From: Paenibacillus sp. JZ16
Lineage (GTDB): Bacteria > Bacillota > Bacilli > Paenibacillales > Paenibacillaceae
Reading direction: 5' to 3'
NCBI RefSeq assembly: GCF_015326965.1
Contig: NZ_CP017659.1
Span: 5,391,001 to 5,455,000 of the forward strand
DNA: 64,000 nucleotides
The notes beneath the pieces were generated by a model. That model did no database searches. It was not told the origin of the DNA and saw only the letters and a program-made list of their open reading frames with translations. Of this stretch, positions 1-64,000 are shown piece after piece. Every line of letters begins with the position of its first letter. Positions within the stretch are counted from its first letter, which is position 1. Both the position numbers and the translations under genes were made by a program.

Positions 1-61
1 TAGCGTTCAACCGAATAAATAACCAGATATGTAGTAAAAAAGACCTAACAATAGGCTCGGG

Positions 62-424
62 TTATTCCTTAGTTTTAATAATCTTGTCCAATTCTGGACT
101 CATGACCAAGTGCCCGGTTTCAAGGGTCTTGTAGTTTACAGATAAATTGAAAGTCTGATCGGGATGCCCTATGACAAAACCTCCAACATCAATTTCATCG
201 GCGACATATGTAGGTAATTTATTTTGGCTCGTTATTTGGACCTCCAGATCGTACGTTTCCTTAAAGTATTGAATCGCAGCATTGCTTGCTGCAACGATGG
301 ATTCATTGCCATGGCGATTGTCATTGTTGATGGAAGACGGATGGCCGCATCCTACGGATACAAAAAAAAGGATGAGTAAGGTAAGCAATCCCGACCCCTT
401 TATCCAATGTGCTCCAGTGTACAG
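62..424 (-). CDS. Putative small lipoprotein
   Basis: The product is a short secreted protein with a lipoprotein signal peptide: a basic start, a hydrophobic run (LLTLLILFFVSV) and a lipobox VSVGC. It should be lipid-modified at that Cys and anchored outside the membrane. About 95 mature residues follow, with no domain I recognise. The start is a judgement call. Upstream in-frame ATGs at 532 and 469 lie inside the terminator hairpin of the preceding gene, and the signal peptide would then not be N-terminal. A CTG at 424 follows AGGGGTGA at good spacing and gives a compact signal peptide, so I chose it. It lies downstream of the superoxide dismutase gene on the same strand. Function unknown. 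Confidence 0.5.
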   Translation of the reverse strand: MYTGAHWIKGSGLLTLLILFFVSVGCGHPSSINNDNRHGNESIVAASNAAIQYFKETYDLEVQITSQNKLPTYVADEIDVGGFVIGHPDQTFNLSVNYKTLETGHLVMSPELDKIIKTKE

Positions 425-450
425 AGAATCACCCCTTTGAATAAGGATAA

Positions 451-487
451 AGCCCTCCTTAAACTCCATAATGAAGTAAGGAGGGCT
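451..487 (-). terminator. Hairpin downstream of the SOD gene
   Basis: A perfect 11-bp inverted repeat (AGCCCTCCTTA / TAAGGAGGGCT) with a 15-nt loop. Read on the minus strand it is followed by TTTATCCTTATT. It sits 55 bp after the SOD stop codon and is a likely, slightly weak, intrinsic terminator. Confidence 0.6.
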
Positions 488-541
488 ATAGACATCATAC
501 CCAATATTAACCAATGTGAAGCAACCCAGCAAGGCTTTAAA

Positions 542-1717
542 TTAAAAAGGCTTCCATTTCAGCTCACTGGCATGCTTGAAACGCTCCGCAACCGCTGGCC
601 AGTAGACCACGTTCCACCAATCCTTGATGTAATCCTTGCGTTTACTTTGATGTTTGAGGTAGTAGGCGTGCTCCCATACATCCAGTGCCAGAAGAGGTAC
701 GACGTCCCACTGGGAGAGGTTCTGATGCTTCTCGGCCTGCAGAATTTCCAGTCGATGGCTGCGCGGACTCCAGACGAGGATTGCCCAGCCGCCGCCTTCC
801 ACTTTGTCTGCAGCTTCGGAGAAGTGCTTTTTAAAGCGATCGAAGTTTCCGAAATCCTTCTTGATCTGCTGAGCAAGCTCCCCGCCCGGTTCCCCACCGC
901 CCTGCGGGTTCATAATGTCCCAGAAGATCGTGTGCAAATAGTGGCCGGCTCCGTGAAAAGCCAGCTCGCGTTCCCAATGCTTCACCAGCTCGAAATCGCC
1001 GCTTTTTCTGGCTGCCTCCAGTTTTTTCTCCGCTTTGTTTAAACCGTCGACGTAGCTTTGGTGATGGATATCGTGATGAATCCGCATGGTTTTCTCGTCG
1101 ATATGAGGCTCCAGCGCATTATATGCGTAAGGCAGCGGAGGAAGGCGATGTCCGCCAATCGGTACGGCCTTGCCGCTGTCTCCCATGCCTTGAATGGACA
1201 GATCAGCCTCAGAGCGAGATGGCGGTGGGGAGGAGGCCTCGTGAAGCGTTATGGATTGCACCGGCATCTCCACATCCATAAATCTCTCCAGCGCTCCAGC
1301 GGAGTTGAGCGTCTCCAGCGCGTTCAGGAAGTATTCGGACTCCCGAATCACATGGTGCAGCACCGTGCTGGCGAGCGGCACTTTCCGAACAGCCTCACTA
1401 TGCTCCTTTAAGCCATGCAGTTGGCGGATGAACTCTCTGGATTGCTCGCAGGAAGCGCGCAGCAGCTGTTCGACCTGGGCCAGCACCTGCGGCGAAGGAG
1501 GCCCGTCATAACGGAGAATGTGGCGCAGAAGTTCGTCTGCTGCTTTTTCCGTGTCGGAGAACACCACGGCCCATTGATCCAGCATTTTGACATAGTCCGG
1601 CTCCAGCTCCGGCACAACGGCTTTGATAAGGCCAGTATGCTTCCTTTCCTGATGTTTCCAATAGCGAATCTCTTCGAGTAATCGTACCGGGAGCTTTGCT
1701 CCGTAAATAAATAACAT
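542..1717 (-). CDS. DUF2935-superoxide dismutase (Fe/Mn) fusion
   Basis: This 391-residue protein has a normal C-terminal Fe/Mn superoxide dismutase of about 200 residues preceded by about 185 extra residues. The SOD part begins near PLPYAYNALEPHID. It has the first metal His in MRIHHDIHHQSY, the second in GHYLHTIFWD, and the Asp and His of ALDVWEHAYYL, so it should be active. The N-terminal part (EIRYWKHQERKHTG and HHVIRESEYFLNAL) resembles the helical, metal-binding-like DUF2935 family. The start is the ATG at 1717, behind GGAGGGAACGGAC; a longer frame upstream runs across the neighbour's terminator. The fusion architecture is inferred from motifs. I recall similar extended SODs in bacilli, but the role of the extension is unknown. 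Confidence 0.9.
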   Translation of the reverse strand: MLFIYGAKLPVRLLEEIRYWKHQERKHTGLIKAVVPELEPDYVKMLDQWAVVFSDTEKAADELLRHILRYDGPPSPQVLAQVEQLLRASCEQSREFIRQLHGLKEHSEAVRKVPLASTVLHHVIRESEYFLNALETLNSAGALERFMDVEMPVQSITLHEASSPPPSRSEADLSIQGMGDSGKAVPIGGHRLPPLPYAYNALEPHIDEKTMRIHHDIHHQSYVDGLNKAEKKLEAARKSGDFELVKHWERELAFHGAGHYLHTIFWDIMNPQGGGEPGGELAQQIKKDFGNFDRFKKHFSEAADKVEGGGWAILVWSPRSHRLEILQAEKHQNLSQWDVVPLLALDVWEHAYYLKHQSKRKDYIKDWWNVVYWPAVAERFKHASELKWKPF

Positions 1718-1786
1718 GTCCGTTCCCTCCAGTATCAGGTTCACTAAACACACTATATTCACGTGACGGCCTGTATTATGAGGGGG

Positions 1787-1825
1787 AAATAAAAATACCC
1801 CCGCCGCATCAAAGCAGCAGGGGGA
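1787..1825 (-). terminator. Intrinsic terminator of the alpha/beta hydrolase gene
   Basis: On the minus strand a G/C-rich stem (CCCCCTGCTGC / GCGGCGGGGG, 6-nt loop) is followed by TATTTTTATTT. It lies between the hydrolase stop (1851) and the SOD start (1717), so the two minus-strand genes are probably separate transcripts. Confidence 0.75.
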
Positions 1826-1850
1826 AGTGGATCGTATGATCAATAAAGCA

Positions 1851-2843
1851 TCAGGATTCATCCGGTGTTTCGAGTTTTCCTAGAAAGGTGGATACTCTGC
1901 GCAGATATTCTTTAGGGTGCTCACGGAAGATAAGCTCATGATGCGCATCCTCTACAATCCAGGAATCCGAATCCGTATGGGTTTGGTTGGAAGCAATCTT
2001 CTCGGCGATCGGGTAAGGTGCCTTGTCGTCTTTCGTTCCGTGAATGAACAAGGTCGGGAACGGATAATCGTGCTTCTTCACCTCATTGTACGGGATCTGA
2101 TCCAGGCTGGTGCCATTGAGCACTGGGAAGAGCAGCTCCAGAATCTCCAGGGACGGATGACGAGGAAGATTGATCTGGTTGTGAATGTTGTGGTAAAGCG
2201 TGTCCGGCTCCAATAAAAAGGCGCTGTCCAGAATCATGGCATCTACATCCTTGGTCTCAAGCCCTGCCTGCAGCGCCGTACCGGCACCCATGGAGAAGCC
2301 CCAGACGACAATTTGCTTCGCGCCGCGCTGCTTCACATGTTCAATGGCCCCGAGAAGCTGGCGTTTCTCTTCCTTGCCCCCGGTTGCCACTTCCTTGCTG
2401 GTCTGTGAGGCAAAACCGTAATCAAACATCAGCACATTAAAATTCATGTTGTGCGCGTAATGGGCGATATCGTACATCGGTACCCAGGTTTCCTCCCGGT
2501 TAGCGCCGTATCCGTGGCTGAGCACGATGGTTTTGGAGGAGTTCTCGGCCGGGATATACCATCCATTTATATTTCGTTTGCCGTCAATGGAGTGGAACGT
2601 GATATTCTCGTAATTCATATCTTTAGCAAGCTTGGGATTGGAGTAGAGCGGAGCAACCGTCGGATTCGACAAAACCCATGCAATATAGGCATGAAGCGCA
2701 ATAAAACAGAAAACCAGGAAAAAAACGACAGATAATAACAACGCTAATATAATATGCTTTAAACGAACCAAGCCTGTCGACAGCTCGGCTGGCGTGTCAT
2801 TTAATTGGGAGAGTGGGGCATTACTACCAGTCGTTGTGCTCAT
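1851..2843 (-). CDS. Membrane-anchored alpha/beta hydrolase
   Basis: This is a 330-residue serine hydrolase of the alpha/beta fold (BAAT/DUF-type prolyl-oligopeptidase-like family). One N-terminal membrane segment (about residues 29-52, ILALLLSVVFFLVFCFIALHA) is followed by the catalytic domain. The oxyanion region is LSHGYGANRE, the nucleophile motif is GFSMG, the acid lies in HGTKDDKAP, and the catalytic His is in EDAHHELIF, so the triad looks complete. It is probably an esterase or peptidase acting at the outer membrane face, but the substrate cannot be told. The ATG at 2843 follows AAGGAGGGGCC. It diverges from the IclR gene at 3065. Confidence 0.85.
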   Translation of the reverse strand: MSTTTGSNAPLSQLNDTPAELSTGLVRLKHIILALLLSVVFFLVFCFIALHAYIAWVLSNPTVAPLYSNPKLAKDMNYENITFHSIDGKRNINGWYIPAENSSKTIVLSHGYGANREETWVPMYDIAHYAHNMNFNVLMFDYGFASQTSKEVATGGKEEKRQLLGAIEHVKQRGAKQIVVWGFSMGAGTALQAGLETKDVDAMILDSAFLLEPDTLYHNIHNQINLPRHPSLEILELLFPVLNGTSLDQIPYNEVKKHDYPFPTLFIHGTKDDKAPYPIAEKIASNQTHTDSDSWIVEDAHHELIFREHPKEYLRRVSTFLGKLETPDES

Positions 2844-2987
2844 AAGTGGCCCCTCCTTACCATATAGTCTGGATTTGTTTCGTTAACATGAAAGAGGTGG
2901 AATTATAATAATCGTATGCCCGGATGCCTATAAAGTCAATGCAAATCCATAGATTGTAAGACAACTGTAAAGTCCCTGTCTCGATGG

Positions 2988-3016
2988 TTTACTTTTGAGA
3001 AGAATTCTCATATAAT
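2988..3016 (+). promoter_or_regulatory. SigA-type promoter of the iclR-family gene
   Basis: TTTACT at 2988-2993 (4 of 6 consensus), a 17-bp spacer, and a perfect TATAAT at 3011-3016. It lies 49 bp upstream of the regulator's start codon. Confidence 0.6.
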
Positions 3017-3028
3017 TCTTGTAACCAG

Positions 3029-3045
3029 GTTTCATAGAATGAAAC
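3029..3045 (+). promoter_or_regulatory. Palindromic operator candidate in the iclR leader
   Basis: GTTTCATAGAATGAAAC is a perfect 7-bp inverted repeat with a 3-nt centre. It lies a few bases after the predicted transcription start, a position suited to repression. The same GTTTCA-N5-TGAAAC pattern occurs at 7130-7146 before acnA. Autoregulation by the IclR protein is an inference. Confidence 0.6.
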
Positions 3046-3064
3046 AGGAGAGGAGCTGGTCGGG

Positions 3065-3805
3065 ATGGAAGACCGTAAATTGACGGTGCGTGCTGTAGAG
3101 CGGGCGCTTGATATATTGATGTGTTTTACGAAAGGCAGTGAACTTGCCCTCACAGAGATTTCTACCCTTATCGGATTACATAAAAGTACCGTTCATCGGC
3201 TGCTAACAACGCTGGAAGACAACGGATTCGTTGTGCGTAACAAAGAGACGGAGAAATATCGGCTCGGCTTGAAGATATGGGAGCTGTCCATGCATCTGTC
3301 TCAAAGCGACGACCCGGCGATTCGCCTTCTGCCCGCGATGGAGGCCTTACGGGATCAGCTTGGGGAAACGGTGAGCTTGTATTTAAGAGACGGTTCGGAT
3401 CGTCTTCGGATTCAAGCGGTTCAGAGCAACCAGGGCATTCGGCGGGTCGCCCAGGTCGGAGTGCGACTTCCGTTGTCGGTTGGCGCATCCAGCAAGGTAC
3501 TGGTGGCCTTTGCGCCACCGGCCGATCAGGAGGAGCTGCTGAATGCGCCGGATTGGCCGGAATCCGTCGACCGGATCGTTTACCGGCAGCAGCTGGCCGA
3601 AATACTGGAGAAGGGATACGCGATCAGCATCGAAGAGCGCGAGCCTGGAGCCGCTGCGGTATCGGTACCCATCTTTGACCGGAATGGTCAAGTGGCGGCA
3701 GCACTGTCGATGTCAGGGCCAGTCACCCGCCTGTCAGCGGAAACGCTTCGCGAACATGCGCCAATCCTGATGGAGGCGGCACGGGAAATGGGAATGATGA
3801 TTTAA
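3065..3805 (+). CDS. IclR-family transcriptional regulator
   Basis: This 246-residue DNA-binding regulator has an N-terminal winged helix (about residues 7-68: AVERALDILMCF, LTEISTLIGLHKSTVHRLLTTLEDNGFV) and a C-terminal IclR effector domain (about 80-245: LGETVSLYLRDG, RVGVRLPLSVGASSKVLVAF-like segment, GYAISIEEREPGAAAVSVPIFD). IclR proteins bind small carboxylates or aromatics and usually repress nearby genes. Length is normal. The ATG at 3065 is preceded by AGGAGAGGAGCT. It is monocistronic, with its own promoter and terminator. The palindrome in its leader recurs at the acnA promoter, which points to central carbon metabolism as its target. Confidence 0.92.
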   Translation: MEDRKLTVRAVERALDILMCFTKGSELALTEISTLIGLHKSTVHRLLTTLEDNGFVVRNKETEKYRLGLKIWELSMHLSQSDDPAIRLLPAMEALRDQLGETVSLYLRDGSDRLRIQAVQSNQGIRRVAQVGVRLPLSVGASSKVLVAFAPPADQEELLNAPDWPESVDRIVYRQQLAEILEKGYAISIEEREPGAAAVSVPIFDRNGQVAAALSMSGPVTRLSAETLREHAPILMEAAREMGMMI

Positions 3806-3850
3806 TTCATTCTATTGCGAGAGTGCGGACAGCATCACTATAAGTTATTG

Positions 3851-3896
3851 AATGACCGGGCGGCCCCATGTGATACAGCTGCCCGGTCATTTTTTA
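3851..3896 (+). terminator. Intrinsic terminator of the iclR-family gene
   Basis: AATGACCGGGC and GCCCGGTCATT form an 11-bp stem followed by TTTTTT. Confidence 0.9.
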
Positions 3897-4008
3897 TGCG
3901 GGAACGAGCGTTCGATAACGAGCAAAAAGACCTTACCCATGATCTTGGTGATCGTAGGAACGGTCCTTTTTGCCGTGACGGCATCGCTATGTAATAGGCA
4001 AGGCCAGC

Positions 4009-4164
4009 TTAAGTCAGCTTCGTGTTCTTTTCCTTCATTTTCTGATTAAGGATCTCTTGAAAGGTGAGGGCTTTATCCGTCGTTTCGTCCTTCTTAGGCG
4101 CTGCCACCGGCTGCGGCCGTTGGTATTGATATTGGAACGAAGCTAACGTATGTATTTTGATCAT
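4009..4164 (-). CDS. Small conserved-looking protein, 51 residues
   Basis: A short basic and polar protein (MIKIHTLASFQYQYQRPQ at the start, ALTFQEILNQKMKEKN near the end). It has no signal peptide or membrane segment. The start is the ATG at 4164, behind a perfect AGGAGG with 9-nt spacing, which is the main evidence that it is a gene. A longer upstream reading has no such site. The acnA gene upstream has its own terminator, so this is probably an independent small transcript. I do not recognise the family. Confidence 0.6.
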   Translation of the reverse strand: MIKIHTLASFQYQYQRPQPVAAPKKDETTDKALTFQEILNQKMKEKNTKLT

Positions 4165-4267
4165 AGGTACTTTCCTCCTGGGTATGGATTTTCCGGAAAT
4201 GTTTTTTACCAATTAACCTTCATGGCGTCATCCGAAACGGAAAATCCAATATTCAGGAAAAAAGTAC

Positions 4268-4315
4268 CGAAAAATAACAAAATCCCCATCATCCATAAGC
4301 GGATGATGGGGATTT
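4268..4315 (-). terminator. Intrinsic terminator of acnA
   Basis: A perfect 15-bp stem (AAATCCCCATCATCC and its complement, 6-nt loop). On the minus strand it is followed by TGTTATTTTT. Confidence 0.9.
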
Positions 4316-4348
4316 GTTCCTAAGGCTAAAGCGCCTGTAGGGTGTGTC

Positions 4349-7066
4349 TTATTGGTTCGATGCGATCATTTGACGCAGTACCGTTTGGAGGATACCTCCA
4401 TTGTGGTAGTAGTCCACGTCCACCATGCTGTCGAGGCGGGCGATAGCTTGGAACTCGAATTGGGTTCCGTCTTCACGCGTAACGACAACGGTCAATTCCT
4501 GACCAGGCTTCACATCGTTGCTGAGGCCCAGAATATCGAATGTCTCGCGGCCGTTCAGACCAAGGCTCTTCCAGCCGTGACCTTCCTGGAACTGGAGCGG
4601 AAGCACGCCCATGCCCACAAGGTTGGAGCGGTGAATACGCTCGAAGCTTTCAGCCAGCACGGCTTTGACGCCGAGGAGATACGTACCTTTTGCCGCCCAG
4701 TCACGGGAGCTTCCTGTACCGTATTCTTTACCGGCGATAACGACGAGGTTCTGTCCGCCTGCTTGATAATTCATCGAAGCATCATAGATGGACATCACTT
4801 CTTCCGTTGGCAGGTAAGTCGTAACGCCGCCTTCCGTCCCTGGAGCTACCTGGTTACGGATCCGGATGTTAGCGAAGGTACCGCGCATCATGACTTCGTG
4901 GTTACCACGGCGGGAGCCGTAGGAATTGAAGTCTTTGCGCTCCACGTTGCGGTCGCTCAGATATTTACCGGCCGGGCTGTTCACTGCAATGTTACCCGCT
5001 GGGGAGATATGGTCCGTTGTAACGGAATCGCCCAAGAGAGCCAGCACGCGCGCTTCCTTGATGTCCTGGATGTCGTTCAGGCCGTTGCCCAGGCCTTCAA
5101 AGAATGGCGGGTTCTGGATGTAAGTGGATTGATCGTCCCACTCGTACAGTTCGCCTTCAGGAACAGGAATCTTGTTCCAACGCTCATTGGCGGTAAACAC
5201 ATTCTCGTATTTCTCACGGAAAGCGTCAGGGCTAACGGCTTGACCGATCGCTTCGCGGATTTCCGCACTCGTTGGCCAGATGTCTTTCAGATAGACAGGC
5301 TCATTGTTCGGATCGTAGCCGATCGGTTCGTTCTGCAGGTCGATGTTCACTGTGCCTGCCAGAGCGTAAGCAACAACCAATGGCGGCGAAGCCAGGTAGT
5401 TGGCTTTGACTTGAGCATGCACGCGGCCTTCAAAGTTACGGTTACCCGACAATACGGCGGCTACCGTCATGTCGTTGTCGGCAATCGCTTCGCTCACTTC
5501 ATCCGGCAATGGACCGGAGTTACCGATACAAGTTGCGCAGCCATAGCCTGCAACATAGAAGCCGAGAGCTTCAAGGTAGTGCAAGAGACCGGACTTCTCG
5601 AGGTAGTCGGTTACGACAAGGGAACCTGGGGTCAAGCTGCTCTTCACATAGCCAGGCTTCGTCAGGCCGCGTTCAACGGCTTTCTTCGCCAGGAGACCTG
5701 CGCCGAGCATAACGCTTGGGTTGGACGTGTTCGTACAGCTGGTGATGGCTGCGATAACAACGGCACCCGTTCCCATTTCACTGGTAGAGCCGTCTTTATG
5801 ATTGACTTTAACGGTTTCCGCAATTTTCTCATCGCTGAGGCCGTATCCGCCTTTGTCGATTGGCGTACGGATGATATCGTTAAAGTTCTGTTTCATGTTG
5901 GTAAGCTCGATACGGTCTTGCGGACGCTTCGGTCCAGCCAAGCTCGGTACAACCGAAGCGAGATCCAATTCGATCACATCAGAGAACTCAGGGTCCGGCG
6001 TATCTGCCGTACGGAACATGTTTTGCGCTTTATAGTAGCTCTCCACGAGCTCAACCTGCTCATCGGTACGGCCCGTATTCCGGAGATAAGCCAAGGTTTC
6101 GCTATCAACCGGGAAGAAGCCGATGGTAGCGCCGTATTCCGGAGCCATGTTGGCAACCGTTGCGCGGTCAGCCAGGCTGATGTTAGCAAGACCAGGACCG
6201 TAGAATTCTACGAATTTGCCTACAACGCCTTTCTTGCGGAGAAGCTCGGTTACTGTGAGGGCAAGGTCGGTCGCTGTTGCGCCTTCCGCCAGGCTGCCCG
6301 TCAGCTTGAAGCCGATAACTTCAGGCGTTACAAAATACAGCGGTTGGCCGAGCATGCCGGCTTCCGCCTCGATACCGCCTACGCCCCAGCCCACAACGCC
6401 AAGACCGTTGATCATGGTTGTATGGGAGTCCGTACCTACGAGGGAATCAGGGAAGACCAGCGTTTCGCCGTCAACCGTCTTCGTAGCCGCTACGGAAGCA
6501 AGGTATTCCAGGTTAACCTGGTGAACGATCCCCGTTCCAGGAGGAACTGCGCGGAAGTTGTTGAATGCCGTTTGAGCCCAGCGGAGGAAGCGGTAACGCT
6601 CTTCGTTACGCTCAAATTCAAGCTTCATATTCGTTTCCAGAGCTTGATCGGTACCAAAAGCGTCAACCATGACGGAATGGTCGATAACGAGGTCAACCGG
6701 AACGAGAGGGTTGATCTGTTTAGGGTCGCCGCCGGATTTTTTAACGGTGTCACGCATAGCTGCAAGGTCTACGACAACCGGAACACCGGTGAAGTCCTGC
6801 AATACGATACGGGCAGGAATGAACGGAATTTCCTTGTTGTTGTCGCGTCCTTCATTCCACTTGGACAAGAGTTTTACATGATCTTCGGTAATTGCACGTC
6901 CGTCGAACTGACGAACGGCTGCTTCCAGCAGCACCCGAATGGAGAAAGGAAGCTTGGATACACTGCCGTATCCTTGCTCTTCGAGAGCCTGCAGGCTGAA
7001 ATAACGGTAACTTTTACCGCCCACCTCCAGGTTGCGGGAGATGGAGAATTGATCCTTTGCTGGCAT
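4349..7066 (-). CDS. acnA: Aconitate hydratase A
   Basis: Aconitase isomerises citrate and isocitrate in the TCA cycle in the cytoplasm. The 905-residue length is normal for the AcnA/IRP1-like family (B. subtilis CitB). The 4Fe-4S cluster cysteines are visible in [13 protein letters not shown] (about Cys443) and [11 protein letters not shown] (about Cys509 and 512). The C-terminal swivel domain has [13 protein letters not shown] and [13 protein letters not shown]. The ATG at 7066 follows AAGGAGG at 7-nt spacing. In bacilli the family can act as an RNA-binding regulator when it loses its cluster; nothing here tests that. It is monocistronic, with a promoter at 7172-7200 and a palindromic operator candidate at 7130-7146 shared with the iclR-family gene. 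Confidence 0.98.
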
Positions 7067-7085
7067 TGATGAACCTCCTTAAGTC

Positions 7086-7160
7086 ATTTCATAAATCGAA
7101 TAAAGACAGTTTGAGATAAATCCTCTTTCGTTTCACTAGGTGAAACCTAATTTCATAAAT
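7086..7160. repeat. Pair of 11-bp direct repeats around the acnA operator
   Basis: ATTTCATAAAT occurs exactly at 7086-7096 and again at 7150-7160, with the 17-bp palindrome between them. Each copy is itself nearly palindromic. The second copy lies around the predicted start of transcription. They could be binding sites for a second regulator; CcpC, which controls citB in B. subtilis, is one candidate, but its known dyad is different. Confidence 0.45.
7130..7146 (-). promoter_or_regulatory. Palindromic operator candidate in the acnA leader
   Basis: GTTTCACTAGGTGAAAC is a perfect 7-bp inverted repeat with a 3-nt centre, located about 20-35 nt after the predicted acnA transcription start. It shares GTTTCA-N5-TGAAAC with the site at 3029-3045 in front of the iclR-family gene. 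Confidence 0.6.
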
Positions 7161-7171
7161 TAACTACTTTA

Positions 7172-7200
7172 AGTATACCGTTTTCAACTCGCTGCGTAAA
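7172..7200 (-). promoter_or_regulatory. SigA-type promoter of acnA
   Basis: On the minus strand: TTTACG (4 of 6), a 17-bp spacer, then TATACT (5 of 6). It lies about 105 bp upstream of the acnA start codon. The rest of the 316-bp gap between acnA and the next gene (7201-7382) shows nothing further I can name. Confidence 0.6.
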
Positions 7201-7382
7201 GCATTTTTTATAGAAGAAACGTATTTCAAAAAGGTGAAAACAAGCCTGTTTTTTACCCGAATACAGTCGCTGTGATCCCGGTGTTTCTGTATTCTCTTGA
7301 CCGAAGTACATAGCCCGAACATTTTCTTCATATAGTTGTGATAGGGAACAGCGTGAAAGGCAAGGTTAGAGGAGGAGAGTAG

Positions 7383-8405
7383 ATGAACAGTCTGAAGCAA
7401 GCAGAGAAGCCTTGGAAGCAAGCTCTATATATTTACGTCAATCAATATAACCAAAATCGCGTGGACTATTCTTCAGGCCTGAAAGAGCAGATTGTAGCGG
7501 ATCTGAATTTCCTGGTAGAGAGAGGAGAAAGGCAGTTTCGGCTGCAGTCGTGGTATGCGCAGCGGGAGGCAATGCCGCTTAAGAGCGAGACTCGTGCCCG
7601 CCTCCTGCGCATTCTGAGGGAGACGGAGGATGATGTGGTCGCGGACGTGCGGCTTCACAGCGTATTTTATTATGAAAAAAGAGGGATGACGCACCGGGAG
7701 GATACGGTTTTTAAAGAGCGGCTGACGCTGATCCGGGACGGGGATGCCTGGTTGATCGTAGGCATCGAACGTCTGCAGGATGAACGCCATCCCCTGCAAA
7801 GAGCCGATGTTCCGGCAGCAGGCGCGGATGTGGCTGGTAGAGAGCCGTCGACTCCCTTTATGAACGGACGCGTATACGCCGCCGGCAGCAGCCCGCGGTC
7901 CGGCCGTTACGAGCGTGAAGCCGCAGCTGCATATGCCGACCGTTGGTGGGATTCCGGGAATCCGGAGTTTGAGGAATTTGACGTGGATTGCACGAATTAT
8001 ATCTCCCAGTGCCTCTTTGCAGGCAAAGCCCCAATCCACTATACTGGTAAAAGAGAAACGGGATGGTGGTACAAGGGGTACGTAAACCAACGGGAATGGT
8101 GGAGCTACAGCTGGGCGGTATCGAACAGCTTTGCGCATTATTTGAACGCCAGTGCCTCGGGGCTGCGGGCCGAGCGGGTGGAGCGTCCCGAGCAGCTGAT
8201 GCTGGGGGATGTCATCGTATACGACTGGGATGGTGACGGCGCGTTTCAGCACAGCACCATCGTGACGGCGTTTGACGCGGGCGGTATGCCGCTCGTTAAT
8301 GCACATACGGTGTCCAGCCGTCATCGCTATTGGGACTACCGGGATTCCTACGCTTGGAATGATAACACCGAATACCGGTTTTACCATATCCCCGATTATT
8401 TTTAA
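7383..8405 (+). CDS. Amidase-domain (Amidase_6-like) protein
   Basis: A 340-residue protein with a C-terminal putative cysteine amidase domain (about residues 180-340), of the NlpC-like fold often called Amidase_6. The likely nucleophile is the Cys of [16 protein letters not shown], and the likely His is in FQHSTIVTA, followed by LVNAHT. The N-terminal 130 residues resemble the region usually found ahead of this domain in bacillar proteins. There is no signal peptide, so it is either cytoplasmic or exported at sporulation by another route. The ATG at 7383 follows AGAGGAGGAGAG. It lies 45 bp upstream of ddl, so a cell-wall role is plausible but inferred. Confidence 0.8.
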
Positions 8406-8450
8406 GATGACAGCATGTCGTGCTGCAATACGGACAAGAGAGAGGTTAAC

Positions 8451-9545
8451 ATGGGACAGGATAAATTGACGGTAGGTTTAGTATACGGGGGTAAATCCGG
8501 CGAGCATGAGGTGTCGCTATCCACGGCATTCGCGGTCATGAACGCTTTTGATTTTGATAAATATGAGATTGTTCCGTTTTATATTTCCAAGCAGGGTAGC
8601 TGGAGAATCGGCAGCAAGCTGTCGGCTCCTTTTGCCCAGCTGGAGGAATTGAAGCTGGCTGAAGGGGAAGGCACGCAAACCGCGCTGAACGCCGTGTTCA
8701 GCAGATTGTATGGCCAAGAGAGTCAGGCGGTGGATATTATGTTCCCGCTGCTTCACGGGACGTTCGGTGAGGACGGAACGATTCAGGGACTGTTCGAAAT
8801 GGCGGACATTCCTTATGTGGGAACCGGCGTGCTTGCATCGGCAGCGGGGATGGATAAAGTCGTGATGAAGAAGCTCTTCGCACAAGCAGGGCTGCCGCAA
8901 TGTGAGTACTGTTATTTCAATCGTACCCAGTGGGAGCGGAGCCAGCATGAAGTGCTGAAGGATATCGAGGATAAACTCGGTTACCCGAGCTTCGTTAAAC
9001 CGGCCAACCTGGGTTCAAGCGTCGGGATATCCAAGGCTAAGAACCGGGAGCAGCTTAAGGCGGCGATTGAATCCGCGCTCCGGTTCGATGACAAGATCAT
9101 CGTAGAAGAGTTCGTGAATGCACGCGAAGTGGAGGTCAGCGTGCTCGGCAATGATGAGCCGATGGCATCCGTTCCGGGTGAAATTGTCTCTTCCAGTGAA
9201 TACTACGACTATGCGGCCAAATATACGGATGGACAATCACAGATGCAAATTCCGGCCGAAATCGAGCCGGATACGGCTGATCGTCTGCGCGACCTCGCCA
9301 TTACCGCGTTCAAAGCGATTGAAGGCGGCGGCATTACTCGGGCCGACTTCTTTGTCCGCCGTTCGGACGGCGCGATTCTGATCAATGAAGTGAACACGAT
9401 GCCTGGCTTCACGCCGTTCAGCATGTACCCGCTCTTGTGGCGGGAAACGGGCGTGTCCTACCGCGAGCTGCTTGACCGGATGATCGAGCTGGGTCTTGAG
9501 CGGTACAACCGCAAGCAATCCCTGATTTATGAGAACCAGGCGTAA
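8451..9545 (+). CDS. ddl: D-alanine--D-alanine ligase
   Basis: This ATP-grasp enzyme joins two D-alanines for peptidoglycan precursors. It is 364 residues long, which is normal. The N-terminal domain has [16 protein letters not shown] and [14 protein letters not shown]. The ATP-grasp part has [15 protein letters not shown] and [14 protein letters not shown]. The omega-loop region reads [14 protein letters not shown], with the Tyr expected of D-Ala-D-Ala rather than D-Ala-D-lactate ligases. The C-terminal metal-binding segment is [14 protein letters not shown]. The ATG at 8451 sits behind AGAGAGG; an upstream ATG at 8415 has no good site. It probably shares a transcript with the amidase-domain gene. 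Confidence 0.97.
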
Positions 9546-9573
9546 GCCGTCACAATAGGATATGAAACACCAG

Positions 9574-9606
9574 GGGGAGTCCGCGCTATTTAATACGGCT
9601 CCCCTT
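9574..9606 (+). terminator. Weak hairpin after ddl
   Basis: GGGGAG-CCG and CGG-CTCCCC pair around a loop. The tail (TTGAGTCT) is poor in T, so this is a weak terminator or attenuator between ddl and the next gene. Confidence 0.4.
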
Positions 9607-9643
9607 GAGTCTAATATTATGGGATGAAAGGAAGATACGTATT

Positions 9644-9961
9644 ATGGGATTTCAAACCGAATTCAATTCCGTTTGTAAGTTTAAGAGTGAGCAGGAGCTC
9701 TATGAGCTGCTGGAATACGGCCGCGGTAAAATGCTGAAGGACGGGCTCCGGGTATTTCCGACAGGACAGAAGGTTATTGCTTATACGCCGGATAATCAGG
9801 CGGTGGCCATCGTCCTGATCACTGCATGCGTATCGGAGATTAACTTCCAGGGCCGCGAGGTCACTTCGGTCGAACTGCAGCTGATCCGCAAATTGACTGA
9901 TGAGGAAGCACGCGTACAAACAGCGCTGGCTCACGAAATGTTCTTTGGAGATCATGCATGA
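9644..9961 (+). CDS. Conserved-looking 105-residue protein overlapping uvsE
   Basis: A soluble protein (FQTEFNSVCKFKSEQELYELLEYGRGKM at its start, FPTGQKVIAYTPDNQAVAIVLITACVSEINFQG in the middle) with no signal or membrane segment. The ATG at 9644 follows GAAAGGAAG. Its stop overlaps the uvsE start by 4 bp (ATGA), so the two are translationally coupled and probably act together or are controlled together. I do not recognise the family. A role beside UV repair is suggested only by this coupling. Confidence 0.75.
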   Translation: MGFQTEFNSVCKFKSEQELYELLEYGRGKMLKDGLRVFPTGQKVIAYTPDNQAVAIVLITACVSEINFQGREVTSVELQLIRKLTDEEARVQTALAHEMFFGDHA

Positions 9962-10959
9962 TTGTCCGTTTCGGTTATGTGGCCATGTCCACGGTCGTGC
10001 AGAATGCTTCTCCTTCCAAGACGATGACCATGAAGAGTTTTATGAAGCTGAATGACCGTGAGGCCGGCTTACACAAACTGGAGCGGATCGCGAATGAGAA
10101 TCTACATAATACCCTTCGGCTTCTAAAGCATAATGCGGCTCACGATATCAAGGTGTACCGCTTCTCGTCCAAACTGATTCCGCTGGCCACGCATCAGGAT
10201 ATGCAGGATTGGAATCCGTTCCCGGCTTTGCGGGAAGGCTTTAAGGCTATTGGGGAATTCGTGAAAAAGCACGGAATGCGGGTCTCCTTTCATCCGGATC
10301 ATTTCACGGTGCTGAGCACGCCGCGTCCCGAAGTGCTGGCCAATTCGATCCGTGATCTGGAGTCGCACGTCCATATGCTGCGGGCGATGGAGCTGCCTGC
10401 TTCGATGAAGAACAACATCCACATCGGGGGAGCTTATGGGGACAAGCCCTCGGCAGCGGCGCGATTCGTTGAACATTTTCATGAGCTTGCGCCGCACATC
10501 AAGGAACGATTGACCCTTGAAAATGACGATAAAACCTTTACCGCCCAGGAAACGTTGGCCGTATGTAAGCAGACCGGGCTGCCGATGGTACTGGACATTC
10601 ATCACCAGTGGGTCAATAACGATGGCGAGGCACCCTGGGAGCTGTGGCCGGATATCCTTCGCACCTGGGAGACGCCGCTTGCGCAGGCCGATTCGGACCG
10701 GGCGCAGCCGCTCCCGCCCAAGATTCACGTATCCAGTCCCAAGAGCCCTACCGATATCCGCAGCCATGCGGATGGGGTGGATGTCGTGCCATTGCTGGCG
10801 TTTTTACGGAATATTGCGGGGGCTACGTCGAAGGTAGACGTCATGATTGAAGCGAAGATGAAGGACGGCGCCTTGTTTGATCTGATGAAGGATTTGGGAG
10901 ATTATACGGAAGAGGGCGTAACCATTCTCGACGGTGCTTCCATCGAAGTAAACCCATAA
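9958..10959 (+). CDS. uvsE: UV DNA damage endonuclease
   Basis: UvsE/UVDE nicks DNA 5' of UV photoproducts and starts an alternative excision repair. The 333-residue protein shows the TIM-barrel pattern of the family: MIVRFGYVAMS at the N-terminus and metal-ligand segments SFHPDHF, NNIHIGGAYG, LTLENDDKTF, VLDIHHQW, KIHVSSPKS, SHADGVD and MIEAKMKD. Length is normal. In bacilli this gene protects spores and cells from UV. The ATG at 9958 overlaps the upstream gene's stop. There is no clear ribosome binding site of its own, fitting coupled translation. Confidence 0.95.
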   Translation: MIVRFGYVAMSTVVQNASPSKTMTMKSFMKLNDREAGLHKLERIANENLHNTLRLLKHNAAHDIKVYRFSSKLIPLATHQDMQDWNPFPALREGFKAIGEFVKKHGMRVSFHPDHFTVLSTPRPEVLANSIRDLESHVHMLRAMELPASMKNNIHIGGAYGDKPSAAARFVEHFHELAPHIKERLTLENDDKTFTAQETLAVCKQTGLPMVLDIHHQWVNNDGEAPWELWPDILRTWETPLAQADSDRAQPLPPKIHVSSPKSPTDIRSHADGVDVVPLLAFLRNIAGATSKVDVMIEAKMKDGALFDLMKDLGDYTEEGVTILDGASIEVNP

Positions 10960-11057
10960 CCGGGTAAGATGAGATTGTTAACACTTGCAAGTTGATGGAT
11001 TTTGGGTTACGTTGGAAGTATCCAAACAGAGATTCCCCTTAACACATGACATCGGAT

Positions 11058-11111
11058 AAAAAAGTTCGTTCTCGCCAAGCATTCAGGTGCACAGCATAGG
11101 ACGGACTTTTA
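11058..11111 (+). terminator. Probable terminator after uvsE
   Basis: AAAAGTTCGTTCT can pair with AGGACGGACTTTT (two G-U pairs) across a ~25-nt loop, ending in a T-rich tail. It is roughly symmetrical, so it may work on both strands. Confidence 0.55.
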
Positions 11112-11214
11112 TTGAAATAGGCGGAATTTTCGCATGGTTGCCCTTTCGATTACCGCCATGACTGAATAGGATGTAGGGATTGTCAAAAATCACTAGATTT
11201 ATATAGAAAGTAGA

Positions 11215-12087
11215 GTGAATGCTTTGAACGAGAATGAAAAGATTCCTTATGTTGTCAGCAGTAAGAGCTACACCGCCGTTGCGATTAATTGCGCCGCCAA
11301 AGCGGGAGAGTGGATTAAGAGCAAACTCGGTACCGTCAAGCAGTTGAGCACCAAGTCTTCGGCACAGGATATCGTAACCGAGGTGGACAAAGGCGCGGAG
11401 CAGATGATCCGCAAGCTGATTTTGACGCACTTTCCGGATCATGCGATCCTCGGAGAAGAAGGGGTTGCCCCGGGTAGCGATGCCTACAATAAGGCACTCG
11501 AGGACGCCAAGGACGAAGAGTATCTCTGGATTATTGACCCTGTGGACGGAACGACGAACTATGTTCATGGATTTCCGTTTTACTCCGTGTCGATTGCACT
11601 GGCTCATCATGGAGAAGTCATTGTCGGCGTTATTTACGACCCTTCCCGGGACGAGTTGTTTGTTGCGGAAAAAGGAAAAGGAGCCTACGTTCACGGCAAC
11701 CCTACCTATGTTTCCAAGGAAGATCAATTGTCGGACAGCTTGCTGGCCACGGGCTTCCCGCTGGACAGCACGGTCAACCTGCCGCTGAATATGGCGGAGC
11801 TGCAGGCGCTGCTGCCGATGGTCCGCAATGTAAGAGCAGGCGGCTCCGCTGCGCTTCATCTTGCTTATGTGGCTGCCGGCCGCCTCAGCGGATACTGGGA
11901 GCACGGCTTGAGCGCTTGGGATGTTGCTGCAGGCGCACTATTGGTTCAGGAATCCGGCGGTAAAGTAACCGATACGGAAGGAAAGCCATATGATCTGTCG
12001 GTGCGTCATTTGGCGGCAACCAACGGGCTGATTCATCAGCGTTTTCTGGATACACTAAAAGACGCCGGCGAAGCTTTGGTTCGCTAA
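11215..12087 (+). CDS. Inositol monophosphatase family protein
   Basis: A Mg-dependent phosphatase of the IMPase/SuhB family, 290 residues, cytoplasmic. Visible motifs: the first metal Glu in LGEEGVAP, the core WIIDPVDGTTNYVHGFPFYSVSI (Asp-Pro-Val-Asp-Gly-Thr signature) and the C-terminal GLSAWDVAAGALLVQESGG with its metal Asp. Substrate could be inositol phosphate, NADP or another sugar phosphate. The reading starts at GTG 11215; a TTG at 11224 behind AGAGTGA is equally possible. Neither has a strong ribosome binding site. Confidence 0.9.
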   Translation: MNALNENEKIPYVVSSKSYTAVAINCAAKAGEWIKSKLGTVKQLSTKSSAQDIVTEVDKGAEQMIRKLILTHFPDHAILGEEGVAPGSDAYNKALEDAKDEEYLWIIDPVDGTTNYVHGFPFYSVSIALAHHGEVIVGVIYDPSRDELFVAEKGKGAYVHGNPTYVSKEDQLSDSLLATGFPLDSTVNLPLNMAELQALLPMVRNVRAGGSAALHLAYVAAGRLSGYWEHGLSAWDVAAGALLVQESGGKVTDTEGKPYDLSVRHLAATNGLIHQRFLDTLKDAGEALVR

Positions 12088-12151
12088 ACGGCCTGGGACG
12101 ACAGAGAAATGCAGGTCACTTACAACCGCTTGATAAAGGAGTGTGCTTACG

Positions 12152-12418
12152 ATGAATGAGAAGTCGGATCAGGATTTGGAGCGCCAGCTCAGCGAGATGT
12201 TAACGGACGGTGAAATGCAGAAGAAGGATCGGGAGAAGGAGGAGCGCAGGCTTCTCTCTCCGAAATACGAGATCCGGATTCAGACGCAGCTTGATCCTAT
12301 TGTGGAAGAGACGCAGAAGTACCGCAGCATGGCGAAGGAAGTGGATGATCGCTATGACAAGTACATGGATAAGGCAGTTAAGAAGGATAAGCCTGAGGAT
12401 TCAGGTGAAGAAGCTTGA
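12152..12418 (+). CDS. Hypothetical charged protein, 88 residues
   Basis: A highly charged, probably helical protein (DLERQLSEMLTDGEMQKKDREKEERR, ending in KKDKPEDSGEEA) with no signal or membrane segment. The ATG at 12152 follows AAAGGAG at 10-nt spacing. It is 64 bp downstream of the inositol monophosphatase gene and may be cotranscribed with it. A terminator follows. Family not recognised. Confidence 0.65.
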   Translation: MNEKSDQDLERQLSEMLTDGEMQKKDREKEERRLLSPKYEIRIQTQLDPIVEETQKYRSMAKEVDDRYDKYMDKAVKKDKPEDSGEEA

Positions 12419-12484
12419 TAGCGCTTTAAGGGATGGGATGTTTACGAAGTGGGACATTTCTATTCGTTAAAGGCCCGAACCAGG

Positions 12485-12519
12485 AATGGACAGCATAGAG
12501 CGTGCTGTCCATTTTTTTA
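12485..12519 (+). terminator. Intrinsic terminator
   Basis: ATGGACAGCA / TGCTGTCCAT stem with a 7-nt loop, followed by TTTTTTT. Confidence 0.9.
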
Positions 12520-12603
12520 TGATGGCTGGCCAAGATCACACTGTTCTAGGCTGGCTCAAGTTGGTGTGACTATGGTTGACCTTGACCACATAGGGGGGAG
12601 ATC

Positions 12604-12939
12604 ATGCGAGTTCGGATTCAAATATGTCATGTTCTGGGAGGCGCATCCGGGGCAGCCTCCATGCTGCTATGGTGCATCCTTATCTTTTTCAACCCTTATT
12701 CCGATGAGACCAGCTGGAAACCAGCCTTAACTACGTTCGTTATGCTGTTTCTTCCAGCCAGCTTGGCGATGCTCGGGGTGCTTTATTCCTACCGGTTGCT
12801 GCTGCTGGTTGCTTTTGGATGGTCGATATTGCCAAGCCTGTATCTGGCAGCCACGCCTGGGATATTTGCTTGGTTTGGAGCTACATCTCTTGGCTATTTA
12901 TTCGCTTATCTTCTCATGAAACCTTATCGTCCTGGTTGA
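12604..12939 (+). CDS. Small integral membrane protein
   Basis: A 111-residue protein with about four hydrophobic segments (SMLLWCILIFF, ALTTFVMLFLPASLAMLGVLY, LLLLVAFGWSILPSLYLAA, ATSLGYLFAYLLM). The ATG at 12604 follows AGGGGGGAGATC, a strong ribosome binding site. It stands alone between a terminator and the SGNH hydrolase gene. Function unknown. Confidence 0.65.
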   Translation: MRVRIQICHVLGGASGAASMLLWCILIFFNPYSDETSWKPALTTFVMLFLPASLAMLGVLYSYRLLLLVAFGWSILPSLYLAATPGIFAWFGATSLGYLFAYLLMKPYRPG

Positions 12940-13013
12940 GTTCAGTACCATTAATAGGTTGCTGGTGGTAAAATAAGGCTGTACTAAGATATTGACGTTG
13001 AGGGAGTGAAGGC

Positions 13014-14276
13014 ATGTTCAAACAATGGAAGAAGGGGCTGGCGGCAGTAACCGGCACCTTGACGCTCGCGGTGGCACTGGTTGGACCGAGCGTTGCGCCG
13101 GCTTATGCCGATGAGGTTACAGCCAAGGATACATATCATATTGTAGCGCTGGGGGACTCGTTGACTGTCGGGTATGAGCCGGGAATGGATCTGAACAGCA
13201 AGCCTTACGGTTTTGTTGACCGGCTGTATGAGCAAGGTTTGTTCCACGGCCGGACCGAGGTAACGAATCTGGGGATCGGCGGATTGAAAACCGATGGGCT
13301 GAACCATTACGTCAAGGCCGTCTTGGATGAACGCGCAATTACGGCGGAAGAGCTGCAGCCTGGGCTAAGCGGCATCGATCCACGCACGAAGCAGATTGGC
13401 GCTGACGCAGCGAAAGCCAAGCCGATTATCGCGGGTGCGGATCTGATAACCATTACGATCGGCGGCAATGACATGATGAGTCTGGTCAGTACCGTGGAAA
13501 CATTAAGCGATGAACAGTTGAAAACAAAGATGCAGGAACTGTTCAAGATCTATACCGATAATGTCTCATCCGTCATTACCAACTTGCGCGCCATCAATCC
13601 GGATGCCGCAATTGTGGTGGCGGACCAGTATAATCCAGTGCCCAAAGTCGCTGACGAGATCGCATATGCTAAACTGCTTGCAGCATCCGGAGAGTTTACG
13701 AAGCTGGTGGAAGGCGTAGCTGACAGTTTTGCCACTCAGGGCGTGAATATTAAGGTAGCCCATGTGGCGAAGAAGTTCGTGGGCTCCGAGCTGACGATGA
13801 CCCATATCCTGAAAGACGATATTCATCCGAACCAATATGGATATGAGACGATGGCCGGTGTGTTCGCAGAGACGATCTGGGGCAGCTACAAGAATCCCGC
13901 TGTTCAAGAACAGGGGCAGCCGATGCGCATCATCGTGAAGGGGCAGGAGCTGAACACGCCGTATAAGCCGATTCTTCGCGATAATCTGAATTACGTAGCG
14001 ATACAGGATATCGTAGATGCAGTGGGGGCGACGACCACATGGGAAAATAAAACGTCCAGTGCAACGATTACGTTTGGAGATCAGACGGTGGTAGTGAAGA
14101 TCGGTGCCAAAACCGTTCAAGTTAACGGAACGGCTGTACCGATCGATACGCCGGCTTTCCTGCAAAAAGTAGGAAAAGAGGATAAAACCTACGTCCCGCT
14201 CGCGGTGATTGCATCCGGTCTTGGTTTTGACGTTCAATACAGCACCAAATTGCGTACCGCATTCATTAATTTGTAA
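13014..14276 (+). CDS. Secreted SGNH/GDSL hydrolase with stalk domain
   Basis: A 420-residue exported hydrolase. A Sec signal peptide (MFKQWKKGLAAVTGTLTLAV..., cleavage near AYA-DE) is followed by an SGNH lipase/esterase domain: Ser in VALGDSLTVGYEPG (about residue 48), the Gly/Asn blocks GIGGLKTDG and TIGGNDMMS, and the Asp/His block DDIHPNQYG (about 269-272). The last ~115 residues (MRIIVKGQELNTPYKPILRDNLNYVAIQDI to the end) resemble the copper amine oxidase N-terminal (stalk) domain used by bacilli as a wall-associated module. The same module ends the polysaccharide deacetylase at 30342-31648. Start behind GGGAGTGAAGGC. Substrate unknown; an acyl or acetyl ester on wall or plant polymers is possible. 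Confidence 0.9.
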   Translation: MFKQWKKGLAAVTGTLTLAVALVGPSVAPAYADEVTAKDTYHIVALGDSLTVGYEPGMDLNSKPYGFVDRLYEQGLFHGRTEVTNLGIGGLKTDGLNHYVKAVLDERAITAEELQPGLSGIDPRTKQIGADAAKAKPIIAGADLITITIGGNDMMSLVSTVETLSDEQLKTKMQELFKIYTDNVSSVITNLRAINPDAAIVVADQYNPVPKVADEIAYAKLLAASGEFTKLVEGVADSFATQGVNIKVAHVAKKFVGSELTMTHILKDDIHPNQYGYETMAGVFAETIWGSYKNPAVQEQGQPMRIIVKGQELNTPYKPILRDNLNYVAIQDIVDAVGATTTWENKTSSATITFGDQTVVVKIGAKTVQVNGTAVPIDTPAFLQKVGKEDKTYVPLAVIASGLGFDVQYSTKLRTAFINL

Positions 14277-14287
14277 TCCCATAAGCA

Positions 14288-14325
14288 AGCTGCATCGGCT
14301 GGAAGGAGCCGATGCAGCTTTTTTT
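14288..14325 (+). terminator. Intrinsic terminator of the SGNH hydrolase gene
   Basis: AGCTGCATCGGCT / AGCCGATGCAGCT stem, 6-nt loop, then TTTTTTT. Confidence 0.95.
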
Positions 14326-14429
14326 GTCATTAGCGTTTTTGTGATGTTTTTAACATAAGTAACTCCAGGCAGATGGTACAATACGACATCATTTCCTTTC
14401 ATCGGTTTGATATCAGATCAGATTTTTAA

Positions 14430-14473
14430 CCCATTTCAATGACATATGGAAAGTGGCAGATCCGTGAAATGGG
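14430..14473 (+). repeat. Inverted repeat in the leader of the SLC13 permease gene
   Basis: CCCATTTCA and TGAAATGGG are a perfect 9-bp inverted repeat with a 26-nt loop, 70 bp upstream of the permease start. There is no T tract. It could be an operator or an mRNA structure. Confidence 0.35.
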
Positions 14474-14542
14474 CAGGGGAAGGCTTATGGAATGTCGAAT
14501 CTTGGAAGAAACATAGATATGGCATTATAGGGGGATCAAGGA

Positions 14543-16408
14543 ATGAATGGACCGATGATCGTTACGTTGTCTGTTTTGGCCGTGGCATCCGCATTGTTCA
14601 TGTCGGGAAAAGTGCGGTCGGATTTGGTCGCGATCGGCGTGTTGATGGTACTTATGCTAACGGACATTTTAAGTCCGGCTGAAGCCCTTTCGGGCTTTTC
14701 CAATTCGGTTGTCATCATGATGATCGGTTTGTTTGTTGTGGGCGGGGGGATTTTTCATACCGGATTAGCCAAGATGGCAAGCGGAAAGCTGCTGAAGCTT
14801 GGAGGGGGAAGCGAGACCCGGCTCTTGATTATGATCATGCTGGTAACGTCGCTCATTGGCGGATTCGTCAGTAATACCGGCACGGTAGCGGTCATGCTGC
14901 CCATTGTTGTCAGTCTGGCGTTCAGCGCCGAGATTAGTCCGGGGCGGCTGCTGATGCCCCTTGCTTTTGCCAGCAGCTTGGGGGGCATGCTCACGTTAAT
15001 CGGCACACCGCCGAATCTCGTGATTCAGGAGACGCTGATCAACGCAGGATACGAACGGCTGTCGTTCTTTGCTTTTTTGCCGATCGGACTTGTCTGTTTG
15101 GCAACGGGGATCCTCGCGATATTGTTCCTTCGCCGTTTTCTTCCCAGCAATGAAGAAGGGGGTGCAGGTAAACAGGGCGGGCGCTCGCTTCGAGAGCTGG
15201 CCAAACAGTATCGGCTGACCCAGAACCTGTATCGGATTCAGGTTAGTGCCGATTCCTCCATTCGATCCAAAACATTGCGGGAGCTGGACATTCCGGCGAG
15301 GTTCGAAGTGAACGTCATTGAAATCCGCCGTAAAATGTCGGCCAAGAATCAATTCTTCAAAACGATCAACCAGGAAATCGCCGGTCCCGAGACCATGATT
15401 GAGGAAGACGATATTCTGTATGTAAACGGCCCGTTCGAGCGGGCCTCGGAGTTTGCGGAGACGTATGGGCTTGTCATGCTGGACCAGCGTGTACCCGAGC
15501 ATCGAAAACGTACGGAGGAGTCGCAGTACGCCACGAGTGACGTCGGCATTGCCGAGGTGATGCTGACTCCGTCCTCTCGCCTGATTGGCCGGCTCGTCAA
15601 GCACTCGGGTTTCCGCGAGAAATATCGGGTGAACATATTGGGGATTCAGCGAAAAGAACAGTATCTTCTGCATCATCTGAAGGAAGAGAAAATGCGCTTT
15701 GGCGACGCGCTGCTCGTTCAGGGAACATGGAAGGATATAGCCCTTCTGGCGGCCGAGCAAACGGATGTCGTGGTGGTGGGGCAGCCCGTGGAGGAGTCGC
15801 GCAAAGTGACGATGGACCACAAAGCGCCGATTGCGGCCGGGATTATGCTCTTGATGGTGATCCTGCTGGTGACCGAATGGATTCCGGCGGTGGCCTCCGT
15901 GATGATTGCCGCGGTGTTGATGGTGGTGTTCGGATGCGTGCGTAACATGGAGGAGGCCTACAAGACGGTCAACTGGGAGAGCATCGTACTCATTGGCGGC
16001 ATGATTCCGATGTCCATTGCCATCGAGAAAACGGGAGCCGCCACGCTGATCTCGGATATGCTGGTCCATTCACTGGGAAGCTATGGTTCGCTTGCCCTGC
16101 TGGCAGGAGTGTACTTCACCACCTCGCTGTTAACGATGTTCATCAGCAATACGGCTTGCGCCGTATTATTCGCGCCGATTGCGTTATCGGCTGCGATCCA
16201 GATGGGAGCCAGTCCGTATCCGTTTCTGTTCGCCGTCTCCATTGGAGCGAGTATGTGCTTTGCCTCACCGTTCTCCACGCCGCCGAACGCGCTCGTTATG
16301 TCGGCTGGCCGTTATAAATTCAGCCATTATGTGAAGGTCGGATTGCCGCTTCAACTGGTGATCGGCCTGGTCATGATGGCGGTACTGCCGCTGTTCTTTC
16401 CGTTCTAA
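14543..16408 (+). CDS. SLC13-family permease with TrkA-C domains
   Basis: A 621-residue inner-membrane transporter of the SLC13/divalent anion:sodium symporter type. About five to six N-terminal membrane segments include the SNTGTVAVMLP and IGTPPNLVI signatures. A central cytoplasmic region (about residues 205-400) carries two RCK_C/TrkA-C ligand-binding domains (RELDIPARFEVNVIEIRR and VKHSGFREKYRVNILGIQRK). A second membrane half follows, with ISNTACAVLFAPIALS and FSTPPNALV. The substrate is not deducible; sulfate, dicarboxylates and related anions are candidates in this group. The ATG at 14543 follows AGGGGGATCAAGG. It is monocistronic. Confidence 0.9.
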   Translation: MNGPMIVTLSVLAVASALFMSGKVRSDLVAIGVLMVLMLTDILSPAEALSGFSNSVVIMMIGLFVVGGGIFHTGLAKMASGKLLKLGGGSETRLLIMIMLVTSLIGGFVSNTGTVAVMLPIVVSLAFSAEISPGRLLMPLAFASSLGGMLTLIGTPPNLVIQETLINAGYERLSFFAFLPIGLVCLATGILAILFLRRFLPSNEEGGAGKQGGRSLRELAKQYRLTQNLYRIQVSADSSIRSKTLRELDIPARFEVNVIEIRRKMSAKNQFFKTINQEIAGPETMIEEDDILYVNGPFERASEFAETYGLVMLDQRVPEHRKRTEESQYATSDVGIAEVMLTPSSRLIGRLVKHSGFREKYRVNILGIQRKEQYLLHHLKEEKMRFGDALLVQGTWKDIALLAAEQTDVVVVGQPVEESRKVTMDHKAPIAAGIMLLMVILLVTEWIPAVASVMIAAVLMVVFGCVRNMEEAYKTVNWESIVLIGGMIPMSIAIEKTGAATLISDMLVHSLGSYGSLALLAGVYFTTSLLTMFISNTACAVLFAPIALSAAIQMGASPYPFLFAVSIGASMCFASPFSTPPNALVMSAGRYKFSHYVKVGLPLQLVIGLVMMAVLPLFFPF

Positions 16409-16422
16409 AGGAGAACCGGCAC

Positions 16423-16479
16423 ATAACACCCGCATGTTCCATCCGATGAGGATTGCGCATGCGGGTGTTATTCCATTTT
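16423..16479 (+). terminator. Intrinsic terminator of the SLC13 gene
   Basis: A 14-bp stem (ATAACACCCGCATG and its complement), about 21-nt loop, then TCCATTTT. Confidence 0.8.
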
Positions 16480-16711
16480 GGGGGCAGCATGTCGTGAAGC
16501 CTTGTCCGATCAGTACCCCCTTACTCCTCGATCGATCGACTCCCGCCAGACACGCCCGCCGCTTTTGCAGGAAATCGCCTGTCGTAAGGCTAATACATCC
16601 ACTTAGGACTTTCTGCCTGATCGTAAAAATACGCATCATTTCCGTAGAAATGACTACGCTGATGCCGCTGGATTGTTGCTATGCTTGAGAAAGCCGGAGG
16701 TGCAAGGGCCG

Positions 16712-18544
16712 ATGAAGAACCGCTTGAAAAATCCACTGGGCCGAATGAATATCAAGCAGCAGATGATTCTGCTGTTCCTGGTGCTGGTCATTCCGTTGTT
16801 TGCGCTGAACGCCTACGGGAATTCCATGGCCGGTCAAATCCTGAAGCGCCATGTGACCAATGCTTATATCGAACTGAACAAGCAGAACTTTAAGCTGATT
16901 AACCGTGATATTGAAACCGTTAACAAAGTGACCTCCACGGTCATCCAAAATTCGCAGATCCAGCAGCTGGATCCCTTTGCCGAGGACACCGTTCTCGCGC
17001 GCGTCAAAAACTACGAGCGGCTGGAAAAGATGCTGCTGTCCTTCTCCCAAGAGACGGATGAACGCGAGCCGGTTTATTACTCGCTCTATGTGTATGACCC
17101 GAACAACAGCTATTTCTTTGCTCCCTATTACCCTGACCGCCGAAAAGCGGGGGTATATTTTTTCTCCGACGAGAAGGAGAAGCCGGCATGGTTCGATGAA
17201 GCCGTGGCGATGAAAGGGAACGGGTATCTCAAGCGCATAGCGAATCTGTCGCCGCCGGTACAAGGGCGCCAGGATCAAGAGACCTTAAGCTATGTAAGGG
17301 CCGTGAACAATATTTATAAGGGCGGAACCATCGGCGTTCTGGTGGTCACGAATTTAGACGCCCGGATCGGCGAGTCGTTATCGACGGTTTCGATTCCGGA
17401 TGGGGAGCTGTATTTTACGGATGGGAACGACCATATCCTGACTTCGTCGGTACAAGGCATGGCAGGGAGGCTGGAATTGCCCCCTGAAGCGGATCCGGGT
17501 CAATCCACGATCGGCATCATGGACGTGATCACGTCGGATTTTATCTATGTTATTGACTATAACTACGTGCTCAATCAGAAGCTGGTCTACAAGGTGCCCG
17601 TCAAAACGCTGCTCGCCCAGCAAAGCGAGATGAAACGTGTTATCCAGGTCATCTCCATCGCCTACTTTGCCGTGGGTCTCATTATCGTTTTTTATTTCTG
17701 GCAGTCGCTGATGACGCCGCTCCAGAAGCTGGCGCATTTTGTGAGAAGGTATGAACCGGGGAACGTCGTGCCGGAAACCCCCTACAGGCGCAGAAAAGAT
17801 GAAGTCAGTGTCCTCATCTCCACGATCTATGACATGGCCCGCCGATTGAATGATCTGATCCACTACAAATACCGTATGGATCTGAAGCAGAAGGAAGCGC
17901 AGCTGCAGCTGCTGTATCAGCAGATTAACCCCCATTTGCTGTATAACACCTTGGAAAGCATCTATTGGAAGAGCACGATGGAGGGCAATACCGAGTCCGC
18001 CGAGATGATCAAGGATTTGTCCAAATTGATGAAGATCAGTCTCAGCCGTGGGCGGGATCTCATCACGCTTGGGGAAGAGCTTGAGCATGCGGGGGCTTAT
18101 ATCAATCTGCAGCTGAACCGTTACGATTATCAGTTTACCGTCCACTGGGAAGTGCCCGAGTCCTTGCTGGTGAACCAAGTGCCGAAGATTACGCTGCAGC
18201 CGCTGCTGGAGAACGCGATCATTCATGGCATTAAAAATATGGGCGAGGACGGAATCATCCGGATTTCAGGCCATATAGAAGAGGGACAATGCCGGATCGT
18301 CATTGAAGATAACGGCTTCCGCCCCGTAAACTACGAGTCCATCCACAGGCTGCTCCATGATGAAGCGCCGGACCCTTCGCTGGGCTACGGCATCCGCAAT
18401 ATCCAGGAGCGGCTCCAGCTGCATTTTGGAAGCGGCTGCGGTCTGCAATATAAACCAAGAGAAGAAGGGGGAACCCGCGTGACGATCACGATTCCCCGAA
18501 TAGATGAAACAACCATTATCGCAACCGGACAGGAGGTTTCCTGA
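16712..18544 (+). CDS. YesM-type sensor histidine kinase (module 1)
   Basis: This 610-residue membrane sensor kinase phosphorylates the response regulator encoded next to it. Layout: first membrane segment (about residues 19-38, MILLFLVLVIPLFALNAYG), an extracellular sensing region to about 310, a second membrane segment (ISIAYFAVGLIIVFYFW), a HAMP linker, the His_kinase domain with the phospho-acceptor in YQQINPHLLYNTLESIYW, then a HATPase domain with N box LLENAIIHGIKN. The G1 box reads EDNGFRPVNYE instead of the usual DNGxG, while the G2 box GYGIRNIQERL is intact. The ATG at 16712 follows CCGGAGGTG. Its TGA overlaps the regulator's ATG by 1 nt. It probably senses a sugar imported by the downstream ABC genes. 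Confidence 0.92.
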   Translation: MKNRLKNPLGRMNIKQQMILLFLVLVIPLFALNAYGNSMAGQILKRHVTNAYIELNKQNFKLINRDIETVNKVTSTVIQNSQIQQLDPFAEDTVLARVKNYERLEKMLLSFSQETDEREPVYYSLYVYDPNNSYFFAPYYPDRRKAGVYFFSDEKEKPAWFDEAVAMKGNGYLKRIANLSPPVQGRQDQETLSYVRAVNNIYKGGTIGVLVVTNLDARIGESLSTVSIPDGELYFTDGNDHILTSSVQGMAGRLELPPEADPGQSTIGIMDVITSDFIYVIDYNYVLNQKLVYKVPVKTLLAQQSEMKRVIQVISIAYFAVGLIIVFYFWQSLMTPLQKLAHFVRRYEPGNVVPETPYRRRKDEVSVLISTIYDMARRLNDLIHYKYRMDLKQKEAQLQLLYQQINPHLLYNTLESIYWKSTMEGNTESAEMIKDLSKLMKISLSRGRDLITLGEELEHAGAYINLQLNRYDYQFTVHWEVPESLLVNQVPKITLQPLLENAIIHGIKNMGEDGIIRISGHIEEGQCRIVIEDNGFRPVNYESIHRLLHDEAPDPSLGYGIRNIQERLQLHFGSGCGLQYKPREEGGTRVTITIPRIDETTIIATGQEVS

Positions 18545-19863
18545 TGTATAACATTTTGGTGGTAGATGACGAGCCTTTGATCTGCAAGGGCTTGGCCGGG
18601 CTGTTAACGTCCTCGGGCCTGGCCATCGATGGGATTGCTACGGCCTACAGCGGGCAGGAAGCACTGGATTACATACGGATGGGAGATATCGACCTGCTGG
18701 TCACCGATATCCAGATGGGCGAGATGAACGGCATCGAGCTGATGCAGCAGGCCAAGATCGTGAAGCCGTGGGTTCAGACGATCATTATTTCAGCCCATGA
18801 AACATTTCAATATGCACAGCGGGCGCTCCAGCTCGGTGCCAAGGATTATTTGATCAAACCGCTGAACAGCGAGCAGTTTCTGGATTCGGTTCGCAGCGTT
18901 CTGCTCAAGATGGATCGACCGGCGCCTCAGATAGAGCCATTTCTCATGGCCGATAACGAGCATTTTCGGATGGAGGAGACTCCGTCCGAACGAATAGAGC
19001 GGCTGAATCAGCGGCTCTCCACGGAGCGGGATCAGCCGCAACTGGCCGGCCTAGACGAATCGGAGCTGGGCTTGATCGGTCCTTATTTTGCCGTTATCAA
19101 GATGAAGCTGGGCTTAAGGGAAGACAGCAGCGCTTCTTTTTCAAGGAAAGATATAAGCCTGATTCAATATGCCGCGCTGAATGTCGCCAAGGAGCTGCTG
19201 GAGCAGGAGCCGCACGCCTTCGTATTCTATTCGCCGGAGCGGGACATCAACATCATCCTCCAATGGAGCGAGCAGGAGATGGAGGAGAATGCGGGCGGCA
19301 AGATCCAGCATCTGGAGATGATCGGCCGGAGTCTGCACCACCATGTGGAGCTGTACCTGAAACGAAGCTGTACCGTTGGGATCAGCCAAATATTGAGGGG
19401 GCCCGAATTTTTGAGTGTGCTCAGCCGTCAGGCGGACAAAGCGATGCTGTGGAGCGAGCAGCTGCAGGACTTCCACGTGTTTTATTACGGGGATTTCAAT
19501 TGGCACAACTATGCCCAGGAGACGTCGCATGAGGTGCTCTCGAGCCAGGGCAATCGGATCGTGGAGAATACAAGGCAATATATCGAGGAGCATTACCGCC
19601 AGAAGGGATTGACGATTCACGAGATAGCCAAGAACAATCACGTGAGCCCGAACTATTTGAGTTATCTGTTCAAAAAATATACCGGCAGCAGCCTGTGGGA
19701 GTATGTCGTGAAGCTGCGGATGGAGGAGAGCAGGTCCCTGATTCTGAGCACGGATCTCCGCCGCTACGAAATCGCGGAGCGAGTCGGCTATGAATCTCCG
19801 GAGCATTTCAGCAAAATCTTCAAAAAATATTACGGCGTCAGCCCCAGCGAGCTAAAGAAGTAA
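18544..19863 (+). CDS. YesN-type response regulator, AraC output (module 1)
   Basis: A 439-residue transcription activator. The N-terminal receiver domain (1-120) has the acidic pair in VVDDEPL, the phospho-Asp in LLVTDIQMGEMNG, the conserved Ser in IIISAHE and Lys in DYLIKPLN. A variable middle region follows. The C-terminal AraC double helix-turn-helix spans about 345-439 (LTIHEIAKNNHVSPNYLSYLFKKYTG, then YEIAERVGYESPEHFSKIFKKYYGVSPSELKK). It pairs with the kinase it overlaps and should switch on the permease and binding-protein genes downstream. Confidence 0.94.
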   Translation: MYNILVVDDEPLICKGLAGLLTSSGLAIDGIATAYSGQEALDYIRMGDIDLLVTDIQMGEMNGIELMQQAKIVKPWVQTIIISAHETFQYAQRALQLGAKDYLIKPLNSEQFLDSVRSVLLKMDRPAPQIEPFLMADNEHFRMEETPSERIERLNQRLSTERDQPQLAGLDESELGLIGPYFAVIKMKLGLREDSSASFSRKDISLIQYAALNVAKELLEQEPHAFVFYSPERDINIILQWSEQEMEENAGGKIQHLEMIGRSLHHHVELYLKRSCTVGISQILRGPEFLSVLSRQADKAMLWSEQLQDFHVFYYGDFNWHNYAQETSHEVLSSQGNRIVENTRQYIEEHYRQKGLTIHEIAKNNHVSPNYLSYLFKKYTGSSLWEYVVKLRMEESRSLILSTDLRRYEIAERVGYESPEHFSKIFKKYYGVSPSELKK

Positions 19864-19901
19864 GAACGGCTATACTTCACATAGTTTTAGACATGTTGTA
19901 A

Positions 19902-19957
19902 GACTCCCTGTCTTTTTACAATTAAAGCTGGACATTTAATTAAGGAATGAGGGAGTC
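19902..19957 (+). promoter_or_regulatory. Inverted repeat covering a ribosome binding site
   Basis: GACTCCCT at 19902-19909 is perfectly complementary to AGGGAGTC at 19950-19957. The latter contains the AGGGAG ribosome binding site of the permease gene (ATG at 19960). Folding of the mRNA would hide the site. Whether it does so in the cell is untested. Confidence 0.4.
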
Positions 19958-19959
19958 AG

Positions 19960-20895
19960 ATGGAAGAAACGGCCATGCCGCAAGGCCAGGCTCGGATAGA
20001 GCCCGGTCATCGCACCCGACAGGAGCACAAGCGCAAGCCGCTGTGGAAGAAGTACATATGGGGGTATATGTTCCTCGTTCCAGCCATTGCGATCTTTATC
20101 GTCTTTTTGTGGGTGCCGATCTTGAAAGGGGTCTTTTACAGCTTTTTTCATATCGATTTCGTAAAAGGAAACACCTTCGTCGGGTTCGATAATTATGCCA
20201 AGGTTCTCAGCAATCCCGATCTGCTGGTTTCCGTTCGAAATACATTGTATTTTATGCTGTTAACGCTGGTCATCGGCTTCTGGGTGCCCATCGCGGCCTC
20301 TATCGCCATCTCGGAGCTGAAGCTGTTCCAGGGCTTCGCCCGGATTGCGGCGTATCTACCGTTTGTCGTGCCCGGCGTCGTGCTTTACGGCATGTGGAGG
20401 TGGATGTATGACCCGGTAGGTCCGATCAACGCCCTGTTCGGCTTCTTTGGGGCAGAACCGGTATCCTTTATTTCGGATAGCCGTTTCTCCATGGTGTCGC
20501 TGGTCGTGATGGAGACATGGCAGCAATTTGGCTCGGCGATGCTGATCTATCTGGCCGGCGTGCTCAGCATACCGAAGGATTGGTATGAAGCCGCAGAGAT
20601 CGACGGTGCGGGCGTATGGGCCCGGATTAAATACATTACGCTCCCCTCGATGCGCAATTTGATTATGCTCATGCTGATCCTGCAGCTGATCGGCACTTCG
20701 CAGGCGTACCAGTCGCAGCTTGCAATGCTGGACGGCGGACCGAACAAGGCCACGCTCACCTATGCGCTTCTAACCGTAAAATACGCGTTTAACCAGCTGG
20801 ATTACGGGGCAGGAACCGCGATGGGCATCTTGATGTTCCTGGTGCTGAGTTTGCTGGGCATCCTGCAATTCAAGATGAACAGGGAGGAGTACTAG
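19960..20895 (+). CDS. Sugar ABC transporter permease, MalF type (module 1)
   Basis: A 311-residue inner-membrane subunit of a CUT1-type carbohydrate importer. About six membrane segments begin with YMFLVPAIAIFIVFLWVPIL. The EAA loop that contacts the ATPase reads EAAEIDGAGVWARIKYITLP. The long basic N-terminus before the first segment is cytoplasmic. It is followed 1 nt later by the partner permease. The ribosome binding site AGGGAG lies inside a possible hairpin. Confidence 0.93.
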   Translation: MEETAMPQGQARIEPGHRTRQEHKRKPLWKKYIWGYMFLVPAIAIFIVFLWVPILKGVFYSFFHIDFVKGNTFVGFDNYAKVLSNPDLLVSVRNTLYFMLLTLVIGFWVPIAASIAISELKLFQGFARIAAYLPFVVPGVVLYGMWRWMYDPVGPINALFGFFGAEPVSFISDSRFSMVSLVVMETWQQFGSAMLIYLAGVLSIPKDWYEAAEIDGAGVWARIKYITLPSMRNLIMLMLILQLIGTSQAYQSQLAMLDGGPNKATLTYALLTVKYAFNQLDYGAGTAMGILMFLVLSLLGILQFKMNREEY

Positions 20896-20896
20896 G

Positions 20897-21763
20897 ATGA
20901 AAGAGAGAGGCATACTGTCCGCTTCGGATCTGAGAAAACCGTGGAACAAGGCGATATACGGATTGATGGTGCTGTGCATTGCGGTGATGATCTTTACGAT
21001 GCTGTATCCAATCGGCATGACGATGTTTAACGGGCTGAAGAGCAATCAGGAGATCAATACGTTTCCGCCGCGCTTTTTCCCGTCGGAATGGCATTGGGAT
21101 AACTTCCCGAAGGGGTGGGAATACATCGATCTGCCGATGTTTCTGAAGAATACGCTGCTTATTTTTGGCGGCAATCTGCTGGTGACGATTCTGGTACTGG
21201 GCTTGGCGGCATTCAGCATTTCCCGTATCCGGGTTCCCTATCACCGCGTCATCTATTTCTTCATTCTCATGACCTTGTTTATTCCGGCGTCGAGTTACAT
21301 GATTCCGAACTTCGTCAATTTGAAGGAGCTGGGGCTGCTGAATTCCTACTGGGCCTTCTGGCTGCCGGCCGGAGCGAATGCGTACTTCTTCCTGCTGATC
21401 AAAAACTTCTTCGATGGCATTCATCCGGAGATCTTCGAGGCGGCACGCATCGATGGCGCTTCGGAGTTGAGCAGCTTCCTGCGAATTGCCGTACCGCTGT
21501 CTGTCCCGATTTTTGCAACGCTGGCGATTTTTATCTTCTCCACGGCATGGAATGACTGGTTCTGGCCGTCGCTGGTCATGCAGACGCAGGACAAGTACAC
21601 GCTGGCCACGGCCATCTACAAGTATGTCATCAACGCAAGGAGCCTGGACAGCAGCATAAAATTCGCGATCCTGTTCATGGTTATGGTGCCGCCGATCTTC
21701 GTATTTCTGGTGTTCCAGAAATTCATTATGCGCAGCGTCAGTCTCTCGGCTGTTAAAGGGTAG
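20897..21763 (+). CDS. Sugar ABC transporter permease, MalG type (module 1)
   Basis: A 288-residue partner permease of the same importer. Six membrane segments; the EAA loop reads EAARIDGASELSSFLRIAVP; the C-terminal MRSVSLSAVKG is typical of MalG-like subunits. The ATG follows AGGGAGGAG, itself located in the last codons of the upstream permease gene, so translation is coupled. Confidence 0.93.
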   Translation: MKERGILSASDLRKPWNKAIYGLMVLCIAVMIFTMLYPIGMTMFNGLKSNQEINTFPPRFFPSEWHWDNFPKGWEYIDLPMFLKNTLLIFGGNLLVTILVLGLAAFSISRIRVPYHRVIYFFILMTLFIPASSYMIPNFVNLKELGLLNSYWAFWLPAGANAYFFLLIKNFFDGIHPEIFEAARIDGASELSSFLRIAVPLSVPIFATLAIFIFSTAWNDWFWPSLVMQTQDKYTLATAIYKYVINARSLDSSIKFAILFMVMVPPIFVFLVFQKFIMRSVSLSAVKG

Positions 21764-21893
21764 GGCAGCGTGTACACCATCGTAGCCCTGCACATGATCG
21801 TCATATGAATGCACATCGTCCTTTCCGAGTTTCAATTTTATGATGGAGATAAGAAAGAACATTATCAATTCAATCAGGAAAAGGGGAGTATCC

Positions 21894-23342
21894 ATGCGCA
21901 AGTTCTCAGCATTACTGATCTGCCTTATGCTGTTCAGCTCCTTGCTCGCCGCTTGCGGCGGAGGCAAAGCAGCGCCGGAGGCCGGCAATAAAGACGGAGG
22001 GACTGCCAATTCAGGCGGAACGACTGCAACGCAGACGGATGAACCGAAACAGGATATCGCGGATCAAAAGATAACGATCAAGATCCACTATCCGCTGCCG
22101 GATGATACAACGCTGCGTCAGCAGGAGGATGATAAAATCGCCCGTTTTCAGGCGAAATATCCGAACGTGACCATCGTGAAGGACGACTGGCAGTACAGCG
22201 TCAACGAAATTGGGGTCAAGATGGCTTCGAACGAAGCGCCGACATTTTATAACACTTGGGCTACGGAAGCACAGCTGCTCGTAGAGCGGGGCTGGGTGGC
22301 CGACATCACGGAGTTCTGGAACGAGTGGGAATACAAGGACGACATGAATCCCGTGCTCCAGGATCAATTCATCGTGGACGGCAAGGTGTATGGCGTTACG
22401 CAGAACGGGTATATCACGTCAACGATCGTGAACAAGAAGCTGCTGGATGCGAAGGGCGTACCGGTTCCGCCGATGGATTGGACGTGGGACGACATGTACA
22501 ACACGGCGAAAGGGGCCGCAGATCCGAAGGCCGGCATATCCGGCATCGCGCCGATGGGCAAAGGTAATGAAGCGGGCTGGAACTGGACCAACTTCCTGTT
22601 CGAAGCCGGCGGGGATATCGAAGTGAACGAGGGTGGCAAAGTGAAGGCCGTGTTTAACTCGGAAGCCGGCGTGAAGGCGCTGGATTTCTATAAAAAGCTG
22701 AGATGGGAAGCGAATGCCATTCCGCAGGACTGGGCTCTCGGTTGGGGCGATGCCGTCAGCTCGTTCCAGCAGGGACGTACGGCGATGGTCATTGCAGGCG
22801 CATTTGACGTGATCCAGCCGGCATTGAACGAGGGCGGCATGAAGCCTGAGGATGTGCTGGCATATCCGATGCCTGCCATGGAGAAAGGCGGAGCGCATCA
22901 CGGCATTTTGGGCGGTAATTATTTGGTCATCAACCCGAATGTCACGAAGGAAGAGCAGGAAATGGCTTTCCGTTACATCACGTTTGATTATTTTACGGAT
23001 GATGCGCTGAAATCGGTGGAAGATACGATTAATGCCCGCAAAGCCGAAGGCAAATACTTTGTACCGACGCCGCTGGAATATTTCAGCGATGATTCCGAGT
23101 ATGCCGCGAAGGTAAAAGCCATCTACGATAAGTACGACAACGTCTACAAATATGATCCGCAGCTCTTCAGCCTGTTGGAAGGCAAACCGGAAGCGCAATT
23201 CGGCACGCAGGATTATTATGCGGCGATGTCCAACGTTGTACAGGAGTCGTTCTCGAAGGAAGGCACGGATTCCAAGAAACAGCTGGATGAAACAGCCAAG
23301 CTGGTTCAGGAGAACTTCTTCGATAAGATCGAACAGAAGTAA
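21894..23342 (+). CDS. Extracellular sugar-binding lipoprotein (module 1)
   Basis: The 482-residue solute-binding protein of the module 1 importer. The signal peptide MRKFSALLICLMLFSSLLAAC ends in a lipobox (LAAC) and is followed by a Gly/Ala/Thr-rich linker and a family-1 extracellular binding fold (ITIKIHYPLPDD, FNSEAGVKALDFYKKL, QGRTAMVIAGAF). The ligand is probably an oligosaccharide; no enzyme lies in this module to narrow it. The ATG at 21894 follows AAAGGGGAG; an upstream in-frame ATG at 21840 would bury the signal peptide. The stop lies inside repeat A. Confidence 0.93.
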   Translation: MRKFSALLICLMLFSSLLAACGGGKAAPEAGNKDGGTANSGGTTATQTDEPKQDIADQKITIKIHYPLPDDTTLRQQEDDKIARFQAKYPNVTIVKDDWQYSVNEIGVKMASNEAPTFYNTWATEAQLLVERGWVADITEFWNEWEYKDDMNPVLQDQFIVDGKVYGVTQNGYITSTIVNKKLLDAKGVPVPPMDWTWDDMYNTAKGAADPKAGISGIAPMGKGNEAGWNWTNFLFEAGGDIEVNEGGKVKAVFNSEAGVKALDFYKKLRWEANAIPQDWALGWGDAVSSFQQGRTAMVIAGAFDVIQPALNEGGMKPEDVLAYPMPAMEKGGAHHGILGGNYLVINPNVTKEEQEMAFRYITFDYFTDDALKSVEDTINARKAEGKYFVPTPLEYFSDDSEYAAKVKAIYDKYDNVYKYDPQLFSLLEGKPEAQFGTQDYYAAMSNVVQESFSKEGTDSKKQLDETAKLVQENFFDKIEQK

Positions 23343-23497
23343 GGGAGCGGCTGCCCCGAATGGGATTGGGGAGAATTCTGCAGCACAGTAAAGAGAGACG
23401 CCGGGGCGGCGTCTCTCTTTGCTTTCTCATATCCTTGGAAATAGTTGCTCAAGCCGGACGAAAGGTCAGCCCTTCTTAAACACGGTCGCCTGATTCG
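23337..23497. repeat. 161-bp direct repeat, copy A
   Basis: Starts at the last codon of the binding-protein gene and matches the segment at 25237-25397 at roughly 80 percent by eye and with the same length. It contains a strong hairpin (23390-23420: AAAGAGAGACGCC / GGCGTCTCTCTTT) followed by GCTTTCTC. Shared landmarks are GGAGCGGCTG, TGCAGCACA, CATATCCTT, GGTCAGCCCT and GCCTGATTCG. Confidence 0.75.
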
Positions 23498-23534
23498 TGT
23501 CCGGATCCCGAAACTGCCACAGGCGACTTTTTTT
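23485..23534 (+). terminator. Terminator after module 1
   Basis: GTCGCCTG (23485-23492) pairs with CAGGCGAC (23520-23527), followed by TTTTTTT. The first arm lies in repeat A, the second just outside. The inner hairpin at 23390-23420 may terminate as well. Confidence 0.6.
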
Positions 23535-23590
23535 ATATTGGTATAATGATTGCTATTATGACAGCCCTAAGCCAAGTGACATCACGCTGC

Positions 23591-24577
23591 TTACTTGGAA
23601 TCCGTCTTCGGAATGATTGTTTTGGCAATGCGGATCAGCTCTTCGGCAGCGATGTCACCCGTGGTAGAGTTGAGCGAAAGCATGTAGTGATGTCCGGTGG
23701 TTGGTTCTTCATAGACCCAGTCCAGCTGCGCCAGCTGCTCCGAGTTTCCGCCGCTCCACGTTTTTTGCAGCACGTCCTGCCCGTTGATCTCGATTTTCCG
23801 GCTGGTCATGCCCGTGCTCTCGTCCCAGTAGGAGGTCACGCTCCCGTGGTCCCCGTTATTCAGAATGGTAAGGGAGACTTTTTTATTGCCGCTGGCATAA
23901 TATACAGTCGAAAGCCAGAATTGATCGGTGAACTTCACCGGCATCAGGGCGTAGTCCTTCCCGGAGGCTTTGGCTTTTTCAAGCAGCTTTTTGGCGATGT
24001 CGGCTTTTTCCTGCTCGGTCAGCGGGGTCACATCAGTCTCGCGTTCCATGTGCACGCTGGCGTTTTTGAACGTATATGTGCCCGAACCGGACAGTTCCTT
24101 GGCCAGCGGCAAACCGGGCACGTTCACCATGCTTTGCAGCTTGGCGAAATCCTTGACGGCATGCGGAGTGGATTTGATGTCGATGACATGCTTTGGATTA
24201 TCCGGTACAACATAAATGATGGCGGCTTCACCCGGTTTGATCTGTTCGTCCCAGATGGTGTTCATGAGATGTATGCGGTTCAGTTCCTTTTTTGAATAGT
24301 TTTTTGGTGAAGGCGCCTGAGCGTCCGATTTCTCCTCATAGAGAACTTCCCCTTTGCTGTTGGTTAAGGAATGGTACTGTACGGCGGCAAATCCGGTCGA
24401 TGCGGTAAGCAGCATGCCGGCCATTAAGAGAATGCTAACTTTGTATTTCACAAAAAATCGCTCCTTTTTAAGTTGTTTTTCCCGAATTTGGTTCATGACG
24501 TGTTCCTGGAGGGCCGTCCCCGGCGGTTCAACCCTTTGAAAGAGTGGTTTCAGGTCCTGATCGTTGTCCTTGCTCAT
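23591..24577 (-). CDS. Probable membrane anti-sigma factor
   Basis: A 328-residue protein with a ~42-residue cytoplasmic N-terminus, one membrane segment (about 43-66, YKVSILLMAGMLLTASTGFAAV) and an extracytoplasmic C-terminal region ending in a DUF4367-like stretch (LDWVYEEPTTGHHYMLSLNSTTGD). Position and topology fit an anti-sigma factor that holds the ECF sigma factor encoded just upstream. No zinc-binding HxxxCxxC motif is present, so it is not a ZAS-type. The ATG at 24577 follows GAGGGGGAAG and overlaps the sigma gene by 50 bp. Function is inferred from this coupling. Confidence 0.75.
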   Translation of the reverse strand: MSKDNDQDLKPLFQRVEPPGTALQEHVMNQIREKQLKKERFFVKYKVSILLMAGMLLTASTGFAAVQYHSLTNSKGEVLYEEKSDAQAPSPKNYSKKELNRIHLMNTIWDEQIKPGEAAIIYVVPDNPKHVIDIKSTPHAVKDFAKLQSMVNVPGLPLAKELSGSGTYTFKNASVHMERETDVTPLTEQEKADIAKKLLEKAKASGKDYALMPVKFTDQFWLSTVYYASGNKKVSLTILNNGDHGSVTSYWDESTGMTSRKIEINGQDVLQKTWSGGNSEQLAQLDWVYEEPTTGHHYMLSLNSTTGDIAAEELIRIAKTIIPKTDSK

Positions 24578-25127
24578 TCGTTTCTTCCCCCTCTGCCATG
24601 GCGTAATGTTTGCGGAACTTGGCTGCGGCCCGCTCATATTTTTTCCTGAGATAGGTCGTGTTGTGTTTCAAAATCAGGCTGATCTCTTGATAGCTCTTGT
24701 CCTCGACACAGCGCAGGATGAGCAGGCTTCGTTCCTCGGCGGTCAGCCTGGCCAGCGCCCGGAGCACGGATGGATTGTAGTATTTGTGCTCGATGACCTG
24801 ATCGACATGCCGGTTATCCTGATCCTTCTGATACAGAAAGGGGAGGAATCGGGATAGCTTTCGCTTGCGGAGGTAGTCGATGCACTGGTTGCAGGCGATG
24901 CTGTACAGCCAGGCTTCGAAGGGCTTGTCCGGTTCGAATTTAGATAGATTGCGGTAAGCTTTCAGAAAAGCTTCCTGGGTGCAATCTTCGGCTTCGGCAT
25001 AGTCGCCAAGCATGTGATAGCAATAGTTGAAGATGGCTTTATTGCAACGGTTCATGATCAGCTCATATTTGTCGATCTCTCCCTTCAAAACATCAGCAAC
25101 GATCTGATGGAATGCTGGTTCATCCAA
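24528..25127 (-). CDS. ECF-type RNA polymerase sigma factor
   Basis: A 199-residue extracytoplasmic-function sigma factor. Region 2 (about 25-95: YCYHMLGDYAEAEDCTQEAFLKAYRNLSKFE, PFEAWLYSIACNQCIDYLRKRK) binds core polymerase and the -10 element. Region 4 (about 120-175: LARLTAEERSLLILRCVEDKSYQEISLIL, YLRKKYERAAAKFRKHY) binds the -35 element. The start is a TTG at 25127 behind AAGGGGTGA at 6-nt spacing; the nearby ATG is out of frame. It is followed by an overlapping membrane protein that is probably its anti-sigma factor. Confidence 0.92.
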   Translation of the reverse strand: MDEPAFHQIVADVLKGEIDKYELIMNRCNKAIFNYCYHMLGDYAEAEDCTQEAFLKAYRNLSKFEPDKPFEAWLYSIACNQCIDYLRKRKLSRFLPFLYQKDQDNRHVDQVIEHKYYNPSVLRALARLTAEERSLLILRCVEDKSYQEISLILKHNTTYLRKKYERAAAKFRKHYAMAEGEETNEQGQRSGPETTLSKG

Positions 25128-25236
25128 GTGGTTTCACCCCTTTACAATTTGTATTACGTTTGGGCAAAGCACAAATGTGACAAATGGATTCAATAAATTT
25201 TGTTTGCAGGAGAGCGCAGTCGCCAAGATCGGGTTG

Positions 25237-25397
25237 AAGTAAAGGAGCGGCTGTCCCCGGATGGGATTTTGGAGAAGTCTGCAGCACAACAAAGAGAGAC
25301 GCCGGAGCGGCGTCTCTCTTTGCTGTTTCATATCCTTACGATCGGGAGTTGACTTGGACCAGTGGTCAGCCCTCCTCGAGCACGACTGCCTGATTCG
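25237..25397. repeat. 161-bp direct repeat, copy B
   Basis: The second copy of the repeat at 23337-23497, in the same orientation, on the other side of the sigma/anti-sigma pair. It contains the same hairpin (AAAGAGAGACGCC / GGCGTCTCTCTTT). It lies between the nucleotidyltransferase gene's stop and the sigma gene, so on the minus strand it can also act as terminator for the former. Confidence 0.75.
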
Positions 25398-25435
25398 ATA
25401 ATTTGAATCAAGGGTACCGCAACGTCCCGCATATC

Positions 25436-26308
25436 TTAATAGATCTCGCTCGCATCCGCCGGCAGCTGCCGGACATGCTGCAGGAAGCCCGTTACGCGCT
25501 GATCCTGCCCCATATCATATTCAAAGCCCAGCTGCTCAGCGACATCCAGCGCGGTTCTGCGGAACAGCGCTCCCATCGTAAACAACGCCTCCCACACTTC
25601 TTCGTAGGTTCCGCGAGGGTAGGTGGACATCAGCTCGTTCCAGCTGTCCGCAGACAGGTAGTTTTTCAAGTACTTGCCGTTCTTGCCCACGCTGAGCGAG
25701 AAATCGGTCTGGGCGCCCACCTGCCACTCCAGCATTTTCATCAGCATCGGCCGCATGATGTTGTGGAAGTGGTCTTGGGCATACAGTATTTCTTCCCGCC
25801 ACAAGCCCTTGGCTACATACGTGGATACCCACCAGAACTCATTGCAGCAATCCTCGAAAAAGGCTGCGGACGGACGCTTTACCCAAAAATCCTCGTCAGA
25901 CGGAGCCGGAATCGCCGGGAACGCCTGATCTTTATCCATTAGGATTTGGATCAGTTTGTCCTCCTTGCAGTATTTTTCCTTCTCCTCGATGGGAATCAGG
26001 GTCATGTCAATCCGGTTGCCGTCGGTAAACAACATCAGGTACGAGAACCAGCCTCCAAGATCCGGAGGGAACAGGGCCATGTCTTCGGGCGTCTGCAGAA
26101 TAATCCGTTCACCGAAGACGTCGATCCAATCCGGGTCCTGAATAAAGCTCTCCATGTCCGTAACATGAAAGCTGATATCGTAATCCTGAAATATATCCTT
26201 AGGCACGTTGGGATTCGTTCGGGAGCCTTCCAGGGTAACGGCCCGAACCCGTTCGTCGCGGGCTGCGTAGCCCAATACCAAATCCATCATTTCTTGCTCG
26301 CTTCTCAT
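25436..26308 (-). CDS. Aminoglycoside 6-adenylyltransferase family protein
   Basis: A 290-residue nucleotidyltransferase of the ANT(6)/AadK family, which adenylylates streptomycin. The active-site segment reads VTLEGSRTNPNVPKDIFQDYDISFHV (nucleotidyl-transfer Gly-Ser and metal-binding Asp pair), followed by the family segments DWIDVFGERIILQTPED and NRIDMTLIP. Length matches B. subtilis AadK. The ATG at 26308 follows GGAGG at 9-nt spacing; an ATG at 26326 overlaps that site. No mobile element is adjacent, so it looks like an intrinsic chromosomal gene. Activity on streptomycin is a family inference. Confidence 0.88.
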   Translation of the reverse strand: MRSEQEMMDLVLGYAARDERVRAVTLEGSRTNPNVPKDIFQDYDISFHVTDMESFIQDPDWIDVFGERIILQTPEDMALFPPDLGGWFSYLMLFTDGNRIDMTLIPIEEKEKYCKEDKLIQILMDKDQAFPAIPAPSDEDFWVKRPSAAFFEDCCNEFWWVSTYVAKGLWREEILYAQDHFHNIMRPMLMKMLEWQVGAQTDFSLSVGKNGKYLKNYLSADSWNELMSTYPRGTYEEVWEALFTMGALFRRTALDVAEQLGFEYDMGQDQRVTGFLQHVRQLPADASEIY

Positions 26309-26493
26309 GTTATCCAGCCTCCGCATTCATATTTAGATTGCTCACGATTTGAATCGGGCAGGTCAGGAGGTCCACGAATTCGGACCGTGGAAGCACGGCA
26401 GGGATGTGGAGCATGTTATAACTTGTTCAGCCGCTTTTTCATGAGGAGATCTCCTTTCGCGGGTTATGCATTTATCTATATTAATTATCTATA

Positions 26494-27816
26494 TTAATTC
26501 TTCATGGCCTTAAAAGATTCCTCCGCAGCCTCAAGCGTAGCCTCAATGTCGGCATCCGTATGGGCTGTGGTCATGAACCAGGCCTCGTACTTGGAAGGAG
26601 CCAGGTTCACGCCGCGGTCCAGCATATGGCGGAAGAAAGCGGCGAACGCTTCGCCGTCGGTGTCCTGCGCTTCGTCATAATTCGTGACCGGGTGATCGCA
26701 GAAGTGAGTGGAGAAGGAGCCCCGGATGCGGTTGATTGTGAGCGGAATGCCGTGGCGGTCGGCGGATGCCTGCAAGCCTTCCGTCAGCTTGATGGTCAAG
26801 CGCTCCATTTCTTCATATACGCCTTCACCCTGCAGAACCTCCAAGCAAGCGATTCCGGCGGCGATGGAGGCTGGATTACCCGCCATGGTTCCTGCCTGAT
26901 AAGCAGGACCGAGCGGTGCGACCTGTTCCATCACGTGTTTACGGCCGCCATAGGCGCCGATAGGCAGACCGCCGCCGATGATTTTGCCAAGCGCCGTAAG
27001 ATCCGGCTGAATCGCCTCGTGATTGTCCAGACCCGCATAAGTTTGGGTAGATCCGTAGTGGAAGCGGAAAGCGCTGATTACTTCGTCATAGATGACCAAT
27101 GAGCCGTTATCGTGCGTCATCTGGCATAGGCCTTCGAGGAATCCCGGTTTCGGCATGACCATCCCGAAGTTGCCAACGATCGGCTCTACCATAACGGCGG
27201 CCACATCATCGCCCCATGCGTCGAGGGCGGCCCGCAAGCCATCCAGATCGTTGAACGGAACGGTAATGACTTCCGTCGCAATGCTGGCCGGGATCCCGGC
27301 GCTGTCCGGAATGCCGAGCGTGGAAGGACCGGAGCCTGCTGCCACGAGGACAAGATCGGAATGGCCATGGTAGCAGCCGGCGAACTTGATGATTTTGTTG
27401 CGCTTGGTGTAGGCGCGGGCCACCCGGATCGTGGTCATGAGCGCCTCGGTGCCGGAATTGACGAAACGCACCTTGTCCATGGACGGGATGGCAGCCTTCA
27501 GCATTTTGGCCAAGGTGATCTCAAGCTCCGTAGGCGTACCGTAGAGGGTGCCGTTTTGAGCGGCTGCCGTGATTGCGGCCGTAATATGCGGATGGGCATG
27601 TCCGGTTATGATCGGGCCATAGGCTGCCAAATAATCGATGTAGCGATTGCCGTCCTCGTCCCAGAAGTGAGCTCCATTCGCGCGTTTCATGAAAACGGGG
27701 GCACCGCCGCCTACGGCTTTGAACGAACGGGAGGGGCTGTTTACGCCGCCTACGATATGCTGCAGCGCTTCTTGATATAGAGTTTCTGAACGGTTTCTTG
27801 ATGTTGTCATCATCAT
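26494..27816 (-). CDS. gsaB: Glutamate-1-semialdehyde 2,1-aminomutase
   Basis: A PLP enzyme that makes 5-aminolevulinate for tetrapyrrole synthesis; 440 residues, normal length. Motifs: [44 protein letters not shown], the [13 protein letters not shown] Asp segment, and the PLP Lys in [19 protein letters not shown]. It stands alone rather than in a hem operon and lies near bcp, as gsaB does in B. subtilis, so I use gsaB rather than hemL. Three ATGs in a row begin the gene behind AAAGGAAG; the second or third is best spaced. Confidence 0.93.
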
Positions 27817-27834
27817 TAACTTCCTTTCTTCATG

Positions 27835-27877
27835 AAGCAGGACAGGCAGCTAAAATGACGTAGCTCCTGTCCTGCTT
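27835..27877 (-). terminator. Hairpin between the LCP gene and gsaB
   Basis: AAGCAGGACAGG and CCTGTCCTGCTT form a perfect 12-bp stem with a 19-nt loop just after the LCP gene. No T tract follows, so termination may be partial. Confidence 0.5.
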
Positions 27878-27889
27878 GCTGTAAGTGTA

Positions 27890-28978
27890 TTAGTTACGAT
27901 CCGTTGTTGCAGATGGAACAGTAGAGCTATCCGAATGACCATTCTCAGAATCGTCATTCTCAGAACCAGTGGTTTCAGAATTGCTGTCCGTACCTTGGCT
28001 GCCTTCTGTCTCAGGATCAGGCGTTGGCGGATTTAAGATGTCCTGGATATACTGTTTCAGCGTATCCGAATTGCCGACCGTTAGAACGGCTGCCCCGCCG
28101 ATATGTTCTTCCTTCAGGAGCTTCATCGGAGGCACCTGTTCGCTGCCGCTCATTTTACTCTTGTAGGCAACGTTCGCAAGCTTCCACATATCCTCAACAT
28201 CGAGATTGGTATCGATATAAGGGCTGACGGACTTCAGAATGTCCGGAAGCTTCATGATGGAAGTGGTGGTCTGCATTTTCTTGGCTACGGCCTTCAAGAG
28301 CTCGCGCTGACGCTCGGTGCGGGTAAAGTCGCCCATCGCATCATAGCGGAACCGGACATATTGCAGCGCCGCATTGCCATCCAGATGCTGCATGCCTTGC
28401 TTCAGTTCGATGTCGTATTCGTTTTTGTCTGCTTTACTGGAATAATTCATGTCCTTCTCAACATAGAAATCAACTCCGCCAACGGAATCAACCAGCTTCA
28501 TGAAACCCTGGAAATCCGTATAGACGTAGTATTGAACCGGAATGCCCAGCAGATCGCCAACAGCCTTCATGGCCGTATTCGGGCCGTGTGTAATGGCCGT
28601 ATTGATTCGGTTTCGGTCATATCCGGGTATTTCTACGTAAGTATCGCGCAAAATAGAGAACAAGTGCATTTTCTTCTTCACGGGATCAATCGAGGCAACA
28701 AGCATACTGTCGGATCGAGGAATTTCGCCTTCCTCAAAACCGCGCGCATCCACGCCCATCAGCAGAATGTTAACCGTCTCCGTTCCTTCCCACTCGGGTG
28801 GTGCCGGAACTTTGGCATCTACCTTTTCGATTTCACGAAAAGGGGAGGATTCACCTGATTTCTGAAGACTTTGCAAGCCGTCGTAGAACGATGCCGCATA
28901 ATAAATGCCATAACCAATAATAGCGGCAAGGATGAGGCTGACACTCCATATAATCGTCTTCTTTGTTTTTTTGGTCAT
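27890..28978 (-). CDS. LCP-family (LytR-CpsA-Psr) cell-wall glycopolymer ligase
   Basis: A 362-residue membrane-anchored enzyme. LCP proteins move teichoic acid or other glycopolymers from a lipid carrier to peptidoglycan. One N-terminal membrane segment (about 9-29) is followed by the LCP domain (about 70-235), with NILLMGVDARG, IPRSDSMLVASIDP, FSILRDTYVEIPGY, RINTAITHGP and VRFRYDAMGDFTRTERQRELL. These include the Arg and Asp residues that bind pyrophosphate and Mg. The C-terminal ~45 residues are low-complexity Glu/Ser/Thr/Asp. The ATG follows GAAAGGAAG. It has its own promoter at 29049-29077. Confidence 0.93.
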   Translation of the reverse strand: MTKKTKKTIIWSVSLILAAIIGYGIYYAASFYDGLQSLQKSGESSPFREIEKVDAKVPAPPEWEGTETVNILLMGVDARGFEEGEIPRSDSMLVASIDPVKKKMHLFSILRDTYVEIPGYDRNRINTAITHGPNTAMKAVGDLLGIPVQYYVYTDFQGFMKLVDSVGGVDFYVEKDMNYSSKADKNEYDIELKQGMQHLDGNAALQYVRFRYDAMGDFTRTERQRELLKAVAKKMQTTTSIMKLPDILKSVSPYIDTNLDVEDMWKLANVAYKSKMSGSEQVPPMKLLKEEHIGGAAVLTVGNSDTLKQYIQDILNPPTPDPETEGSQGTDSNSETTGSENDDSENGHSDSSTVPSATTDRN

Positions 28979-29048
28979 TGTGTTCTTCCTTTCGGATTAC
29001 GCTGATGAATGAATTCGATAGAACATTTGAACATTCGACATTCATTCT

Positions 29049-29077
29049 ATTATAATTTTTTTCGAAAAGACAATCAA
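29049..29077 (-). promoter_or_regulatory. SigA-type promoter of the LCP gene
   Basis: Minus strand: TTGATT, a 17-bp spacer, then TATAAT, 71 bp upstream of the start codon. The leader contains an imperfect inverted repeat (GAATGAATTCGA / TCGACATTCATTC). Confidence 0.6.
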
Positions 29078-29107
29078 TTTTCGGGACTAAAGTCCGTATT
29101 TTAGGAG

Positions 29108-29590
29108 TTGAGACTTATCGCAGATCAAACGCAGTTGACAGTTGGAAGCCTGGTGCCGGATTTTTCACTTCCGGCTTCGAACGGGGAGAAGGTAGCTTTA
29201 AGCGATTTTCGTGGACGTAAAGTCGTGCTGTTCTTCTATCCGAAAAATATGACCCCAACCTGCACGGAAGAGGCTTGCAGCTTCCGGGACCATTATGGAA
29301 GCTTGGAGCAGGCAGGGGCAGTCGTGATCGGGATTAGCCCGGATCCTCTGAAATCCCATGCCAAATTCATCGATAAGCATAGCCTGCCCTACTTGCTCTT
29401 GTCTGATGAGGAGCATAAGGTAAGCGAAATGTTTGACGTGTGGCAGATGAAGAAGATGTTCGGCCGCGAGTATATGGGTATTGTACGCTCGACCTTCCTA
29501 ATTGATGAGCAGGGAAAGCTGGCCGCCGAGTGGCGGAAAGTGAAAGTAAAAGGTCATGTCGAAGCGGTTCTCGCAGCCGTGCTGTCATAG
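29108..29590 (+). CDS. bcp: Thioredoxin-dependent thiol peroxidase (BCP)
   Basis: A peroxiredoxin of the bacterioferritin comigratory protein type that reduces peroxides, about 157-160 residues. The peroxidatic and resolving Cys are in [17 protein letters not shown], with the thioredoxin-fold context [25 protein letters not shown] and [10 protein letters not shown]. It resembles B. subtilis YgaF. The start is unclear: the first in-frame TTG (29108) touches the AGGAG site with no spacing, while an in-frame ATC at 29117 has ideal 9-nt spacing. The gene follows gsaB and LCP but on the opposite strand. Confidence 0.92.
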
Positions 29591-29603
29591 CTATATGAAG
29601 AAC

Positions 29604-29648
29604 GGTCCCTCAGCATGCCTGAACAGGCATGATAAGGGACCTTTTTTT
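29604..29648 (+). terminator. Intrinsic terminator of bcp
   Basis: GGTCCCT...CATGCCTG / CAGGCATG...AGGGACC stem followed by TTTTTTT. Confidence 0.92.
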
Positions 29649-29727
29649 AAAATAAATAAGACCAGAGGTATAGGTCGGCGAAGGGAGAGTAGGGGGCCAC
29701 CGGCTCTCGCAGCGGCTCGCCCGCGTT

Positions 29728-29882
29728 TGGCTGTTTACCGAAAACGAGCTGTTTCGGGCCGGCAGACATAGGATCCGCTGTATGCTGTAAAAACGAGCTG
29801 TTTTTGAGCCCATTTGGACACTCGATCCGCTATTTACCGATAACCGATCCATTTGGTAGGCCATCCGGACAGAGGATCCGTT
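29728..29882 (+). repeat. Three tandem ~51-bp degenerate repeat units
   Basis: Each unit has an ACGAGCTGTTT-like block and ends in GACA-N3-GATCCGCT. The end block falls at 29772, 29824 and 29875, i.e. steps of 52 and 51 bp. Unit 3 is the most diverged. There is no open reading frame with a ribosome binding site across it. Confidence 0.65.
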
Positions 29883-29925
29883 AATGCACCCAAAATCACG
29901 AATTTAGCCCGCAATATCTTGCAAT

Positions 29926-30000
29926 AGCGGATCTCATGTCCTCATACCTCCATTAAAGGGCAGAAAACAAAGGAATAGCGGAACCACAGTCCTCGAATAT
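29926..30000 (-). repeat. Two inverted units of the same ~51-bp repeat
   Basis: AGCGGATC-N3-TGTC at 29926 and AGCGGAACC-N3-GTCC at 29977 are reverse-complement versions of the GACA-N3-GATCCGCT block, again 51 bp apart. They face the three forward units. The rest of this gap, 30001-30341, shows nothing I can name apart from the deacetylase ribosome binding site. Confidence 0.55.
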
Positions 30001-30341
30001 CATCAAGTACCGCTAATCCAGGAGAATCAAGCTGTTTGGGAGTACCATGCCTTGTTGCCGTCATTCGCCTGGTCCCGTCGATTCCAGGGCCCAGTCACAA
30101 GGGCTTTTAGCGCGTTCACGGCATTGCCCCAAGAAGGTTCCGTTGCTCTCAAGGAGGGCGGATACGACATTGCCGGAAGAAACGGAGAAGACTCGCACGA
30201 ACGTACCATTTTCTTGTTTGCCCGGATGTTCTATCATCCCTTCCGGTTGTAAAATATCAAATCCTAGTCTTTTTTTGAAACGTCCTCCATATAATCTATC
30301 AGGAAGCCGAACTCATAGAAACGATGGAGGTAGAGTTGATA

Positions 30342-31648
30342 ATGAAAAATATGGTGCGGGTAACATCAATTGCGGTATTTTTCGGCGTGTTGGCATTGCT
30401 GATCATGATCGGTATGGGGCTTGAGGTCCAGCGGCCGATAGACATATATGTGGAACAGGCTCCTCTGGCATCGGCGCCAATGACAGTAACTCGGCAGGAT
30501 GTACAGGTTAAGCCCGAAGAGGCCAACCTGCCAATCGTCACGACTGCATTCAAGAATACACCGGCCGCGAACGCCGCACCTGTTCAATATAAGAAACAAA
30601 GTGACAAAACGGTATACCTGACATTTGACGACGGGCCATCGGATCTGACGCTGGATGTTCTGGATATTTTGAAGCGCGAAGGAATTAAAGGCACATTTTT
30701 TGTACTGGGCAAGGAGGCGGAGACCCGTCCCGAAATTATCAACCGCATCTATGAGGAAGGCCATGTGATTGGGAATCATACATATGATCATCGTTATGAC
30801 GAGCTCTACGGGCATTTTCAGGATTTCTGGGGGCAGATTAAGAAAACGGAGGAAATCATTCGTTTAATTACGGGGGAACGGCCGCAGCTGGTCAGAGCTC
30901 CCGGGGGACGGCCGGACATTTTGATGAAGCCTATTTTCAATACATGAAGCAGGGGGGATATCATGTATTCGATTGGAACGTCGACAGCGGCGATTCCAAG
31001 TATCGAGGCGTTCCGGTTAAAGACATCGTCAAAGGGGCAACCACGAAAGTGAATGGCAATGAGGCGATCGTGCTTCTTCATGACGGTAAAGGGCATGCTG
31101 AGAGCGTCAAGGCCCTTCCGGAGATTATTTCCTATTATAAAAAGCAAGGTTATGCCTTTGACGTATTGTCTACTGAAGTCCAGCCTGTTCAATTTCGTGC
31201 ACAGCAGAGTGCACGTAAGGCTTCGCAGCCTTCAAAGCAGTGGATTCGCGAACATGTCACAGCCAATGCCGCGCTATTTGAGACCGGGAGAACGCTGGCT
31301 GTGGAATTTGGAGGAATGGAGACTGCATTCGCGGCAGGTGAATACAAAATGGTGGACGGCCGGTTGATGGTACCGCTGCGTTCCCTGGTGGAGCGGCTCG
31401 GCGGAAGCGTGACCTGGAAGTCTCACAACAAGACGGTGCAGGTGACACTTGCAGGGAATCGCTGGGAAGCGGACCCGGTGGGTGGATTGCTATTCCCCAT
31501 GCAAACAGGGGGCAAACCGGTGTCTTCGGATATTCATTTGATCGGCGGTACCGCTTGGATTCCGCTTCGGGAAGCGCTTGACTTTTCCGGCCGCCCTGTT
31601 ACAAGAGTTACATATGAAGAAAGCGAGTATCGCGTTCTAACTTTGTAG
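30342..31648 (+). pseudogene. Polysaccharide deacetylase with stalk domain, frameshifted
   Basis: This is a membrane-anchored NodB-type deacetylase that removes acetyl groups from N-acetylated glycans, broken by one frameshift. The N-terminal part has a membrane segment (SIAVFFGVLALLIMIGMGL), the catalytic TFDDGPSDLT and the metal motif GNHTYDH. The reading then runs RAPGG and shifts at the G5 run 30903-30907. In the next frame the domain continues as TAGHFDEAYFQYMKQGGYHVFDWNVDSGD and VLLHDG. Adding one G restores a ~435-residue protein. The C-terminus (VPLRSLVERLGGSVTWK, WIPLREALDFSG) is a copper amine oxidase-like stalk domain. The ATG at 30342 follows GGAGG. A sequencing error is as likely as a real mutation. 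Confidence 0.85.
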
Positions 31649-31739
31649 TCGAAAATTGCATTTTATGTTTGTAATTATGCTTCACAAGTTATAGACTAGT
31701 ACTTAGAGATATTTATCACAATCCCTAAGATTGTTTCCG

Positions 31740-31777
31740 AATAAAGGAGGGGGAAGTTTCCCCCTGCTTTATTTTTG
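31740..31777 (+). terminator. Intrinsic terminator of the deacetylase gene
   Basis: AATAAAG-AGGGGG / CCCCCT-CTTTATT stem with a short loop, followed by TTTT. Confidence 0.88.
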
Positions 31778-31918
31778 GCGATAGTGAGTCACCCATAAGT
31801 TCGCACTTTTGTAAGTGATGCATAATAGATACCGGTTATCCCAAAATTAAAGCTAGCCGGTTCGATCGTCGCCAAGTTCATCTTGGGAATTCACTTAAAG
31901 AAAAGGAGGCAATTCTTT

Positions 31919-32389
31919 ATGACAGAAACATCTTCTCCACAGCCGTCCGAAACTCCGGAAAATGTTGTAGGAAACCAAGAAGCTGCGGCGTCCAGCCGTC
32001 CTGATGTGCTGCTCGAACAACTGCTCAAGCCCGAGGTTCAGGAATCCCTCACAACTCTCGTGGACAATCTTCCAAAACTTACGGAAATGCTGACCGTCAT
32101 GACTAAAGCTTATGACTTCGGTAAATCCGTAGCTACGGATCCCGTGCTTGCGGAAGACACCATGGCTTCCCTTAGCGGATTCGCGAAGCCAATCACGACA
32201 GCAGCAAAAAGCGTTGCATCTGCAGCCATCGAAGCCGGAGACCGTGTACACGCTCAAGGCGACCAAGCTCAGATCGGCGTATTTGGTCTGATGAAAATGC
32301 TGAAAGATCCTCAGGTTCAAAAGGGTCTTCGCTATGCTCAGGCTTTTTTGGACGTTCTTAACGAGCGCGACCAACAAAACAAGCGTTAA
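31919..32389 (+). CDS. DUF1641 protein (YjlC-like)
   Basis: A 156-residue cytoplasmic protein of the DUF1641 family (LEQLLKPEVQESLTTLVDNLPKLTEMLTVMTKAYDF, then a helical C-terminus with GVFGLMKMLKDPQVQKGLRYAQAFLDVL). In B. subtilis yjlC precedes ndh in the same way, so it is probably an accessory to the NADH dehydrogenase. Biochemical role unknown. The ATG at 31919 follows AAAAGGAGG; it is 31 bp upstream of ndh. Confidence 0.88.
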   Translation: MTETSSPQPSETPENVVGNQEAAASSRPDVLLEQLLKPEVQESLTTLVDNLPKLTEMLTVMTKAYDFGKSVATDPVLAEDTMASLSGFAKPITTAAKSVASAAIEAGDRVHAQGDQAQIGVFGLMKMLKDPQVQKGLRYAQAFLDVLNERDQQNKR

Positions 32390-32420
32390 TCCATAATCAT
32401 ACGAAGAACGGAGGATGGTC

Positions 32421-33596
32421 ATGTCTAAACATATTTTAATTTTGGGCGGAGGCTATGGCGGCTTGCTTAGTGCGCTTTCTGCACGCGAGCATTTTGGTGC
32501 TGCTGCAAAAATCACGCTGATCAACCGTTTCCCAACCCATCAGATCATTACGGAATTGCACCGTCTGGCAGCAGGCAACATCGCAGAGAAAGCAGTAGCT
32601 TTGCCGCTCGACAAGCTTCTGCGCGGCGCGAACGTTGACCTGCGCATCGGCAACGTAAAGGAAATCAAGCCGGATGAGCGTTCGGTTTCCCTCGATGACG
32701 GCGGAAACTTCACCTATGATGCCCTGGTTATCGCACTGGGCAGCGAAACGGCATTCTTCGGCATTCCGGGACTGCAAGAGAACAGCTTCATTCTGAAGTC
32801 CGTGAACGATGCTAATCGTCTGCGTGCTCATGTGGAGTCCCGCATTGCGGAATACAGCAAAACGAAAAACAAAGCGGACGCTACCATCGTGGTTGGCGGC
32901 GGCGGCTTGACTGGCGTTGAGCTTGTTGGTGAATATGCCGATATGAGAAGCGAGCTGGCTCGAAAATACGGTATCGACCCACAAGAAATCACGCTTTATT
33001 GTGTTGAAGCAGCTCCTTCGATTCTGCCGGGCTTCCCTGCTGAATTGGTTGACCGCGCGACTACAAGCCTGCAGAAACGCGGCGTGAACTTCCTGACCGG
33101 ATTGCCGATCACCAAAATGGACGGTACAACCGTTGAACTGAAAGACGGCAGCACGATCGAAACCAGCACATTGGTATGGACTGGCGGCGTACAGGGCAAC
33201 TCCGTTGTGGCTAACTGCGGCATCGAAGTCAATCGCGGACGTGCGGTTGTTAACGAATTCCTGCAATCCGCATCTCACCCTGATGTATACGTTGCAGGCG
33301 ACAGCGCGGTGGTTATGGGACCAGAAGGTCGTCCATACCCGCCAACGGCACAGCTTGCATGGCAAATGGGCGAGCTGATCGGCTACAACATCTTCGCTCA
33401 ATTGAACGGCGGCGCACCAGCTTCGTTCACACCGGTATTCTCCGGTACGCTCGGCAGCTTGGGACGTAAAGATGCCATCGGTACCATTGGCGCTAACAAG
33501 ACCCAATTGAAAGGTCTGCCTGCAACCTTGATGAAGGAAGCAAGTAACATGCGTTACCTGTCCCACATCAACGGTTTGTTTACACTGGCTTACTAA
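32421..33596 (+). CDS. ndh: Type II NADH dehydrogenase
   Basis: A single-subunit, non-pumping NADH:menaquinone oxidoreductase on the inner face of the membrane; 391 residues. The FAD-binding GGGYGGLLSALSA at the N-terminus, the NADH-binding VVGGGGLTGVELVGEYADM, and the second FAD motif PDVYVAGDSAVVM are clear, as is the quinone-site-like YPPTAQLAWQMGE. The gene pair with DUF1641 matches B. subtilis yjlC-yjlD. The ATG at 32421 lies 6 nt after GGAGG; the ATG at 32415 touches the site. Confidence 0.94.
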   Translation: MSKHILILGGGYGGLLSALSAREHFGAAAKITLINRFPTHQIITELHRLAAGNIAEKAVALPLDKLLRGANVDLRIGNVKEIKPDERSVSLDDGGNFTYDALVIALGSETAFFGIPGLQENSFILKSVNDANRLRAHVESRIAEYSKTKNKADATIVVGGGGLTGVELVGEYADMRSELARKYGIDPQEITLYCVEAAPSILPGFPAELVDRATTSLQKRGVNFLTGLPITKMDGTTVELKDGSTIETSTLVWTGGVQGNSVVANCGIEVNRGRAVVNEFLQSASHPDVYVAGDSAVVMGPEGRPYPPTAQLAWQMGELIGYNIFAQLNGGAPASFTPVFSGTLGSLGRKDAIGTIGANKTQLKGLPATLMKEASNMRYLSHINGLFTLAY

Positions 33597-33631
33597 GCCT
33601 AGAAGGCGGCATTATATCCACATATAAAGAG

Positions 33632-33667
33632 ATGGACCCGAAATTTTCGGGTCCATTTCTTTTTTAT
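33632..33667 (+). terminator. Intrinsic terminator of ndh
   Basis: GGACCCG / CGGGTCC stem around an AT-rich loop, followed by ATTTCTTTTTT. Confidence 0.92.
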
Positions 33668-33849
33668 TTGCGCAGCCCAAACATAAGCAGATGGACTTAG
33701 GGACATCGACATGAAAACATAATACGATGATTACACCCGGGAGCGAGGGATACAGCAGGACCTTCATGGTGCTCCGGAGCGGGATGTTAGAGAAGGAGGT
33801 AAGGGAAAGGCAGAAGGTGAAGAGGAAGAAGAAAGAAGGTCAAACAGTT

Positions 33850-33865
33850 ATGTAAGCGCTATCGT
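33850..33865 (+). promoter_or_regulatory. CcpA cre site candidate (module 2 kinase gene)
   Basis: ATGTAAGCGCTATCGT matches the cre consensus WTGNAARCGNWWWCAW with one mismatch. It lies 43 bp before the kinase start. The rest of the 312-bp gap holds the ndh terminator and a ~55-nt purine-rich stretch (33790-33845) of unknown meaning. Confidence 0.65.
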
Positions 33866-33908
33866 AAAAGGTTCGCAGTTTTCATTTTATGAAACGGAGG
33901 GAGCTTGT

Positions 33909-35687
33909 ATGCGGGGATATCATCGTCTTCATTCCATTGTCACTCAACTGTTTTTGTTTTTTTTCATCGGCACAACACTCCCGGTTCTTATTATGGGGTT
34001 CCTGTCGTATAACAAATCGGCCTCGATCGTGGAGGAACAGGTCAGTAAAGTGGCTTCCCTCACCATCACTCAAGTCAGTGACAAGCTGAACATGTTCTTC
34101 AAGAAGCTGGACGACTCCTCGATGATGGTGCTGAACAGCAAGGTGGTTCACGGCATACTAGAGGATCAGAATATCAGTAAGTATGACCTGACCTTGAAGG
34201 TGAAGGAGGGGAAGGACCTGCTGACCTCCATCATGATTAACTCGCCGGAGATATTGGACGTGTACGTGTTTGACGTGCAGCGTAACAATTCGGTTCTCAG
34301 TGCCGATTCCTTGATGTCCATCCCGGACCAGTGGGATTCTCCATGGTATCGATCGATTCTGGAGGCGAACGGACAGGCGGTATGGTTCGGCTTGTCGGAT
34401 ACCTCCTACCTGAAGCAAACGGGAATGGGATTTCCGGTCTTCGGACTAGGTCGGGCGATTCGGAGCTGGGATACAGGGGAGATTGTCGGAGTCATGTTTA
34501 TCGAGATTATGGGGGATGTCCTGATCGATGAATTAAACCACGTCCAGTTCGGGGACACGGGGTATATGTACGTGGCCAATGACGAGAATCGTTACTTCTA
34601 TCATCCGGATCCTTCGATGTACGGGAGGCAGTCCCGGATCAAGCTGCCCTCGGATTTGACGGAATATAACTTGAACAACAACAAAACGCTGATGATCCCC
34701 TCGCGCCTGAACAACGGCTGGCATGTGGTAGGCATGGTGCCGCTGAAGGAACTAACGGCCGATTCCGCCAGCATCCGGAGCTTCACGGTCTGGATTGTAT
34801 TCGGATCGATTCTGGCAGCGATCGGCATGGGTTATTTTATGACGCGGAGAATCGGCAATCCGCTCGTTCACCTGAGCCGCTTGATGCGCAGAAGCGAGGC
34901 AGGCGATTTATCGGTCCGCAGCAAGAATGTAGGACCCAGCGAGATTGGTCAGCTGGGCAGAAGCTTCAACAAAATGATAGAGCAGATCGACCTCCTAATC
35001 CGGCGCATCGCCGCGGAGGAGTCCGAGAAGAAAAAAGCCGAAATCCGCGCGCTGCGGTATCAGATCAATCCCCACTTTCTCTACAATACGCTGAACTCGA
35101 TCCGCTGGATGGCCAAGCTGAACCGGACGAATGACGTGGATCAATCGGTTACGGCCCTTGTTCATCTGCTGGAGGGGAGCCTGGAGCGCAATGGGGTGTT
35201 CATACGCCTTGGCGATGAACTGGAGCTGCTTCGCAAATATATGATCATTCAGAATTACCGCTATGACCACCAAATCGAGTTAAGGATCGATTGCCCTGAG
35301 GAGATGGAGGGCCTTTATGTTCCCCGGATGCTGCTGCAGCCGATCGTGGAGAATGCGATCTTTCACGGAATTGCCCCGCTTGATGAAAGGGGCGTCATTC
35401 AGATCCGGATAACATCGCAGCAGCAGGATGTCATGGTGCGGATCGAGGACAATGGAATCGGCATTAAGCCTGAACGAATAAAAGGACTGCTGTCCTATGA
35501 GCAGGATCACTCCAAGCATGGCATGACCCATATCGGCCTGCGTCATGTTCACCAAACGGTTCAGCTGTATTACGGCAGCAGATATGGGGTATGGGTGGAA
35601 AGCCCGGAAGACGGAGGAACGCGGGTCACAATCACGTTTGCGAGACAAAGGGGGGACGATTATGTACAGAGTGCTGCTCGTGGATGA
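33909..35687 (+). CDS. YesM-type sensor histidine kinase (module 2)
   Basis: A 592-residue membrane sensor kinase. First membrane segment about 13-33 (LFLFFFIGTTLPVLIMGFLSY), an extracellular dCache-like sensor (about 35-290, with GDTGYMYVANDENRYFYHPDPSMYG), a second segment (FTVWIVFGSILAAIGMGYF), HAMP (RRIGNPLVHLSRLM), His_kinase with YQINPHFLYNTLNSIRWMA, and HATPase with VENAIFHGI, DNGIGI and GLRHVHQTV. All catalytic boxes are intact. The ATG at 33909 follows GGAGGGAGC. It overlaps the response regulator gene by 26 bp. Confidence 0.94.
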   Translation: MRGYHRLHSIVTQLFLFFFIGTTLPVLIMGFLSYNKSASIVEEQVSKVASLTITQVSDKLNMFFKKLDDSSMMVLNSKVVHGILEDQNISKYDLTLKVKEGKDLLTSIMINSPEILDVYVFDVQRNNSVLSADSLMSIPDQWDSPWYRSILEANGQAVWFGLSDTSYLKQTGMGFPVFGLGRAIRSWDTGEIVGVMFIEIMGDVLIDELNHVQFGDTGYMYVANDENRYFYHPDPSMYGRQSRIKLPSDLTEYNLNNNKTLMIPSRLNNGWHVVGMVPLKELTADSASIRSFTVWIVFGSILAAIGMGYFMTRRIGNPLVHLSRLMRRSEAGDLSVRSKNVGPSEIGQLGRSFNKMIEQIDLLIRRIAAEESEKKKAEIRALRYQINPHFLYNTLNSIRWMAKLNRTNDVDQSVTALVHLLEGSLERNGVFIRLGDELELLRKYMIIQNYRYDHQIELRIDCPEEMEGLYVPRMLLQPIVENAIFHGIAPLDERGVIQIRITSQQQDVMVRIEDNGIGIKPERIKGLLSYEQDHSKHGMTHIGLRHVHQTVQLYYGSRYGVWVESPEDGGTRVTITFARQRGDDYVQSAARG

Positions 35688-37215
35688 CGAAGCGATCGCG
35701 CGTACGGGACTGCGCTCGACCTTCGACTGGGAGAAATACGGTTACCGGCTTGTGGGCGAGGCCTCGAATGGACAGCGGGCCATGAAGTGGATCGTAAACG
35801 GGGATTTGGACATTCTGATCACGGATATCGCGATGCCGGTCATGGACGGGTTGGAACTGACCCGTCGGACAAGGGAGCTTTGTCCTTGGGTAAAGGTACT
35901 GCTGCTCAGCTGTCATAGCGATTTCGAATACGTGCGCGAAGGCATCAGGCTTGGCGCTTCCGATTACATTCTCAAGCCGACGCTCGATGCGGACTCTCTG
36001 GGTGCCGTGCTTGATCACATGCGTCTGAAGCTGGAAGAGGAGAAGCAGATGCAGCGGATTCTGACCGAGCATGAGCAGCAGCAGCGGCTGAATAAGAAGA
36101 AGGCCGCCGAGAAAATGCTCTTTCAGGCTCTTTCCGGAGAGCCGGGCGCAATCGCCAGCCTGGAAGCACGAAATCTTAACGGCGCTTATATGCTGGCCGT
36201 GCTCCAGCTTGATTCTGACCCAGGGGCTGGCACGGCAGGGGTGCAGCACAAGGATTGGCATGACGAGATCGAGCGATTAATGGAACAGCTGTATGACCAG
36301 GTGCCGGAGGCGCTGGCAGTTCGGCTGGAGACGGACCGGATCGCTGTATGCTTGCCGTTAGGGGACGAAGCAAATCGGCAGGTTTTAGAGCACGAAGCGG
36401 CTATCCATCTGCCGATCCGATGCACCATGGGGCTCAGCAGGAGATATAACGGCATGGATAAGCTGCAGGAAGCGTTTCGAGAAGCTAGCGAGAGCCTGGA
36501 GGGCCTCTTCTTCCATCGAGATCAACAGATTCTTCGGGCAGAGGAGCTCCCTCTTACCGATGCCGATTTGGCCCAGAAGACGTCTGCTTCCGAGATGCAT
36601 GCCCTTAGAGCCGCCCTGTCGGTCGGAAACATGGTCAAAACCGAAGAGCGGCTGCAGTCGGTCATGCAGCGCTGGCAGCCCGGACGGATGAAGAAGCAGG
36701 AGGTTCTCCGGGAAGCAGAGGAACTTCTGAGCTTGCTCGCTATGTTTCATCTTCCCGGCGGCCCGCCGCTTCCGCAGATCGGGGAAGTGGGCAAGCTTCG
36801 TTCGGTGGAGGAAGTGAAAGAGCTGGTGCTCCAAGGCTTCCATGCCTTGCGTGAGGAGGCTATGCGGCACCCCTTACCGGAATCCACGCTGCATGAGCGG
36901 ATCGTGCTGCAGGCCGTTCAATATATTAAGGCCCACTTTGCCGAGCCGATCTCCTTGCAGGAGGTGGCGGACGAAGTGGCTGTAAGCCGCAACTATTTTA
37001 GCGAAATGTTTAAGCGCGTCACCGGACATAACTTCATTGACTATGTGATTGATCTGCGGCTGAAACGGGCCAAGGAGCTGCTCTCCACCACATCGCTGCG
37101 CGTGTATGAGGTAGCGGATCGCTCCGGATTCAATGACGTGAAATACTTCAGCAAACTGTTCAAGAAGTTGGTAGGCATGACGCCCGCGGAATACCAGGGA
37201 CAGCATCGAAAATAA
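35662..37215 (+). CDS. YesN-type response regulator, AraC output (module 2)
   Basis: A 517-residue regulator. Receiver: LLVDDEAIARTG, phospho-Asp in ILITDIAMPVMDG, LLLSCHSDFEY, and Lys in DYILKPTLD. The long middle region (about 130-410) is of unknown structure. AraC double helix-turn-helix at about 415-517 (ISLQEVADEVAVSRNYFSEMFKRVTG, then YEVADRSGFNDVKYFSKLFKKLVGMTPAEYQ). The ATG at 35662 lies inside the end of the kinase gene behind AAAGGGGGG; longer upstream readings are spurious. It should activate the ABC genes that follow. Confidence 0.94.
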   Translation: MYRVLLVDDEAIARTGLRSTFDWEKYGYRLVGEASNGQRAMKWIVNGDLDILITDIAMPVMDGLELTRRTRELCPWVKVLLLSCHSDFEYVREGIRLGASDYILKPTLDADSLGAVLDHMRLKLEEEKQMQRILTEHEQQQRLNKKKAAEKMLFQALSGEPGAIASLEARNLNGAYMLAVLQLDSDPGAGTAGVQHKDWHDEIERLMEQLYDQVPEALAVRLETDRIAVCLPLGDEANRQVLEHEAAIHLPIRCTMGLSRRYNGMDKLQEAFREASESLEGLFFHRDQQILRAEELPLTDADLAQKTSASEMHALRAALSVGNMVKTEERLQSVMQRWQPGRMKKQEVLREAEELLSLLAMFHLPGGPPLPQIGEVGKLRSVEEVKELVLQGFHALREEAMRHPLPESTLHERIVLQAVQYIKAHFAEPISLQEVADEVAVSRNYFSEMFKRVTGHNFIDYVIDLRLKRAKELLSTTSLRVYEVADRSGFNDVKYFSKLFKKLVGMTPAEYQGQHRK

Positions 37216-37266
37216 TGGGAATTTCATAGGATCGGAAAAGAATCCACTTTTTCGGAACAAAATCCG

Positions 37267-37310
37267 TTCAAAAGCTTTTTGTCAAAATTTTATAATTAAA
37301 GCGTTTACAA
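37267..37310 (+). promoter_or_regulatory. Promoter with overlapping cre site (module 2 ABC genes)
   Basis: TTCAAA (37267-37272), an 18-bp spacer and TATAAT (37291-37296). A cre-like site ATTAAAGCGTTTACAA at 37295-37310 (one mismatch to consensus) overlaps the -10 end and the start region, a classic position for CcpA repression. Confidence 0.65.
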
Positions 37311-37355
37311 GAGCTTACCAGCGAGTCCAAATCTGGTTTGAATGGAGGAAATGAA

Positions 37356-38678
37356 ATGACAAGGAAACAGGTGAGAGGGTCATTGCTTGCAATCATTCTT
37401 CTACTATCATCCATACTCCAAGCGTGTGGAGGCGGTGGAACATCAGAAGGTGGGGAGTCCGGAAGCGGTGAGAAGGTCAAGATCAAATGGGCGACCTGGG
37501 GAAATCCCGGCGAGCTTACCCGCTTTCAGGAGCTCACGAAGGACTTTAATAAGAAGCACTCGGACATTGAGGTCGAATTTATTCCGATTCCGGGCGAATA
37601 TGATCAGAAAATATTAACCCAATTAACAGGAGGGACCGCCCCGGATATCTTCTATGCAGGGGACGCCTTGGTCGTGAAACTGATCGAGAATCAGAGCATT
37701 GAGAATTTGACGCCGTATATGGACGCACCGGAAAGCGTGATCAAGAAGGAGGATTATTTTGAAGGCTTGTGGGGCGCAGCCGTTCGGGACGGTCAGACCT
37801 TCGGGGTGCCGGTGGACTGTAATCCGATGGTGCTGTGGTACAACAAGAAGGTGCTGAAGGAAGCAGGGATCACCGAGATGCCGGCCGACCTTCAGGCGAA
37901 CGGACAGTGGACCTGGGACAAATTCAAGGAAATGTCGGACAAGATTCGGGACAGCAAAAAGTACGGCTACGTGCTGGATAACTCCTGGAACAGCTATCAC
38001 AGCTGGGTTACTTCCAACGGCGGCCGGGTATACGACGACGAAGGGAACTTCGTAGCGGCTTCGGATCCGAAGGCGATGGAGGCGTTCCGCTTCCTGTACG
38101 ACAACGTGAAATCCAAAAACATTACCTTCTCCGGCACGCTTCCCAAAGGGCAGGGCGGGGATGCCATGTTTATGTCCAACCAGGTCGGATTCGTTGCTGC
38201 AGGCCGCTGGTACCTGCCGCTGTTCAAGAAGAATCAAGGACTTGAATATGACGTGGTCACATGGCCAACCAATACCGGCAATAAAATCGAGCCGGCCGGT
38301 ATCCCGACCGCATACATGGTGATGAACAAGGCATCGAAGAATAAGGAAGCGGCATACACCTTCTTCTCCGAGTACGTAAGCAAAGAGGGTCAACGTTTCC
38401 GCCTGCAGGGCGGCGGCAATGCGGTCCCGTCGGTACAGGGAACGGATGAAGTGGTGCTGGAAGGCAATCTGCCGGAGCATGCCCAGTTATTCCTGGACGC
38501 GCGTGAGATCGGGTATTCCCTGACTCCGTTCGAGGCCGGTATTCCCGGACTTAGCCAGGATATTACGTCCAAGTTCGAGGCGTTGTGGCTGAAAGATCAG
38601 GATCTGGAAAGCTCCTTGAAGGATATTCAGGATATGGCCAACAAGAAAATTCAGGATTACAAGAGCGTCAAGAATTGA
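37356..38678 (+). CDS. Extracellular sugar-binding lipoprotein (module 2)
   Basis: A 440-residue family-1 solute-binding protein. Signal peptide with lipobox ILQAC, then a Gly/Ser/Glu linker, then the binding fold (KIKWATWGNPGELTRFQELTKDFNKKH, GGTAPDIFYAGDAL, NPMVLWYNKKVLKEAG, AAGRWYLPLFKK). The ATG at 37356 is 7 nt after GGAGG; a TTG at 37338 overlaps that site. It is the first gene of a transcript with the two permeases and is probably under carbon catabolite control. Confidence 0.94.
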   Translation: MTRKQVRGSLLAIILLLSSILQACGGGGTSEGGESGSGEKVKIKWATWGNPGELTRFQELTKDFNKKHSDIEVEFIPIPGEYDQKILTQLTGGTAPDIFYAGDALVVKLIENQSIENLTPYMDAPESVIKKEDYFEGLWGAAVRDGQTFGVPVDCNPMVLWYNKKVLKEAGITEMPADLQANGQWTWDKFKEMSDKIRDSKKYGYVLDNSWNSYHSWVTSNGGRVYDDEGNFVAASDPKAMEAFRFLYDNVKSKNITFSGTLPKGQGGDAMFMSNQVGFVAAGRWYLPLFKKNQGLEYDVVTWPTNTGNKIEPAGIPTAYMVMNKASKNKEAAYTFFSEYVSKEGQRFRLQGGGNAVPSVQGTDEVVLEGNLPEHAQLFLDAREIGYSLTPFEAGIPGLSQDITSKFEALWLKDQDLESSLKDIQDMANKKIQDYKSVKN

Positions 38679-38708
38679 TCCAGCTCTGGGGAGGAACGGT
38701 GAGATGAA

Positions 38709-39659
38709 ATGAACACGCAGCCTGCAGGAAGCTCCGGAGCCGCTCCTTCTCCGGAGCGGATTCCGGAGAGGAGAACGACCTTAAAGAGCAAGACGTCCGA
38801 CGGTTTATGGGGCTACTTTTTTATCTTTCCCCAGATGATCGGCTTGATCGCTTTTTCATTGGTCCCTCTCATCTCGGCTTTTGTCATCAGCATGATGAAC
38901 TGGGACGGCATGGGAGCCAAGAAGTTTATCGGTCTCCAAAATTTCGTGTCCCAGCTTCAGGATGAGGAGTTCCACATCGCACTGGTGAACACGGTGTATT
39001 ACACGATTTTGTCGGTACCGACAGGCATCGTTCTCGCCATGCTGGTAGCGGTAGGCTTGAACCGGGTTCGAGGGAAGATTCTGTACCGGCTGATCTACTT
39101 CATGCCGAACATTACGATGTCCGTTGCCGTCGCCGTTGTGTTTATGTGGCTGTTCAACGCCGACTTCGGCCTTATTAACATGTACCTGCAGCAGTGGTTC
39201 GGGATAACGGGCCCCTCCTGGCTGACGGATTCCAGGTACGTGATGCCTTCGATTGCCCTGCTGAGCGTCTGGATGGGGCTGGGAGGCAACATGGTGCTGT
39301 TCCTTGCCGGGCTTCAGGGCATATCGAGAAGTTATTACGAGGCAGCCGAAATTGACGGCGCCGGCAAATGGCAGCAGCTGATCCATATTACGATACCGCT
39401 GCTGTCCCCGACGACCTTTTTCGTAACGATCATGTCCATTATCGGTTCCTTTCAGGTGTTCGACCAGTCGTTTGTCATGACCTCCGGCGGGCCGGCGAAG
39501 GCAAGTTATACGCTTGTCTATCACATCTACGAGACCGCCTTTGCGGACTTTACCTTTGGCAAGAGCACGGCATCGGCGGTCATCCTGTTCGTGATGATTC
39601 TGTCGCTTACCTTGTTCCAGATGAAAATGTCCAAGCGGTGGGTGCATTACGAAGACTGA
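38709..39659 (+). CDS. Sugar ABC transporter permease, MalF type (module 2)
   Basis: A 316-residue membrane subunit, six to seven segments (YFFIFPQMIGLIAFSLVPLISAFVISMM first). The EAA loop reads EAAEIDGAGKWQQLIHITIPL. The N-terminal 35 residues are polar and cytoplasmic. The ATG at 38709 follows GGTGAG. Confidence 0.93.
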   Translation: MNTQPAGSSGAAPSPERIPERRTTLKSKTSDGLWGYFFIFPQMIGLIAFSLVPLISAFVISMMNWDGMGAKKFIGLQNFVSQLQDEEFHIALVNTVYYTILSVPTGIVLAMLVAVGLNRVRGKILYRLIYFMPNITMSVAVAVVFMWLFNADFGLINMYLQQWFGITGPSWLTDSRYVMPSIALLSVWMGLGGNMVLFLAGLQGISRSYYEAAEIDGAGKWQQLIHITIPLLSPTTFFVTIMSIIGSFQVFDQSFVMTSGGPAKASYTLVYHIYETAFADFTFGKSTASAVILFVMILSLTLFQMKMSKRWVHYED

Positions 39660-39690
39660 TGGTCGAACCTTTAGGAAGGAGGGAAAATGA

Positions 39691-40524
39691 ATGATACATC
39701 GGGGATTGAGGATGTCCACCGTGGTGCTGCATATCGTGCTGGTCCTAGGCGCCTGCATGATGGCCCTGCCGTTTGTGTGGATGGTGCTGAGCTCGCTCAA
39801 GGATTTGTCGCAAGTATTCGTCGTTCCGCCCAAGTGGATTCCGGACCCGTTCATCTGGTCCAACTATAAGGATTCACTGACGGCGCTGCCGTTCGGGCGT
39901 GCGTATTTCAACAGCTTCTACATCAATATAATCGTCGTGGTTTCACAGCTGGTTACCTGCTCCATGGCGGCTTATGCTTTTGCCAAAATCACGTACCCGT
40001 TCCGGGAGCCGCTGTTCATTCTGTTTCTGGCAACCATGATGGTGCCCGGACAAGTGACCATTATTCCGCTTTATCTGATCATGAAAAATATCGGATGGCT
40101 GGATACGCATCTGGCGATTATCGTCCCTTCTGCGCTGCTGAACGCCTTCGGGGTGTTTCTGCTCCGGCAATTCTTCAGAGGCATTCCGAAGGAGATGGAA
40201 GAGGCTGCCATCGTGGACGGTGCGAATCGCTGGACGATCTACGCCCGGATCATGCTTCCTCTAATCAAACCGGCTTTATCGGCACTCGGAATTTTCACCT
40301 TTCTCGGGATGTGGAACAACTTCTTTAACCCGCTGATATTTCTCAGCAGCACGGATAAGTTTACCGTGCCGATGATGCTGAATTTGTACCGGGGCATGTA
40401 TTCAACGGATTGGACACTGATGATGGCGGGGGCCTCCATTGCGCTCGTCCCGGTTCTCATCGTGTATATCATCGGGCAGAAATATATTATTGAAGGCGTT
40501 ACTTTATCCGGAATTAAGGGGTAG
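39691..40524 (+). CDS. Sugar ABC transporter permease, MalG type (module 2)
   Basis: A 277-residue partner permease with six segments (VVLHIVLVLGACMMALPFVWMVLSSLKD first), EAA loop EEAAIVDGANRWTIYARIMLP, and C-terminal YIIEGVTLSGIKG. The ATG at 39691 follows GAAGGAGGG. An intrinsic terminator follows, closing module 2 without an ATPase or a glycoside hydrolase gene. Confidence 0.93.
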   Translation: MIHRGLRMSTVVLHIVLVLGACMMALPFVWMVLSSLKDLSQVFVVPPKWIPDPFIWSNYKDSLTALPFGRAYFNSFYINIIVVVSQLVTCSMAAYAFAKITYPFREPLFILFLATMMVPGQVTIIPLYLIMKNIGWLDTHLAIIVPSALLNAFGVFLLRQFFRGIPKEMEEAAIVDGANRWTIYARIMLPLIKPALSALGIFTFLGMWNNFFNPLIFLSSTDKFTVPMMLNLYRGMYSTDWTLMMAGASIALVPVLIVYIIGQKYIIEGVTLSGIKG

Positions 40525-40538
40525 GCGAGCTTAAGCAG

Positions 40539-40590
40539 CCCGTAAGCGGAGTTCTTGTATAGGAACCCCGCTTACGGGTTATTTGTGTTC
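40539..40590 (+). terminator. Intrinsic terminator of module 2
   Basis: CCCGTAAGCGG / CCGCTTACGGG stem with an 18-nt loop, then TTATTTGTG. Confidence 0.8.
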
Positions 40591-40712
40591 TGACCAGGAT
40601 ACCAATATAAAGCAGAGGAGCTGCAGTATATTCTCACAGATATACTAGTATGGTAGTATAAGGTAAAATGAGTGCGCTTACATCTAACATATCATGAAAG
40701 GGGACGAGGGTA

Positions 40713-42260
40713 TTGTTCAATGTACTTCTGGTGGACGATGAACCGTGGGTTCTGGAAGGACTTCGAACCATGATCGATTGGAACCGGTTTGGATTTCAAA
40801 TATGCGGAGAAGCCCTGAGCGCTCCGGAAGCGCTAAAGTTAATGGAACAGTTGAAGCCCGAGCTGGTGATGACGGATATCCACATGCCAGTCCTGAACGG
40901 CCTGGAATTGATTGAGCACAGCAAACGGATACTGCCCCTTCCTCCGAAATTCGTTATTTTGAGCGGATATGATGATTTTGGATACGCGCATCAAGCCATG
41001 CGCCAACGGGTCGCCGAGTATTTGCTGAAACCGATTGATGACGAGGAGATCGAGGCAGTGCTTGCCAAGCTCAGCCATGAGATCCGGGACGAACGAGACG
41101 CTGAACGCAGCTACCGGAAGAAAGTGGGCCTTGCCGTCCATTATTTGTTGAACCGGCTCATTCGGGAAGAGTTGAGTCCTGATTTGGCCGAGCAAGCCAG
41201 CAATGCGATGCAGATCCAGGGCGAGCCGCTGCTGCAGTGCCTATTGATTGAAACAGGGATTACTGAAACGGGAGTGGATTGGATCGAATGGATGACCGAT
41301 TACGGGCCACCGAGCTTACTGGGATGCTTCCAGGACAATAGCGGGAGCATCGGAGTGGTGCTGCATGTCGAGCATTCGACTCCGGATGAGGTCATGGAGA
41401 CTGCGCTGCAGTTGCAGTCTGCTCTGGCCCGGGAGCTTGAAGGGCCGGTTATCGTGGCGTTAAGCGGCACAGGGGAGGGAATCCAGGCGATCGGAAAGCT
41501 TTACAGGCAAAGCGCGGAGGTGCGCGACGATAAGCGAAGCCAAGGCCGAAGCGGCGTGTTTTGTTGCCAAGAACCGAGAGGAGACGAGCGGCTCCGGGGA
41601 CTTCCCTGCGGATGGATGGACGAATTGCTTTCCATGATTATGGCGGGGGAGCATGCGTCCATCGAGTCATGCTTGGCGCGGATTTTTGCGGCCATGCCCG
41701 ATCATCTCCTCCACCTGAGGGCTTTTCAAGCCGATGTGGCCGATCTGGAATTGAAGCTGTGTCGAAGAATCGCGGAAATGAATGGAGATCCGGATCTATT
41801 CATGAACCGGCTGCAAAGGAAGCTTGGTCATCTGAGGGATGCTTGCCATAAAGCGCCGTTGAAGAATTATATGCGGTTGCTCGCGTTTGAGGCCGCTTCG
41901 CAGCTGGAAGAGTTAAGCAAGCTTAACGAGCACAACACCATTTTTCAAGTGATTCAGTATGTCGACCGGGAGTACCGGAGCAGGCTTCAGCTTCAGGATT
42001 TGGCACGACATTTCCATATGAACGCCACCTATTTGGGGCAGCTGTTCAAGAAGCATGCTGGCAAGCCGTTCAAGGAATACCTGAATGACAAGCGGATCGA
42101 GGAGGCCAAGCTGCTGCTGAAACGGAGCGGAATGAAGGTTTCCGAGATTGCGCTCCATGTCGGGTTCCCGAACGCGGACTATTTTATCCATAAGTTTAAG
42201 TTGACAACCGGGATTCTGCCCTCGAATTACAAGAATCATGTTGAAAGCAAGCAGCGCTAA
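40713..42260 (+). CDS. YesN-type response regulator, AraC output (module 3, first)
   Basis: A 515-residue regulator that opens module 3. Receiver with LLVDDEPWVLEG, phospho-Asp in LVMTDIHMPVLNG, FVILSGYDDFGY, and Lys in EYLLKPID. Middle region of ~280 residues unassigned. AraC double helix-turn-helix about 410-515 (LQLQDLARHFHMNATYLGQLFKKHAG, then SEIALHVGFPNADYFIHKFKLTTG). The start is a TTG at 40713, nine nt after AAAGGGGA, the only start consistent with the receiver fold. A second complete regulator follows the kinase gene, so which one the kinase feeds is open. Confidence 0.92.
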   Translation: MFNVLLVDDEPWVLEGLRTMIDWNRFGFQICGEALSAPEALKLMEQLKPELVMTDIHMPVLNGLELIEHSKRILPLPPKFVILSGYDDFGYAHQAMRQRVAEYLLKPIDDEEIEAVLAKLSHEIRDERDAERSYRKKVGLAVHYLLNRLIREELSPDLAEQASNAMQIQGEPLLQCLLIETGITETGVDWIEWMTDYGPPSLLGCFQDNSGSIGVVLHVEHSTPDEVMETALQLQSALARELEGPVIVALSGTGEGIQAIGKLYRQSAEVRDDKRSQGRSGVFCCQEPRGDERLRGLPCGWMDELLSMIMAGEHASIESCLARIFAAMPDHLLHLRAFQADVADLELKLCRRIAEMNGDPDLFMNRLQRKLGHLRDACHKAPLKNYMRLLAFEAASQLEELSKLNEHNTIFQVIQYVDREYRSRLQLQDLARHFHMNATYLGQLFKKHAGKPFKEYLNDKRIEEAKLLLKRSGMKVSEIALHVGFPNADYFIHKFKLTTGILPSNYKNHVESKQR

Positions 42261-42277
42261 ACCGGGAGGGTGCCTTC

Positions 42278-44122
42278 ATGAAGAGAATGTTCAGGCTGGG
42301 GAATTTCGTGAACGATATTCCGTTGAAAACTAAATTTTTTCTTATTTTTGTCATGGGTGTACTGCTGCCTATTCTGGTGGTCAACCTCATCTTTATGGAT
42401 CGGATGTCGGAGCTGATCCGGGAGAGAGAGGAGCAGAACCTCGATATCTCGATGGAGCGGGCTAGGAAGGATATTCATAATTTCATCGACGGCGGGGTGG
42501 CTGTAAGTCATGCGCTGAGTACGGATAAGACCCTTTACGAAATGCTCGATCGCGAGTATGAGTCCCAGCTGGACTTCTACGAAACCTTTGATGAACAGCT
42601 CCGGAATCGGGTAACGAGCTACATACCGGTTAACAACCAGATTCAGCGGATTAGCATCTTCACCGAAAATTCCACCATTGTGTCCGGCGGCAATTATCAT
42701 GTGATCAACGATAACGTGCTCGAGAGCGACTGGTATGCGTTGTGGAAGAGCTCGGCCCATCCGGTGCTGGTGGCGGCATACAGGGCTACGGAGGCAAGCA
42801 ATTCGGCTTCGACGGTTCCGTATTTAAGCGTCATTGAGAAGATGGATTATTTTGATAGCTATTCCACTTATGAGAAGCTGCTTCGCATCGACATCGACCT
42901 GAGCAAGATCTATGACGTTATTGTACGGGAACGCGATTATCTGGATATGTATTTGGTGAACGAGAACAATGAGATTATTATGTCGGCCAGCAGCGGTTAT
43001 GAAAGAGGGAAGTACAGCGCATATTCGAAGCTTGACCTGGAGCAATACGACGAAGAGGATCGGCATGTGTTCTCGATCGGAACGGCCAGGTACGTGAAGG
43101 GGTGGAAGCTGATCGGCATCAACCGGGGGAGCCGGATTACGAGCGCCATGCTGGATATGCAGCTGTTTACCGTTGTATTGGCAGCGGTTGTTACGCTGGT
43201 TGCGGCGGTCTTTATTACCGTTATGCTCCGGTCCTACAATTACCGGGTGAAGCGTTTGTCCCGTCATATGCAGAAGGTGAGCAACGAGAAATTCGACTTG
43301 ATTGAACTGGACGAAGGCCGGGACGAAATCGGCGGACTCATCCGGAATTTCAATCAGATGACAGCGAAGATGAACTCCCTGATCAACAATGTGTACAAGC
43401 TGGAGATTCAGAAGAAAAGCCTGGAGATGGAGCGGGTTCGGGCTGAATTGAACTTTTTGCAGAGCCAGATGAATCCCCATTTCCTGTTCAATACCCTGAA
43501 TGCGATATTGGTGGTCTGCACGAAGAATCGATACACGGATGTGACGGATATTATCAAAAGCTTGTCCAAGCTGCTTCGCAGACTCCTGAGCTGGAGAGAG
43601 GATTTGGTCTCCGTGGAGGAGGAAATCAGATTTATCGAAATGTATCTCAAAATCGAAAAATTTCGCTTTCGGGATAAATTCGAATATCAATTCAACATCG
43701 ATATGGAAGCGCTTCATTATAAAATTCCGAAAATGAGCATTCAGCCGCTCGTTGAGAATGCATGCAAATATGGCCTTCAGGCGATGGATGGAGCGGGTCT
43801 GGTGACCATAAGCGCTTCGGTTGCCCGTGATTATCTTCGCATCGTCATTACGGATAGCGGTAAGGGCATTGAGCAAAGCAAGCTACGGGACATTATTCTC
43901 TCGGTTCGCAACGAGCAGTTCTCGGGCAACAGCTTCGGCATTCGAAACGTATATCGGCGGCTGGAGCTGTACTACGACGATCATGTCATTTTCAACATTG
44001 CCAGCACCCCGAATCAAGGGACAACCGTTTCATTCGAGATTCCGATCCGGCTGTTGGAGTCTCGGGAGCATGAAGGCGGAGAGGGGGAGAACCATGCCTT
44101 TCAAAGTGCTGCTGATCGATGA
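42278..44122 (+). CDS. YesM-type sensor histidine kinase (module 3)
   Basis: A 614-residue membrane kinase. First segment about 18-40 (FFLIFVMGVLLPILVVNLIFM), a ~260-residue extracellular sensor, a second segment (LFTVVLAAVVTLVAAVFITVML), HAMP with RDEIGGLIRNFNQM, the phospho-His in QSQMNPHFLFNTLNAILVV, and HATPase with PLVENACKYGLQ, TDSGKGI and GIRNVYRRLEL. The G1 box is intact. The ATG follows GGGAGGGTG. It overlaps the second regulator gene by 29 bp and follows the first by 17 bp. By context it probably senses xylan breakdown products. Confidence 0.94.
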   Translation: MKRMFRLGNFVNDIPLKTKFFLIFVMGVLLPILVVNLIFMDRMSELIREREEQNLDISMERARKDIHNFIDGGVAVSHALSTDKTLYEMLDREYESQLDFYETFDEQLRNRVTSYIPVNNQIQRISIFTENSTIVSGGNYHVINDNVLESDWYALWKSSAHPVLVAAYRATEASNSASTVPYLSVIEKMDYFDSYSTYEKLLRIDIDLSKIYDVIVRERDYLDMYLVNENNEIIMSASSGYERGKYSAYSKLDLEQYDEEDRHVFSIGTARYVKGWKLIGINRGSRITSAMLDMQLFTVVLAAVVTLVAAVFITVMLRSYNYRVKRLSRHMQKVSNEKFDLIELDEGRDEIGGLIRNFNQMTAKMNSLINNVYKLEIQKKSLEMERVRAELNFLQSQMNPHFLFNTLNAILVVCTKNRYTDVTDIIKSLSKLLRRLLSWREDLVSVEEEIRFIEMYLKIEKFRFRDKFEYQFNIDMEALHYKIPKMSIQPLVENACKYGLQAMDGAGLVTISASVARDYLRIVITDSGKGIEQSKLRDIILSVRNEQFSGNSFGIRNVYRRLELYYDDHVIFNIASTPNQGTTVSFEIPIRLLESREHEGGEGENHAFQSAADR

Positions 44123-45626
44123 CGAACCGGGTGCGCTGGAAGGGCTGGCGCTGTGGATCGATTGGGAACGCTTGGGGTTTAGCGTCTGCGGAACCGCGGG
44201 CAACGGAGTGGAAGGCTTGAAGATGATTCATGGGCTTGCGCCGGATTTGGTCATTACCGATGTAAACATGCCGCTAATGGACGGGCTTCATATGATTGAA
44301 ACCTGGCAGCAGCACTACCGGGATAGCGGTGTGAAATTTGCCATCATGAGCGGCTACAGTGAATTTGAATATGCAAGGAAGGCATTGCGGCACGGCATCC
44401 ATCACTACATGCTGAAGCCTATTATTGCAGAGGAAGCCGAGGAGGAGCTCGGCAAGATTCATGCTGAGCTGATGCAGGAGCATCGCAGATTAAGCCTGAG
44501 CGCGATTGCTAAGAGGGAAGAGGATGTTTCGCTGATCATGCAAACGCTCTTGGAGATGCCGCTTAGGGCTAGCGGCCTGTCGAGGCTTCAGGTTTTATCC
44601 TCCGCCCATCAAGAGTGGAACGTATGTCTGATCCAAGCAGAGTCTGCCTTGTTTCCTGACGTCAAGGAAACCGTCGCCCGCTTGTCAGCCCACGCGAATT
44701 CGGAGTATGTCATCGATCTGGAATCGAACCGGCTTGGTTTGGTGAACGGTTATTCCCCTGACAACGGGAGCGTACCCTCAGGCACGATCCGCGAGCTGGT
44801 CCGCCATTATGCAGGACAGCGGCTGTTTATGGCTGTAGGAGAAGGCCAGCAGTCTCTGGTGCATATCCGTCGCTGCTACGAAACCGCCAAGGAAGCCATC
44901 GAGCATCAATTTTACGATCCGGCGTACGGCGGGATGATTTCATATGAAGAGGTACGGGATCGGCCGTTTCATTATCGTTACCCCACGAACCTGATGGATG
45001 ATGTCATCAGGTCCGTGGAACTCCTAGACAAGAAGGGATACCGCGAGGCTGCCGGATTGGCTGCGTCCAGGTTTGCGGAGCAGCGAATCGCGCCGGGGAT
45101 CGTGAAGAAAATGGTGATCCATGTTTTGTATAAAATCATGGATTTGGTGAGGGAGGCGGAAGGTGCGGAAGCTCGAATCCTGGCAGCCAAATCCAATGCA
45201 GCTGGATTAACGGACGGAACCTTCCATTTGAACGACTTGATGGGAGAGCTGCTGCGCTTCGGGGAAGAGTGCATCGAGCTTCTTCTCAAGGAGCAGGCCC
45301 GGCATTCGCAAGGCATAATCCAGGAGATTAACGATTATATTCGGCAGCACTACCGGGAGAATCTGACCATTAAGCGATTGGCGGAGCTTTTTTATCTGCA
45401 TCCCGTCTATCTCGGCCAGCTGCTGATGCGTAAGAATGGGATTGGCTTCAACGAACTCATACATAATTTGCGGATTGAGGAAGCGGCCGCGCTGTTGAAG
45501 CAGAACAAGCTGAAGAACAGCGAAATCGCCGAAAGGGTCGGCTACACCCACTACAACCAATTCCTTAAGCATTTCGAAAAAAGATGGGGCATGGCACCGA
45601 ATGAGTTCAAGAAGAAGATGTTCTAA
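44094..45626 (+). CDS. YesN-type response regulator, AraC output (module 3, second)
   Basis: A 510-residue regulator. Receiver with LLIDDEPGALEG, phospho-Asp in LVITDVNMPLMDG, FAIMSGYSEFEY, and Lys in YMLKPIIAEE. AraC double helix-turn-helix about 410-510 (LTIKRLAELFYLHPVYLGQLLMRKNG, then SEIAERVGYTHYNQFLKHFEKRWGMAPNEFKK). The ATG at 44094, behind GAGGGGGAGA, lies inside the kinase gene. Overlap with the kinase gene suggests that this is the kinase's true partner. Confidence 0.94.
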   Translation: MPFKVLLIDDEPGALEGLALWIDWERLGFSVCGTAGNGVEGLKMIHGLAPDLVITDVNMPLMDGLHMIETWQQHYRDSGVKFAIMSGYSEFEYARKALRHGIHHYMLKPIIAEEAEEELGKIHAELMQEHRRLSLSAIAKREEDVSLIMQTLLEMPLRASGLSRLQVLSSAHQEWNVCLIQAESALFPDVKETVARLSAHANSEYVIDLESNRLGLVNGYSPDNGSVPSGTIRELVRHYAGQRLFMAVGEGQQSLVHIRRCYETAKEAIEHQFYDPAYGGMISYEEVRDRPFHYRYPTNLMDDVIRSVELLDKKGYREAAGLAASRFAEQRIAPGIVKKMVIHVLYKIMDLVREAEGAEARILAAKSNAAGLTDGTFHLNDLMGELLRFGEECIELLLKEQARHSQGIIQEINDYIRQHYRENLTIKRLAELFYLHPVYLGQLLMRKNGIGFNELIHNLRIEEAAALLKQNKLKNSEIAERVGYTHYNQFLKHFEKRWGMAPNEFKKKMF

Positions 45627-45667
45627 AGTTTTTAAGGTTAATGCTTTAATTATAGTATAGTCCGCCT

Positions 45668-45683
45668 TTGAAAGCGCTTTTAA
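45668..45683 (+). promoter_or_regulatory. CcpA cre site candidate (module 3 ABC genes)
   Basis: TTGAAAGCGCTTTTAA matches the cre consensus with one mismatch. It lies 85 bp before the binding-protein gene and just after a TATAGT that could be a -10 element. Confidence 0.6.
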
Positions 45684-45752
45684 AATAAAGGAAGGTTACA
45701 TGAAGAGGCGTATCGACCAACGATGTAACCACATTATGACGGAGGTGCTTTT

Positions 45753-47456
45753 ATGGGGGGTAAGACAAAATCATGGCTTCGGCTCGGCACGGTGTTGCTG
45801 TTGTCGCTTTGCATCGTCCTTACGGGCTGCGGGGGTGGAAACGGGAATAGCGGGGCCCAGCCGGAAGCAAAGGACTCCGCAGAACAAACAACACCCGGGA
45901 CGGACGGGGATAAGATCGAACCATTTGAGGTGAGTGTTTTTATCGGTCAGCCCGACCAGCAACCAACACCTGACAACAAGATTTATAAATTAATCAGGGA
46001 AAAGACAGGAGCATCCTTCAAATTCGAGTTCCTGGCAGGCGATATTGACCAGAAGCTCGGCGTTATGATTGCAGGCGGCGATTATCCGGACATGATGACA
46101 GCGAATCAAAAGCTGACAGCTGCCGGTGCCTTTATCCCGCTCGAGGATTTGATTGAAGAACATGCGCCAAACTTGAAGAAGCATTATGAGAAGTACTGGA
46201 ACATGATGAAAGACCCGAATGACGGTCATATTTACAATCTTCCAAATTACGGTGTAACGAATGCTGATGTTACCTCGTCTTATTATTCGGGCCCAGCCTT
46301 CTGGATTCAGAAGGACGTATTGGCAGAGGCAGGATATCCAGAGGTTAAAACCTTGGATCAATATTTTGACATCATTAAACAATACAAGGAAAAGCATCCG
46401 ACCATTGACGGTACCCCGACGATCGGCTTTGAAATTCTGAACTATGACTGGAAAAACTGGGGCCTGTTCAATGCTCCTCAGCATTTGATCGGTCATCCGA
46501 ATGACGGCGGTGTAGTTGTTAAAGACGGCAAGGCGGAAATTTTTGCCGATAAGGACTATGCCAAACGTTATTATAAAAAACTGAACGAAATGAATGCCCT
46601 GGGTATCATCGATAAGGAAACGTTCACCCAGAACTTTGACCAGTATATGGCGAAAATCTCCAGCGGCGCAGTTCTTGGCATGTTTGACCAGCACTGGAAC
46701 TTCCAAAGCGCAGAGGACGCGCTGATTACCCAGAAGAAAGATGAAAGAACGTATGTCGGTCTTCCGCTTGTATTTGATGAAAGTATCAAGGATCATTACA
46801 AAGATCGTCCGGCTCTGAACCTCAATAACGGTTTCGGGATCACGGTCAACGCATCCGAAGAGCAGGCGATCAGAATTATCAAATTGTTGGATACGCTGAT
46901 TCAAGAAGATTGGCAAAAAATCTTGTCCTGGGGGATCGAGGGGGAAGATTACATTGTCAAGGACGGCCGCTTCATGAAAACGCAAGAGCAGCGCGATCTG
47001 TTTACCGATGCAACCTGGAAGCTCGCGAATAAAGCCGATTCTTTCCACGGTCAAGCACCAAAAATGGAAGGTTTATTCTCGGACAGCAACGCTACAGACG
47101 GCGCTGCACAGCCTGAAGAAATGGTAGCCGCTTTGAGAGAGTATGACAAGAACTTCCTTGCCCAATACGGTTTCAACAGCTATGTTGACTTCTTCAGTCC
47201 AGCTCCTGAGAACGAGATTGCTTACCCGGCATGGTCTGTCGACCTGGTAGACGGATCTGAAGCGAAAATCGTGAATACGAAGCAAAATGAGTTGTCCACG
47301 AAGTACTTACCAAAAGCCATTCTTGCTAAACCGGAAGAATTCGACAGCGTCTGGGATGAGTACGTCACTGATATCCGCAAGCTCAACATCAAGGCTTACG
47401 AGGATCGGATTAATGAAGTGCTGCAATGGAGAAGAGACACTTGGTCTGTTAAGTAA
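45753..47456 (+). CDS. LplA/LipO-type oligosaccharide-binding lipoprotein (module 3)
   Basis: A 567-residue solute-binding protein, longer than those of modules 1 and 2 and of the LplA/YtcQ type that accompanies LplB/YtcP permeases. Signal peptide with lipobox VLTGC and a Gly/Asn/Ser linker; the mature part has LAGDIDQKLGVMIAGGDYPDMM, WIQKDVLAEAGYPEVKTLDQY and a C-terminal EDRINEVLQWRRDTW. In other Paenibacillus this type imports aldouronates and xylo-oligosaccharides. The ATG follows GGAGGTGCTTTT. It is separated from the permeases by a small terminator. Confidence 0.93.
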   Translation: MGGKTKSWLRLGTVLLLSLCIVLTGCGGGNGNSGAQPEAKDSAEQTTPGTDGDKIEPFEVSVFIGQPDQQPTPDNKIYKLIREKTGASFKFEFLAGDIDQKLGVMIAGGDYPDMMTANQKLTAAGAFIPLEDLIEEHAPNLKKHYEKYWNMMKDPNDGHIYNLPNYGVTNADVTSSYYSGPAFWIQKDVLAEAGYPEVKTLDQYFDIIKQYKEKHPTIDGTPTIGFEILNYDWKNWGLFNAPQHLIGHPNDGGVVVKDGKAEIFADKDYAKRYYKKLNEMNALGIIDKETFTQNFDQYMAKISSGAVLGMFDQHWNFQSAEDALITQKKDERTYVGLPLVFDESIKDHYKDRPALNLNNGFGITVNASEEQAIRIIKLLDTLIQEDWQKILSWGIEGEDYIVKDGRFMKTQEQRDLFTDATWKLANKADSFHGQAPKMEGLFSDSNATDGAAQPEEMVAALREYDKNFLAQYGFNSYVDFFSPAPENEIAYPAWSVDLVDGSEAKIVNTKQNELSTKYLPKAILAKPEEFDSVWDEYVTDIRKLNIKAYEDRINEVLQWRRDTWSVK

Positions 47457-47485
47457 AGCAGCGGAAGGTACATGAATCGGAATGG

Positions 47486-47509
47486 GGAAGGCTCCTTGCC
47501 TTCCTTTTT
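47486..47509 (+). terminator. Intercistronic terminator/attenuator
   Basis: GGAAGGC / GCCTTCC stem with a 5-nt loop, then TTTTT, between the binding-protein and permease genes. Partial read-through would give more binding protein than permease. Confidence 0.7.
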
Positions 47510-47541
47510 ACGAAATATAGGGTTTTGGGGAGAACAAACTT

Positions 47542-48501
47542 ATGGAAGAGACCGTAGTCAAAGACTCTGCCGTCCGCAAGCCTAAGACAAACAAGAAAAT
47601 CACCTGGGCCGTCCTCAAAGAACAGAGACAGTTGATCTATATGTCGGTGCCTCTGATGGCTTACATCATCTTGTTTGCCTACGTTCCTATTTGGGGATGG
47701 ACCATGGCTTTCCAGAACTACAAGCCGGCTAGAGACTTTAGTGAACAGACGTGGGTAGGATTTAAACATTTTGAATTTCTTTTTAAGGATGAAAGTTTCC
47801 TGCAAGTGCTTCGCAATACGCTCGCAATGAGTGTTATCAATATGATTCTCGGCTTTACGACTGCAATTATCCTTGCATTGTTACTGAATGAAATCAAGAA
47901 AGTGGTTTGGAAAAGAACCGTACAGACGATCTCCTATCTTCCGCACTTTCTATCCTGGATCATCGTAACCGGGATTGTGGCGACGAGCTTGGCTTCGAAC
48001 GGAATCATCAATGATATCCTTATGAAGCTGCATCTCATCAAGGAGCCGATCCAATGGCTCAGTGAAGGCAAATACTTCTGGGGAATCGTCGGGGCGTCGC
48101 ATGTTTGGAAAGAAGTCGGCTGGAATACGATTATATATTTGGCTGCGATGGCATCCATCGACCCGGCGCTTTATGAGGCTGCCGATATGGACGGGGCAAG
48201 CCGCTATCGGAAAATGTTCCATGTCACTTTGCCGGGCATTAAGCCAACGATCATCATTCTGTTGATCATGCAGGTCGGTCACATTCTGGAAGCAGGCTTC
48301 GAGGTTCAATACTTGCTGGGCAACGGTCTTGTTGTCGACTGGTCGCAAACGATTGACATTTTCGTGCTGAAGTACGGGCTTGCCCAAGGCAATTACTCAT
48401 TAGCAACGGCTGCCGGTATATTTAAAACGGTCGTTAGTGTGACGCTGTTATTGATTGCAAACGGAGTCGCGAAACGGCTAGGGGAAGAGAGGCTGCTATA
48501 A
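47542..48501 (+). CDS. LplB-type ABC transporter permease (module 3)
   Basis: A 319-residue membrane subunit of the LplB family. The first segment (IYMSVPLMAYIILFAYVPIWGW) and the typical MAFQNYKPARDF motif identify it. The EAA loop reads EAADMDGASRYRKMFHVTLPGIKPT. Its stop codon overlaps the next ATG by 1 nt. The ribosome binding site GGGGAG is 10 nt before the ATG. Confidence 0.93.
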   Translation: MEETVVKDSAVRKPKTNKKITWAVLKEQRQLIYMSVPLMAYIILFAYVPIWGWTMAFQNYKPARDFSEQTWVGFKHFEFLFKDESFLQVLRNTLAMSVINMILGFTTAIILALLLNEIKKVVWKRTVQTISYLPHFLSWIIVTGIVATSLASNGIINDILMKLHLIKEPIQWLSEGKYFWGIVGASHVWKEVGWNTIIYLAAMASIDPALYEAADMDGASRYRKMFHVTLPGIKPTIIILLIMQVGHILEAGFEVQYLLGNGLVVDWSQTIDIFVLKYGLAQGNYSLATAAGIFKTVVSVTLLLIANGVAKRLGEERLL

Positions 48502-49460
48502 TGGCAAATCAAACAATCAGCCCTGGGCCAGCAACTGCTGCCGCAGCGCCTAAATCCGTCAGAAAAAAAAGAGTAGAGCCGATCCTTTTTAATACATTCA
48601 ATACCTTGTTTATGATTGGTCTTGTCGTTGTCACATTATATCCGTTTCTGAACACGATCGTCGTTTCCCTGAATGCGGGGAATGATACGATCCGGGGCGG
48701 AATCTATCTCTGGCCGAGGGAATTTACCTGGCAGAACTACAAGGCGGTATTCGCTTCGGGAACGATATATGACGCGTTCTGGATTTCCGTGGCAAGAACA
48801 GTGCTTTCAACGCTGCTGAATCTGGTCTTGACCACGATGCTGGCGTATACGCTGAGCCGTCGGGAATATGTATTCCGCAAGCCGATTACATTGATCTTTA
48901 TTCTGACGATGTACTTTAACGCCGGCTTGATTCCTGGATATTTTCTGATGAAGGACTTGCACCTGCTGAATTCGTTCTGGGTATATGTGATCCCGTCGAT
49001 GATCAGCGCATTTAATATGATCGTTATCCGGACGTATATCGGAACGATTCCGGAAAGCTTGGTCGAATCGGCAAGAATTGACGGAGCCGGAGATTTTAAA
49101 ATCTTCATCCGGATCATCTTCCCGCTGTGTAAGCCGGTGTTGGCAACCATTGCGCTGTTCGTGGCCGTGGGGGCTTGGAACTCCTGGTTCGATGCATTCA
49201 TCTATACCTCCTCCCGCCAAGAGCTGAGCACTTTGCAGTATGAGCTGATGAAGCTGCTGTCATCCAGTATGAACGCGAACAGCAACCCGGCAGTGGCTGC
49301 AGGAGCCGGGATGACGCAGGACGCTGCGGTGAACATGGTAACGCCGATTTCGATTCGCGCTGCCGTAACGGTCGTGGCATCGGTTCCGATTCTGCTGGTT
49401 TATCCGTTCATGCAGAAATATTTCGTAGTCGGATTGAACGTGGGCAGCGTCAAGGAATAA
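48501..49460 (+). CDS. YtcP/LplC-type ABC transporter permease (module 3)
   Basis: A 319-residue partner permease. Segments include LFMIGLVVVTLYPFLNTIVVSL; the family mark VSLNAGNDTIRGGIYLWPREFTWQNYKAVF is clear, and the EAA loop reads ESARIDGAGDFKIFIRIIFPL. The C-terminal QKYFVVGLNVGSVKE is typical. It is translationally coupled to the upstream permease. The xylanase gene follows after 57 bp with no terminator that I can see, so it may be on the same transcript. Confidence 0.93.
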   Translation: MANQTISPGPATAAAAPKSVRKKRVEPILFNTFNTLFMIGLVVVTLYPFLNTIVVSLNAGNDTIRGGIYLWPREFTWQNYKAVFASGTIYDAFWISVARTVLSTLLNLVLTTMLAYTLSRREYVFRKPITLIFILTMYFNAGLIPGYFLMKDLHLLNSFWVYVIPSMISAFNMIVIRTYIGTIPESLVESARIDGAGDFKIFIRIIFPLCKPVLATIALFVAVGAWNSWFDAFIYTSSRQELSTLQYELMKLLSSSMNANSNPAVAAGAGMTQDAAVNMVTPISIRAAVTVVASVPILLVYPFMQKYFVVGLNVGSVKE

Positions 49461-49517
49461 TCCAGGTTTCGCTATATGACAGACCATAAATGCAACCAAT
49501 GAGGAGGCAAGCATTTC

Positions 49518-52500
49518 GTGTCTAAGAGAACAATCATTAGGAGGATCAGCCTGATGCTGATCGCGTCCCTGCTGCTCATTCCGCCCAGCCGGAGTGCGGC
49601 GGCAGTTGAACCGGTCCAAACGTCCGCTGATCAGAATCTTGTGATTCATCATCATTTTGATGGAGGGACGGAAGGGTGGTTTAAGCGGGGGACGGAGACG
49701 GTGACCTCCGCTACCTATGCTTATGAAGGGACAGGGAGCTTGTTGACGGAGGGAAGGACGGCGAACTGGAACGGACCGGGATTTGATCTATCCGCCACGA
49801 ACCGGCTGGACAAAGGAGCTACCTATGAAATTTCCGCATATGTCCATTTGAAGGAGGACACCCAAGGGACTCAGCAGCTTCAGCTTGCCATGCAGCAAAC
49901 CGGAGCCGAGCCGGAATATGTGAACTTCAGCAGTTCGGTCGATGTAACTGCTGACGGGTGGGTAGAGGTGAAGGGCCATTATAAATACGATGCTAACGCT
50001 TCGGCCTTGCAGGTATATCTGCAGAGTCCAAGCAGTGCGGACGCCGCTTATTATATGGACGAATTCAAGGTCCGGTTGATTGAGCCGGCACCAGACCCGG
50101 GTATTGAGATACCGGGGGGAAAGAATACGGTCGTATGGGATTTTGAAGACGGAACGACGATGGATTGGGGACCACGCGATTCGGAGACCGTAGAAGCTGT
50201 CCCAGAAGCAGCCCATAGCGGCGGCTACGGCTTAAAGGTCCATGAGCGGGCGAACAGCTGGAACGGGCCCAGCCAAGACGTTAAAGACATCATGGTGAGC
50301 CAAAAAACGTATACGATCTCAGCCTATGCGAGGCTTGAGCAGGCACCTGCCGCTCCGGTCAAAATATCCCTTTCGATGGAGAACAAAGCAGCGGGCGCAG
50401 CAGAAACGTCCTATACAACCGTTGCCTCAGCCTCCGCGAGCGGCACGGAGTGGGTGGAGCTGAAAGGAACCTTTGGCTTCACTTCGGATATGGAAACATT
50501 GAAGCTGTATATGGAAACCTCGGATCTTTCCAATTTCTATATCGATGACATTAAGCTCGCACTGCCGGGCTCGATTCAGACGGATATTCCCGCGCTGAAG
50601 GATGTGTATGCGGATTATTTCGAGATCGGGGCAGCCGTGGAGCCCAAGCATCTGTCCGGCGTGCACAAGGAGCTTCTGGATTACCATTACAACTCGCTTG
50701 TTGCCGAGAACGTGATGAAGCCGGAATCTCTCAGTCCGAGAGAGGGAACCTATAACTTTACCAACGCGGATCTCATCAGGGATTATGCCAGGGATCATGG
50801 CATGAACCTCCGGTTCCATACGCTGCTGTGGCATCAGCAAGGCGCCGAATGGATGCTGAAGGATGATCAGGGCCAATATCTCGAAGCCACGCCGGAGAAT
50901 AAAGCGCTCGTCCTTCAGAGACTGGAAGCTTATATCCATGAGGTGGTTGGCCGCTACAAGGGAGATGCCCGCGATTGGGACGTCGTGAACGAGGTCATTG
51001 ACGAAGGGCGTCCGGACGGCATGCGGGACAGCCAGTGGTACCGGATAACGGGGCTCGACTATATCCGGACCGCCTTTCATGCGGCACGAGATGCAGCCGG
51101 ACCCGAGGCCAAGCTCTACATCAACGATTACAGCACGCACAACCCGAAGAAACGCGATTATTTGCTGAATCTTGTAAAACAGCTGAAGGCAGAAGGCGTT
51201 CCAATCGATGGCGTGGGCCATCAAACGCACATCAATATCAGCGGGCCGTCCATCCAGCAAATCTCGGATTCCATCCGGATGTTTGGCGAGGCCGGCTTTG
51301 ATAATCAGCTTACCGAGCTGGACGTTTCGGTGTACACGAACAATACCGACACCTACCAGACCGTTCCCCAGGAATTGCTCGACAAGCAAGGCTATCGGTA
51401 CAAAGAGCTGTTTGAAGAATTGAAGCGGCTGGATCAAATGGGCGCCGATGCAGGCGTGGAAGGGGGCTGGATCAGCAATGTCACCCTTTGGGGGATCGCA
51501 GACGACCATACCTGGCTGCATGACCGTCCCGCGGGTACGGGACGACAGGATGCCCCGTTTCCTTTTGACAAGCAGTATCAGGCCAAGCCAGCCTATTGGG
51601 GGATGGTCGATCCTTCCAGGCTAACGATAGTAAGAAAGACCGGAATGGCCGTGGAGGGCAAGGCGGTTGTTGACGGACAACCGGATTTTGCCTGGAATCT
51701 GGTTCCGGCCTTTAAGACGGAGCAGCTTGGCTCGCTATCTGCCGAATTTAAGACGCTATGGGACAGGGACCATGTCTACGTCAAGGTTGACGTGTCGGAC
51801 GGCTCGATATCTCCCGGAGATCAGGCCGAAATATTCGCTGTAGTGAACGGTGCTGTGCAAAAAGCCGAGATTCAGCGTGGAGCCGCCAATACGGTCGAGA
51901 CCGCTGCGGGTTACGCTGGGGAAGCCCTCCTCCAGTTAAACGGAGCAGGAGCGCTGGGCGGCGAGATTTATTTCGATGTCCGAGTAACGGATTCCGGCTC
52001 GGATGACGGCTCCGAGCATGGCAAGAACGGAGCGGTGGTGTCCTGGAGCGATCCAAGGCATGCCCAGGACAGCGATCAGGAGGGACTCGGCATTCTAACG
52101 CTCTCCGCTGCGCCGAAATCGGCCCAGGCCGGCTATGGCACCCCAACGGTAGACGGCGAACTCGACGGCATCTGGAAGGATGCCGGGGAACTGGCAACCG
52201 ACGTGTGGGTCGAGGGAAACAGCGGCGCGACCGCCACATTCCGGACGCTATGGGATGAGGATCACCTGTACGTTTATGCCATTATTAGCGACAGCTTGTT
52301 ATCGGATGCGAGTCCCAACGTATGGGAGCAGGATTCGGTAGAGATTTTTGTGGATCAGAATAATGGAAAGACGGATGTTTACCAAGAAGATGATGGACAG
52401 TACCGGATGAACTTCAACAATGCGCGTTCCTTCGGCGGTCATGCGGGCGAGGATAATTTCGCATCCGCTGCGAAGGTTATCGAAGGCGGATATGTCGTTG

Positions 52501-53951
52501 AAGCAGCGATCCGCCTGGATAAGATCAAACCTGAGAAAGGGACGGTGATCGGTTTCGATTTTCAGGTGAACAACGATGAAGACGGCCAAGGTACAAGAGA
52601 CAGTGTGGCTATATGGTCGGATCCGACCGGCCAATCCTATCAGAACACGACCCGATTCGGCGTGCTGGAATTTACGAAGAGCTCCGCTCCCGGCGGAGGA
52701 AATGGAAACGGCGGAGAACAGAGTGGGGGCGGCAACAGTGGAAGCGGCGGAACTGCGGGCGGTGGCGGAAGCAGTCCGAGTCCAGCTCCAAGTACGTCTT
52801 CACTCGAAATCCGGAACCATGACGGGCGGATCACGGTTGGAGTCTCGAGCCGAGTGCTTCAGCAGGCAATGGAAAAGGCAGTGGCTGGAACTACCGGAAC
52901 GAAGCGGGCGCTTGTTAACGTTCCGGCGCAGAGAGGAGCCCAGTCCTATGACATTCTGCTGCCGGGTAAGTGGCTGCTGGAGAATCCGCAGGCCGTTCTC
53001 CTAGTCCAAACGGAGTTCGGTACGCTGGAAATGCCAAGCGTGTTGATTCAGGGGACCGGTGTAACGGATACGGAAACCGTAACGCTGCGTCTGGAGAAAT
53101 CGTCGGGCGGCAATCTGGATGCGGCCCTTCGCGAGAAGATCGGCGATCGTCCGGTGTTCCGGGCAGAGGTTCTTGCTGGCGAGAGGGCTTTGTCCTGGAA
53201 ACAGGGTAAGCATCGTCTCATCTGGTCGGTGCCTTATTCCCCCACCGAGGAAGAGCTTGCACGACCGAATCATATCATGGTTTGGCATATCGACTCTAAC
53301 GGGCGCGGGGTTCCGCTTTCCAGCAGCCGGTATAACTCCGCAGATGGGATCGTTCGTGCTGCGCTGCCGCATGGCGGCACGTTTGCAGTCGCCTCCGCAT
53401 ACAAGACGTTTCATGACCTGAAGCATGTGCCGTGGGCGATCGATGCAATCGAAACGATGGCATCTCGCGGGATCATTCAAGGTGAGACCGAAACAAGATT
53501 CAATCCGTTGAACCCGATTACTCGAGCCGAATTCCTCGTTCTGCTCGTACGCGCGTTGGAGCTGGAAGGCTCGGGCGAAGGCCGGGCAGCGTTCGGAGAT
53601 GTTTTGCCTTCGGCATATTATTACGAAGACGTGCAGATCGCCGCAGAGCTTGGGCTCGTTCAAGGTGTCGGAGGAAACCGTTTCTTGCCGGACACGCCAA
53701 TGAAACGCCAGGACATGATGGTAACGACGCAGCGTGCTCTGGAGGCAGCCGGCAAGAAGCTGGAAGGACAGGGGTCACTGGATTCTTTTGCTGATGGGGA
53801 TCAGGTCGCCGAGTATGCTAAATCGAGTGCAGCAGCGCTTGCAGGTTCGGACATCGTGAACGGAATGAACGGCAAAATCGAGCCGAAAGCATACTTTACG
53901 CGTGCTCAGGCGGCTGTGATCCTTGACCGGATTTGGAATTGGAATGATTAA
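49518..53951 (+). CDS. Cell-surface GH10 endo-1,4-beta-xylanase (CBM22-CBM22-GH10-CBM9-CBM9-SLH)
   Basis: A 1477-residue secreted xylanase. Order: signal peptide (about 1-32), two CBM22 modules (about 40-185 and 203-350, each starting FDGG/FEDGT...W), GH10 catalytic domain (about 358-697), two CBM9-like modules (about 703-865 and 870-1055), a Gly/Ser linker (about 1056-1095), an unassigned ~190-residue region, and three SLH repeats (about 1293-1476) that bind the secondary wall polymer. The GH10 acid/base Glu is in WDVVNEVIDEG (about 490) and the nucleophile Glu in QLTELDVSV (about 601). The start is a GTG at 49518 behind GAGGAGG. The architecture matches the anchored XynA1 known from Paenibacillus. 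It should degrade glucuronoxylan at the surface and feed the importer encoded just upstream. Confidence 0.96.
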   Translation: MSKRTIIRRISLMLIASLLLIPPSRSAAAVEPVQTSADQNLVIHHHFDGGTEGWFKRGTETVTSATYAYEGTGSLLTEGRTANWNGPGFDLSATNRLDKGATYEISAYVHLKEDTQGTQQLQLAMQQTGAEPEYVNFSSSVDVTADGWVEVKGHYKYDANASALQVYLQSPSSADAAYYMDEFKVRLIEPAPDPGIEIPGGKNTVVWDFEDGTTMDWGPRDSETVEAVPEAAHSGGYGLKVHERANSWNGPSQDVKDIMVSQKTYTISAYARLEQAPAAPVKISLSMENKAAGAAETSYTTVASASASGTEWVELKGTFGFTSDMETLKLYMETSDLSNFYIDDIKLALPGSIQTDIPALKDVYADYFEIGAAVEPKHLSGVHKELLDYHYNSLVAENVMKPESLSPREGTYNFTNADLIRDYARDHGMNLRFHTLLWHQQGAEWMLKDDQGQYLEATPENKALVLQRLEAYIHEVVGRYKGDARDWDVVNEVIDEGRPDGMRDSQWYRITGLDYIRTAFHAARDAAGPEAKLYINDYSTHNPKKRDYLLNLVKQLKAEGVPIDGVGHQTHINISGPSIQQISDSIRMFGEAGFDNQLTELDVSVYTNNTDTYQTVPQELLDKQGYRYKELFEELKRLDQMGADAGVEGGWISNVTLWGIADDHTWLHDRPAGTGRQDAPFPFDKQYQAKPAYWGMVDPSRLTIVRKTGMAVEGKAVVDGQPDFAWNLVPAFKTEQLGSLSAEFKTLWDRDHVYVKVDVSDGSISPGDQAEIFAVVNGAVQKAEIQRGAANTVETAAGYAGEALLQLNGAGALGGEIYFDVRVTDSGSDDGSEHGKNGAVVSWSDPRHAQDSDQEGLGILTLSAAPKSAQAGYGTPTVDGELDGIWKDAGELATDVWVEGNSGATATFRTLWDEDHLYVYAIISDSLLSDASPNVWEQDSVEIFVDQNNGKTDVYQEDDGQYRMNFNNARSFGGHAGEDNFASAAKVIEGGYVVEAAIRLDKIKPEKGTVIGFDFQVNNDEDGQGTRDSVAIWSDPTGQSYQNTTRFGVLEFTKSSAPGGGNGNGGEQSGGGNSGSGGTAGGGGSSPSPAPSTSSLEIRNHDGRITVGVSSRVLQQAMEKAVAGTTGTKRALVNVPAQRGAQSYDILLPGKWLLENPQAVLLVQTEFGTLEMPSVLIQGTGVTDTETVTLRLEKSSGGNLDAALREKIGDRPVFRAEVLAGERALSWKQGKHRLIWSVPYSPTEEELARPNHIMVWHIDSNGRGVPLSSSRYNSADGIVRAALPHGGTFAVASAYKTFHDLKHVPWAIDAIETMASRGIIQGETETRFNPLNPITRAEFLVLLVRALELEGSGEGRAAFGDVLPSAYYYEDVQIAAELGLVQGVGGNRFLPDTPMKRQDMMVTTQRALEAAGKKLEGQGSLDSFADGDQVAEYAKSSAAALAGSDIVNGMNGKIEPKAYFTRAQAAVILDRIWNWND

Positions 53952-53983
53952 GGCTGTGAATCGTTAATACGATGATCAGACTT

Positions 53984-54023
53984 GAACGATGAAAGGCAGA
54001 ATGGAACGATGAAAGCCAGAATG
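53984..54023. repeat. Tandem 20-bp duplication
   Basis: GAACGATGAAAGGCAGAATG at 53984-54003 is repeated at 54004-54023 with one change (G to C). Probably a recent slippage product in non-coding DNA. Confidence 0.7.
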
Positions 54024-54042
54024 AAAATTATGAATGAGTTGG

Positions 54043-54075
54043 AGGCCAGCCTGTATAACGGGCTGGCCTTTTTTG
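54043..54075 (+). terminator. Intrinsic terminator of the xylanase gene
   Basis: AGGCCAGCC / GGCTGGCCT stem with a short loop, then TTTTTT. Confidence 0.93.
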
Positions 54076-54245
54076 TGTAAATGCCGATTAGGCCAGGCGG
54101 ACCGTACGCTATAAATCATGCAAGACAGGCCAATGCTTTTCTAGCAAATGACGTCTATCTTCTTGCTTTCTTGGAAAACCTATTCATAGATTCAAAATTC
54201 CAAGTTACCGCTATCTAATAATCTATGAATATAGGTTGGGGGTTG

Positions 54246-55253
54246 ATGTTCTTGTTTAGTTCATCCGTTCATGCTGAAGAAGCGAACCACCCGGAGTGGG
54301 CACCCGAGCTTCTGGGGAGGGTTACCAAACGGATCGGGAGTGTCATTGTCGGACATGAGGAGCAAATCTCGTTAACGATGATTGCCTTGCTGGCCGGAGG
54401 ACATGTGCTGCTGGAGGATGTGCCGGGAGTCGGGAAGACCATGCTAGTGAAGTCGGTGGCCTCGTTAATTGGCTGCGATTTCAGCCGAATTCAGTTTACG
54501 TATGATTTGATGCCAGGGGATATTACAGGGGCGTCGGTCTATTATCCGCATACGGGAGAATTCGTATTCAGGCCAGGACCCGTGATGTCCAATATTGTGT
54601 TGGCCGATGAGATCAACCGGGCATCGCCGCGGGCGCAATCCGCGCTGCTGGAGGCGATGGAAGAGGGGCGCGTCACCGTGGACGGCCATACGTATCCGCT
54701 GCCTGCCCCGTTCTTCCTCCTGGCAACGCAAAATCCGTACGAATATGAAGGCACAAGCCGCCTGCCGGAAGCGCAGCTGGACCGCTTTTTGATGAGATTA
54801 TCGCTGGGATATCCCAATATGGAGGGTGAATTGGAGCTGCTGGAGCGGGGGATGGGCAGTTCCAGACTGGACGATCTGAAGCCCCTCATGATGGGATCCG
54901 AACTCATACGAATGCAGCAGATGGTTTCCCGCGTATTTGTGGATGACACCATAAAACGTTATATGGTCAGTGTGGCCGATGCATCCCGAAAACAGCAGGG
55001 AGTGTCCTTAGGGATTAGTCCGAGAGGGACATTGGCGTGGCTCCGCGCTTCACAGGCGGCTGCCTTTTTGACAGGACGAATGTATGTCATCCCTGATGAC
55101 TGCCTGCGCGTTGCCGTTCCTGTGCTCACCCACCGGCTTCATCTGTCTCATGAGGCACGCGCTGCCGGCATAACGCCTTATGAAATGGTGGAGTCCATCA
55201 TTACGAGGTTTGATCTGCCGCGCCAGCGAAGCCGGAAGGGGAATCCGTCATGA
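54246..55253 (+). CDS. MoxR-family AAA ATPase (YeaC-like)
   Basis: A ~335-residue cytoplasmic AAA+ ATPase. Walker A in LLEDVPGVGKTMLVKSVA, Walker B in NIVLADEINRASPRAQSALLEAMEE, sensor region FFLLATQNPYEYEGTSRLPEAQLDRF. MoxR proteins act as chaperones with the DUF58 protein encoded next. The gene order MoxR - DUF58 - transglutaminase - guaA matches yeaC-yeaD-yebA-guaA of B. subtilis. The ATG at 54246 is preceded by AGGTTGGGGG; an ATG at 54225 has no ribosome binding site. The stop overlaps the DUF58 ATG (ATGA). Confidence 0.94.
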   Translation: MFLFSSSVHAEEANHPEWAPELLGRVTKRIGSVIVGHEEQISLTMIALLAGGHVLLEDVPGVGKTMLVKSVASLIGCDFSRIQFTYDLMPGDITGASVYYPHTGEFVFRPGPVMSNIVLADEINRASPRAQSALLEAMEEGRVTVDGHTYPLPAPFFLLATQNPYEYEGTSRLPEAQLDRFLMRLSLGYPNMEGELELLERGMGSSRLDDLKPLMMGSELIRMQQMVSRVFVDDTIKRYMVSVADASRKQQGVSLGISPRGTLAWLRASQAAAFLTGRMYVIPDDCLRVAVPVLTHRLHLSHEARAAGITPYEMVESIITRFDLPRQRSRKGNPS

Positions 55254-56548
55254 AACGCCGTCTGCTGGAATGGTCGAGAGGAGTGGCCATCTGGTCCGTT
55301 TCTTTGGGTCTTTATGTTTGGTTAGGCGGGGAATCGCTGCGGCTTGTATGGTGGGCAAGCACGATTTTATTGCTTGGCGGAGCTTTGACGAGTTTGCTGG
55401 GTCCAACACGAATCACCATTGCGCATACAAGCTCCCCTTCATGCATACAAGCGGGAGATTCTGCTCAGATGACGGTTCAAGTAACCTATCGTTCTCTTCT
55501 GCCCGTGCCGTGGCTTATCATAACCGACCGGTTCGGCATCAGGGAATACCGTAAGCTGCTGTTCCCCGGCATGAAGCGAAGGCTCGAGTATACCTACAGA
55601 CTGAACCAGGTTCCCCGCGGAGTCTGGTCTTCGATCTATAGCGAGGTGGAATGGGGCGATATGTTCGGCTGGTTCAGAACAAGCCGGAGGGTGAAAAGCG
55701 ATACTGGCGGCATAATTGTGCTGCCAAGACCCGCCGAGTGGCCGGAGGCCCAAGTGCCCATGCATGCAAGCGTCATGGACTTCGAAGATGAACGGGTACG
55801 CTTCCATGTTTGGAATGAAATGAGAGGATCGGGCGTGCGCGACTATGTTCCCGGTGATCCCATGAACCGGATTCATTGGAAGAATTCCGCGAAGCTGGGA
55901 CGCCTGCAATCCTTCATGCCGCATGAGGGATATGGATCAAGGCAGGGGGTTGTGCTGGATACATCGCTCCAAGGGTATGCAGGTCTTGGCGCCTTGAAAC
56001 CGGAGGATGCATTTGAAGACGCGGTATCTGCGGCAGCAGGATTTGTATCCCGGCTCATCCGCTACAAAGTTCCCTATCAACTATATATCGATGGGGCTGG
56101 GATAGAGGATCGGCGAAACGAATACAAGGACGTGTTCAAGGGCCAGCAGGACACGTTAGTTCCGTTTGCCTCCGTTCAGCTAACCGGGAACGATCCTGTA
56201 CGGGACCGAAGCTTCGTGAAGTCTCTTTCTCCCTCGCAAAAGAATAAGGATTGGGCGATTATTACGGGCGTTTTTCATGAGGGAGCGGCTGTCGCAGCAA
56301 TCCACCTGCTGAATGAGGGCAGCAGAAAGGTTACCATCTTCTGTACGCAAAGTGTAAAACGTCTGAAATCGGCTGGTAACTCAGGCTTAGAGGTGAGTCC
56401 ATTAGAGAATCAGGCGTTGCCTGAGTGGGCACGGGAGTTTTTCAACAAAGGCGGAAAGCTGGTTTACTTGCATGAAAAGTGGACAGAGAGGAAGCCAATG
56501 AAGATAGGAGGTGCCGACCATGAGCGGACCGGGAAGCTCGCCCGTTAG
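55250..56548 (+). CDS. DUF58 membrane protein (YeaD-like)
   Basis: A 432-residue protein with two N-terminal membrane segments (GVAIWSVSLGLYVWLG, LVWWASTILLLGGALTSLLG). A beta-rich stretch follows, then the DUF58 domain at about 195-300 (FHVWNEMRGSGVRDYVPGDPMNRIHWKNSAKLGRL), which resembles von Willebrand A folds. It partners with MoxR ATPases; the exact job is unknown. It overlaps both neighbours (4 bp with moxR, 29 bp with the transglutaminase gene), so the three form one operon. Confidence 0.92.
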   Translation: MKRRLLEWSRGVAIWSVSLGLYVWLGGESLRLVWWASTILLLGGALTSLLGPTRITIAHTSSPSCIQAGDSAQMTVQVTYRSLLPVPWLIITDRFGIREYRKLLFPGMKRRLEYTYRLNQVPRGVWSSIYSEVEWGDMFGWFRTSRRVKSDTGGIIVLPRPAEWPEAQVPMHASVMDFEDERVRFHVWNEMRGSGVRDYVPGDPMNRIHWKNSAKLGRLQSFMPHEGYGSRQGVVLDTSLQGYAGLGALKPEDAFEDAVSAAAGFVSRLIRYKVPYQLYIDGAGIEDRRNEYKDVFKGQQDTLVPFASVQLTGNDPVRDRSFVKSLSPSQKNKDWAIITGVFHEGAAVAAIHLLNEGSRKVTIFCTQSVKRLKSAGNSGLEVSPLENQALPEWAREFFNKGGKLVYLHEKWTERKPMKIGGADHERTGKLAR

Positions 56549-58843
56549 GGATGGAGGCCATCGTAAGGCCGGAATATCCGGAGCCTGGAATGTACCCTCT
56601 ATTTTCGTCTCCCGATTGATGCACGGAACGATTCTTCATCGTATATTGATTACGCTGCCGGTTATGGGACTGCTGTCAGAGTGGCTATTGCCGCTTCGGG
56701 ATGCAGGTGACATGGGCAGCCATCTTATGCTGCAAACCTTATTCATCTGGGCTTTATTCTTGCTGCTCCAAGGATTGTTCACGCTGCGGGGCTGGGTATG
56801 GCTGCCGCTGAACGCCGTTCTGGTGGTCTGGCTATGTGCCCGGTTGTTTGAATATAGCCATCCGTTGGCATGGCTGTCCGATTATGCTTCGGAGACACTA
56901 CCGGGTGACGTTTCGGCATTCGGAAATGCGTGGGAGTTTACTGCCTTAAGCCAGGAGACGAGAACGATCATTCTGCTTGTCGGCTGGGCTATCATGGTAT
57001 CCGCGGTCCATATGCTGGCTTTGTATCGCCGAACCGTGTGGTTGTTTGGCGGTTCGACGCTGGTTTATTTGGCGGTGCTGGAATCTGCCATGGAAGAAAG
57101 CATCTATGGCGATATGCTGCGTGCGGTGCTGTACATTTTGCTGGCCCAGGGCATGATGCTGATCCTAAAGCTGAAGCAGGAAACCGTGGAGGGAACCTCT
57201 TTTGAATTGGACATCCCTGAGCCTGTTCGATCCGGCCGCTTGTCCGGGCTGCCTGTGCTTCGCTGGAGTCTGGTGGTGCTGCTTGCTTCCGGTCTGATCG
57301 CCGGTATTACCCGAGTGGGGGGGTTATTAGCGAGCCGTCGGCAGGCGTGGGATTAACGGTGTCCGAAATGGCGGCACGTCTGACGGGATGGGGAGACCTT
57401 GTCTGGGGAAACAGGGAACCGTCGATTCCTGCCTCCCAGGTTGCCGGATACGCTTCCCAGGGAAAAGATTTGGGAGGTCCGTTAACGCTGAGTGATGCGT
57501 TGTATTTTACCGCGCAGTCGCCTGAACCGACTTATTGGCGAGGAGACACATATAATCGGTATGATGGACGGAAGTGGGAGGCGGATCCTTCCATCCGCAA
57601 GCCCGTGAAGCTGTCCGAGGACCTGAGTGGCATCCTGCCCTATTGGGAGCGTCCTTCCGGAGACAAGCTTGTCCAGACACTGACTTTTGAACAAGATACT
57701 CCGATCCAGTCCGTGCTGTCAGGAGGCATTATTACCAGCGTAAAGGAGATCCATTTCTCCAAAGAGAGAGGTACACCGAGGCTCGCCGTTGACAGGCTGT
57801 CCGAAACGGTATCCTTGCAGGGCGAAAGGGCGGTATCCGGTTATACCATAGAAACTTTATATAGTCAGCCTGAGGAGCAATCGCTCCGCAGTGCAACCAA
57901 CAACGATCCTGAATATATGAAGGAAATGTACCTCCAGCTTCCCGAGCAGCTGCCCCTCAGGGTGAGGGATTTAGCAAGGGAGATCACATTGGACGCTGTG
58001 AACAGGTATGAAAAGGCGAAAGCTATCGAATCCTATTTGGAGCAGAACTATACCTATTCCCTGCAAACGTCCGTGCCTCCGGAAGGCAAGGATTTTACCG
58101 ATTATTTTTTGTTTGATACGAAGGAAGGATACTGCGTTCATTTTGCTACGACGATGACCGTGCTGCTTCGATCCGAAGGCATCCCGGCACGCTACGTGAC
58201 TGGATTTGCACCGGGTGAGCGGGTGGCAGGTACGGTTGACCGTTATGAGGTAGCCCAAAAGAATGCGCATGCATGGGTTGAGGTTTTTTTTCCGGGACAA
58301 GGCTGGGTGCTGTTCGATCCGACCCCGGGCTTTAGCATCGAGCAGATGTCCACGCCTCCACTGGTTGGTGATTCCGGTTCTGCCGGGCTTAAGTACTGGA
58401 ACAGCCTGTGGAACTCCATGATTTACGGAGCCGTTAAAGTACTTTTTCTGATAACCGCCATCGGTCCTGTGATGTTTGGGGGCGTGCTACTATTAGTTCT
58501 TCCCATCCTGGTGGCGGTTGTTTATCAAATTCCGACCGTGCGCCAAAGTTTGGCCTTTCTGAGGATGGCCAGAACGATAGCGGTAAGCGGGCGGGAGGGA
58601 CTCGTATCGATTTCGGTATGGGTTTGGGACAAGCTCCAGCGAAGGTTTGGAGATTTGGAAAAAGGGCAGACCATGCGTCAATACGTCAATGCCTTGTCGA
58701 TTGCCGATGCCGAATTCAGGGCGGAGCTGGAGCAGTTTGCGCAGCGCTGGGAGCGGGCGGCATTCGATGACGAACCGTGGTCCCGTACCGAAAAAGCACT
58801 CTTTTTACGCCAATGTATTCGAATTGTCAAAAAACTGGCATGA
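56520..58843 (+). pseudogene. Transglutaminase-like membrane protein (YebA/TgpA type), frameshifted
   Basis: A single protein of ~774 residues split by one frameshift. The first part (56520-57356) has the N-terminal membrane domain with about five to six segments. It runs out of frame at a G7 run (57317-57323); the next frame continues directly as GVISEPSAGVGLTVSEMAARL. Adding one G joins the two. The second part has the transglutaminase core with Cys in GYCVHFATTMTVLLRSEGIPARYVTG, His in NAHAWVEVFF and Asp in VLFDPTPGF. A final membrane segment and a DUF4129-like tail follow. The start at 56520 is behind AGGAGGTG. A sequencing error is likely, since the rest is intact. Confidence 0.88.
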
Positions 58844-58862
58844 AAACAAAAGCCCCTCTTTC

Positions 58863-58892
58863 TTGACGGTATGAATTAGGGTTGCGTATAAT
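58863..58892 (+). promoter_or_regulatory. SigA-type promoter of guaA
   Basis: TTGACG (5 of 6), an 18-bp spacer and TATAAT (6 of 6). The leader to the ATG at 58922 is only about 22-25 nt, so there is no room for a riboswitch. Confidence 0.75.
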
Positions 58893-58921
58893 TAATTTCA
58901 TTAATCAAGGGAGGCCCGGTA

Positions 58922-60460
58922 ATGAATAAGCCTAATGAAATCATCGTCGTTTTAGACTTCGGTGGACAGTACAACCAACTTATAGCACGACGCATTCGCG
59001 ATCTCGGCGTTTATAGTGAGCTTCTGCCATACAACACGTCCGCTCAGAAAATTAAAGAACTTTCCCCGCGCGGCATTGTTTTCTCAGGAGGTCCTTCCAG
59101 CGTGTATTCCGAGAATGCACCGCATGTGGACCCCGCCATTTATGATCTGGGACTGCCGATCTTCGGCATTTGCTACGGCATGCAGCTGATGGCTCAACAG
59201 CTGGACGGAAAAGTAGAACGTGCTTCGAAACGTGAATACGGCAAAGCCGAATTGGAGTTTGCACCGAACTCAACGCTTGTAAAAGGGATTGAGCAAAAAC
59301 AAACGGTATGGATGAGTCATGGTGATCACGTGGTATCGCTGCCTTCCGGCTTTAAGCTGGATGCAGGAACGGAATCCGCTCCGATCGCCGCGATGAGTAA
59401 CGAGGATAAGAAGCTGTACGCCGTGCAGTTCCATCCGGAAGTTCGTCACTCCGTCCATGGTAATGAAATGATCAAGAATTTCTTGTACGAAGTGTGCGGA
59501 TGCGAAGGCAACTGGAGCATGGAGACTTTTATCGAGGACCAGGTCCGTGAAATCCGTGAAGTCGTTGGCGAGCAAAAAGTGCTGTGCGCACTGAGCGGCG
59601 GCGTGGATTCCTCCGTTGTGGCCATGCTGATTCACAAGGCAATCGGCGATCAGCTGACATGCATGTTCATCGATCATGGACTGCTGCGCAAGGGCGAAGC
59701 TGAGAGCGTTATGGAAACCTTCGTCGGCAAGTTTGATATGAAGGTCGTTAAGATTGACGCTCAGGAACGCTTCATGTCCAAGTTGAAAGGCGTAGACGAT
59801 CCGGAGAAAAAACGGAAAATCATCGGCAACGAGTTCATCTACGTATTCGATGAGGAGTCCAGCAAGTTTGATGATTTTGCATTCTTGGCTCAAGGCACGC
59901 TGTATACCGATATCGTTGAGAGCGGTACGGACACGGCGCATACGATCAAATCCCACCACAATGTCGGCGGGCTGCCAGAAGACATGAAATTCACGCTGAT
60001 TGAGCCGTTGAAAGCTCTCTTTAAGGATGAGGTTCGTAAAGTCGGCGAGGAGTTGGGCTTACCGGATGAGATCGTTCACCGTCAGCCTTTCCCTGGCCCA
60101 GGTCTTGCGATCCGCGTACTGGGTGAAGTAACGGAGGACAAGCTGCAAATCGTTCGTGATTCCGACTACATCCTGCGTGAAGAGATCGCGAAGGCGGGAT
60201 TGGATCGCGAGATCTGGCAGTATTTCACGGCGCTTCCGAACATGAAGAGTGTCGGCGTCATGGGTGATGCACGTACGTATTCCTACACCGTAGGTATCCG
60301 TGCCGTAACCTCCATCGACGGCATGACAGCGGACTGGGCGCGTATCCCATGGGATGTGCTGGAGAAAATCTCCGTTCGTATCGTGAACGAAGTCGAGAAC
60401 GTCAACCGCATCGTGTATGACGTGACTTCCAAACCGCCAGCAACGATCGAGTGGGAATAG
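58922..60460 (+). CDS. guaA: GMP synthase (glutamine-hydrolysing)
   Basis: Converts XMP to GMP with glutamine and ATP; 512 residues, normal length. The N-terminal glutamine amidotransferase has the nucleophile Cys in [13 protein letters not shown] and the His/Glu in [10 protein letters not shown]. The ATP-pyrophosphatase P-loop is [18 protein letters not shown]. The C-terminal dimerisation domain has [17 protein letters not shown] and ends KPPATIEWE. The ATG follows AAGGGAGGCC. Monocistronic, with its own promoter and terminator. Confidence 0.99.
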
Positions 60461-60487
60461 TTTTTATACAGCTGTACTAAACCCAAA

Positions 60488-60528
60488 AACCTTCAAATCC
60501 ACACCTGTGGAATTGAAGGTTTTTTTTG
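60488..60528 (+). terminator. Intrinsic terminator of guaA
   Basis: AACCTTCAA-TCCACA / TGTGGA-TTGAAGGTT stem followed by TTTTTTTT. Confidence 0.95.
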
Positions 60529-60694
60529 TGTGCTTATACGACCAAAACCGTTCTCCTCTGGACGGGTAAATGCCATTGGTTTTATTGCATGCATCTTTTG
60601 TGAATTAAGATAAATAATACGTTAGGGTGCAAAAGTCAGGTGCGAGCGTTAAGGGAGGTTGAACCAAGACCTAAACCTGTGAGGAGGAAAAAGA

Positions 60695-61633
60695 ATGAAG
60701 GCTATCGTCATTGATCGTTATGGGGGCAAGGAAGAACTACAGGAAAGAGAAGTGCCTACCCCCTCACCGCAAGCGCATCAGGTCTTAGTTAAGGTGGCCG
60801 CCACCTCGATAAATCCAATAGACTGGAAGCTCCGTGAGGGCTATTTAAAACAAATGATGGATTGGGAGTTTCCGATTATTTTGGGTTGGGATGTGGCCGG
60901 GACGATTTCGGAAATTGGGGACGAGGTAACGGATTGGAAGGTGGGAGACGAAGTGTTTGCCCGTCCGGAAACGACCCGTTTTGGCACATATGCCGAATAT
61001 ACTTTGGTGGATGATCACCTGCTGGCGCGTAAGCCTGCTGCTATCTCATGGGAGGAAGCCGCATCCGTTCCGCTCGCAGGACTGACGGCTTGGCAGGCGC
61101 TGTTTACATATGGTGAACTGACTCATGGAGAGAAGGTATTGATTCACGCAGGCGCAGGTGGCGTTGGCATGTTCGCAATCCAGTTTGCCAAACAAGCGGG
61201 CGCCTATGTGATTACGACAGCCAGTGAGCGTAATCATGAGCTGTTGGCTTCACTCGGAGCTGATCAGATGATTGACTATCGCACGACCCCTTTTGAAGAT
61301 GTTTTATCGGATGTGGATGTCGTGTTCGATACGATGGGCGGTGACGTTCAGAAGAACAGCTTTAAAGTGCTGAAGAAACATACCGGGCGAATCATATCCA
61401 TTGTCAGCGATTTTGATGAAGAGCTGGTAAGACAATACGACGTAACCGCCAAAAATATATGGCTGGATCCCAATGGTCAGCAGCTTCAGGAAATAGCAGC
61501 CCTGTTGGAGCAAAAAAAAGTAAGATCCGTAGTCGGAGCTATGTTTCCTTTTTCGCAAAAAGGGCTCTACGATGCTCACGCATTAAGTGAGACCCACCAT
61601 GCTGTCGGTAAAATAGCCATAAGTTTCTCCTAA
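60695..61633 (+). CDS. NADPH-dependent quinone-type oxidoreductase (zinc-less MDR)
   Basis: A 312-residue medium-chain dehydrogenase/reductase of the quinone oxidoreductase branch. N-terminal GroES-like part (INPIDWKLREGYLKQMM, FPIILGWDVAGTISEIG) and a Rossmann domain with LIHAGAGGVGMFAIQFAKQAGA. It lacks the zinc-ligand Cys cluster of alcohol dehydrogenases. It probably reduces quinones or enones for detoxification. The ATG follows GTGAGGAGGAAAAAG. Isolated gene; specific substrate unknown. Confidence 0.9.
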   Translation: MKAIVIDRYGGKEELQEREVPTPSPQAHQVLVKVAATSINPIDWKLREGYLKQMMDWEFPIILGWDVAGTISEIGDEVTDWKVGDEVFARPETTRFGTYAEYTLVDDHLLARKPAAISWEEAASVPLAGLTAWQALFTYGELTHGEKVLIHAGAGGVGMFAIQFAKQAGAYVITTASERNHELLASLGADQMIDYRTTPFEDVLSDVDVVFDTMGGDVQKNSFKVLKKHTGRIISIVSDFDEELVRQYDVTAKNIWLDPNGQQLQEIAALLEQKKVRSVVGAMFPFSQKGLYDAHALSETHHAVGKIAISFS

Positions 61634-61826
61634 GGAGCACAGTGATCCCTGTTTATTCTGCGTGTGGAAACCATCCGGTTTGGATCGCGTCTGCTGCCAT
61701 CGAGTGAAATGAGAGGGCTAGGTGGGGAGCGTAAGGACAGCTAAGATTTAAAAATTGAAAACGAATGTACCTCGCGAGCGGATTTGAGGGGTCATGTGCA
61801 CATTGTCCCTGTTCCGGGGGTGTATT

Positions 61827-61856
61827 TTGTCGTATGTAGTTCGGTTGTCCTAGAAT
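61827..61856 (+). promoter_or_regulatory. Upstream promoter candidate for pbuG
   Basis: TTGTCG (4 of 6), 18-bp spacer, TAGAAT. It shares the string GTCCTAGAAT with the stronger promoter 99 bp downstream. Confidence 0.4.
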
Positions 61857-61925
61857 GAATAGGTTGTGGAATATCAAATCCCGAACGTTTCTTTAAATTG
61901 ACAAGCACAATATTCGTTTTTGTTA

Positions 61926-61955
61926 TTGACAAGGTTGGGCTTCTCGTCCTAGAAT
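61926..61955 (+). promoter_or_regulatory. Main promoter of the riboswitch-pbuG transcript
   Basis: TTGACA (6 of 6), 18-bp spacer, TAGAAT (5 of 6). Transcription would begin near 61962, about 30 nt before the aptamer. Confidence 0.75.
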
Positions 61956-61992
61956 ATGTGTAGAAACTGACATGACAACTACAAATAACGAG

Positions 61993-62063
61993 CTTTTTCG
62001 TATAATCCCGGGAATGGGCCCGGGAGTCTCTACAGGTCACCGTAATGATCTCGCTACGAAAAG
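61993..62063 (+). ncRNA. Purine riboswitch aptamer, guanine class
   Basis: Three-way junction with the family pattern. P1 is CTTTTTCGTA / TACGAAAAG, beginning the motif TATAATCCCGGG. P2 is CCCGGG / CCCGGG, followed by the conserved AGTCTCTAC. P3 is AGGTC / GATCT with the loop ACCGTAA. The base that reads the ligand (C74 in xpt numbering, in GCTACG) is C, so guanine or hypoxanthine rather than adenine is the expected ligand. It sits in front of pbuG and should shut the gene off when guanine is plentiful. Confidence 0.93.
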
Positions 62064-62210
62064 AAGAGCGGCAATATAATGATGCGGACTCGTCCAGCAT
62101 TCGAGATATCGGCCTGCAAGATGGAGCAGCGTTCCATTAAGCAGCAGGTTATTCGATAAGGATGCTGCCCTGCAGCATGCGAATGATTGTTTTGCGGCTC
62201 TTTTTTCAAG

Positions 62211-62246
62211 CGACGGCCCTGGGGATTTATCCTTAGGGTCTTTTTT
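62211..62246 (+). terminator. Riboswitch-controlled terminator of pbuG
   Basis: A hairpin around CCCT-GGAT / ATCC-AGGG followed by TTTTTT, about 40 nt before the pbuG start. About 150 nt separate it from the aptamer, which includes another hairpin (ATGCTGC / GCAGCAT near 62162-62178). The alternating fold is inferred. Confidence 0.65.
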
Positions 62247-62287
62247 GTATGTTGCCGGTCATTAATTTTAAGGGGGATATCTCTACA

Positions 62288-63658
62288 ATGGAGCGTTTCT
62301 TTAAACTAAAGGAACACGGAACAAATGTAAGAACCGAGATTATCGCAGGCTTGACGACCTTTATGACCATGGCTTACATCCTGCTGGTCAACAATCTGTT
62401 CCTTGGCCCTGATGGCGCAGGTATTCCGCAGGAAGGCGTATTTTTCGCTACTGCAGTAGGTGCCGGTCTTGTGACGATGGCCATGGGTTTCTTCGTTAAC
62501 ATTCCGGTTGCGTTGGCACCCGGTATGGGTTTGAACGCGTATTTCATGACGGTGGTATTAAGCTCGAACGGTGCGATTACTTGGCAGGCCGCACTCGGTG
62601 CAGTGTTCATCTCCGGTATCGTATTTATCATTCTCACGGTAACCAAAGTCCGCCAAATGCTGCTGACTGCAGTTCCGAACAACTTAAAGATTGCCATTAC
62701 GGTCGGTATCGGCTTGTTCATTACCATCGTAGGTCTTAAGCTAGGCAACATTGTGACGGCTTCCATTAACCCGGGAACGGATATTACTCATCCGGTACCA
62801 GGCGGTGCCTTCAATCTTGGCCTTGGGAATTTCGTTGAGAACAAGGATACGCTGCTTGCGATCATCGGGCTGTTCCTGATCGCCATCCTGATGGTCCTGA
62901 AACTGAAAGGCGCTCTGCTTATTGGTATCGTGCTCACGACGCTGATTGGCATTCCGATGGGAGTAACCGATCTGTCAGGTCTGAGCACTGCAAGCTGGAT
63001 TCCTTCATTTGATAATCTGGCTGTCGGACAGATGGACTTGAAGGGCGCGCTTGGCATTGGTCTTATCGAAGTTATTTTCATCTTTACATTCGTTGAACTA
63101 TTCGATACGTTCGGTACATTGGTTGGTACCGCAGGTCGTGCGGGACTCCTCAAGAACAAAGAGGAAGGCGAGAAGAAGCTTGGTAAAGCGATGCTCGTGG
63201 ATGCCGGCGGCGTAAGCGCAGGCGCATTTCTTGGAACAAGTACAATCACAGCTTTCGTGGAAAGTACTTCGGGTGTCGCCGAGGGTGGACGTACAGGCTT
63301 GACCGCTGTTACTACTGGCGTGCTCTTTATATTGGCATTGTTCTTGGCTCCGATTGCTCTGGTTGTTCCTTCGGCTGCTACCGCGCCGGCACTCGTAATT
63401 GTCGGTGTGCTGATGATGAGTCAGGTTCGGGATATCGAGTGGGATGATTTCATGCAGGCATTCCCGGCATTCTTGACCATCATCCTGATGCCTTTCACTG
63501 GCGGTATCGCTAACGGCATCTCTGCTGGTATCATTGCTTATGTCATCCTTGCGGTATTCGGCAAGTTGATCGGACGCACAGATACTAAGGTGCATTGGCT
63601 GATGTGGATCTTGTTTGTGATCATCCTGATCCGATACGCTTTCCTCGGTGCCGAGTAA
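62288..63658 (+). CDS. pbuG: Guanine/hypoxanthine permease
   Basis: A 456-residue membrane transporter of the AzgA-like purine permease family (PbuG/PbuO), with about 12 or more segments. Family marks: TEIIAGLTTFMTMAYILLVNN, ALAPGMGLNAYF, the substrate-binding region FTFVELFDTFGTLVGTAGRAG, and GAFLGTSTITAFVESTSGVAEGGRTG. The ATG at 62288 follows AAGGGGGAT; an in-frame ATG at 62249 lies against the terminator. A guanine-class riboswitch upstream supports guanine/hypoxanthine as substrate. Following guaA, as in B. subtilis. Confidence 0.96.
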   Translation: MERFFKLKEHGTNVRTEIIAGLTTFMTMAYILLVNNLFLGPDGAGIPQEGVFFATAVGAGLVTMAMGFFVNIPVALAPGMGLNAYFMTVVLSSNGAITWQAALGAVFISGIVFIILTVTKVRQMLLTAVPNNLKIAITVGIGLFITIVGLKLGNIVTASINPGTDITHPVPGGAFNLGLGNFVENKDTLLAIIGLFLIAILMVLKLKGALLIGIVLTTLIGIPMGVTDLSGLSTASWIPSFDNLAVGQMDLKGALGIGLIEVIFIFTFVELFDTFGTLVGTAGRAGLLKNKEEGEKKLGKAMLVDAGGVSAGAFLGTSTITAFVESTSGVAEGGRTGLTAVTTGVLFILALFLAPIALVVPSAATAPALVIVGVLMMSQVRDIEWDDFMQAFPAFLTIILMPFTGGIANGISAGIIAYVILAVFGKLIGRTDTKVHWLMWILFVIILIRYAFLGAE

Positions 63659-63690
63659 TTTCGGAATACTACTATATAAATGAATAAATA

Positions 63691-63734
63691 GAGCGAAGGC
63701 TTCGGGTATCCATCCGGAGCTTTCGCTTTTTTAT
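63691..63734 (+). terminator. Intrinsic terminator of pbuG
   Basis: AGCGAA-GCT...CCGG pairs with CCGG-AGC-TTCGCT, then TTTTTT. Confidence 0.88.
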
Positions 63735-63900
63735 GACTGCCAATGCAGGTAGGGGTAATTGCTAAGATAACAGGATGTTGGGGAAGCTAGGGTTAAGTTA
63801 GTCATATTAGTATAGAAAGGGTTTGTCACCGAGTAGACGTGTCATCAAGAGCATTATATTAATAGAAAGCATTCTATAAAAAAAACTTTTCGAAAAAGAC

Positions 63901-63929
63901 TTGCATTCTTGATCTGCACATGGTATATT
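63901..63929 (+). promoter_or_regulatory. Strong promoter at window end, rRNA-operon-like
   Basis: TTGCAT, a 17-bp spacer and TATATT, preceded by an A/T-rich stretch (AAAAAAACTTTTCGAAAAAG) like an UP element. The downstream leader has no open reading frame with a ribosome binding site. In style it resembles rrn promoters of bacilli, but the gene it serves lies beyond the window. The rest of 63735-63880 shows nothing I can name. Confidence 0.45.
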
Positions 63930-64000
63930 ATATTTCCGGCCAAGAAATACGGTCGAAACAAACGCTAGAGACAACAAGCCAAAATGAATTTGAAAAATTA

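Follow-up and report, generated by a model that had tools for sequence, protein, structure and literature searches.

A 26-bp element with the form TGWAAY-N3-GTTTCA-N5-TGAAAC, made of three alternating half-sites, precedes both an IclR-family regulator gene and the aconitase gene acnA, and it very probably serves as the operator of the IclR-family protein, which would repress its own gene and aconitase until released by an acid. The window, i.e., the whole 64-kb stretch of DNA that was analyzed, contains the perfect palindrome GTTTCATAGAATGAAAC before iclR (3029–3045) and the perfect palindrome GTTTCACTAGGTGAAAC before acnA (7130–7146). A previous sequence-only reading had described these as two 7-3-7 palindromes with no third copy, and both points hold: the sequence check finds the two palindromes in place, and the motif scan finds no further exact 17-bp copy in the window. 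The true site is longer than this core, as a third half-site, overlooked in that reading, lies 3 bp upstream of the core at both genes: TGTAAC (3020–3025) at iclR and TGAAAT (7150–7155, reverse strand) at acnA. By sequence, scans and conservation, the candidate operators are thus located at 3020–3045 on the forward strand for iclR and at 7130–7155 on the reverse strand for acnA. The core with up to two mismatches occurs at 7 places in the window, compared with 2.45 expected from shuffles, while the 26-bp form with up to three mismatches gives 3 matches against an expected 0.07.

The regulator gene (3065–3805, forward strand) encodes 246 amino acids that score above the gathering thresholds for both the helix-turn-helix domain PF09339 (61 bits) and the C-terminal effector domain PF01614 (110.8 bits), which places it in the IclR family. 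All NCBIfam scores for named equivalogs (IclR, KdgR, BhcR and AllR, and the PcaR/PcaU subfamily) are far under their cut-offs, the best being 135.3 of 350. Among the source names listed, the protein is called only IclR family, glycerol operon regulatory protein or KdgR. The acnA gene (4349–7066, reverse strand) encodes an aconitate hydratase AcnA of 905 amino acids, at 1411.7 bits for TIGR01341 with a cut-off of 945. An Amidase_6-domain gene (7383–8405, forward strand; PF12671) is an old neighbor of the locus that we do not claim as a target; this domain adjoins iclR in all seven distant loci, which were picked by eye for it.

Sigma-A-like promoters, read by eye and followed through relatives with a consensus scan, are predicted upstream of both genes: TTTACT (2988–2993) and TATAAT (3011–3016), 17 bp apart, for iclR (2988–3016, forward strand), and TTTACG (7195–7200) and TATACT (7172–7177), again 17 bp apart, for acnA (7172–7200, reverse strand). 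From these positions, both operators lie at or just past the predicted start point, as the sequence-only reading had proposed. For acnA, almost every row printed by the scan has the palindrome starting approximately 24–28 bp past the −10 box; for iclR, the distance is 11–12 bp in the 17 closest genomes printed. These 17 genomes and some other families have a clear iclR promoter, but in many Paenibacillus genomes it is weak or otherwise placed. Some IclR-family members activate transcription, e.g., PcaU and PobR, and the protein could in principle activate acnA rather than repress it. The position of the palindrome in the printed genomes, where a bound protein would block transcription at either gene, argues against activation, which we regard as quite unlikely.

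The element is strongly conserved within the order. In a sample of 80 genomes, 76 contain a match to the regulator. With mismatches counted against GTTTCA-N5-TGAAAC, the core before iclR has no more than two in 72 of the 74 cases that could be read (63 exact, 4 with one mismatch and 5 with two). Before acnA it is found within one mismatch in 75 of the 76 genomes with iclR, and the single miss has N bases in the site. None of the three readable genomes of the sample without iclR has the acnA site. The third half-site TGWAAY is present at 75/75 acnA sites and 54/67 iclR sites, and in the aligned sites the spacer is variable while the half-sites are nearly invariant. Loss of the motif in relatives that keep both genes had been named as evidence that would count against a shared operator. 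Members of the order retain the motif, the exception being the iclR-side copy, which is absent in two genomes (G052 and G055); outside the order, four families (f16, f31, f58 and f12) have both genes but no clear site before acnA.

Outside the order we fetched 40 loci, 25 of which hold acnA. The acnA site is present within one mismatch in 24 of these 25. Divergent, head-to-head iclR and acnA genes are seen in 21 of the 25; the space between them contains two sites in 13 cases, one site in 7 and none in 1. The iclR-side site is absent in 5 of the 40 loci. Chance palindromes were rejected as an explanation on this conservation within and outside the order. Given the four families above in which the acnA site is not clear, the link between iclR and that site is not universal. 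A set of thirty orthologue-bearing genomes outside the order came mostly from families where iclR and acnA are not neighbors. In this set acnA is present in 24 genomes as 27 copies, of which 15 lack a site within two mismatches. Where genomes were classed as lacking the orthologue, a site within two mismatches is absent from 27 of the 30 acnA upstream regions.

One genome (G100, a draft of about 100 contigs) has an exact acnA site without a close iclR orthologue, the best match being 33% identical, as would be expected if the operator belonged to a different conserved regulator of which iclR is merely one target. Several observations argue against such a regulator: the motif has the GTT-11-AAC form known from IclR-family proteins, the acnA site is gone in each readable genome of the order sample where iclR is gone, the site and the iclR gene travel together across families, and a protein search of the 7.42-Mb genome of this window at E ≤ 1e-3 returns the regulator itself as its sole match. 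We therefore give a different regulator very little credence. A shared operator read by the IclR protein, as first proposed from the two palindromes, is strongly supported because the element is conserved, the acnA site is missing in the three readable genomes without iclR and the regulator is the only match to itself in the genome.

An alternative is that the palindromes function at the RNA level, as leader hairpins that aconitase, for instance, could bind in the manner of iron-responsive elements, rather than as DNA operators. The aconitase of B. subtilis does bind RNA, both elements are within the predicted 5′ leaders, and the hairpin forms part of the minimum-energy fold for iclR (z −0.94), but not of that for the acnA leader (z −0.11). 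Compensatory stem changes of the kind expected for an element like the iron-responsive ones were not seen in 47 sites hand-picked from 71 non-redundant ones, where paired cells amount to 93.9% compared with 94.2% after shuffling and the covariation score is 0.084 compared with 0.089. The near invariance of the half-sites in sequence also argues against a hairpin, as does the presence of the same element before VOC and methyltransferase genes and between divergent genes. Because covariation is lacking and the third half-site lies beyond the stem, we reject the RNA hairpin, which we consider barely credible.

The sequence-only reading had named many random copies of the motif as grounds for doubt. 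Exact copies of the 17-mer do not swamp the genome, where they occur at 4 places compared with 2 for the reversed motif pattern used as control. The 26-bp form with up to two mismatches also occurs at 4 places (reversed control 2), and is exact at two of them only, before iclR and acnA. Of the two extra exact 17-mers, one lies just past a RecX-like gene and the other where a MarR-like gene meets an ABC exporter, the gene types being recognized by eye. Both were set aside as targets because neither is a composite match, and they look like chance occurrences. The core at one mismatch occurs 42 times compared with 14 for the reversed control, so that some weak extra sites may be real.

Under the DNA operator reading, the IclR-family protein, probably in dimeric or tetrameric form, would bind the 26-bp element where transcription of iclR and acnA starts or slightly downstream, and would thereby block transcription of both genes. 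Release would then come from a small acid, for which a TCA-cycle intermediate such as citrate is the most likely candidate. What we computed are the sites, their conservation, their position past promoter-like sequences and their co-occurrence with the regulator; the binding by this protein, its action as a repressor, its oligomeric state and its ligand are inferred. The conserved arginines R126, R127, R134 and R192 are possible acid-binding residues, and alignment of the regulator to solved structures does not decide the ligand.

A VOC (glyoxalase-like) gene and methyltransferases are likely further targets. A composite site within three mismatches precedes the VOC gene in 18 of 19 close orthologues, or 14 of 15 once the four that had drawn attention to it are left out. 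Among 17 extra composite matches inspected, 6 precede no suspected target gene, 2 of these being inside open reading frames. A role of the methyltransferases as trans-aconitate methyltransferase is not supported by the NCBIfam Tam models, which give at most 45 bits against a cut-off of 297 among the methyltransferases tested, and is kept as a guess only.

In some families iclR has other enzyme genes as neighbors. A search at E ≤ 1e-150 gave no AcnA in three genomes of one family (f46) or in two of another (f28), and in one examined locus of each iclR adjoins a PRK07229-type aconitase, a distant relative of AcnA; the iclR site in these loci is exact in one (L272) and has one mismatch in the other (L256). 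In loci of three families (f16, f38 and f45) an isocitrate dehydrogenase-like gene follows iclR. A broader scheme, which we consider rather doubtful, is that core TCA control in much of the class Bacilli is exerted apart from CcpC by one IclR-type protein that senses the substrate of aconitase or its stray isomer. Its targets would be whichever aconitase the cell relies on, AcnA or the PRK07229 type, together with isocitrate dehydrogenase in some families. In Paenibacillales it would additionally govern a small clean-up set (VOC enzyme, methyltransferases and amidohydrolase) that deals with a by-product, for instance trans-aconitate.

Aconitase catalyzes a central step of the TCA cycle and depends on iron. 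Most of what is known about its control in spore-formers comes from CcpC and CodY of Bacillus. The present analysis suggests that the regulator controls itself and this key step in Paenibacillus and many relatives. If so, Paenibacillus and many other Bacilli would use a different, simple regulator of aconitase, and a little-studied protein, listed only under the names given above, would gain a function. With the operator mapped to the base, the ligand and the logic would be directly testable, and the unexplained VOC and methyltransferase genes with the same operator would gain an entry point to their role.

The IclR protein of E. coli, which represses the glyoxylate bypass, is also a regulator of central carbon metabolism and belongs to the same protein family, but its targets are other than those here, and the present regulator scores only 96.6 against the cut-off of 380 for its model NF008601. 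In Firmicutes, GTT-11-AAC is over-represented among the motifs of IclR-family regulators, and a third box in alternating direction is predicted for 32 orthologous groups (Suvorova and Gelfand, 2021; PMC8222616). The element described here has the half-site sequence (GTTYCR-like), the 11 bases from GTT to AAC and the alternating third box in common with the group 1 regulators of that study. The regulons reported there concern mainly aromatic compounds, and also sugars and sugar acids; the main text has none of the terms aconit-, acnA, citrate, COG1048 or Paenibacill-, and the supplementary tables may list this group. PcaU, for which the third box is required for binding (PMC8222616), likewise combines the IclR family with a three-box operator, but acts in aromatic catabolism, and the present regulator scores 124.2 against a cut-off of 284.75 for the PcaR/PcaU model TIGR02431. 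The operator type is thus already known for IclR regulators. In the titles and abstract openings of the literature, surveyed in part, we found no report of aconitase control by an IclR-family regulator in Bacilli, and the supplement of PMC8222616 may hold a prior prediction. A LysR-type trans-aconitate regulator is described in B. velezensis (PMC11495376). A parallel in function is CcpC, which controls citZ, citB and citC in Bacillus and is likewise a repressor that controls aconitase and isocitrate dehydrogenase genes (PMC13288900). CcpC is a LysR-type protein that answers citrate at dyads ATAA-N7-TTAT centered near −66 and −27 (PMC13288900), an operator different from the present element, whereas the candidate regulator here is IclR-type and has its site at the predicted start or past it.

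The sequence-only reading had placed two copies of the palindrome GTTTCA-N5-TGAAAC at 3029-3045, before the IclR-family regulator gene iclR (3065..3805, + strand), and at 7130-7146, before the aconitase gene acnA (4349..7066, - strand), and had reported no third. Both positions are confirmed in the window sequence, the 64 kb hold zero further exact copies, and the two genes are convergent, with their sites on the outer sides of the pair. The genome-wide search it had proposed, covering the single 7.42 Mb contig (G000) of which the window is positions 5,391,001-5,455,000, gave four exact 17-mers, and the reversed motif pattern gave two. Paenibacillus lautus is a near relative of the source organism, with an iclR that is 99% identical.

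The palindrome is well conserved within the order Paenibacillales. In a sample of 80 genomes, own genome counted, the regulator has a match in 76 and acnA in all 80. Among the 74 readable iclR upstream regions (G024 and G078 were excluded as truncated) the palindrome is exact in 63, has one mismatch in 4 and two in 5, and is absent in 2 (G052, G055). The 80 acnA upstream regions come from 79 genomes, one of them two-copy, with the truncated G025 excluded; here 67 sites are exact and 8 have one mismatch. Of the five remaining regions, three come from genomes without an iclR match (G050, G058, G072), one belongs to the second copy of G057, and one to G023, which has N bases inside the site. The acnA site is therefore present in 75 of 76 genomes with iclR versus none of the three without it. 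In G030 (C2:3834717-3837631) acnA matches as two separate pieces, so that either the gene is disrupted or the sequence is in error.

Stacking the sites of this sample revealed a third half-site 3 bases upstream of the palindrome, so that the element consists of three half-sites in alternating direction; we treat the 26-bp composite, TGWAAY-N3-GTTTCA-N5-TGAAAC, as the predicted operator. The third half-site is TGAAAT in 35/35 non-redundant acnA sites and mostly TGTAAC at iclR, with a per-base conservation of 78-97% (n = 36), and TGWAAY is fully matched in 75/75 acnA and 54/67 iclR sites. With at most two mismatches the composite occurs at four places in G000 (reversed control, two): exactly at iclR and acnA, with one mismatch before a methyltransferase gene, and with two at the other place. 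The two extra exact palindromes of G000 (1501-1517 in each of the fetched loci L001 and L002) are not composite matches; one lies directly 3' of a RecX-like gene, the other at a MarR-like/ABC-exporter junction.

That the palindromes lie shortly after predicted promoters also agrees with a consensus scan, which scores sequence likeness and is not evidence of function. Specifically, the acnA palindrome falls some 24-28 bp downstream of the -10 box of promoter-like TTTAC(G/T)-17-TATACT in nearly all rows listed, and the iclR palindrome 11-12 bp after a -10 box in the 17 closest genomes listed, the position elsewhere being less clear. A protein bound there would block transcription of both genes. 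No covariation was found in the palindrome stem, which argues for a DNA site. The shared site is real and well conserved, and the regulator probably represses both itself and aconitase.

Of 299 genomes drawn from across the class, 147 have a match to the regulator at E <= 1e-50, and these represent 66 of 118 genera. For 40 loci outside the order, a selection spread across families, the palindrome lies within 300 bp upstream of iclR with up to one mismatch in 28 and with two in 7, and was not found in that stretch in 5, although where the genes are divergent the stretch can take in the acnA-side site. The aconitase gene is present in 25 of these loci, with a site within one mismatch in 24; the arrangement is convergent in 4 and divergent in 21, with starts 210-439 bp apart in 19 of the latter, and the divergent pairs enclose two sites in 13 loci, one in 7 and none in 1. 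In 16/25 the acnA third half-site, there mostly AGAAAC or CGAAAC, is within one mismatch of TGWAAY.

As a control we took 60 genomes considered to have no regulator orthologue; acnA is present in 51 of them, and we read its 30 best matches: 27 have no acnA site within two mismatches, the exceptions being G100 (exact) and G159 and G094 (two mismatches). A direct search showed the IclR proteins of G100 and G159 to be distant, at best 33% and 34% identical. A second set comprised 30 genomes that do have the orthologue, most of them belonging to families in which acnA had not turned up next to iclR. Of these, 24 carry acnA, with 27 copies in all: 12 copies have a site within two mismatches and 15 do not. 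Loss of the motif in relatives keeping both genes had been named as counting against the link; the order sample shows no such general loss, but families f16, f31, f58 and f12 retain the two genes and lack a clear site at acnA, apart from a distant match with two mismatches at one f16 copy. Together with the mixed family f35, these are the strongest evidence against a universal iclR-acnA link.

Three genomes of family f46 and two of f28 gave no AcnA match at E <= 1e-150. One locus of each family was examined, L272 (4793-8741) and L256 (8069-10875). In both, iclR has its own site (exact and with one mismatch, respectively), and the next gene, in the same orientation, encodes a 644-aa PRK07229-type aconitase, a distant relative of AcnA (1007 and 1017 bits; cut-off 612). 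In these loci the regulator follows the function, aconitase. An isocitrate-dehydrogenase-like gene comes next after the aconitase in L272 and directly 3' of iclR in L245 and L278 (two of four f16 loci), L267 (f38) and L271 (f45); we infer its substrate, because the best model, NADP-dependent isocitrate dehydrogenase, scores 123-139 bits where 509 are required. The L271 gene also matches PF00180. An Amidase_6-domain gene lies beside acnA in the window (7383-8405, +) and adjoins iclR in all seven distant loci picked by eye for it (L272, L267, L271, L278, L246, L252, L275), which makes this neighbourhood an old one.

Further candidate targets come from 17 hand-picked composite matches, with gene kinds checked by models for most and by eye for the rest: 11 precede a gene of one of four kinds (two methyltransferase kinds, a VOC gene and an amidohydrolase) and six precede none of them. 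The VOC (glyoxalase-like) gene (PF00903; similar to 2qqz) has orthologues at no less than 53% identity in 19/80 genomes of the order sample (L426-L444), and in 18/19 the composite, within three mismatches, lies 13-31 bp before the start; discounting the four genomes that first drew attention leaves 14/15. Four more distant VOC genes have no composite site, and G000 has no VOC match at E <= 1e-20. For one methyltransferase (PF08241) a composite site within three mismatches is found in 6/29 genomes, including G000, where the 1-mismatch site lies 53 bp ahead of the start of a gene for a SAM methyltransferase that is not part of the window (C1:4166418-4167164; L379, L399). The amidohydrolase gene has a 1-mismatch site in G002 and G006. 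That these genes form a trans-aconitate clean-up set is only a guess.

GTT-11-AAC motifs and three-box operators belong to IclR-family regulators, as described in PMC8222616, and match the element found here, so the operator is of a known type; aconitase goes unmentioned in the main text of that paper. In Bacillus, CcpC controls citZ, citB and citC, according to PMC13288900; the likeness to that system lies in the targets, and the iclR system is not a member of it. Taken together, this is probably a new regulon, of a kind already known.
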